A DNA stretch of 36,104 nt from Calditrichota bacterium (GTDB lineage: Bacteria; Calditrichota; Calditrichia; Calditrichales; J004). The notes under the pieces are model-generated. The model saw nothing but the letters and a program-made list of their open reading frames with translations. It had not been told where the DNA came from and searched no databases. Every line of letters starts with the position of its first letter. Within the stretch, counting starts at the first letter, position 1. Below, in pieces: positions 1-36,104 of the stretch. Position numbers and translations under genes: made by a program. The stretch lies in NCBI GenBank assembly GCA_003696775.1, contig RFFS01000002.1:1-36104 (forward strand). Direction: 5' to 3'.

Positions 1-735
<735 letters not shown>

Positions 736-748
736 GAGTCTGAATATT

Positions 749-2497
749 ATGGATCGAAAAAGTTTTATTGCCATGATTATCGTGGCGTTAATTATCATTT
801 TAATGCCGTACTACAATGAATATATATTGGGGATCAAACCCAAGGACATTACCAAAAGTGATTCCTTACAAACGGAAAACGTGGTTTCCGAAAAGCGCTC
901 CGATAGTCTTGTAACAAGTAGCCCAACTAAAATGTCGGCGATTGACGTACCTTCCGATGAAAAACCATTGCCGGTCAGGGATGTTGTGGCGGATTCTGTT
1001 GAAAAATTGATTTCCATAAATACAGACAAGTACTCGGTAATCGTCAGTAACAAAGGCGGGGGCCAACTCGTTCATTTTAAACTTTTGGAATATAAAACCG
1101 TTGATTCCGCTTATGTGGAACTTATAAATGACAAGATTAAAAACGGTCTCGATATAACATTTCAGGATATAGACGGCAACTGGTTACAGCTCGCCAATTA
1201 CAATTTTATTTATGATGGCGCGACATCTTATCAATTACATGATAGCAATGATGTTACCTTATCCTTTTCTCTGTCCCTGAATGGCGCTACCATTCGTAAG
1301 ATATTTACTTTTTACGGATCCAACTATCATTTTGATATGGCCATCACTTTTGATCATCCGGAAAAACTTTTGCTTAACCGTTCCTATCAACTGGTTTGGA
1401 AAAATGGTATTCCCTCTACGGAAAAATATGTGGAAGATGACTACAGATATAACACGGCTTATGCCTATATGGCTGATGAACTGGAAGATTACAGCATTAG
1501 TGATGAAGGCCCGGCCAAACGTGAAGAATTTTCAGGCAAGGCGGACTGGATAGCTATTCGAAATAAATATTTTGTTGTGGCAATCAATCAAATGGGCGCC
1601 GATGTTTCGGATGGTGTTTTCTTCAGCGGATATGGATTAAAGAAAGATGATATTCTTTATAAATATTATGACGCCGGTTACAATGTGAAATCCGGACATA
1701 CGGATCGTTTTCGTGCATATGTGGGTCCGTTGGATTACCGGGAACTTGAAAAATATGATAACAACCTGGATGTGCTGATCATGAGTGACGGCTGGAGCTT
1801 GTTTCGTCCCATCAGCCGTTATTTGATTTTACCGGTTTTGGAATGGATGCATTCCTTTATTCCCAATTATGGACTGGTAATTATTCTCTTTTCCATAATA
1901 GTAAAATTGGTATTATTTCCTTTAACTAAACACAGTTACGAAAGCACCAAGCGCATGCAAAAAATGCAGCCGCTGATGAACCAGATAAAGGAAAAGTACA
2001 AAAACGATCCGCAGCGTCAGCAAAAGGAAATGATGAAACTTTATCAGGAACATGGCAACCCGATGAGCGGCTGTTTGCCGATGTTACTGCAGATGCCGTT
2101 ACTGTTTGCACTGTACCAGGTGTTTAAATCCACCATTCAGCTACGTGGCGCCATGTTTATACCGGGTTGGATTCCGGATTTATCCACTTCGGAAAATTTA
2201 TTTACATTGCCATTTCATCTTCCGTTTTATGGAAATGAATTTAATCTGTTGCCCATCATCATGGCCGCTACCATGTTTTTCCAATCCAAGATGACAATGC
2301 AGGATCCCAAGCAAAAACAAATGCTCTATTTCATGCCGATTTTTATGCTGGTTCTGTTCAACCGGTTTCCATCGGGTCTGAATTTATACTACACACTGTT
2401 TAATGTGCTTACAATTATCCAGCAAAAGTATATTCACGTTGATGAGAAGGAAAAACAGCCTCAAACAGCGCCTGTAAAAAGCAAAAAGAAAAAATGA
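749..2497 (+). CDS. yidC: Membrane protein insertase YidC
   Basis: This insertase and foldase works alone or with SecYEG to place proteins in the inner membrane. The 582 residues are typical of Gram-negative YidC. There is an N-terminal membrane anchor (FIAMIIVALIIILMPYY), a long periplasmic P1 beta-domain to about residue 350, then the conserved core. The core begins with GLVIILFSIIVKLVLFPLT, continues with the cytoplasmic coiled-coil hairpin (SYESTKRMQKMQPLMNQIKEKYKND), the NPMSGCLPMLLQMPLLFALYQVF segment and the final helices with NRFPSGLNLYYTLFNVLTIIQQ. The C-terminus is lysine-rich (KSKKKK), as expected for ribosome contact. It sits between rnpA and mnmE in the conserved origin cluster. 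No strong ribosome binding site is visible before the ATG. Confidence 0.97.
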   Translation: MDRKSFIAMIIVALIIILMPYYNEYILGIKPKDITKSDSLQTENVVSEKRSDSLVTSSPTKMSAIDVPSDEKPLPVRDVVADSVEKLISINTDKYSVIVSNKGGGQLVHFKLLEYKTVDSAYVELINDKIKNGLDITFQDIDGNWLQLANYNFIYDGATSYQLHDSNDVTLSFSLSLNGATIRKIFTFYGSNYHFDMAITFDHPEKLLLNRSYQLVWKNGIPSTEKYVEDDYRYNTAYAYMADELEDYSISDEGPAKREEFSGKADWIAIRNKYFVVAINQMGADVSDGVFFSGYGLKKDDILYKYYDAGYNVKSGHTDRFRAYVGPLDYRELEKYDNNLDVLIMSDGWSLFRPISRYLILPVLEWMHSFIPNYGLVIILFSIIVKLVLFPLTKHSYESTKRMQKMQPLMNQIKEKYKNDPQRQQKEMMKLYQEHGNPMSGCLPMLLQMPLLFALYQVFKSTIQLRGAMFIPGWIPDLSTSENLFTLPFHLPFYGNEFNLLPIIMAATMFFQSKMTMQDPKQKQMLYFMPIFMLVLFNRFPSGLNLYYTLFNVLTIIQQKYIHVDEKEKQPQTAPVKSKKKK

Positions 2498-2509
2498 GTT
2501 TAAACACTC

Positions 2510-3880
2510 ATGTATGAAAAAGATATTATTATCGCACCCATCAGCGCTTTACAGGGCGGCAGTATTAATATGTTGCGCCTATCGGGAGAAGGTGCGGTGG
2601 AATGCGCGGATGCTTTTTTTTCACGTGATTTGATAAACGCCCCAGGCGGCCGTTTTTATTTTGGTCATCTCCAAAACAAAAATCGTATCATAGATGATGT
2701 GATCGTTTATATTTTTCGGGCGCCACATTCCTTTACGGGTGAAGATGTGGTGGAGATCAGTTGCCACGGCAATTTTTTTATTACGGAAGAGATACTGAAT
2801 ACATTTATAGATGCCGGTTGTCGATTAGCCGAACCCGGCGAATTTTCCCGTCGCGCTTTTCTCAATTCAAAAATGGATTTATTGCAAGCCGAAGCCGTGG
2901 CCGATCTTATTGCCGCAAAAAATAAAAGCGCTGTTAAGAATTCATTAAAACAGCTTCATGGCGGCTTATCCCATTCCATCCAATCTATAAAAGAAAAACT
3001 GATACATCTGGCATCGATGGTTGAATTGGATATTGATTTTTCGGAAGAAGAAATCGACATCATCCCCTATGATGAAATCAGGAAGGAGATAGAGGTTTTA
3101 ACAGACGATTTAAAGCGGTTGATAAATACCTATCATACCGGTAAAAATTTTACATCATCTTCCGAGGTGTTATTACTTGGCAAACCCAATGTGGGCAAGT
3201 CGAGTTTAATGAATGCCCTTATCAACCGGGAACGGGTTATCGTTTCGGGTCAACCGGGTACCACCCGGGATCATATCCACGAGGACATCCTTATCCATGA
3301 TCATCTTGTCCGACTGATCGATTCGGCCGGAATCAGGCGCAAAGCGGAAGCCATAGAAAAAGCCGGTGTAAAACGCTCCGTTCAATTAATAGAGGATGCC
3401 GTTTTAATCCTGCTGGTAGTCGATTTGTCACAACCCGCCGACTCCGACGATAGTATCGTATTCGAACAATTAAAAAAACACCATCATAAAATAAGAATTA
3501 TAGGCAACAAAAAAGATTTGTCCGTTCACCCCGACATGCTTTCGACATTGGAAAAATATTTTACGGGCATACCCGTGATACAGGTTTCGGCGCGCGAAAA
3601 GGAGAATATAGACGTCATCCACGATACAATCGGCGCTTATTTGCGCACACACACAGAAGACCATGAACATATTATTACCAACGCTCGTCATCACCGTTTA
3701 TTAAAACAATGCGTTACACAACTGGAACAAACACGTGAAGCCGTCGAGCAGCAATTGGGACCCGAATTTTTATCCGTCGATTTTAGGACAGCCATAAATT
3801 ACCTGGCGGAATTAACCGGTGATGTAACCACGGACGATATACTGAATCATATCTTTTCAAACTTTTGTATAGGTAAATAA
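2510..3880 (+). CDS. mnmE: tRNA modification GTPase MnmE
   Basis: MnmE forms a complex with MnmG that installs the (carboxymethyl)aminomethyl group on C5 of wobble uridine 34 in certain tRNAs. The N-terminal folate-binding domain covers residues 1-120 (IIAPISALQGGSINMLRLSG and GEFSRRAFLNSKMDLLQAEA). The inserted GTPase domain has G1 GKPNVGKSS at 224-232, GTTRD at 250-254, DSAG at 271-274 and NKKD at 333-336. The C-terminal FCIGK contains the catalytic cysteine. Its 456 residues match the family. It is followed 17 bases later by its partner mnmG, with a parS-like site in the gap. Confidence 0.98.
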   Translation: MYEKDIIIAPISALQGGSINMLRLSGEGAVECADAFFSRDLINAPGGRFYFGHLQNKNRIIDDVIVYIFRAPHSFTGEDVVEISCHGNFFITEEILNTFIDAGCRLAEPGEFSRRAFLNSKMDLLQAEAVADLIAAKNKSAVKNSLKQLHGGLSHSIQSIKEKLIHLASMVELDIDFSEEEIDIIPYDEIRKEIEVLTDDLKRLINTYHTGKNFTSSSEVLLLGKPNVGKSSLMNALINRERVIVSGQPGTTRDHIHEDILIHDHLVRLIDSAGIRRKAEAIEKAGVKRSVQLIEDAVLILLVVDLSQPADSDDSIVFEQLKKHHHKIRIIGNKKDLSVHPDMLSTLEKYFTGIPVIQVSAREKENIDVIHDTIGAYLRTHTEDHEHIITNARHHRLLKQCVTQLEQTREAVEQQLGPEFLSVDFRTAINYLAELTGDVTTDDILNHIFSNFCIGK

Positions 3881-3881
3881 A

Positions 3882-3897
3882 CGTTCCACGTGAAACA
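3882..3897. promoter_or_regulatory. parS: parS-like ParB binding site (mnmE-mnmG gap)
   Basis: The 16 bases CGTTCCACGTGAAACA match the parS consensus TGTTTCACGTGAAACA at 14 positions, including the CACGTG core and the full right half. The site fills almost the whole gap between the mnmE stop and the mnmG ATG at 3898, so it also takes the place of a ribosome binding site. ParB-CTP clamps load on such sites near the origin to drive chromosome segregation. Confidence 0.65.
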
Positions 3898-5769
3898 ATG
3901 AATAGTTTTGATGTCATAGTAATAGGCGGCGGTCACGCCGGAATAGAAGCGGCTTGGGTTTGTGCCAGGCGCGGTTTGCAAACGGCATTAATATCATTGG
4001 ATATAAAAAAAATAGGTTTAATGTCTTGTAATCCGGCCATAGGCGGTCTGGCCAAAGGGCAGTTGGTGCGTGAAATTGACGCGCTGGGTGGATTGATGGG
4101 CCGTATCATAGATGAATCGGGTATCCATTTTAAGATGCTGAACACATCCAAGGGGCCGGCGGTGCAATCGCCCCGGGCCCAGGCCGACCGGGGTTATTAT
4201 GCCGTGGTTGCCCAAAAATTTCTAAATAATTCGGCTAACCTGCATCTATTGGAAGGCATGGTTTCCGGTCTGGGAGTACGGAATGGAAAAGTGACATCCG
4301 TTCTGTTAAATGATGGTTCGGAAATTAAAGCCCGTGCCGTGATTTTAACGGCGGGCACATTCCTGAATGGCATTATTCATGTGGGGCTCAATCATCTTCC
4401 CGCGGGTAGGGCAGGGGATTTGCCGGCGCGCGGATTATCGGAAACATTAATGAATTATGGGTTCCGGACAGGTCGTCTGAAAACAGGAACGCCTCCGCGC
4501 ATTCATCGGGATAGTATCGATTATAGCAAAACAGAAGAACAAAAACCTGACAACCCGCCCCGACCGTTTTCTTTTAGTACCGACCGTATCAATCGCCAGC
4601 AAATCAGTTGCTATATCACCTATACCAATCCGCATACCCATGATATTCTGCGCGAAGGTTTTGATGAATCACCCATGTTTACCGGTCGTATTCAGGGTGT
4701 GGGCCCCCGCTACTGTCCCAGTATAGAAGATAAAATCGACCGTTTTGCCGACAAGTCTCGCCACCAAATTTTTTTGGAGCCGGAAGGTTATACCAACCCC
4801 GAAGTATATGTAAACGGTTTTTCCACCAGTTTGCCGGGGCCGATACAGGAACGCGCCATACGCACGGTGTCCGGCTTGGAAAAGTGTCGCATCATTCGTC
4901 TGGGGTATGCCGTTGAATACGATTTTTTTCCACCCGACCAGTTGTACGCCACGCTTGAAACCAAGGCGATTGAACATCTTTATTTTGCCGGTCAGGTGAA
5001 CGGTACATCGGGGTATGAAGAGGCGGCGGCGCAAGGATTTCTCGCCGGTTTAAATGCCGCCCTGAAATTACAAAGTGAAGAGCCGTTTGCTTTAAAACGT
5101 TCCGAAGCCTATATCGGTGTGCTGATCGATGATTTGATCAATAAAATTCATGAAGAGCCGTATCGCATGTTTACTTCCCGCGCCGAGTTTCGTCTGTTGT
5201 TGCGCCAGGATAACGCCGATTTGCGGTTGATGGACCATGGCTATCGCCTGGGATTGGTTGATGACCACAGTTATGACCGTTTGCAAAGGAAGAGAGAAGA
5301 AATAAAAAAAATACGCGATGCGCATTTACAAGAAATTATAAGTCCGGCGACCTTCAACGAAAAAATCACCCATTCCGCGCCGCTTACACAAAGCCAGCCG
5401 GTGGAAAAATTATTGAGACGTCCGGAAGTAAACCTGGTTGATTTATTAAGATTGAAAGGCGCGCCCGAATATAGCAGGGATGCGGTGCTGGACGTGGAGT
5501 TTAGTGTTAAATACAAAGGATATCTTGATCGTCAGCAGGCACTATTGGAAAAATTTGTGAAGACGGAAGGGGTGCGTATTCCCGAAGCATTGGATTATAA
5601 TGTTATAAAGGCCTTGTCCGCGGAAGCCCGTGAAAAACTGAACCGCATACGTCCGGCCAATCTCGGGCAGGCGGCCCGGATAAGTGGTGTCAGCCCCTCG
5701 GATATTTCCGTGTTGATGGTTTATTTGGAAAAATATCGCAGGATGGGTGTTCCACGTGAAACAATTTGA
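3898..5769 (+). CDS. mnmG: tRNA uridine-5-carboxymethylaminomethyl modification enzyme MnmG
   Basis: MnmG (GidA) is the FAD- and NADH-dependent partner of MnmE in wobble U34 modification. The 623-residue product opens with the FAD-binding dinucleotide fold (VIVIGGGHAGIEAA, glycines from residue 10). It then carries the MnmG signatures SCNPAIGGLAKGQLVREIDALGG, GRLKTGTPPR, GPRYCPSIEDKI and QVNGTSGYEEAAAQGFLAGLNAA, and ends with the helical tRNA-binding domain (LRRPEVNLVDLL; LNRIRPANLGQAARISGVSPSDISVLMVYL). Length and domain order are normal. The last seven codons overlap the start of rsmG, and that overlap is built from a parS-like site. Confidence 0.98.
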   Translation: MNSFDVIVIGGGHAGIEAAWVCARRGLQTALISLDIKKIGLMSCNPAIGGLAKGQLVREIDALGGLMGRIIDESGIHFKMLNTSKGPAVQSPRAQADRGYYAVVAQKFLNNSANLHLLEGMVSGLGVRNGKVTSVLLNDGSEIKARAVILTAGTFLNGIIHVGLNHLPAGRAGDLPARGLSETLMNYGFRTGRLKTGTPPRIHRDSIDYSKTEEQKPDNPPRPFSFSTDRINRQQISCYITYTNPHTHDILREGFDESPMFTGRIQGVGPRYCPSIEDKIDRFADKSRHQIFLEPEGYTNPEVYVNGFSTSLPGPIQERAIRTVSGLEKCRIIRLGYAVEYDFFPPDQLYATLETKAIEHLYFAGQVNGTSGYEEAAAQGFLAGLNAALKLQSEEPFALKRSEAYIGVLIDDLINKIHEEPYRMFTSRAEFRLLLRQDNADLRLMDHGYRLGLVDDHSYDRLQRKREEIKKIRDAHLQEIISPATFNEKITHSAPLTQSQPVEKLLRRPEVNLVDLLRLKGAPEYSRDAVLDVEFSVKYKGYLDRQQALLEKFVKTEGVRIPEALDYNVIKALSAEAREKLNRIRPANLGQAARISGVSPSDISVLMVYLEKYRRMGVPRETI

Positions 5770-6409
5770 TGTGGATGGTTTGGTTGCCTTTTTAAATCAA
5801 ATCGGGTTGGATGTGACGCCCGGACAGTCCGCAAAGTTGAAAAAGTACGAAACGATGCTGCTCGACTATTCCGGCAGGGTCAATTTGATCTCTTCAGCGG
5901 ATCGGGATTGGATCGTGTATAGGCATTTTCTGGAAAGTTTTTTATATGTCTGGCATATTCAAAGGACGGGTCGGGCGTTCCGAATAATGGATTTGGGCAG
6001 CGGGGGTGGATTTCCCGGTATTATTCTGGCTCTTTTTGTTGATGACTATCCCCTGGTGATGGTGGAAAGTGTTCGTAAAAAAACGTTGTTTTTGAAGCAT
6101 GTGGTACGTGAATTGGGTTTAAACGCGGTTGTGGAGCATAACCGAATAGAATCTCTCTATACTGTGTATGAGGGGCGCATGGATGTGGTGTCGGCGCGAG
6201 CCCTGGCCGCCCTACCTTTGTTGACGCGCTATGCTTTTCCTTTTTTAAAACCATTGGGCACCCTGCATACCGTGAAGGGTGCTAATTATTTTGATGAAGG
6301 TGTTCCGGCTCATTGTAAAATTGTTGAAATTGATGTGCCCCGGGTATGGTCGGATGTGGGGGATTATTTGTTGCATCGTAAATACTTAATTGTTGAGGAA
6401 AAAGCATGA
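5747..6409 (+). CDS. rsmG: 16S rRNA (guanine527-N7)-methyltransferase RsmG
   Basis: RsmG (GidB) methylates N7 of G527 in 16S rRNA using S-adenosylmethionine. The 220 residues contain the SAM-binding motif MDLGSGGGFPGIILAL, the following VMVESVRKKTLFLKHV strand and the SARALA motif. The start is GTG 5747, giving MFHVKQ; no ATG fits, and this N-terminus is familiar for RsmG proteins whose first codons are a parS site. An AGGA (5740-5743) precedes the GTG. The gene overlaps mnmG by 23 bases and its stop overlaps the murQ start (ATGA). parA and parB, which often follow rsmG, are absent. Confidence 0.96.
   Translation: MFHVKQFDVDGLVAFLNQIGLDVTPGQSAKLKKYETMLLDYSGRVNLISSADRDWIVYRHFLESFLYVWHIQRTGRAFRIMDLGSGGGFPGIILALFVDDYPLVMVESVRKKTLFLKHVVRELGLNAVVEHNRIESLYTVYEGRMDVVSARALAALPLLTRYAFPFLKPLGTLHTVKGANYFDEGVPAHCKIVEIDVPRVWSDVGDYLLHRKYLIVEEKA
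5748..5763. promoter_or_regulatory. parS: parS-like ParB binding site (mnmG/rsmG overlap)
   Basis: TGTTCCACGTGAAACA matches the parS consensus TGTTTCACGTGAAACA at 15 of 16 positions; only the fifth base differs. It is read in two frames, as the MnmG tail (VPRET) and as the RsmG start (FHVK). This is the better of the two sites in the window. Confidence 0.8.
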
Positions 6410-7332
6410 AGTCCGTTTTTGAAGAGCTGTCCCAGTTGGTTACGGAAAGCCGCAATCCGAATACCATGGAAATAGATATGATGTCGGTTGAAGATATGTT
6501 AACGGTAATGAACGCGGAAGACCATAAGGTGGCTGAAGCGGTTAAAAAGGAGATACCTTACATAGCCAAAGCCGTTGAAATTGTAACCGATGCTTTTAAA
6601 AAAGGGGGGCGTTTGATTTATGCCGGAGCCGGTACCAGCGGTCGGTTGGGTGTGTTGGACGCGGCCGAATGTCCGCCCACCTTTGGTGTGCCTGCCGGTA
6701 TGGTGATAGGATTGATCGCTGGAGGCATGGAGGCTTTGTATCAGGCGGTGGAAGGTTTTGAAGATTTTCCCGAAAATGGTGCGAAAGATGTGGATAAGGT
6801 GAATGTAACCGATAAGGATGTGGTGTGTGGTATTGCCGCCAGTAAACGCACGCCATACGTGTTGGGTGCCATTGAAGAGGCGCGGCGACGGGGCGCCAAA
6901 ACACTGGCGGTTGTGTGTAACCCGCGTGAGCAGGTGCAATTTGATGTGGATGTGGCTATTTGCCCGGTTCCTGGTCCGGAAGTAATTATGGGCTCCACGC
7001 GCCTTAAAGCAGGTTCGGCGCAAAAAATGGTGTTGAATATGCTTACAACAGCCTCGATGGTACGTCTGGGCAAGGTTTATGAAAATATGATGATTGATCT
7101 GCAACAAAATAATATTAAGCTGGTGGAACGCTCAAAAAAGATCATTATGATGGCGGCGGAAGTAGAATATGACGAAGCGGCACGCTATCTTGAAGCGGCC
7201 GGGGGGCATGTAAAAACAGCCATTTTTACCGCCATAACTCAGGCTCCGGTCTCGGTGGCCAAAAAATATCTTGAAAAAAATGACGGCTTTTTAAAACGGG
7301 CGATACAGGATTATAAACAACAGGAGCAATAG
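6406..7332 (+). CDS. murQ: N-acetylmuramic acid 6-phosphate etherase
   Basis: MurQ cleaves the lactyl ether of N-acetylmuramic acid 6-phosphate to give GlcNAc-6-phosphate and D-lactate, a cytoplasmic step of peptidoglycan recycling. The 308 residues show the family start (TESRNPNTMEIDMMSVEDML), the SIS-domain phosphosugar loop GAGTSGRLG at 74-82, AAECPPTFG with the presumed catalytic Glu88, a GGMEALYQAVEG..D segment, and STRLKAGSAQKMVLNMLTTASMVRLGKVYENMMIDLQ. The gene starts at the ATG that overlaps the rsmG stop by four bases, with GAGG at 6393-6396 as ribosome binding site. No anmK, nagK-like kinase or muropeptide permease is recognisable nearby. Confidence 0.96.
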   Translation: MKSVFEELSQLVTESRNPNTMEIDMMSVEDMLTVMNAEDHKVAEAVKKEIPYIAKAVEIVTDAFKKGGRLIYAGAGTSGRLGVLDAAECPPTFGVPAGMVIGLIAGGMEALYQAVEGFEDFPENGAKDVDKVNVTDKDVVCGIAASKRTPYVLGAIEEARRRGAKTLAVVCNPREQVQFDVDVAICPVPGPEVIMGSTRLKAGSAQKMVLNMLTTASMVRLGKVYENMMIDLQQNNIKLVERSKKIIMMAAEVEYDEAARYLEAAGGHVKTAIFTAITQAPVSVAKKYLEKNDGFLKRAIQDYKQQEQ

Positions 7333-7340
7333 GCGCGCCG

Positions 7341-9396
<2,056 letters not shown>

Positions 9397-9413
<17 letters not shown>

Positions 9414-10173
9414 AATAATGCCCGGCGCCGAGCCGATTTATGAAACCGGCGGCCCGATCGGCATTTTGATGTTGCATGGTTTCACGGGAACACCGTATGA
9501 ATTCCGTGAGTTGGCGGAGCGGTGTTCAGGAAAAGGTTACACGGTTGATGTGCCGCTCCTGGACGGTCACGGAACAAAAAGTGCCGACATAAACCGTTGT
9601 CACTGGCACGACTGGTACGGCACCGCCAAAAAACATCTTTTTGATTTGAGAAAAAAATGCCATACCGTTTTTGTCATCGGGCAATCCATGGGTGGCACCC
9701 TGGCTGTGCATCTCGCCGCGCATTACCAGGTAGAAGGGGTGGTCTTGTTGGCGCCCGCTTATCGATTAAAACATCGTCTTTCCTTTTTGGCTCCCATTGT
9801 GGCGCCGTTTTGGCATTTAAAACGTAAGCAAGGGGGCGGACCGGATATACAAAACCTTAAGAGTCGCAAAGTCTGTGTATGTTATCCGAAAATACCGATA
9901 AAAGGCGTTGTGCAACTTAAAAATATGATTGCCCATGTGGCCGATGATTTTCAGGATGTCCATATACCGGTTTTGCTGGCGCATGCCGTGCAGGATCATA
10001 CCATCCGATTCAAAGGCAGCAAGGAACTGTATGAGCGCTTGTCGTCACGCGATAAAACATTCTTAGAACTAAACAACTCGTTTCATGTCCTCACACTGGA
10101 TAATGATAAGGATATCGTCTTCCGCGAAATCGAGACCTTTATCCAAAAAAGGGTTCCGGTAGAGCCGGATTGA
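9397..10173 (+). CDS. Alpha/beta hydrolase, carboxylesterase or monoacylglycerol-lipase type
   Basis: This 258-residue serine hydrolase has no signal peptide and so is probably cytoplasmic. The oxyanion strand-loop IGILMLHGFTGTPYEF, the nucleophile elbow GQSMGG (Ser97), the acid loop AVQDHTI (Asp200) and the catalytic SFHVLTLD (His230) form a complete triad. The layout fits the small Est30/monoglyceride-lipase group, in which SxHVLTLD..KD near the C-terminus is typical. The true substrate is not evident. It overlaps the transporter gene by 17 bases, so the two are co-transcribed, and it is followed by a 54-base gap with a candidate promoter. Confidence 0.85.
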
Positions 10174-10178
10174 GCAAT

Positions 10179-10207
10179 TTGCTTAAAAAAGATAGAATCG
10201 GTAAATT
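10179..10207 (+). promoter_or_regulatory. Candidate promoter for the galT-like/glgA pair
   Basis: TTGCTT (10179-10184) and TAAATT (10202-10207) are separated by 17 bases in the gap before the galT-like gene, placing a start site near 10214. The -10 element is the same as in the rpmH candidate. Prediction only. Confidence 0.35.
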
Positions 10208-10233
10208 TAACAGCTTTAGCTAAAAGTGTGTCC

Positions 10234-11148
10234 ATGACCCAGATAATCGAAGATTCCCTTTTTGGATATTCCGTTGTGTTGGCGCCAAAACGAATGCAGC
10301 GCCCACATGTCGAATCATCCGAAAAATGTCCCTTTTGTCCGGGTCATGAGTTTGAAACACCGGCGACCATTCTACAATATCCGGAAACGGGCACATGGCG
10401 CATACGTTCTTTTGCCAATAAATATCCCATTGTGGATGACAGTTCCGCACACCTGGCGGGGAGGCAGGAAGTGGTGGTGGAAACGCCCGTGCATGACCGG
10501 CGCTTTCATGACATGAGCAAAGAAGAAATGGCGCGCGTCGTTCTGTTTATCTCGAAAAGATTAAACAGCCTGTATAAAGACAGGCGTTTTGTCTGGAGCA
10601 CCTGGTTTAAAAATCAAGGACCTTTAGCCGGCGCTTCGGTTAACCATGCGCATTCGCAGTTAGTAAGCCTTGGGTTTATACCCAAAGCGATCCGGGAAGC
10701 CCAGGCGCGCGCACGGAATTATTACAAAACAACACGGCAATGCCTGCTGTGTGACCGGGCACAAAAAAAACGTGCTTTGAGTGAAAACGCTTTTTTTAAA
10801 TTGATTGTGCATCCGGCAGGCAGGTTACCCTGGCAGATGCAGATTATACCACGGGCGCATGCCGCGTTATTTGATGTTGGACGGATGGAGGTGGCCGAAG
10901 CGCTGGCTGACCTCATCCGCCGGGCATTACACGCCTTGTTGCAGATAGATCAAAACGTGAGTTATAATCTGGTATTGCACAACGGAACATCAAAAAGCCA
11001 TGACCGTTATCATTGGTCTTTGGATATTGTTCCGCGACTGGCCCAAATGGCCGGGTTGGAGTGGGCCACCGGTTTGTATGTACAGCCGTTGTCTCCGCAA
11101 CAAGCTTTTGACACCTTACATAATCTTATACGAGGTAAAAATGAGTAA
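10234..11148 (+). CDS. GalT-like HIT-superfamily nucleotidyltransferase (galactose-1-phosphate uridylyltransferase or ADP-glucose phosphorylase type)
   Basis: The product (304 residues from ATG 10234, or 306 from GTG 10228) has the GalT fold marks: a CPFCPGHE zinc knuckle near residue 34, a RSFANKYPIVDD strand, and the active-site HxHxQ motif HAHSQ (His142 nucleophile in the 306-residue numbering) preceded by GASVNHAHSQLVSLG. A second CLLC pair and the C-terminal W..DIVPR segment follow. Relatives transfer UMP or AMP between sugar phosphates. The gene overlaps glgA by eight bases. That coupling favours a role in nucleotide-sugar supply for or recovery from glycogen over the Leloir galactose pathway, because no galE or galK is present. 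Exact specificity cannot be read from the sequence. Confidence 0.8.
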   Translation: MTQIIEDSLFGYSVVLAPKRMQRPHVESSEKCPFCPGHEFETPATILQYPETGTWRIRSFANKYPIVDDSSAHLAGRQEVVVETPVHDRRFHDMSKEEMARVVLFISKRLNSLYKDRRFVWSTWFKNQGPLAGASVNHAHSQLVSLGFIPKAIREAQARARNYYKTTRQCLLCDRAQKKRALSENAFFKLIVHPAGRLPWQMQIIPRAHAALFDVGRMEVAEALADLIRRALHALLQIDQNVSYNLVLHNGTSKSHDRYHWSLDIVPRLAQMAGLEWATGLYVQPLSPQQAFDTLHNLIRGKNE

Positions 11149-12619
11149 TTTAAAGATTTTATATCTGGCATCCGAAGTAACCCCTTTTGCCCGCGCCGGC
11201 GGTTTGGGAGACGTAACAGGCGCATTACCCAAAGCCCTGAAAGACCTCAATCAGGAAATACGAATCATGATGCCCAAGTACAAGTTCATCAATGAACGTA
11301 AGTATGTACTTAGGGAAGTGATACGTTTGCGCAATATTCCGGTTACCATAAACGGACGCACGGAATACGCCAATGTTAAATCGGCATTTTTACCTGAAAG
11401 CAAAGTACAAATCTATTTTATAGAATTGGGTGATTTCTTTGACAAGCCCGGCATTTACCATGATCCGTTAACCAACGAACCGTATGATGACAATGCCCTG
11501 CGCTTTGCCTTTTTTTCCAAGGCGGCCATGGAAACCCTTAAAACCCTTTCCTGGCAACCGGATTTGATACATTGTAACGACTGGCAAACCGCTTACGTGC
11601 CGGTTTATATTAAAACCCTGTATCATGATGAAGAATTTTTCAAGGGAATTAAAACCGTCTATACTTTGCACAACCTGACCAGTCAGGGTGATTTTGATAA
11701 ATCCGTTGCCGGGGAAATTGATTTTGATGAAAACGAAGTCAAGGAAGACGGCATGTTTGGAAAAGACGGTAAACTCAATTTAACCAAAGCCGCCATCTAT
11801 TTTTCCGACTTTATTACAACCGTCTCCGAAAACTATGCCAATGAGATCATCGAAAATGACGCCATTGGTTACGGTTTCGGCAAATTTCTTGAAGAAAAAG
11901 GTGAGTTTTTCGAAGGAATTCTGAACGGGGTGGACTATACCATCTGGACACCGGAAAAAGACAAAGCCCTGCCGGTTAAATATTCGTTCGATGAAATAGA
12001 AGGAAAAGAAGAAAATAAGAAAGCGCTGTTAATGCGTCTCGGGCTGGAGTATAAGGAAGGGCGCCCCTTATTGGCCATGATATCCAAGCTTACGGATCAA
12101 AAAGGCATTGATATCCTCATCGAAGCCTTACCCGAAATCATGAAACTCGATGTTCAGTTGTGCATCATGGGCGAGGGTGATCCGGAATACGCGGAAAAGC
12201 TGATGGAAGCGCAAAAAACCTACTCCGGTAAAATGAGCCTTAATGTAACCTATGATGATAAAATGGCCCACCTGATAGAAGCCGGCGCCGATATCTATCT
12301 GATGCCCAGCCGATACGAACCCTGTGGACTCAATCAGATATTCAGTTTGCGTTATGGAACGATTCCGGTGGTTGCGCCGGTAGGCGGCTTGCTGGATACG
12401 GTGGAAGATTACGATCCAACAATAGAGGACGGTACCGGTTTTGTTATGGAAAAAACCGATGCCAAATCATTGGTGGTAGCCATACAACGGGCTCTTGAAT
12501 TATATCAGGATAAAGATAAATTACGCGCGGTTCAAAAACAGATTATGGAAGAAGATTTTTCCTGGAAGATTTCCGCCCAGCGTTATCTTGATATTTACAA
12601 ACGGGTGATCGGAGAATAA
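11141..12619 (+). CDS. glgA: Glycogen/starch synthase (GT5)
   Basis: GlgA extends alpha-1,4-glucan chains from ADP-glucose (or UDP-glucose). The start at ATG 11141, with GAGG at 11132-11135, yields 492 residues beginning [33 protein letters not shown]. A longer upstream frame is only the antiphase of the galT-like gene. The GT5 N-terminal domain includes [16 protein letters not shown] and VYTLHNL. The GT-B C-terminal domain has [37 protein letters not shown] and the donor-site [33 protein letters not shown]. The usual N-terminal KxGG donor motif reads RAGG (18-21). A hairpin terminator follows directly after the stop. Confidence 0.95.
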   Translation: [492 protein letters not shown]

Positions 12620-12624
12620 TCCAC

Positions 12625-12648
12625 GGCCATCTGAGGATGGCCTTTTTT
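12625..12648 (+). terminator. Rho-independent terminator after glgA
   Basis: A perfect 7-bp stem GGCCATC (12625-12631) / GATGGCC (12636-12642) with loop TGAG is followed by six T (12643-12648). The T-run ends only four bases before the ATG of gmhB, so the hairpin also lies in the translation start region of the next gene. Confidence 0.85.
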
Positions 12649-12652
12649 GGTT

Positions 12653-13225
12653 ATGGAAAAAGCGATCTTTTTAGACCGGGACGGAACCATAAATGAAGAA
12701 ATGGGGTACATAAACCACATTTCACGTTTTCATATATTTCCGTTTACCTTTGAGGCGCTTAAGGTATTTAAGAAATGTGGCTACAAATTGGTTGTGATAA
12801 CCAATCAGGCCGGTTTGGCCCGGGGATATTTTAGCGAAGATGTGTTACGTGATGTGCACGGGATGCTGGAAAAAAGAGCCCGGGATGCCGGAGTGCCTTT
12901 GGATAAGATATACTTTTGTCCGCATCTGCCCGGCGCGCCGGTAAAAAAATACGACCGGATGTGCAATTGCAGAAAACCCAAAACCGGCATGCTGGAACAG
13001 GCCCGTGATGAATTGAATATCGATTTGAGCCGTTCGGTTATGATTGGTGATCGCTACAAGGATGTGCTGTTCGGAAAAAAAATGGGATTGAAAACCGTGA
13101 TGGTTTTAACCGGGTACGGCAAAGGTGAATACACCTATCAAAAAGAGCAGTGGAAAGAAAAACCGGATATAGTTGCCGATAATTTGCTGGATGCCGCCAT
13201 GAAAATTTGTCAACCAAAAGGATAA
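12653..13225 (+). CDS. gmhB: D-glycero-beta-D-manno-heptose 1,7-bisphosphate 7-phosphatase
   Basis: GmhB is a HAD phosphatase that removes the 7-phosphate from heptose 1,7-bisphosphate in ADP-heptose synthesis for the LPS inner core. The 190-residue product has the HAD nucleophile motif FLDRDGTINEE (Asp8, Asp10), the motif II strand VVITNQAGLARGYF, the zinc loop CPHLPG...CNCRKPKTGML (Cys89, His91, Cys104, Cys106) and IGDRYKDVLFGKKMGLKTVMVLTGYG. ATG 12653 is the default start. TTG 12647 is preceded by GAGGA at 12633-12637, which lies inside the terminator hairpin, so either is possible. A related domain occurs in HisB in this window but without the zinc cysteines. Confidence 0.92.
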   Translation: MEKAIFLDRDGTINEEMGYINHISRFHIFPFTFEALKVFKKCGYKLVVITNQAGLARGYFSEDVLRDVHGMLEKRARDAGVPLDKIYFCPHLPGAPVKKYDRMCNCRKPKTGMLEQARDELNIDLSRSVMIGDRYKDVLFGKKMGLKTVMVLTGYGKGEYTYQKEQWKEKPDIVADNLLDAAMKICQPKG

Positions 13226-13235
13226 AAAGGAAAGA

Positions 13236-14360
13236 ATGAAACGCATACTCTCTCTTCTGATAGTGATATTTTTCTATGCCTGTCAGAGCAATGATCCGGA
13301 CTTTATCAATAACCCGGATTTTAAAACTGACCGATATGGGCAATTTAAAATCGATACGCTGTTTGCCGTAAAGGATTCTACTTTTTTTGCGGATACGGTC
13401 AATACCAATAATGCCTCGCGTTTATCCATGGCGCGTATGGGTGGTATGAGCGCGGGTTTTGTGGTAAAATATCTGGACTTACCCGCCGATACGGTAGATG
13501 TCACCGCGGCCAGGCTACGCCTGACAACCCTTGGTCATTTTGGTGACGAAGGTGATGACGTAATGGTGGATATGTATAATGTAACTGCGTTGTGGGATGC
13601 CAAGGACAATATCAATGGCGAAACAATTTGGCATGAGAATCCGCCGATCAGTTTTTTAAAAACAGTTACATTTACATTGCAGGACAGCGGAGTTACGGAA
13701 ATAGAGATTGAACCCTCGTTGATAAAAACCTGGCAGGGTAATGATTCGCTGAATTACGGTTTTTACTTTACGTTGAACCCGTCGGAAAACAACCGTAACG
13801 TGGAAATCGGCGCGCGTTCATCCGCTTTCGGCCCGCAATTGGTTTACGCCTATAATGATACAAGTGATACGGTTAAAGCAACGAATGATGCCACCATTTT
13901 CGATTACGATCGGGAAAATGGCATAATATTTAATGAAAACGGCGGATATCTCGCCTCGGGTATCGCCATGCGTTATCTGCTGCGATTTGATCTCTCGCAA
14001 ATTTCGGAAAAGGCGATCATTTACAATGCAAATCTGGCCATACCCTACGATCCGGATTTTAGCTACAGAAATCCCAATAAAACGGAAGCCTTCACGTTTA
14101 AGGCTTACGAGGATTTTAATGCGGACGATCAAAATCCGGGGTATGCGCTTAATATGTACACCGGTTCGGGGGTAACGCGTGTAAGCAATCAACCGGCATT
14201 GGCAACGGACTTTATCCAGCCCATGCGCAATGGCGATATTAGCCATCAGTGGTTTGCCCTGCAATTCACTTCGGAATCGGATGTGTTCAGCGCGATGCAT
14301 TTTTATGGTGTGGATAGTGATAAAAAACCGATGTTAATTATAAAATATCTGGAAAAATAA
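13236..14360 (+). CDS. Predicted lipoprotein with duplicated DNRLRE-like domain
   Basis: This 374-residue exported protein has a short hydrophobic leader MKRILSLLIVIFFYAC, with Cys16 as probable lipidation site; the lipobox FYAC is not ideal. The mature part shows two related halves. Each has a run of DxT/A residues, a segment ending in a G-rich turn, a strand like AGFVVKYLDLP or IAMRYLLRFDLS, and then a hydrophobic strand such as VTAARLRL or IYNANLAI. This is the pattern of DNRLRE-type beta-sandwich domains of cell-surface proteins. A ribosome binding site AAAGGAAAG lies before the ATG. Its stop overlaps the start of the next gene (TAATG), so the lipoprotein and the barrel protein are translated together. 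Function unknown. Confidence 0.72.
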   Translation: MKRILSLLIVIFFYACQSNDPDFINNPDFKTDRYGQFKIDTLFAVKDSTFFADTVNTNNASRLSMARMGGMSAGFVVKYLDLPADTVDVTAARLRLTTLGHFGDEGDDVMVDMYNVTALWDAKDNINGETIWHENPPISFLKTVTFTLQDSGVTEIEIEPSLIKTWQGNDSLNYGFYFTLNPSENNRNVEIGARSSAFGPQLVYAYNDTSDTVKATNDATIFDYDRENGIIFNENGGYLASGIAMRYLLRFDLSQISEKAIIYNANLAIPYDPDFSYRNPNKTEAFTFKAYEDFNADDQNPGYALNMYTGSGVTRVSNQPALATDFIQPMRNGDISHQWFALQFTSESDVFSAMHFYGVDSDKKPMLIIKYLEK

Positions 14361-15580
14361 TGACGATTAAACACATAACAATAAATCTGCTCATCGGCGT
14401 CTTTTTATGGATGAGCGCCACCGTGGCTCTGGCCGGTGAATCCTATTTTGGTCTTGGAAACAACAGTTTTGGTTTGGTACAGACACCTTATTCCGCCAAG
14501 GCCTGGGGCCGCTCTTTCGGCATGGCCGATCCGGATTCCCTACAATTGAATTTCAGAAATTATGCCGCCTGGACAAACATCCCCATCACAACGTTAACGT
14601 TGAACAGTTCTTACAGTCTGATTCGCGCGGAAAATCCCACATCAATCAGTTTATTGGACAATGCCAACTTCCAGGGCGCGGCATTGGGCATACCCGTTAT
14701 GAAACGCACACTCACGCTCGGTGCCAACATTCAGCCTTATTCTACCATTGAACAGCGTGTGGCGGGCCAAACCACGGTAGATTCCAACACGGTGGAGCAA
14801 AATGTCTTTGTACATGGCGGCCTGTCGCGCGCCAATCTGATACTGGCCTGGAAACCGATTGAACGTATGAGTTTCAGTCTGGGTTATGAATATACCTTTG
14901 GACTAGTTACGGAAGAAGCTTTTATAAAATTGAATGATAATTTTGACAACCGTTTTAATTTTTCGTATCAAAACCGGGTGAATGGCCACGGTTTGGTGAC
15001 CGGTTTGCATGCCACCCCCCTTGATGGATTGTCTTTAGGCGTGCAATACCGACCGATGGTAACCGCCACACTGGTTCAAACCGGTGACACACCGGCCAAA
15101 AGTTTAAATGCGGCCATTGAGCGTCCGGTAACCCTGCCAGCCGAATATAATTTTGGCATGGAATACCGATGGGGAGACCGCTATGCCGCCGGCGCCGATG
15201 TCATTTATCAGGATTGGGAAAACGCATTTAAAATTGATGGCCAAAAGGTCAACGGATATGCACCGTTTTATCGTGTGAGCATGGGCCTCGAGCGCCGTGG
15301 AAGCACGCGGCAGTTTATTGATTACGGTAAACTGATTGACTGGCGCGCCGGATGGTACTATACACAAATGGCGCATACATTCAATGGACAAAAGGTAATG
15401 GAAACGGGATTGAGTATCGGGGCCGGATTGCCCTTGCAGCGGTACCGTTCAAAAATAGATTTATACATCAATGTATCCCGCCGGGGCGATATGGATGCCA
15501 ATAAGTTACAGGAATGGGTTTTCCGTGTTGGTCTGGGAATCAGTGCGAATGAAATATGGTTTGTTAATGTTGAAGAATAA
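14360..15580 (+). CDS. Predicted outer-membrane beta-barrel protein (FadL/PorV-like)
   Basis: The 406-residue product has a signal peptide (LLIGVFLWMSATVALA-GE, cleavage near residue 25). It continues with alternating amphipathic strands rich in aromatic and glycine residues, for example LTLNSSYSLI, LTLGANIQPYS, FSLGYEYTFGLV, LSLGVQYRPM, YNFGMEYRWGDRYAAGADVIYQDW and WVFRVGLGIS. The early segment TPYSAKAWGRSFGMADPDSLQLNFRNYAAW resembles the substrate-hatch start of FadL/PorV-like barrels, where a statement of position in the barrel (asp/asn-pro-ala) usually occurs. The end FVNVEE is not a typical BAM-recognition terminal phenylalanine. It is coupled to the lipoprotein gene and followed nine bases later by the TPR gene. 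Confidence 0.72.
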   Translation: MTIKHITINLLIGVFLWMSATVALAGESYFGLGNNSFGLVQTPYSAKAWGRSFGMADPDSLQLNFRNYAAWTNIPITTLTLNSSYSLIRAENPTSISLLDNANFQGAALGIPVMKRTLTLGANIQPYSTIEQRVAGQTTVDSNTVEQNVFVHGGLSRANLILAWKPIERMSFSLGYEYTFGLVTEEAFIKLNDNFDNRFNFSYQNRVNGHGLVTGLHATPLDGLSLGVQYRPMVTATLVQTGDTPAKSLNAAIERPVTLPAEYNFGMEYRWGDRYAAGADVIYQDWENAFKIDGQKVNGYAPFYRVSMGLERRGSTRQFIDYGKLIDWRAGWYYTQMAHTFNGQKVMETGLSIGAGLPLQRYRSKIDLYINVSRRGDMDANKLQEWVFRVGLGISANEIWFVNVEE

Positions 15581-15589
15581 GGAGGTGTT

Positions 15590-16843
15590 ATGAGATACCT
15601 TTGGTTGCTTTTATTATTGTTGCCCCTTACGGCGGCTATGGCGCAGGATATGGATCTGCCCGACGAAGATGACGAAATGGAACAGGAAGACGTGCAATGT
15701 ATTGCCGATTCCCTTACCGTTCCCTATGAAAGTTATAAAGGTCTGGCCCAATCGCCGATTGATGTTAAAAAATGGTACAGCTTCGGCAGTGAACATATGA
15801 AAAATAAAAGCTATGATGCGGCTCTTCCGTATCTCTGGAAAGTATTTTTCAACGACAGCACGAAATACGCCAACCGCGCCATTGGTAAAATCGCCGAGGC
15901 CTATTTTAAAAAACAAAAAGCCGACAGCAGCTTGCTGGCCTGTTACATCGGATTAAAGGTATTTCCGGAGCAACAAAAACTGCATTACTACGCCGGTTTT
16001 TTACAGGACCGTCTGGGGCGTTATAAATGCGCGATTCCGCATTATGAAAATCTGGTGAAGCACAATCCCAAAAACAAGAACTATCTGGAAAAACTGGCCC
16101 TGCTTTATTTCAGAGCCGGAGATGAAAGAGCCATTGAAGTTCAAACAAAAGTAACCGAACTCTTTCCGGATGATGTTAAGGCCAGCGAAGCCTTGGGAAC
16201 ATATACCCAATCCTTGTTGGGTTCGGCTATTGAAGTTTGGAAGGAAGCCTTTGAAAAAGACCCCAACAACATCCGGGCGGCGCGTAATTACGGTAAGGAA
16301 GCGGTGGAAGAAGGTCTGAATGAGGAAGCCATTAAACCGTTAACCGTTGTCATCAATAAAGAAGCCAAACCGGAAGATTTTAAATATCGGGCCATGGCTT
16401 ACGCCAACCTGAAACAATATAGCAAAGCTATCAATGACCTGAAAGCCTGGCTGAAATTGGAGCCGGATAATGCGGATATCATGCTATCTATTGCTGATAA
16501 TTACATGGCTGCTGAACAACTGAAATCAGCCAAGACCTGGATCAATAAAGCGTTAAAGAAAAAACCGGGTTATGGCAAGGCATATATCGCCATGGGTGAA
16601 TTGTATGAAACCGCCGTATCCGTTTGCCAGAAAAAACGCGGCAGCAATGAATATAAAATGGAAGATAAAATCGTTTTTGAAAAAGCCCGTGCCTGGTATA
16701 AAAAAGCCATGAACGATCTGGCTTCCAAGGCGCGTGCGCGTACAAAATACAACAACCTGAAGGATTTTGTGCGTACCAGTGAAGATAAATTCATGGAACC
16801 GAACGCCAAAATTAAGAGCAGTTGTTACAGTTTTATCAAATAA
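15590..16843 (+). CDS. Exported tetratricopeptide-repeat protein
   Basis: The 417-residue product starts with a clear signal peptide, MRYLWLLLLLLPLTAAMAQ, followed by an acidic stretch (DMDLPDEDDEMEQEDVQ). From about residue 65 to 345 the sequence is made of helical repeats with TPR spacing, such as YDAALPYLWKVFFNDS, LGRYKCAIPHYENLVKHNPKNKNYLEKLALLYFRAG, LKQYSKAINDLKAWLKLEPDNADIMLSIADNYMA and LKSAKTWINKALKKKPGYGKAYIAMGELYE. Such proteins are periplasmic scaffolds. An excellent ribosome binding site AAGGAGG lies just before the ATG. Together with the preceding lipoprotein and barrel it makes a three-gene exported unit. No enzymatic motif is visible. Confidence 0.85.
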   Translation: MRYLWLLLLLLPLTAAMAQDMDLPDEDDEMEQEDVQCIADSLTVPYESYKGLAQSPIDVKKWYSFGSEHMKNKSYDAALPYLWKVFFNDSTKYANRAIGKIAEAYFKKQKADSSLLACYIGLKVFPEQQKLHYYAGFLQDRLGRYKCAIPHYENLVKHNPKNKNYLEKLALLYFRAGDERAIEVQTKVTELFPDDVKASEALGTYTQSLLGSAIEVWKEAFEKDPNNIRAARNYGKEAVEEGLNEEAIKPLTVVINKEAKPEDFKYRAMAYANLKQYSKAINDLKAWLKLEPDNADIMLSIADNYMAAEQLKSAKTWINKALKKKPGYGKAYIAMGELYETAVSVCQKKRGSNEYKMEDKIVFEKARAWYKKAMNDLASKARARTKYNNLKDFVRTSEDKFMEPNAKIKSSCYSFIK

Positions 16844-16855
16844 AACAGGTGTCAT

Positions 16856-17296
16856 ATGAAAGTAGGTATCGGTTCGGATCATGCCGGGTTTGTGATGAAG
16901 GAAGCCATCATAAAATTTCTGGAAGAGAAAAAAATTGAGTTTATCGATTATGGCACCTTCAAGGAAGAATCCGTAAATTATCCCGATTACGCTCTAAAAG
17001 TGAGCAAGGCGGTGACAGACGGCGATGTGGATTATGGAATCCTGATCTGTGGAACGGGTATCGGTATGAGCATCACGGCCAATAAAGTTAAAGGTATCCG
17101 TGCCGCTTTATGCCATAACGAAGAAACCGCCCGTATGAGCCGGCTGCATAACAACGCCAATGTGCTGTGCCTGGGTGGACGGGTGTTGGAAGAAAGTCTG
17201 GCCCTGAAAATGGTGGAGCTATGGCTAAACACCTCTTTTGAAGGCGGCCGTCATGAAAATAGGATCAAACTGATATCAACCCTAACCGGTTTATAA
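16856..17296 (+). CDS. rpiB: Ribose-5-phosphate isomerase B
   Basis: RpiB interconverts ribose 5-phosphate and ribulose 5-phosphate in the pentose phosphate pathway. The 146 residues carry the family motifs [26 protein letters not shown], the phosphate/enediol loop [32 protein letters not shown] (catalytic Cys65) and [14 protein letters not shown]. Length is normal (about 145-150). It lies 12 bases after the TPR gene and 10 bases before glyA. It supplies ribose 5-phosphate, the precursor of the PRPP used by the his operon elsewhere in the window. Confidence 0.97.
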
Positions 17297-17306
17297 AGGA
17301 GACGAC

Positions 17307-18587
17307 ATGTTAGCACAACAGGACCCGGAACTGTTTGGCTTTATCGAAGCGGAAAAAGACCGGCAAAACAATACCATTGAACTGATCGCCTCGGAAAATT
17401 TTGTATCCCCGGCTGTTTTGCAGGCCGCCGGTTCGGTGATGACCAACAAATATGCGGAGGGTTATCCCGGTAAACGCTATTACGGTGGTTGTGAATTTGT
17501 GGATCAGGCCGAAAACCTGGCCCGGGAGCGTGCCCGTGAGTTGTTTAAATGTGAATATGTAAATGTACAGCCACATTCGGGATCACAGGCCAATATGGCG
17601 GTCTATTTTACTTTTCTGAATCCCGGAGATACCATTTTGGGCATGGATTTGTCCCACGGCGGGCACCTCACACATGGTTCACCGGTCAACTTTTCCGGAC
17701 GGTTGTTTCATTTTGTTTCTTATGGAGTGGATAAGGAAACCGGCCGGATCAATATGGATACGGTTCAGAAACTGGCGCGTGAACACAAACCCAAAATGAT
17801 TGTGGTGGGCGCTTCGGCCTATTCCCGTCATTATGAATTTGATAAATTTCGGGAAATCGCCGATGAAACCGGCGCTTTTCTGTTTTGTGATATCGCCCAT
17901 CCGGCCGGACTGGTGGCCGCCGGTTTACATCCCAGCCCGGTACCGTATTGCCATGTGGTGTCCACGACCACCCATAAAACATTGCGCGGTCCCCGTGGTG
18001 GTATGATAATGATGGGCAAGGACGCGGAAAACACCATAGGTAAGGTGGCGCCGAAAAGCGGACGGGTCAAAATGTGGTCGGAATTGGTGGACAGCCAGGT
18101 GATGCCCGGTATTCAGGGGGGGCCCTTGATGCATATCATCGCCGCCAAGGCGGTGGCGTTTGGCGAAGCGTTGCAACCCGCTTTCCGTGAATACGCGGCA
18201 CAAATAATCAAAAACGCCCAAACTCTGGCCGCGGCATTGGTGGAAAAAGGCTATGATATCGTCTCCGGCGGAACGGATAATCATGTTTTTCTGGTGGACC
18301 TGAGCAATAAAAATTTAACGGGCAAAGCCGCGGAAAACGCCCTGCACGCAGCGGGGATCACGGTAAATAAAAATATGGTGCCGTTTGACACGAAAAGTCC
18401 TTTTGTGACCAGCGGTATTCGTCTCGGAACCGCCGCCATGACCACCAAGGGCATGAAAGAAGAACAAATGAACATTATTGCCGGATTTATTGACCGTGTA
18501 TTGAGTGACGTGGAAAATGAATCGTTACAAAAAGAGATTAATACGCAGGTGCGTGAGCTTAATAAAGATTTTCAAATGTATGCCTGA
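17307..18587 (+). CDS. glyA: Serine hydroxymethyltransferase
   Basis: This PLP enzyme converts serine and tetrahydrofolate to glycine and 5,10-methylene-tetrahydrofolate, the main source of one-carbon units. The 426 residues match the bacterial family: [72 protein letters not shown], the [17 protein letters not shown] strand and the PLP-lysine motif [14 protein letters not shown] (Lys224). The C-terminal domain has DNHVFLVDL and [16 protein letters not shown] strong ribosome binding site AAAGGAGA precedes ATG 17307. It is the last gene of the run from gmhB and is followed by a strong terminator. Confidence 0.98.
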
Positions 18588-18644
18588 TAAGGCGTAAGTG
18601 TAACGTTAACAGCACAAGTGTAATGTGCATGAACGGTAATTTCT

Positions 18645-18674
18645 AAACCCGCGTAGCTGTTACGCGGGTTTTTT
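18645..18674 (+). terminator. Strong rho-independent terminator between glyA and tatC
   Basis: A perfect 11-bp stem AAACCCGCGTA (18645-18655) / TACGCGGGTTT (18661-18671) with a five-base loop runs into a T-rich tail to 18674. It ends only 15 bases before the preferred tatC start, leaving no room for a promoter in between. Confidence 0.92.
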
Positions 18675-18689
18675 CTTATGGGAGTGAAT

Positions 18690-19463
18690 ATGTCTAAGGA
18701 TGAAATGGCTTTTTTGGATCATCTGGAAGAACTGCGCTGGCGGATCATCAAATCGGCCATCAGTGTGGTCATTCTAACCATAGCCGTTTTTTATTTTTCC
18801 GATCCCATTATGCAGTTTTTACTGGAACCGGCTTTACATACTCAGGCGCCCGTGAATTTACAGGTGCTAAAAGTGCAGGCCATTTTTATCATAAAACTGG
18901 AAATAGCTCTGATTGTCGGCATTGTATTGAGTATTCCCGTTATACTGTATCAGCTATGGGCCTTTGTGGCGCCCGGCCTGCATCAAAACGAGCGGCGGTT
19001 TATCTGGCCGGTTATTGTGGGTTCCATGTTCAGCTTTATTGCCGGCGCGGCATTTGCTTTTTACCTTATCATTCCCTTTGCCCTGGAATTTTTTCTGGGA
19101 TTGGCGCCCAGCACCGTGGAAAACAATATCGCCGTGGATTTTTATTTCGGATTTTTACTACGTATGCTGATCGTGTTCGGTATTGTCTTTCAATTACCGG
19201 TGGTCAGCGTGATTCTGTCCCGGCTGGGTTTGATTACACCTCAATTTTTACGAAAATACCGTCGTCACGCCATTGTGATCTTTTTTATTGCGGCAGCCAT
19301 ATTAACGCCCCCCGATCCGACTACCCAAATTATGTTGGCCGTACCCATGATATTGTTGTATGAATTGACAATTGGGCTCAGCTATCTTTTTTACAAAAAA
19401 AAGGAAAAAGCCCGGACACTGATAACCGAAACCACACACAGCCCCTTCGCGGATAAACAGTGA
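18690..19463 (+). CDS. tatC: Sec-independent (Tat) protein translocase subunit TatC
   Basis: TatC is the six-helix inner-membrane receptor for twin-arginine signal peptides of folded exported proteins. From ATG 18690 the product has 257 residues with the family features FLDHLEELRWRIIKS at the N-terminus, the periplasmic loop P..LQVLKVQAIFIIKLEIALIVG, LPVVSVILSRLGLITPQFLRKYRRHAIV and AAILTPPDPTTQIMLAVPMILLYEL. The start is chosen because GGGAG (18680-18684) sits five bases before it; ATG 18678 upstream lies at the end of the terminator and has no ribosome binding site. tatA/tatB are not in the window. Confidence 0.96.
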   Translation: MSKDEMAFLDHLEELRWRIIKSAISVVILTIAVFYFSDPIMQFLLEPALHTQAPVNLQVLKVQAIFIIKLEIALIVGIVLSIPVILYQLWAFVAPGLHQNERRFIWPVIVGSMFSFIAGAAFAFYLIIPFALEFFLGLAPSTVENNIAVDFYFGFLLRMLIVFGIVFQLPVVSVILSRLGLITPQFLRKYRRHAIVIFFIAAAILTPPDPTTQIMLAVPMILLYELTIGLSYLFYKKKEKARTLITETTHSPFADKQ

Positions 19464-19720
19464 TAAAAATCCTGCTACAGCTTTAGGCCGGATGTCTGGC
19501 GTTAATATGTCAATGATTCATACAGATATATGCTGGCATTCTTGTATAAGATTTATCTACACGATATAATATCAGAACAAACTTTCCAGACTAAGATAAA
19601 TGAAGGATATCGTTCATAAAGAATATGACGATGAGGACGGAAATACATTTTGTATTATCTTCAAGGCAAACAAAAAAACATTTGGATGTGAAAGGGGTGG
19701 AGTCATTACCCTTAATAAAC
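19464..19720. other. Intergenic stretch without a convincing gene
   Basis: Between the tatC stop and the terminator of the next, convergent gene there is no recognised RNA gene, repeat or mobile element. The region is AT-rich. The only open frame worth noting begins at ATG 19600 and is listed separately. I see no hairpin with a T-run that would clearly terminate tatC. Confidence 0.5.
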
Positions 19721-19764
19721 AAAAAAAGACAAACCTGTCGCTTTTAAACGGGAGCTGTGCTTAA
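19600..19764 (+). CDS. Possible small protein of 54 residues
   Basis: An open frame from ATG 19600 encodes MKDIVHKEYDDEDGNTFCII, then FKANKKTFGCERGGVITLNK and a short tail, ending at TAA 19764. It has no ribosome binding site, matches no family I know, and its last third runs into the hairpin that terminates the opposite-strand gene, which argues against it being coding. It may be chance or a gene relic. Confidence 0.15.
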   Translation: MKDIVHKEYDDEDGNTFCIIFKANKKTFGCERGGVITLNKQKKTNLSLLNGSCA

Positions 19765-19780
19765 AAGTGAGACAGGTTTG
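19721..19780 (-). terminator. Rho-independent terminator of the TlpA-like gene
   Basis: Read on the minus strand, CAAACCTGTC (19780-19771) pairs perfectly with GACAGGTTTG (19739-19730). Inner arms CTTTTAA and TTAAAAG extend the stem, and a run of seven T (19727-19721) follows. The hairpin begins a few bases beyond the stop of the minus-strand gene. Confidence 0.85.
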
Positions 19781-19792
19781 CCCAAAAAAAAT

Positions 19793-20296
19793 CTAAAAAT
19801 GATCGACCAGGCCGCGCAATGCAAAGTTTAACTTTTTCAGATCGGCTATCCCTTCGGGGAATTGTTTGCGAATGATTCCATATTGATCAATTAAATATAT
19901 TGCCGGTGTGCGATGAGCCTGTATGGATGAAAAAGCCTGACCATTTTTATCCCAGGCCAAAGTAAGCCGGGTAAATTTCCTGGAATATTCCATAAGCAGA
20001 CTGTCCGGTGTATCATCTGTATTGACGGCGATGATTTTTAACTTGGGATAACGGGAAGAAATTTTTGAGAGCTGACTCAAAAAGTTATCGTATTGTATAT
20101 CATAGATACTCCAAAAGGCGAGCATCACGCTTTTTCCTTTCAAAGTAGATAATTGTAAACTATCCTGACCGGTTACCAAATGGAGCGTAACGTTGGGAGC
20201 TTGTTGGGATTTGGTGGAGGATGATTGGCCATGTAAAAAGAATGAAATAAATGAAAATATAAGCATCCAATGAAATTTTATTTTGAATGTCCTCAT
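19793..20296 (-). CDS. TlpA-like thioredoxin-fold protein lacking the redox cysteines
   Basis: The 167-residue product has a signal peptide (WMLIFSFISFFLHGQ) and a TlpA/AhpC-type thioredoxin fold. Recognisable parts are the LSTLKGKSVMLAFW strand, SRYPKLKIIAVNTDD, and the cis-proline loop RTPAIYLIDQYGIIRKQFPEG (Pro131). Where TlpA proteins have WCxxC, this one reads FWSIYDIQYD (residues 61-70), so both catalytic cysteines are replaced (by Asp and Tyr). A thiol-disulfide role is therefore unlikely; a binding or structural role in the periplasm is inferred. An excellent ribosome binding site AAAGGAGA precedes the ATG. It stands alone with its own terminator. Confidence 0.8.
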   Translation of the reverse strand: MRTFKIKFHWMLIFSFISFFLHGQSSSTKSQQAPNVTLHLVTGQDSLQLSTLKGKSVMLAFWSIYDIQYDNFLSQLSKISSRYPKLKIIAVNTDDTPDSLLMEYSRKFTRLTLAWDKNGQAFSSIQAHRTPAIYLIDQYGIIRKQFPEGIADLKKLNFALRGLVDHF

Positions 20297-20455
20297 GGCT
20301 TCTCCTTTATACTGTTTGAAAAAATTAAAGCAAAGTATGTACCAAACTTATTAAACAGGTGTTTGGTTAATAATAATCGACGGGGGAGGTGACGATTCTT
20401 TAAAAATTCAATTTATATGAGAAAAATATGTGTAAATAGTACACGAAAATGCCTG

Positions 20456-21376
20456 CTATTCCTCTTCTGATGAAGGGATACGCCAAATGTGTGCGGCAAC
20501 CGGTTCCAGGCTGGTGAAAGCCAATTCATCATTGTATATGATAGCGTTTAAAAAAGATAAAAGGGTATCGCTTTGCCGAAATAAATGATAAGCATGCCAA
20601 TCCGTTGCGTCTGATACATCAATATAGACGGCGTTTCGGGCAAGTGGTTCTTTTGTACCGTCCAGGTGAGTGAGGCGCATGCCAAGACGTGCTTTATTCA
20701 TGTGTATTTCCACAGGTTTTAAGACAGGGTCATTATGATGAAATAATACATAGACACGGCGGGCAAATGTGGCTTTTTCCAGCCATTTGGCATGATCCTT
20801 TAAATCCACCTCGGGAGCCATGATGATCAGCGCATCGATAAACCCTTCCGGCAGGGTCTTGTTATAATGACGCAGCATGGATGATAAAACCACGGCGCCC
20901 ATGCTGTGAGTGAGCAAAATTTTGGGATAAGCGTCCGTGGTGTCTTTCGACCAGGCAGATAATGTTTGATATAGAAGAGGCGCCGAGCGGATTCCATTTA
21001 ATACAGGCATGGTATGGAAGTCGATCCAGGCCGGCCATTTAAACAAAACAACATTTGCGTTATATTTTTCGGGAAAAATGGAGAACGTGCGGTTAAAAAA
21101 CGCGCGGCTGGGATAATCACCCATGCCATGCACAAATAAGATATGGGCGTTTCCAGCAGGTTGGTAACGGACGGTGCTGTCAAAGGCGGCCACGATATTG
21201 GAAACGGGAAAAGATTGCTCTTCACTTACATACAGGGCAACCGAATCATCATGCCAGTTGTCCATATGGTTTTGCACGCTGAGCAGTTCATTACCCACAA
21301 ATGCTGAAAAGGAACAGCCGGGATTAAAAAGAAAAGCGGAAAACAGCACAACAGATATAAACAAATATTTCTTCAT
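20456..21376 (-). CDS. Alpha/beta hydrolase (DUF900-like), probable lipoprotein
   Basis: The start is taken at 21376 because MKKYLFISVVLFSAFLFNPGC forms a lipoprotein-like leader (Cys21, imperfect lipobox); a longer frame from 21466 would put 30 non-signal residues in front. The 306-residue product has the hydrolase features ILFVHGMGDYPSRAFFNRTF, NVVLFKWPAW, the nucleophile elbow LLTHSMGAVVLSSML (Ser158), an IIMAPEVDLKD strand, an acid loop HHNDPVLK (Asp216) and a late histidine candidate in DWHAYH. This matches the DUF900 group of hydrolases of unknown substrate. A gap of 159 bases with no gene separates it from the TlpA-like gene. A weak 5-bp hairpin GTGTA/TACAC (20430-20444) lies after its stop. 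Confidence 0.78.
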   Translation of the reverse strand: MKKYLFISVVLFSAFLFNPGCSFSAFVGNELLSVQNHMDNWHDDSVALYVSEEQSFPVSNIVAAFDSTVRYQPAGNAHILFVHGMGDYPSRAFFNRTFSIFPEKYNANVVLFKWPAWIDFHTMPVLNGIRSAPLLYQTLSAWSKDTTDAYPKILLTHSMGAVVLSSMLRHYNKTLPEGFIDALIIMAPEVDLKDHAKWLEKATFARRVYVLFHHNDPVLKPVEIHMNKARLGMRLTHLDGTKEPLARNAVYIDVSDATDWHAYHLFRQSDTLLSFLNAIIYNDELAFTSLEPVAAHIWRIPSSEEE

Positions 21377-21468
21377 TATTAAATGAGAGATTCCGTTTAA
21401 TGAGTGTACATATAAAAGTGTAATAATTAACGGAAGAGAACAGTGAAAGTTGCGACGAAGAGACAAAT

Positions 21469-21498
21469 TTGTATTCTATAGAGGCAATTTAGTACAAT
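21469..21498 (+). promoter_or_regulatory. Candidate promoter for the ABC exporter, possibly leaderless
   Basis: TTGTAT (21469-21474) and TACAAT (21493-21498) are spaced by 18 bases. The expected start of transcription (about 21504-21506) coincides with the ATG at 21504, and there is no ribosome binding site at proper distance, so the mRNA may have no leader. The region also lies between divergent genes, where a promoter is needed. Confidence 0.5.
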
Positions 21499-21503
21499 AG
21501 TCT

Positions 21504-22451
21504 ATGCAATCTAATAAGAAAAAATCCGAAAACAGCCCCTTACTATTAAAAGTCGATTCAATCAGTAAAGATTATAATGGTGTTACCGCCGTGGATGAGC
21601 TATCTTTTACAGTGGAACCCGGACATGTTTTTGCTTTATTGGGACCCAACGGCGCGGGCAAAACCAGTGTCATGCGCATGATAATGGATATCATTCGTCC
21701 CGACAAGGGGGCTATTTTTCTTAATGATGAACCACGTCAAAGACTGAAACGAAAACATTTTGGGTATCTGCCGGAGGAGCGGGGTTTGTATCCCCATGCC
21801 CGGGTACTGGACATGCTGATCTATTTTGGGGTACTGAACGGTATGGCACGACGTACCGCGGAAATAGAAGCCATACGCTTTTTAGATCGTTTTGGACTGG
21901 TGGATTATTCGGATCATCCATTGCATTACCTTTCCAAGGGTATGCAACAAAAAGTACAGTTTATTGCCGCGCTGCTCCATAAACCGGATGTTTTGATCCT
22001 TGATGAACCGTTCACCGGACTAGACCCTATAAATCAAATCGCTTTGAGAGAAATTCTTGAGGAATATAAAAAAGAGGGCAAACTGATCCTGCTTTCCACG
22101 CATCAAATGGAAATGGCGGAAAAAATGTGTGATCGTATCTGCATGATCCACGCGGGGAAAAAAGTAATTGACGCGCCCTTATCGGAAATAAAGGAAAAAT
22201 TCAACGATCATACCTATTTGGTGCGCGCTGACCATGCCATGGAAACGTTGCATAATACGGATGGCGTGGAAGTCCTGGAGGCGGGCAGCGACGGAGTAAA
22301 ATTTCGTTTGAACAGGGCGGAAAGGATACCGGAAATTTTAAAGCTGCTCAGTGCTAAACATCCGGTTAAATTATTCCAAATGCTTGAACCTTCCCTGCAT
22401 GATATTTTTATTCATCTGATCCGTGATGAGTCGGAGGCGAAACATGTATAA
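21504..22451 (+). CDS. ABC transporter ATP-binding protein, NatA/ABC-2 type
   Basis: This is the ATPase of an ABC-2 exporter. The 315-residue protein has Walker A GPNGAGKTS (47-55), the Q-loop region near FGYLPEERGLYPHARVLDML, the signature LSKGMQQKVQ (143-152), Walker B LILDEPF (164-170), and the H-loop STHQMEMAEKMCDRI (His200). The C-terminal 90 residues form the extra domain (DUF4162-like) typical of NatA and related exporters. The LPEERGLYP motif is characteristic of the NatA/YhaQ group. It overlaps the permease gene by eight bases. The substrate is unknown; sodium, peptides or lipids are exported by relatives. Confidence 0.93.
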   Translation: MQSNKKKSENSPLLLKVDSISKDYNGVTAVDELSFTVEPGHVFALLGPNGAGKTSVMRMIMDIIRPDKGAIFLNDEPRQRLKRKHFGYLPEERGLYPHARVLDMLIYFGVLNGMARRTAEIEAIRFLDRFGLVDYSDHPLHYLSKGMQQKVQFIAALLHKPDVLILDEPFTGLDPINQIALREILEEYKKEGKLILLSTHQMEMAEKMCDRICMIHAGKKVIDAPLSEIKEKFNDHTYLVRADHAMETLHNTDGVEVLEAGSDGVKFRLNRAERIPEILKLLSAKHPVKLFQMLEPSLHDIFIHLIRDESEAKHV

Positions 22452-23955
22452 TATGTGGCATGTGGCCCGCTGGGAGTTTCGTAATCGTTTTCGTTCGCGT
22501 TCGTATTTGTTTAATACATTCATATCGCCATTCATATTTACGATGCTTTTTTTATTGCCGCTCTATTTTAGTACCAATCAACAACCGACCGGAGTCAAAT
22601 TGATTGGCATTGTGGACATGACGGAAGAGAAAAATATGGCCGACCGGTTGTCTTCCGCACTGGAACGATCGTATCGGCTGGAGAATCAACTTTCGGAATA
22701 CGGAATTTACACCATATCCATTCGAAATGTACCGGAATACAGGGAATTACAACGTGATTTAAAAGATGTACAGGCGCAATATGATTCGTTGAACCGTTTG
22801 CATAACCGGATAAAAAAAGAACGCACCGCTTATTTCACTCAAAAAAAACTACCCAACCGACAGTTTTCACTGGACCGTTCCTATGAACGTTTGCGTGAGG
22901 TACGCGAGGAAAAGGAACTGGTGGGCATAGAACTACAGCGCTATAAAACAGCCATGGACAGTATGTATGCGCGTGAGGCACGGGTCATAGCCGATTCACT
23001 TATCTTATCCCGTGTGCTGAGCGCCTATCTTGTCTTTTCACCGGATTTTGTAAAAAGCGGTCGTGTGGAGTACCACGCCAGAGAAACCAATGACTTACTG
23101 GATTCGGAGCGATTGGAAAAAACTCTGCAAAGGCTTATTGTGCATAGTCGGTTGCGCGCTCTTAAAATTGAGCCGCGCAAGGTACGCGATGTGATGCGTC
23201 CCATTCATCTTGAAAAATATAAAATTCGTGGTCGGGATGAGGAAGAATGGAATGTGTATGCGCAGTTTTACGGCCCTTTGATCGGCGTGTTTTTATTATT
23301 CATTGCCATCTTTTCATCAGGCGGATATTTATTTAGTGGATTGATGATGGAAAAAAACAACCGTGTGATCGAAGTGCTGCTGTCCTACGCCAGACCGCTG
23401 GAAATCATGGGTGGTAAAATTTTAGGCATGGGCGCCGTGGGGCTTACGCAGGTGCTTATATGGATGGCCATAACCATTACCCTGACCGTTTCGGGACTGA
23501 TACCGGGCAGTAAAAGTTTAAGTTACCTCAATTTTACAAACGGCTTTTATTTCATTCTCTATTTTAGTCTGGGATATTTATTTTACGGGGCCTTGTTCAT
23601 GACACTGGGCTCCATATTTTCCAACGAATACGACGCGCAACAGGTTAATCAGTTGCTGCGCATGGTGGCCATTTTTCCCGTTCTTTTATCGTTGTTGGTG
23701 GTTATCAATCCCTCTTCTTTATGGATTCGGCTGTTGAGTTATATCCCGTTTCTGACGCCCTCTTTCATGATTTTACGGATACCTTTAAGTGATCAACCGC
23801 TAACCACCGATATCTGGATCACGGTTATCATTATGACGGTCGCCATCCTGCTTACCATAGGTGTGGCGGCGCGGCTGTTCCGTGTTACCATGTTGATGCT
23901 GGGTAAAAAACCCACATGGACGGAAGTGCTGTACTGGATTCGACGCAGCGCTTGA
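22444..23955 (+). CDS. ABC-2 type permease, NatB-like
   Basis: This is the membrane partner of the preceding ATPase. ATG 22444 is preferred because GGAGG (22433-22437) lies six bases before it; the upstream GTG has no such site. The 503 residues contain an N-terminal helix (YLFNTFISPFIFTMLFLLPLYF), a large extracytoplasmic domain of about 230 residues, and five or six C-terminal helices beginning with LIGVFLLFIAIFSSGGYLFSGLMMEKNNRVIEVLLSYARPLEIMGGKILGMGAVGL, a segment typical of ABC2_membrane_3 (NatB/YhaP) proteins. Residues about 99-185 of the outer domain are rich in charged heptads (RELQRDLKDVQAQYDSLNRL) and predict a coiled coil. Its stop is separated by one base from the stop of the convergent peptidase gene. 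Confidence 0.9.
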   Translation: MYNMWHVARWEFRNRFRSRSYLFNTFISPFIFTMLFLLPLYFSTNQQPTGVKLIGIVDMTEEKNMADRLSSALERSYRLENQLSEYGIYTISIRNVPEYRELQRDLKDVQAQYDSLNRLHNRIKKERTAYFTQKKLPNRQFSLDRSYERLREVREEKELVGIELQRYKTAMDSMYAREARVIADSLILSRVLSAYLVFSPDFVKSGRVEYHARETNDLLDSERLEKTLQRLIVHSRLRALKIEPRKVRDVMRPIHLEKYKIRGRDEEEWNVYAQFYGPLIGVFLLFIAIFSSGGYLFSGLMMEKNNRVIEVLLSYARPLEIMGGKILGMGAVGLTQVLIWMAITITLTVSGLIPGSKSLSYLNFTNGFYFILYFSLGYLFYGALFMTLGSIFSNEYDAQQVNQLLRMVAIFPVLLSLLVVINPSSLWIRLLSYIPFLTPSFMILRIPLSDQPLTTDIWITVIIMTVAILLTIGVAARLFRVTMLMLGKKPTWTEVLYWIRRSA

Positions 23956-23956
23956 T

Positions 23957-25498
23957 TCAGTCAGCGACAGGTCCCCGTTCGATTTTCTCATCTACATTGG
24001 CGGATTTTAATGCCACCTCTCTTGTAAGGCGCACGGCATTTTCCAGTTTATCGAAATTTATGGTTTGCACATCGTCCGAAGGATCATGGTAGTGCGCCAT
24101 ATAAGCATCGAAAAAGAAGACTATCGGTATGCCCTTTTTGGCAAAATTCCAATGATCACTTCGATAATAAATACGTTGGGGGTCGTTTTCATCATCCAGG
24201 CTGTAATTGAAAATCAGTCGGGGCCCCTGCCGGTTGGCCTGTTCCACCAGATCGTAAAAACGCTTGTTGATGCGGCCGGAACCAAGGACATATATGCTGT
24301 CCGTGGCGCCTCCTCCCACCATATCCATGTTAATGTCCACCATGACGCTGTCAATAAATGGCGCGTGGTCGGTTAGATAGGAGGAACCGAGCAACCCTTT
24401 TTCTTCTCCTGTAAACCAGACAAACAGAACAGGACGACGGTTTTGTTTTAGAAGAGCCAGTTGACGGGCTGTTTCCAATATGGTTACCGAGCCGCTGCCG
24501 TTATCATCGGCGCCATTGTAAACCGTGCCGTTGCGTGTGCCCAAATGGTCGTAATGGGCGCTGACCATCACATATTGATCGGAAACGGAAGGATCGGTGC
24601 CAGGTAACAAAGCCACTATGTTATGGCCGGTGGCATGACGGGTGTAGGTTTTTAAATGCCATTGAATGGATGGGGCAAGAGCCCGGGGCGTGTGGAAGTC
24701 GGAGGCGGTCAACTTTTCATACATCTCGGTATAGTTAAAATCGGGCATGCCCATCAAACGCTTGGCAGCGGTGGTATCCATCAAAACCTGCGGTATGTTC
24801 GATTTTGGCCTGGCATCGGATGCCAGGGCTATGCGCTCACGGGTAAAAAATGCCTTGAACATATTAATCTGTTTAAGACCCGCCGGACTAAGCAGGACAA
24901 TGATGCCGGCGGCGCCTTTTTCGCGCGCCAGTTGACGGCGAAACCGTGAAGAAAAGCTCCAGCGAGTGGGTTTATCGCCTTTAAAAAAAGTGGTATCGTT
25001 AGCGCGGTGCGGTTCACCGAGAACCATCACAACGGTTTTGCCTTTGACATCCAGTCCGGCATAATCGTCATACTGATAGCTACTGTCGGTGATGCCATAG
25101 CGGACAAACACCAATGGGTGTGATAAGGGGCCCGTGCTGTCGCCCGTACTGTAAACCCAAAAATCTTTATTTACCCGATAGGTGACCGGATGACCCCGGG
25201 ATGTTAATTGAAATGAAGAGGAAGAATCGGTACCGGTTTTGACAAACGGTACTTTGGAAAGATAACCTTCTTCACCATACGGATGCAGGCCGTACAATTT
25301 TAAACGGGACGAGATAAAACCGGCGGCAAGTTGTTCTCCGTAAGTGGCGGTTTCACGCCCCTGCATTAAATCCGAAGCCAGAAAGGTGAGGTTGGCTTTT
25401 AAATGTTCCGGAGCGTCCGACGCAGGATCGACGGCACTCGTAAAACGGCCGGTACAGGCAGATAGCATGATTAGAGAAAAAATTATTAAAAAACGCAT
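23957..25498 (-). CDS. M28-family zinc metallopeptidase, lipoprotein
   Basis: This exported aminopeptidase-type enzyme has 513 residues. The start MRFLIIFSLIMLSAC gives a good lipobox (LSAC, Cys15) and has CGGAG seven bases upstream, better than a longer frame by nine residues. After a protease-associated (PA) domain (VKGKTVVMVLGEPH...EKGAAGIIVLLSPAG) comes the catalytic domain with all expected metal ligands: SAHYDHLG (His315), NGADDNGSG (Asp331), TGEEKGLLGS (Glu365/366), DINMDMVG (Asp392) and AHYHDPSDD (His471). The substrate is not known; likely it trims peptides in the periplasm or at the cell surface. waaA starts upstream in the same direction with a gap of 31 bases. Confidence 0.92.
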   Translation of the reverse strand: MRFLIIFSLIMLSACTGRFTSAVDPASDAPEHLKANLTFLASDLMQGRETATYGEQLAAGFISSRLKLYGLHPYGEEGYLSKVPFVKTGTDSSSSFQLTSRGHPVTYRVNKDFWVYSTGDSTGPLSHPLVFVRYGITDSSYQYDDYAGLDVKGKTVVMVLGEPHRANDTTFFKGDKPTRWSFSSRFRRQLAREKGAAGIIVLLSPAGLKQINMFKAFFTRERIALASDARPKSNIPQVLMDTTAAKRLMGMPDFNYTEMYEKLTASDFHTPRALAPSIQWHLKTYTRHATGHNIVALLPGTDPSVSDQYVMVSAHYDHLGTRNGTVYNGADDNGSGSVTILETARQLALLKQNRRPVLFVWFTGEEKGLLGSSYLTDHAPFIDSVMVDINMDMVGGGATDSIYVLGSGRINKRFYDLVEQANRQGPRLIFNYSLDDENDPQRIYYRSDHWNFAKKGIPIVFFFDAYMAHYHDPSDDVQTINFDKLENAVRLTREVALKSANVDEKIERGPVAD

Positions 25499-25529
25499 GT
25501 GAAACTCCGGGTTGATTAATTTCATGAAG

Positions 25530-26795
25530 TTAAAGAATCGTGGACAGCCTGGTCATGATTTTGGCCGTGGCGCCGCAACGTTCGTGAGCAAAAATACGCG
25601 CCTGTTCACCTGTTTGTTGCGTAAAATCGGCGTTTTGAAGTAAATGACGCAGGGCCTGGTCAAAATCGGCGGCATCCTGTACCAACAGGGCACCTTTATG
25701 TTCCAATAGACTTTGGGCTTCAAAAGAGTTGGTGTGCCTGGGGCCGAACAGAACGGGCAGGCCGTAAATAGCCGGTTCCATCACATTGTGGATGCCTTGT
25801 TTAAAACTGCCGCCTACATAGGCAATGTCCCCGTATTTATACATATCCGCGAGAAGACCGATGGTATTGATAATGATGACACGTTTGTGAACACGCGCCA
25901 CACCGTCCGTATATAAACGGTAAGGGATATCCTCAAGATATGAAAGCAGAGTTTTCAGATTGGTGTCGGTAATATCATGGGGAGCGATGATGACATTCAG
26001 ATCGGGGAATTCCGTGAGATGTTGTTTGAGATGCGCCAGTACATGCCGTGCATCCTGTGGCCAGATACTGCCGTAAATAAGCACCCGGGCGTTTTCATGC
26101 CAGGAGGGATCGATCAGATTTTTATGACGCGCCTCCTCCTGTCGGAGCAAAACCTGATCAAATTTGGTATCGCCCACGACGGTAACATTTTTACGACCGA
26201 AATCCTGTTGCAGGCGTAAGGCGTCATCCGGACTGATGGCAAATACATCGTCAAGAGAACGGTAAGCAGGGCTTAACAGGGAACGTACCCAAAAGGAAGT
26301 CCGGCTGGAAGCGTGGCTGAGCGAAGCATTCACAAGAGCGCAGTAAATACCGGCCTTGCGGGCCATGTGAATTTGATTGGGCCAGACATCGTGTTTGGAG
26401 ATCAACAACATAGCGGGTTGGAACAGTTGAAATATTTTTTTCCAGATAAAAGGGAAATCGAACGGTAAATAGACAAACAGACCCACACCGGTAAAAGCGC
26501 GGACGTGGTTATAGCCGGAAGGCGAGAAAAAAGAAACGATGATGCGGGCCTGATAGCGTTGATGCAAACGCCGGATGAGTGGTTTGACATGTTCGAACTC
26601 ACCCATGGAGGCGGCGTGAATCCAGACGCGCGGGGCTGTGTTGCCGGTATTTTGCTTAACAAAGCGCCGAACTTTTTTGATGGTGGCGTAACGTCCGTAA
26701 AAGGCGCGGCGCAGGGAAGCTTTAAAAAGTGTGAGCACATGACCGAGGCCAACCAACAGGGGCAGAAGTACCCAGGTATATAACCGCCGGGACAT
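25530..26795 (-). CDS. waaA: 3-deoxy-D-manno-octulosonic acid (Kdo) transferase
   Basis: WaaA (KdtA) transfers Kdo from CMP-Kdo to the lipid A precursor, the first step of LPS core assembly, at the cytoplasmic face of the inner membrane. The 421 residues start with a membrane-anchoring segment (LYTWVLLPLLVGLGHVLTLF), then the catalytic WIHAASMGEFEHVKPLI with Glu66, followed by FFSPSGYNHV, LPFDFPF and the donor-domain motifs YVGGSFKQGIHNVMEPAIYGLPVLFGPRHTNSFEAQSLLEHKGA. Length is typical. Two bases separate it from the upstream GT9 gene, so the two form an LPS core unit. Confidence 0.96.
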   Translation of the reverse strand: MSRRLYTWVLLPLLVGLGHVLTLFKASLRRAFYGRYATIKKVRRFVKQNTGNTAPRVWIHAASMGEFEHVKPLIRRLHQRYQARIIVSFFSPSGYNHVRAFTGVGLFVYLPFDFPFIWKKIFQLFQPAMLLISKHDVWPNQIHMARKAGIYCALVNASLSHASSRTSFWVRSLLSPAYRSLDDVFAISPDDALRLQQDFGRKNVTVVGDTKFDQVLLRQEEARHKNLIDPSWHENARVLIYGSIWPQDARHVLAHLKQHLTEFPDLNVIIAPHDITDTNLKTLLSYLEDIPYRLYTDGVARVHKRVIIINTIGLLADMYKYGDIAYVGGSFKQGIHNVMEPAIYGLPVLFGPRHTNSFEAQSLLEHKGALLVQDAADFDQALRHLLQNADFTQQTGEQARIFAHERCGATAKIMTRLSTIL

Positions 26796-26797
26796 GA

Positions 26798-27811
26798 TCA
26801 GGCTCCCAACAGGCGGTTAAGCGCTCTGTGCACATGATCCGGCGTCAACGCGCGCATGCAGTTAAAATGATCCAGCGGGCAGGAAGCGCGTCCCACATGG
26901 GAACAGGGCCGGCACCATTGATGATTATTTTCAACAATTTCCACCCGGGCGCGGAAAGGAAAAAAACCAAGATGACGCGTGGTGGAACCGAAAATAGCCA
27001 CCATGGGTGTTTGTACCGCCGCGGCCATGTGCATGACACCGGAGTCGTTGCATATAAGCGCGGCGCTGCGTTGAATAAGGGCCGCCGATTGTAACAGGGG
27101 AAGCTGACCGGCGAGATTGATGACACGATCGTCAAGAACAAGCTCGTTGAACCGTTCGGTTTCATTTTTTCCGCCAATTAACGCCAGGTGATGGGGATGA
27201 TGTTCCAAAAGATCGGGTATCAGTTTCTTCCAGTAGTCCAACGGCCACATTTTAGTGTAAAACCCGGCGCCGGGGGCCAGGGCCAACAACGGGGCTTCAT
27301 CGAGCAGGCGGGATGCAAGGGTCTGTTCCGTTTCCGGCGGCCAATATAGCTCCAAACCGAGCCCGTCATCCTTTATGCCCGCATCGTGACCGGTTTTAAG
27401 ATACCTTTCAGGAATGGACGGGGTGGAGCGGTAAAGATTCAGCTTGGTGTAAACCAATAAGGCGCGTGTCAGCCGGCTTTTATGAATGCGGCGAATTTTT
27501 CGGTATTTCAGGCGATGGGTCAAATAATGGCTGCGTTGATTGTTGTGCAGATCGAAAATAAAATCAAAGGTGGTGTCTTTCAGATCATCCGCCAGTTGAT
27601 TTAGACCCCTGAGTCCGCTATCGCTATCGTAAACGATGAGGTGATCTACATAGGGATTGTAGCGCAGCAGGTCGGCAAACTCCCGTTTGGTAATATAAAC
27701 CACGCGCGCTCCGGGCAGTTGGGTATGTACCTGGCGCAGAAAAGCGGTGGTCAGTACAATATCACCGATCGAACTGAAACGGATAAGGCATACATCCGGA
27801 CCGCGGGACAT
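26798..27811 (-). CDS. Glycosyltransferase family 9, heptosyltransferase type
   Basis: The 337-residue protein resembles WaaF/RfaF heptosyltransferases, which add heptose from ADP-heptose to the inner core. Seen here are the N-terminal CLIRFSSIGDIVLTTAFLRQVH, DLHNNQRSHYLTH, the nucleotide-binding LALAPGAGFYTKMWPLDYWKKLI, ICNDSGVMHMAAAVQTPMVAIFGSTTRHLGFFP and a C-terminal cysteine cluster WCRPCSHVGRASCPLDHFNCM. gmhB elsewhere in the window supports an ADP-heptose supply. Whether it is heptosyltransferase I, II or a relative cannot be told from sequence alone. The start ATG overlaps the stop of the prenyl synthase gene. Confidence 0.9.
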   Translation of the reverse strand: MSRGPDVCLIRFSSIGDIVLTTAFLRQVHTQLPGARVVYITKREFADLLRYNPYVDHLIVYDSDSGLRGLNQLADDLKDTTFDFIFDLHNNQRSHYLTHRLKYRKIRRIHKSRLTRALLVYTKLNLYRSTPSIPERYLKTGHDAGIKDDGLGLELYWPPETEQTLASRLLDEAPLLALAPGAGFYTKMWPLDYWKKLIPDLLEHHPHHLALIGGKNETERFNELVLDDRVINLAGQLPLLQSAALIQRSAALICNDSGVMHMAAAVQTPMVAIFGSTTRHLGFFPFRARVEIVENNHQWCRPCSHVGRASCPLDHFNCMRALTPDHVHRALNRLLGA

Positions 27812-28788
27812 CAGCGGGCCCTCTCCACCACATAATCCACAAATTGGATCATCGCTTTTTTTACAATACTGTCCGGATATGGCGCGATGGCTTCCCGGGC
27901 TTTTTCCACGTAATGCTCCTGCATACGCCGGGCGTAATCGATGCCACCGTAACGCCGCGCGAATTGTATGATTTCCCGGATTTGCGCTTTGGTAACGCCT
28001 TTTTTGATCATTTTGCGAATGGCTTTGACTTCTTTTTGTGGCGCCTTGCCAAAGGCATGAATAAGGGGCAGGGTCAGTTTTTTATCTTTAAAATCGTTGC
28101 CTACCGGCTTGCCTATCAGTTTTTGTGAACCGAAGTAGTCGAGTAAATCGTCGCGTATCTGAAAGGCGATGCCCAGATTTTCACCAAAGGCTTTCATGTT
28201 GGCGCGGTCGCGCGGATCATCAGAAACGGTGAGCGCGCCCAGCTCCGATGCCACGCCGAGCAGGGCGGCGGTTTTATCGCTGATCATACCGATAAATTCT
28301 TCCTCGGTTATGTTCAGGGTACGGGAACGTTCAATTTGTAACAGTTCGCCTTTGCTGAGGCGCTTGGAAGCTTCGGCCAGCAAACGCATCACTTCCAGAT
28401 TACCGGTTTCCGTTCCGCCGATCAGACATTTGGATAACAGATAGTCGCCGATCAAAACGGCGATTTTGTTTTTCCAGACGGCATTAATGGAAGGGAAGCC
28501 GCGGCGGATATCGGCGTCGTCCACCACATCATCATGGATGAGCGTGGCGGTATGCAGCATTTCCACTATGGAGGCGACAATATAGGTGTTGGAACGTGGC
28601 GGGGCGATTAATTTGGCCGACATAATAACCAGCAACGGCCGCAGGTTTTTGCCTTTGTGTTTTACAATGTATTTGACAACGGTATCTATAAGGGTAACAT
28701 TGGAAGCCATGATCGAGGCAAAGACACGATCGTACTCTTTCATTTCCTGTTCGAATGGTTGTCGGATGGCAGTGATACTGACGCTCAT
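27811..28788 (-). CDS. Long-chain all-trans polyprenyl diphosphate synthase
   Basis: This trans-prenyltransferase elongates an allylic diphosphate with isopentenyl diphosphate to make a quinone side chain. From ATG 28788 (AAGGA upstream) it has 325 residues. The first aspartate-rich motif is HDDVVDDADIRRG (Asp86 onward) and the second is RDDLLDYFG (212-216). GKNLRPLLVIMSAKL and GNDFKDKKLTLPLIHAF are family marks. The residue five positions before the first motif is small (Ala81), with Thr82 next, which in this family allows long products (C35 or more); this is an inference. The gene is first of the run with GT9, waaA and the M28 gene. Confidence 0.92.
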   Translation of the reverse strand: MSVSITAIRQPFEQEMKEYDRVFASIMASNVTLIDTVVKYIVKHKGKNLRPLLVIMSAKLIAPPRSNTYIVASIVEMLHTATLIHDDVVDDADIRRGFPSINAVWKNKIAVLIGDYLLSKCLIGGTETGNLEVMRLLAEASKRLSKGELLQIERSRTLNITEEEFIGMISDKTAALLGVASELGALTVSDDPRDRANMKAFGENLGIAFQIRDDLLDYFGSQKLIGKPVGNDFKDKKLTLPLIHAFGKAPQKEVKAIRKMIKKGVTKAQIREIIQFARRYGGIDYARRMQEHYVEKAREAIAPYPDSIVKKAMIQFVDYVVERAR

Positions 28789-28931
28789 GAATTCCTTATG
28801 ATGGATTGTAATCAAGCAGGAAAGGTAACCATTTCGGCGCTGTTATTCAACAAACGGACAGGAATTAAACGTACAAATCCCGTCGTATGATTTTCGGTAT
28901 GTAACATCACATCCAAATACCATTGCTCGTT

Positions 28932-28958
28932 AAAAAGGTAACGCGATGTTGCGTAACC
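28932..28958 (-). terminator. Probable rho-independent terminator of the his operon
   Basis: On the minus strand GGTTACGC (28958-28951) and GCGTTACC (28944-28937) form an 8-bp stem with one T-T mismatch and a six-base loop, followed by five T (28936-28932). It lies about 28 bases after the hisIE stop. Confidence 0.6.
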
Positions 28959-28985
28959 GCACGGATGGATATACCCGAATATAAA

Positions 28986-29579
28986 TTATTCCCCGTGGCG
29001 TTTTTGTAATACTTCTAAAATATCATCCAGGCGCAGGCCCATGGACTGGAATAACACCAGTAAATGATACAGTAAATCGGCGCTTTCTTCCTTAAACCGA
29101 TCCGTGTGGCCCGCCACGGCTTCCAGGGCGGTTTCCACCGCTTCCTCACCGACTTTTTGGGCGATGTACTGAACGCCGCGTTCAAACAGGGTAGTGGTGT
29201 AGGAATTCTCCGGGCGTTGTTCCGCGCGGCGGGCGATCAGCGCTTCCAGGGTGGATAAAAAAGCGCGCGCGCTATTGGGTTCGTCAAAACAGGTATCGCT
29301 GCCTGTATGGCATACCGGCCCGGCGGGTTCGGCCTTGATAAGCAGCGTGTCGCCGTCACAATCCACGCGGATATCACGTACATATAAAAAATGGCCCGAT
29401 GTTTCGCCCTTGGTCCACAGGGTATTTCGGGAGCGACTGTAAAAGGTGACCCTGCCGCTTTGTTGGGTTTTTTTTAAGGCCTCGGCGTTCATGTAACCCA
29501 GCATCAACACAATTTGGCTGCGTGCGTCCTGCACGATGGCCGGTACCAGACCGTCCCCCTTATCAAAATTTATCTTCAT
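28986..29579 (-). CDS. hisIE: Bifunctional phosphoribosyl-AMP cyclohydrolase / phosphoribosyl-ATP pyrophosphatase
   Basis: HisIE carries out steps 2 and 3 of histidine synthesis. ATG 29579 overlaps the hisF stop in the ATGA form and gives 197 residues; a start 11 codons earlier is open but unlikely. The HisI domain comes first, with [37 protein letters not shown] and the metal-site cysteines in [27 protein letters not shown]. The HisE domain follows, with [17 protein letters not shown] and [27 protein letters not shown]. It is the last gene of the operon, followed by a terminator. Confidence 0.97.
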
Positions 29580-30331
29580 AACCGTACAATCACTCCGTTT
29601 TGATGTAACCATTTTTTTAATGTGTCCAACGCCACGTCGCCAAAATGAAAGATACCCGCCGCAAGAGCCGCTTCGGCCCGTGCAATGGTAAACACATCGC
29701 GGAAATGTTCCATGCGCCCGGCGCCGCCGCTGGCGATTACGGGCACGGATAAACGGGCGGTTAAGGTACCTGTGATATCCAGGGCAAAACCGTTGCGCGC
29801 GCCGTCATGATCGATGGATGTGAGCATGATTTCGCCCACACCGCGTTCCACCGCTTCGGCGGCCCATTGCGTGGTTTCCCGTTCGGTGATCTGTTTACCG
29901 CCGCTGACAAACACCCGGTCGGCGCCGTTCACCTTTTGGGTATCGATGGCCAGGACCAGACACTGGCTGCCGAAATGGGCGGCAATGGCGTCGATGAGAG
30001 ACGGGTCGCGCACGGCCGCCGAATTGACGCTCACCTTATCGGCGCCGGCTTCCAGCAGGCGACCCACATCCCGCACCGTGCGTATACCGCCGCCTACCGT
30101 AAAGGGAATATTCACCGCTTCCGCCACCCTTCGTACCAAATCGGTGAGAGTGCCCCGCGCTTCCTGCGTGGCGGTTATATCGAGAAAGGTCAATTCATCG
30201 GCGCCCTGTTCACAATAACGCAAAGCCAGCTCCACCGGATCACCCGCGTCTTGCAGATTTTTAAAATGCGTGCCCTTAACCGTGCGTCCCGCGCGGATAT
30301 CGAGGCATGGAATGATGCGGTGGGTCAGCAT
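29576..30331 (-). CDS. hisF: Imidazole glycerol phosphate synthase, cyclase subunit
   Basis: HisF joins ammonia from HisH with PRFAR and cleaves the product to imidazole glycerol phosphate and AICAR. The 251-residue TIM barrel has catalytic Asp11 ([15 protein letters not shown]) and Asp130 (LVLAIDTQ), the phosphate loops [16 protein letters not shown] and VIASGGAG, and [13 protein letters not shown]. It overlaps hisA by seven bases and hisIE by four. Length is normal. Confidence 0.98.
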
Positions 30332-31044
30332 AAAAAAGGCTCCAATTCCTTCAGGGTGATACGTTGTTCATATAAGGCTTTGCCGATGATCACGCCGGCG
30401 CAGCCGGCATCACGCAGACGATGCAGGTCATCCACCTTGCTTACCCCACCGCTGGCAATGACCCGCCATTGGGGAAAACGACGAATGATTTCACGATAGA
30501 GAGTGATGGCCGGTCCCGAAAGCATTCCGTCGCGGGCAATGTCCGTGCAAATCAGGTTACGGAATCCTTGTTGATGCCACTGTTCCAGAAAGGGCCACAA
30601 GGCCACGGAGGTTTGCTCACGCCAGCCGCTGACCGCCACATGTCCCTCCCGCACATCCGCGCCGATGATGATCCGTTCCGGGCCGAAAGCGTGAGCCCAG
30701 TCCCGGACTTCTTCCGGTTGCTTAACGGCGATGCTGCCGGCGGTAATTTGTGCAGCGCCCGCTTCCAGGGCAGCGGTGGCATGTTCCCGTGTGCGCAAGC
30801 CACCGCCAAAATCCACTTGAAGTGCGGTGTGCCGGCGGATCATTTTTAATATACCCAGATGATGCGGCTGACCGGCACGGGCCCCTTCCAGGTCCACCAG
30901 ATGCAAACGGCGGATACCCGATTGTTCAAATTGCCGGGCCGTTTCCAAAGGCGATGCGCTGTAAACCGTCTGGTTATCATAATCGCCCTGACGCAGCCGC
31001 ACACACTGTCCATTCATCAAATCAATGGCCGGAATAATATCCAT
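30325..31044 (-). CDS. hisA: ProFAR isomerase (phosphoribosylformimino-AICAR ribotide isomerase)
   Basis: HisA opens the ribose of ProFAR to PRFAR, the substrate of HisFH. The 239-residue TIM barrel shares the pattern of HisF: catalytic Asp8 (IIPAIDLMNGQCVRLRQGDY), LHLVDLEGARAG, VDFGGGLRT, IIIGADVREG (Asp130), CTDIARDGMLSGP and VIASGGVSK. It starts ten bases after the hisH stop. Confidence 0.98.
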   Translation of the reverse strand: MDIIPAIDLMNGQCVRLRQGDYDNQTVYSASPLETARQFEQSGIRRLHLVDLEGARAGQPHHLGILKMIRRHTALQVDFGGGLRTREHATAALEAGAAQITAGSIAVKQPEEVRDWAHAFGPERIIIGADVREGHVAVSGWREQTSVALWPFLEQWHQQGFRNLICTDIARDGMLSGPAITLYREIIRRFPQWRVIASGGVSKVDDLHRLRDAGCAGVIIGKALYEQRITLKELEPFLC

Positions 31045-31054
31045 AAGGCGTCCG

Positions 31055-31639
31055 TCATGTTAAGGTTAAAAAGTTGTGCAAAATGCGTTCACCGGTTGCC
31101 GCGCTTTTTTCCGGATGGAATTGCACCGCGTAAAAATTATCCTTTTGGACCGACGCGGCAAATGGGCACAGATAATGGCCTTCCGCCGTCATGAACGGGT
31201 TGCATTCCATGTAATAGCCGTGCACAAAATAGACATAGCTGTTTTCGGGCACACCGTCAAACAGAGGGCCGCGTAACCGGCGGATATTATTCCAGCCCAT
31301 GTGCGGTACTTTGCCCGTATCGGGAAAACGGCGCACACGGCCCGGAATCAGTCCCAGACCCGGGGCGTTGTTTTCCTCGCTGCTTTCGGCCATCAGCTGC
31401 AGACCGAGGCAAATCCCCAGAACCGGTTGTTGCAGCTTGCGCAACACTTCGTCCAGTCCTTTTTCCCGCAAATAACGCATGGCGGAAAGCGCCTCGCCCT
31501 GACCGGGAAAAATGACCCGATCGGCGGCACGCAGTTCATCGGGTTCATCACTGATCACGGCCGTGTGGCCCAACCGCTTCAGGGCCAGTTTCACGGACAA
31601 CACATTGCCCGCGTTGTAGCGCACGATAACGATTTTCAT
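31055..31639 (-). CDS. hisH: Imidazole glycerol phosphate synthase, glutamine amidotransferase subunit
   Basis: HisH hydrolyses glutamine and channels ammonia to HisF. The class I amidotransferase triad is seen as Cys77 ([11 protein letters not shown]), His175 and Glu177 (VQFHPEKS). [20 protein letters not shown] and FPGQGE are family marks; YNAGN replaces the common YGxGN. The 194-residue length is usual. The start overlaps the hisB stop by four bases. Confidence 0.97.
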
Positions 31640-32733
31640 AAAAGCCCCTTGGTGCTGGGAATGCCATCGCTATAATCGTCAATTTTCAGCGCCATTTTTA
31701 TCGCCCGCGCCCAGGCTTTGAACAAGGCTTCGATTTTATGATGTTCATTAACCCCGTCCACCTGCATATTCAGGGTGCATCCGGCGGTATCGCTAAAGGA
31801 TTTAAAAAAATGATAAAACATCTCGGTTGGCATGTCACCGATTCTTTCGCGATTGAATTCCGCCTGCCACACCAGCCAGGGTCTTCCGGAAAAATCGATC
31901 GCCACGCGAGCCAGGGCCTCGTCCATGGGCAGATGAAAGCCGTAACGTTGCATGCCTATTTTGTCGCCCATGGCCGCGCGCATGGCCTCTCCCAGGGCCA
32001 GCGCCGTATCTTCGATGGTATGATGCTCGTCCACGTGCAAATCTCCCTTGCAGCGGATATACAGGTCCATGCCCGAATGCCGCGCCAGTTGTTCCAGCAT
32101 ATGATCGAAAAAGCCCAATCCGGTGTGAATATCGCCGATGCCCTGACCTTCCAGGGCCACATCCACAATAATATCCGTTTCCTTTGTGGTTCGCGTGATC
32201 CGCGCCGAGCGGGCCGCCGCGCACAATCGCCGCGCCGCTTCTTCCCAGCTTGTGGTTGTTACATCGGCGCCGGTTTCTTTCTTACCGAGATACAGGGCTT
32301 TGCAGCCAAGATTGCGGGCCAGTTGCACATCGCTTTCCCGGTCACCAATCACCCAGGAACCGGCCAGATCGTACGTACCATTCAGGTAGGCTGTCAGCAT
32401 GGCCGTGCCCGGCTTGCGCGTGGGGGCGTTATCTTCGGGAAAATGTCGGTCGATTAAAACATCATCAAAACGGATGCCTTCCCCCTCGAGAATGGACAGC
32501 ATCAGATTATGTACCGGCCAAAAGGTCTCTTCCGGGAAACTTTCCGTGCCCAGGCCATCCTGATTGGTAACCATGACCAGTTTGTAGGCGCCGCAGGCCA
32601 CCACCCGTTTCAGCGCGCCGATTACGCCCGGATAAAAGCGCATTTTGTTAAAATGGTCGATTTGTTCATCCGGCGGTTCGAGTAACACGGTACCGTCGCG
32701 GTCGATAAACAAAATTTTTTGTGCTGTGGACAT
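31636..32733 (-). CDS. hisB: Bifunctional histidinol-phosphatase / imidazoleglycerol-phosphate dehydratase
   Basis: HisB carries two steps: dehydration of imidazole glycerol phosphate and removal of phosphate from histidinol phosphate. ATG 32733, with GGAGA six bases before, gives 365 residues; 32 additional codons upstream are open but lie inside hisC. The N-terminal HAD domain has [36 protein letters not shown] and [16 protein letters not shown]. The dehydratase domain has [39 protein letters not shown] and [16 protein letters not shown] with the metal-binding histidines. The HAD domain lacks the CxHxnCxC zinc loop of the enterobacterial enzyme; that place reads [14 protein letters not shown], which I recall from Bacteroidetes HisB. 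Confidence 0.97.
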
Positions 32734-32744
32734 GGTGTCTCCGC

Positions 32745-33794
32745 TTAAAATGTAAGGGATTGCAAGGCCCCGATGAGGCGTTGATTTTCTTCGTGGGTGC
32801 CCACGGTGATGCGCAAACAGCCGGGACACAACGGTAAATCGCCGCGATAGCGAATCAGAATGTTGCGCGCGGCCAGTTTGTGATAAATATCCCGGGCGCG
32901 GGTGCTGCGCACCAGTATAAAATTAGCCCGGGACGGCCACACTTGGTCCATAACAGGCAGAACTTTCAGTTGTTCGCTCAACCAGTGTCGTTCCCGGATC
33001 AGATCGGATTTCATCCTTTGGTAACAGTCATAATGCCGCAGCGCTTCCAACGCGGCCTGCTGTGTTAAACGATTCACATTATAAGGATATTTGATGCGGT
33101 TTAACACATCGATCACCGCGGGGTGTGCAAAAGCCATCCCGAGCCGGGCGCCGGCCAGCCCCCAGGCTTTGGAAAAAGTTTGTAACACCACCAGATTTTC
33201 ATAATCATTGAGACGCGGCAGCCATCCTTGTGTTTCGGCGAAATCGATATAAGCTTCATCGATGATGACCAGTCCGTCCATGTTATCCAAAAGGGTACGG
33301 ATGGCTTGTTCATCCATCAGATTGGCGGTGGGATTATTGGGGGAACAGAGAAAAAGCAGACGGGTATGGGGGGTGAGGGCCGTCCGTACCCGTTCCGTGT
33401 TCAGGGAAAAATCATCGTTCAGCGGCGCTTCGTCCACGGCAACATTATTTATGTCGGCGCACACCCGGTACATGCCGTACGTGGGCGGGGTGATCAGGAT
33501 GCGTTGGGCGGCCGGTTCGCAAAAAGCGCGTATCAACAGGTCGATGGCTTCATCGCTGCCGTTTCCGAGAAAGATGTTTTCCGGCGCCACGTTTTTAAGT
33601 TGCGCCAGTTCCATTTTCAGTTTTTTTTGAAGGGGATCGGGATAGCGGTTCAGGGGTTCCGGGCCCGGGCTGCCCAAGCTGTTTTCATTGGCGTCAAGAA
33701 ACAGCGCCTGTTCCGAGGGATGCTCTTCCCGGGCGGAGCGGTAGGGTTTAAGCCGCCGGATGTTGGGGCGCAGCCACTTATCGGTTCGCATCAT
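32745..33794 (-). CDS. hisC: Histidinol-phosphate aminotransferase
   Basis: HisC is a PLP fold-type I enzyme that transfers an amino group from glutamate to imidazole acetol phosphate. The 349 residues show [63 protein letters not shown] and the PLP-lysine motif [15 protein letters not shown] (Lys209). AAGGAGG just before the ATG is encoded by the final codons of hisD, with which it overlaps by 17 bases. ATG 33791 is an equally good start, one residue shorter. Confidence 0.97.
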
Positions 33795-35091
33795 TACCCT
33801 CCTTATGTTGCAGACGAATTTCCACGGCGGCGGCGTGGGCTTCCAGTTGCTCGGCCCGGGCCATTGTCATGATGGTGGGGCCCAGATTGTGCAACCCCGT
33901 ACGGGTTATGCGCTGCCAGGTTATCCGTTTTATAAAATCAGTGACGGAAAGGCCGCTGTAAGCACGGGCAAAACCGGCCGTGGGCAGGGTATGGTTGGTA
34001 CCCGAAGCATAGTCCCCGGCGGATTCCGGCGTCCACGGCCCGATGAAAACGGAGCCGGCATTGCTGACTTGTTGTACAAAGGCATCGGCTTCGTCGATTT
34101 GCACAATCAGGTGTTCCGGCGCGTATCGGTTGACGACCTTCAGCATGGCCTGCGTGTCCGGACAGATAATCAGGGCGCTGTGTTGCAGCGCCTGCCGGGC
34201 GATAGACGCGCGCGGTAAACAAGAAAGCTGTTTGCGCAATTCCGGTATCACCTGCTCAGCCAATGCAGAGCTGTCCGTGACCAGCAACACCTGGGCATCC
34301 GGGCTGTGTTCTGCCTGGGCCAGTAAATCTGCCGCGATAAAAGCCGAGGGAGTATTTGCGTCCGCCACAACCATTACTTCAGACGGGCCGGCCGGCATAT
34401 CGATGGCCACCTGCTGTTCCGCGGCCAGCGCCTTGGCGGCATACACATACGCATTGCCCGGACCAAAAATTTTATCCGCAGGGGGCAGGCTTTCGGTACC
34501 ATATGTCATGGCGGCGATGGCCTGAGCACCACCCGCCTGATAGACCCGATGAATACCGCATAAATCGGCGGCGTATAAAATGGCGGGATGTACCGGGGGT
34601 GGCGAGCATAAGGTTACGGAAGAGCAACCGGCCAACTGCGCCGGTACGCCCAGCATCAACGCCGTGGAAAAAAGCGGCGCCGAGCCTCCGGGTACGTATA
34701 AACCCACGGAAGGCACCGGACGCCATGTCCAGCCGCATACCACACCCGGCGTGGTTTCCAATTGGCCATCCGCCGGAAATCCGGCTTCGTGAAAACGGCG
34801 GATATGATTGTAGGCGGTGTGCAGGGCGGCTTTTAAGTCGTCCGACAGACTTTCGCCCGCCGCCCGCCAGGCGGTATCGGAGACCAAAAGGTGTTCCGGA
34901 GCGCCGCCATCCCAGCGTTCGGCGTAGGCGCGCACGGCTTCATCACCGCGTGCGGCCACGTCTTGCAACACTTTACGAGCCGTGGCGCGCACCGTCTCCC
35001 GGTGCGATTGTCCGGGACGTTTCAATGCCTCATTGAGCGCGTCGCGGTCTGCATATAAAACGGTTTTGAGGGTCAGACTGACACTATCCAA
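33778..35091 (-). CDS. hisD: Histidinol dehydrogenase
   Basis: HisD oxidises histidinol to histidine in two NAD-dependent steps, using zinc. The 437 residues include SVGLYVPGGSAPLFSTALML, GGAQAIAAMTYGTESLPPADKIFGPGN, ADLLAQAEHSPDAQ with zinc ligands Gln259 and His262 (same numbers as in E. coli), and GDYASGTNHTLPTAGFARAYSGLSV with the third ligand Asp; the last ligand is in LEAHAAAVEIR. The start is TTG 35091, with AAGGA eight bases before and no better in-frame start nearby. Confidence 0.97.
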   Translation of the reverse strand: MDSVSLTLKTVLYADRDALNEALKRPGQSHRETVRATARKVLQDVAARGDEAVRAYAERWDGGAPEHLLVSDTAWRAAGESLSDDLKAALHTAYNHIRRFHEAGFPADGQLETTPGVVCGWTWRPVPSVGLYVPGGSAPLFSTALMLGVPAQLAGCSSVTLCSPPPVHPAILYAADLCGIHRVYQAGGAQAIAAMTYGTESLPPADKIFGPGNAYVYAAKALAAEQQVAIDMPAGPSEVMVVADANTPSAFIAADLLAQAEHSPDAQVLLVTDSSALAEQVIPELRKQLSCLPRASIARQALQHSALIICPDTQAMLKVVNRYAPEHLIVQIDEADAFVQQVSNAGSVFIGPWTPESAGDYASGTNHTLPTAGFARAYSGLSVTDFIKRITWQRITRTGLHNLGPTIMTMARAEQLEAHAAAVEIRLQHKEGNDANR

Positions 35092-35125
35092 AACGGTTGT
35101 CCTTTTTTTTAATGTGGGTGTGGGT

Positions 35126-35980
35126 TTATAAAATCATTTTTTCGATAGGAATGATCAAAATACCCTCGGCGCCCAGCTTTTTCAGTTTGTCGATATTTTC
35201 CCAGAAATCATCTTCATTTATAACAGAATGCAGCGAACTCCATCCTTCGCGGGCCAGGGGCACAACGGAGGGGCTGTTCATGCCCGGCAGGAGACGGGCG
35301 ACATCTTCCAAAGCGGTATTCGGAGCGTTGAGCAGGATGTACTTGTTATTGGCAGCCCGCTGCACCGCCTTGATACGGAACAGAAGCTGGTTGAGTTTTT
35401 CGCGTTTATCCGCCGAAAGTTGCAGTTGTGCCGCCAAAACCGCCTGGGAGGTCATCACCTGTTCCACCTCGCGCAAGCCGTTGCTTAATAATGTGCTGCC
35501 TGTGCTGACAATGTCGAAAATAGCGTCCGCCAGGCCGATGCCCGGTGATATTTCCACGGAACCACTGATTTCATGTATGGCGGCGGAGATGTTATGGCGT
35601 TCCAAAAAATCTTGCAGGATAACCGGGTATGAAGTGGCTATGCGCAGTCCGCTCAGGCTCGCCCGGCCCTCATAGTTTTTTTCGCGCGGCAGGGCGATGG
35701 ACAGGCGGCAGCGTCCGAAACCCAGGGGGAGTTCCACGGAGAGCCGTTTCTTTTTTTCCGCGATGACATTTTCACCGACAATACCGCAATCCGCCGCGCC
35801 ATCGGCGATGCACTCCGGAATGTCGTCATCACGTAAAAAAAGGACTTCCATGGGAAAATTAACCGCCCGGGCACGCAGGGTGCCGTTACGCGGAGCGGAA
35901 ATTTTGATGCCGCAGTCTTGCAGCAGGCGCAGGGAAGTATCGCTCAAACGTCCCTTTTTTTGTAAGGCCAGTGTCAGCAT
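35126..35980 (-). CDS. hisG: ATP phosphoribosyltransferase, long form
   Basis: HisG condenses ATP with PRPP, the committed and feedback-controlled step of histidine synthesis. The 284 residues include the catalytic domains (LALQKKGRLSDTSLRLL, ADCGIVGENVIAE) and the PRPP loop DAIFDIVSTGSTLLSNGL, followed by the C-terminal ACT-like regulatory domain (LNAPNTALEDVARLLPGMNSPSVVPL). This long form needs no HisZ, consistent with its absence. A ribosome binding site AAAGGA precedes the ATG. It is first in the operon; a terminator hairpin lies 22 bases before its start. Confidence 0.97.
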   Translation of the reverse strand: MLTLALQKKGRLSDTSLRLLQDCGIKISAPRNGTLRARAVNFPMEVLFLRDDDIPECIADGAADCGIVGENVIAEKKKRLSVELPLGFGRCRLSIALPREKNYEGRASLSGLRIATSYPVILQDFLERHNISAAIHEISGSVEISPGIGLADAIFDIVSTGSTLLSNGLREVEQVMTSQAVLAAQLQLSADKREKLNQLLFRIKAVQRAANNKYILLNAPNTALEDVARLLPGMNSPSVVPLAREGWSSLHSVINEDDFWENIDKLKKLGAEGILIIPIEKMIL

Positions 35981-36002
35981 GATGTCCTTTCTGAAAAAAA
36001 TT

Positions 36003-36036
36003 AAAAAAAAAGCCCGGCTCGCAGGGAACCGGGCTT
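36003..36036 (-). terminator. Terminator or attenuator hairpin upstream of hisG
   Basis: On the minus strand AAGCCCGG (36036-36029) pairs with CCGGGCTT (36017-36010) around an 11-base loop, and eight T follow (36010-36003). Only 22 bases separate the T-run from the hisG start, so transcription of the his operon must pass through it unless a promoter lies in that A/T-rich stretch. No leader peptide rich in histidine is visible in the part within the window. Confidence 0.8.
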
Positions 36037-36066
36037 AAAAGTTGTGGACCATTTTTTATGGATAAA

Positions 36067-36104
36067 CTATTCCCTTTCTCCAATGCGAGCCTGACGCAGG
36101 ATAC
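36067..36104 (-). CDS. Possible C-terminal end of an upstream gene (partial)
   Basis: The minus-strand frame from the window edge reads ILRQARIGERE and stops at TAG 36069-36067. It may be the tail of a gene lying beyond the window, in which case the hairpin 31 bases later would be its terminator. Eleven codons are too few to identify anything, and the stretch could just as well be the his leader. Confidence 0.2.
   Translation of the reverse strand, partial: ILRQARIGERE

Follow-up and report, generated by a model that had tools for sequence, protein, structure and literature searches.

A conserved Calditrichota gene block encodes relatives of BamH and BamG and a TPR protein that is a candidate periplasmic partner of the BAM machine

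Three genes lying back to back in a 36,104-nucleotide stretch of a Calditrichota genome (contig RFFS01000002.1; hereafter the window) encode a BamH-like lipoprotein, a BamG-like outer-membrane barrel and an exported TPR protein. Probably (probability about 0.7), Calditrichota have in this unit their own form of the outer extension of a Bacteroidota-type BAM machine, with one subunit added. The BAM machine assembles the outer-membrane proteins of Bacteroidota; its core there, BamADGH, which includes BamG and BamH, was published in 2025 for F. johnsoniae (Nature; PMC12611786) and for B. thetaiotaomicron and P. gingivalis (Nat Microbiol; PMC12578637). An earlier note, made from the DNA letters alone, had found no known counterpart for the three proteins and had regarded the genes as a candidate for an undescribed system. 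Both statements have to be given up, because the lipoprotein and the barrel are relatives of subunits of this described machine, and the TPR protein is the only member of the three without a described role. What is new is one candidate part of a known machine and not an undescribed system.

The stop codon of the lipoprotein gene and the start codon of the barrel gene share one base (TAATG), and nine bases that include a GGAGG ribosome binding site (TAA GGAGGTGTT ATG) separate the barrel stop codon from the start of the TPR gene, so the coordinates and spacing given in the earlier note are confirmed, as is the location among housekeeping genes. The upstream neighbours are glgA and gmhB and the downstream neighbours are rpiB and glyA; the intergenic gaps to gmhB, rpiB and glyA are 10–12 bases (Table 1). 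Since terminator-like hairpins detected by a consensus scan flank the region from gmhB to glyA, the genes gmhB–lipoprotein–barrel–TPR–rpiB–glyA probably form one transcription unit. The true start of the gmhB-like gene may be the ATG at 12653. Elsewhere in the window, a HisB-like frame on the minus strand (31636-32829) has, judged from its translation, an apparent HAD-type phosphatase part before an imidazoleglycerol-phosphate dehydratase part, and an amino-acid-permease-like protein encoded on the plus strand (7341-9413) continues at its C-terminus into a long soluble part with a possible regulatory role, again judged from the translation.

Table 1. Positions in the window of the three-gene block, its neighbours and associated signals
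Feature	Position	Strand	Remarks
gmhB-like HAD phosphatase gene	12647..13225	+	Pfam Hydrolase_like E 2e-19
bamH-like lipoprotein gene	13236..14360	+	374 aa; lipid-anchor Cys16 codon at 13281-13283
bamG-like barrel gene, FadL superfamily	14360..15580	+	406 aa
Ribosome binding site GGAGG before TPR gene	15581..15589	+	sequence TAAGGAGGTGTTATG
Exported TPR protein gene	15590..16843	+	417 aa; Pfam TPR families; candidate periplasmic BAM partner
rpiB, conserved neighbour	16856..17296	+	Pfam LacAB_rpiB E 1e-62; gene order in relatives
glyA, conserved neighbour, marker for assembly gaps	17307..18587	+	Pfam SHMT E 2e-174
Terminator-like hairpin before gmhB	12625..12642	+	GGCCATC-TGAG-GATGGCC then TTTTTT; consensus match only
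Terminator-like hairpin after glyA	18645..18671	+	12-bp stem then TTTCTTAT; consensus match only

The barrel carries a signal peptide and has the sequence of an outer-membrane barrel family. Residues 28-402 match the BamG model of NCBIfam (NF053685) with an E-value of 3.4e-48 and a score of 165 bits, which is under the curated equivalog cut-off of 250 bits, and BamG is the sole NCBIfam match of the barrel in a scan up to E 1. With a family profile built from 32 relatives, all three BamG proteins solved in the PDB are matched over their full length (3e-46, 2e-33 and 1e-26), and the next match is TodX (3e-4, about 130 residues). The profile is aligned to BamG from the first residues and to TodX internally only. 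No other strong BamG is present in the genome of the window, where the next best match reaches about 60 bits. Its assignment as a BamG relative is well supported by these sequence comparisons, and an assignment as PorV or as an ordinary FadL is rejected on the NCBIfam and PDB profile results.

The lipoprotein has a signal peptide followed by a lipid-anchor cysteine (Cys16) that is invariant in 21 homologues. Single-sequence searches reveal the DNRLRE domain alone (E 3e-10), plain-search matches to the TGF-beta propeptide in Pfam (0.06) and to a cytokinin-binding protein in the PDB (0.02) being uninformative, and only the family profile and the fold reveal BamH. A search of the whole PDB up to E 10 with the profile of 21 relatives gives a single and weak match, P. 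gingivalis BamH (E 0.005). In agreement with this, the three best fold matches of the AlphaFold2 model (pLDDT 86, pTM 0.80) in the PDB are BamH of B. thetaiotaomicron (3.0e-12), P. gingivalis (4.3e-12) and F. johnsoniae (2.8e-11), followed at rank 4 by the chondroitin-sulfate-binding module 8wab (2.8e-5). The TM-score between the model and BamH is moderate, about 0.58 normalised by the query length, with an identity of about 10%, and by these fold matches the model contains the two-domain BamH fold with a domain like a chondroitin-sulfate-binding module. DUF4270 is not detected in the window lipoprotein by a Pfam scan; it is matched weakly by three of the 21 relatives (best E 1.4e-4), and CBM96 is also matched by three of the 21. 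By profile and fold it is well supported that the window lipoprotein is a BamH relative, predicted to be of the surface type with beta-sandwich domains. Genes for BamA and BamD lie at other places in the genome of the window, and SprA, which has been linked by the authors to BamG and BamH (PMC12611786), is found in all 40 Calditrichota genomes, in 38 of them over the cut-off; both observations speak for a BAM role of the pair. It is highly probable that the two window proteins are divergent counterparts of BamH and BamG, which most likely belong to the organism's own BAM machine.

The TPR protein has a cleavable signal peptide ending in AMAQ, followed by an acidic linker in which 11 of 22 residues are Asp or Glu. 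Its AlphaFold2 model (pLDDT 91) is an all-helical, continuous TPR solenoid, and the fold matches of this model in the PDB are generic TPR proteins. The mean pairwise identity is 44% for the TPR protein (30 sequences), 32% for the barrel (32) and 29% for the lipoprotein (21), values that come from genome sets that are not identical; by this comparison of sequences the TPR protein is the best conserved of the three. The names MamA, PrsT, OGT and consensus TPRs given by NCBIfam or the PDB reflect generic repeat similarity. The TPR protein is not BamD (YfiO), since the match over the cut-off of TIGR03302 in the same genome is another gene (C124:18607-19296), and TIGR03302 is absent among the best 25 NCBIfam matches of the TPR protein. 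BamP has been described as having a linker inside the BamA barrel that connects two folded domains (PMC12611786), and this tripartite build sets it apart from the one continuous solenoid in the model of the TPR protein. In Calditrichota the signal of the TPR proteins ends in A-Q without a lipobox; most relatives outside the phylum have a lipobox-like cysteine at their start and look like lipoproteins. In a small alignment inspected by eye, most sequences from outside the phylum have either both C346 and C412 or neither of them, and C37 as well as C147 is restricted to Calditrichota, suggesting that the protein may have disulphides between residues 37 and 147 and between residues 346 and 412. 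The word "TPR" occurs in neither BAM paper (PMC12611786, PMC12578637), no paper on a TPR partner of BamG or BamH turned up in a literature search, and a 2026 review of BAM mentions just the Bacteroidota work.

Lipoprotein, barrel and TPR genes form a fixed gene block in Calditrichota. Among 40 genomes of the phylum, including the 97% complete genome of the window, the order lipoprotein–barrel–TPR is found wherever contigs permit, so the three kinds of protein do travel together. The block is usually followed by glyA, with rpiB present or absent, and glgA and gmhB are retained upstream in only part of the phylum. In a scan of named genomes, the matches of the TPR profile are almost exclusively Calditrichota assemblies. 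The BamG model matches all 40 genomes, the weaker matches including ordinary FadL-type barrels. A plain search finds the lipoprotein in 24 of the 40, and profile and position place it beside the barrel in others that were examined. Four genomes (G009, G014, G020 and G039) have neither a strong BamG match nor the block. Since the conserved neighbour glyA is missing from them too, the region is probably missing from these assemblies, and a genuine loss of the block has been set aside. One genome (G011) also encodes a second, Bacteroidota-type pair (L137; C15, 22994-24130), in which a DUF4270 protein (Pfam E 6e-30) is followed by a BamG of 306 bits, over the curated cut-off. TPR relatives without barrel or lipoprotein genes are seen at L117, L128, L132 and L133, some of them being second copies in genomes that carry the block as well (e.g., L117), and further TPR relatives without a barrel are at L191, L192 and L194.

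Among 250 genomes outside Calditrichota, the TPR profile (E 1e-25) matches 13 and the barrel profile (1e-12) matches 34, and both match in 10 genomes, whereas 1.8 would be expected (Fisher p 1.3e-7, in a test that treats genomes as independent and ignores shared ancestry). When weaker TPR matches are included, a TPR gene directly follows the barrel gene at 11 loci in nine families outside the phylum (L186, L187, L188, L189, L193, L196, L197, L198, L200, L217 and L218), with a short gap at most of them. At all of these except L200, the barrel gene is preceded by a BamH-like gene or by a lipoprotein-like gene missed by the profile, the latter kind being assigned by position only. At L189 (G094:C156), two tandem TPR genes come straight after the barrel gene. 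Since the identical gene order recurs across the searched Calditrichota genomes and in several outside families, the three-gene arrangement is not due to chance. The refuting condition named in the earlier note, independent occurrence of the three genes, does not hold within the phylum; outside it, barrel and lipoprotein are often found without a TPR gene. Such BamG/BamH loci are many (e.g., L201, L204, L206, L207, L210 and L215), and another locus without a TPR gene, L212, has a Bacteroidota-type BamG of 348 bits. At L210 and L215 the lipoprotein–barrel pair stands right before glyA or rpiB–glyA with no TPR gene between them, as if the TPR gene had been lost. Some of the conservation of gene order may be synteny by descent, since the neighbours rpiB and glyA are conserved too.

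Three solved complexes show BamG and BamH in contact with one another and with BamA (PMC12611786, PMC12578637). In F. johnsoniae, BamG sits on the back of BamA and BamH on the outer part of BamG, arching over the folding site, and both are needed for BAM function (PMC12611786); in B. thetaiotaomicron, BamG appears essential and BamH is important but not essential (PMC12578637). Known BamG is a FadL-type barrel with an extended N-terminal tail passing through the lateral opening, and known BamH is seated on BamG, its lipid anchor lying between BamG and BamA. The outer partners of the Bacteroidota BAM are BamM, BamP and BamI-K. In the outer membrane, by homology with the solved complexes, the BamG-like barrel of the window would have its place behind BamA, and its outer loops would hold the lipid-anchored BamH-like protein, which would form an arch above the folding site of new barrels. 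The TPR protein is exported to the periplasm and may dock on the inner face, either on the POTRA domains of BamA, on BamD or on the short C-terminal tail of BamG, thereby helping to hold the complex together or to receive clients. The structure models are single chains, and the assembly of the BamG- and BamH-like proteins with BamA is one that we infer. The idea that the three proteins are parts of one outer-membrane complex therefore stands in part: the lipoprotein and the barrel are related to proteins that are physically in one complex, and the TPR protein is a putative member. Gene order and co-occurrence lean somewhat towards the TPR protein being an accessory periplasmic BAM subunit. There is an even chance that the TPR family whose gene comes directly behind bamG, both in Calditrichota and in nine or more families outside the phylum, is an old, unrecognised periplasmic subunit of the FCB-type BAM, which would be a lipoprotein in most lineages, soluble in Calditrichota and absent from, for example, Bacteroidota. 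Its absence from such lineages would explain why it is absent from the solved complexes.

The most serious alternative concerns the TPR protein, which could be an unrelated envelope protein, with a role perhaps in the assembly of LPS, peptidoglycan or the type 9 secretion system, lying in a conserved rpiB/glyA housekeeping neighbourhood beside genuine BAM subunits. The conservation of rpiB and glyA as neighbours, the many bamHG loci without a TPR gene, the TPR relatives that stand alone, and one genome (G097) that keeps TPR–rpiB–glyA while its best barrel match lies elsewhere all agree with it. However, the upstream genes and rpiB vary within the phylum while lipoprotein–barrel–TPR is constant, the TPR family is enriched in BamG-bearing genomes, and the short distance to the barrel gene is kept at most loci, so that we regard this alternative as unlikely, though worth keeping in mind.

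A second alternative, less probable still, takes the two proteins for a specialised side pair and not for the main BAM subunits. In B. thetaiotaomicron, bamG2 and bamH2 share a putative operon (PMC12578637), and the BamG score of the window barrel under the curated cut-off would fit such a paralogue, but the barrel is the sole strong BamG of its genome and is present throughout the phylum, and G011 retains the phylum-wide block in addition to its Bacteroidota-type pair. A third alternative, which is very improbable, would make the barrel a FadL-type transporter of the ordinary kind or a PorV-type shuttle of the type 9 secretion system (T9SS) with its own lipoprotein and TPR accessory. The barrel does belong to the FadL superfamily (Pfam Toluene_X 0.04), and the T9SS protein SprA is present in the phylum. 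Against this stand the exclusive NCBIfam match, the lead of BamG over TodX by more than 20 orders of magnitude in the PDB profile search, and the BamH fold of the partner lipoprotein. A Calditrichota version of the BAM outer extension with an added TPR subunit is hence the reading that we prefer.

The definition of BamG and BamH comes from three cultured Bacteroidota, and the authors report both proteins in six of seven other FCB phyla (PMC12611786). The coupled bamH–bamG–TPR genes of Calditrichota and other groups suggest that the BAM outer extension is old, and they single out the TPR protein as a specific candidate subunit that was beyond the reach of studies on Bacteroidota. In addition, the gene order glgA/gmhB–bamH–bamG–TPR–rpiB/glyA provides a handle for very divergent BamH proteins that are missed by Pfam.

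Among known components, BamD (YfiO), itself a TPR lipoprotein, resembles the TPR protein in its predicted place at the periplasmic side of the outer membrane, and most outside relatives of the TPR protein look like lipoproteins. However, BamD is a separate gene family encoded elsewhere, and the TPR protein of the window has 417 residues compared with about 260 and lacks a lipobox. The BamG2/BamH2 paralogues of Bacteroidota likewise have adjacent barrel and lipoprotein genes (PMC12578637, PMC12611786), but these paralogues are dispensable, whereas the window pair is the only strong copy in its genome and is phylum-wide. Compared with the Bacteroidota BAM itself, bamH and bamG of the window are coupled with a TPR gene, whereas the locus tags of bamG and bamH in F. 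johnsoniae are distant, and the window lipoprotein differs in that DUF4270 is undetectable. What the two systems share is a FadL-superfamily barrel belonging to the BamG family, a lipoprotein that folds like BamH, and the presence of BamA and BamD in the same genome.
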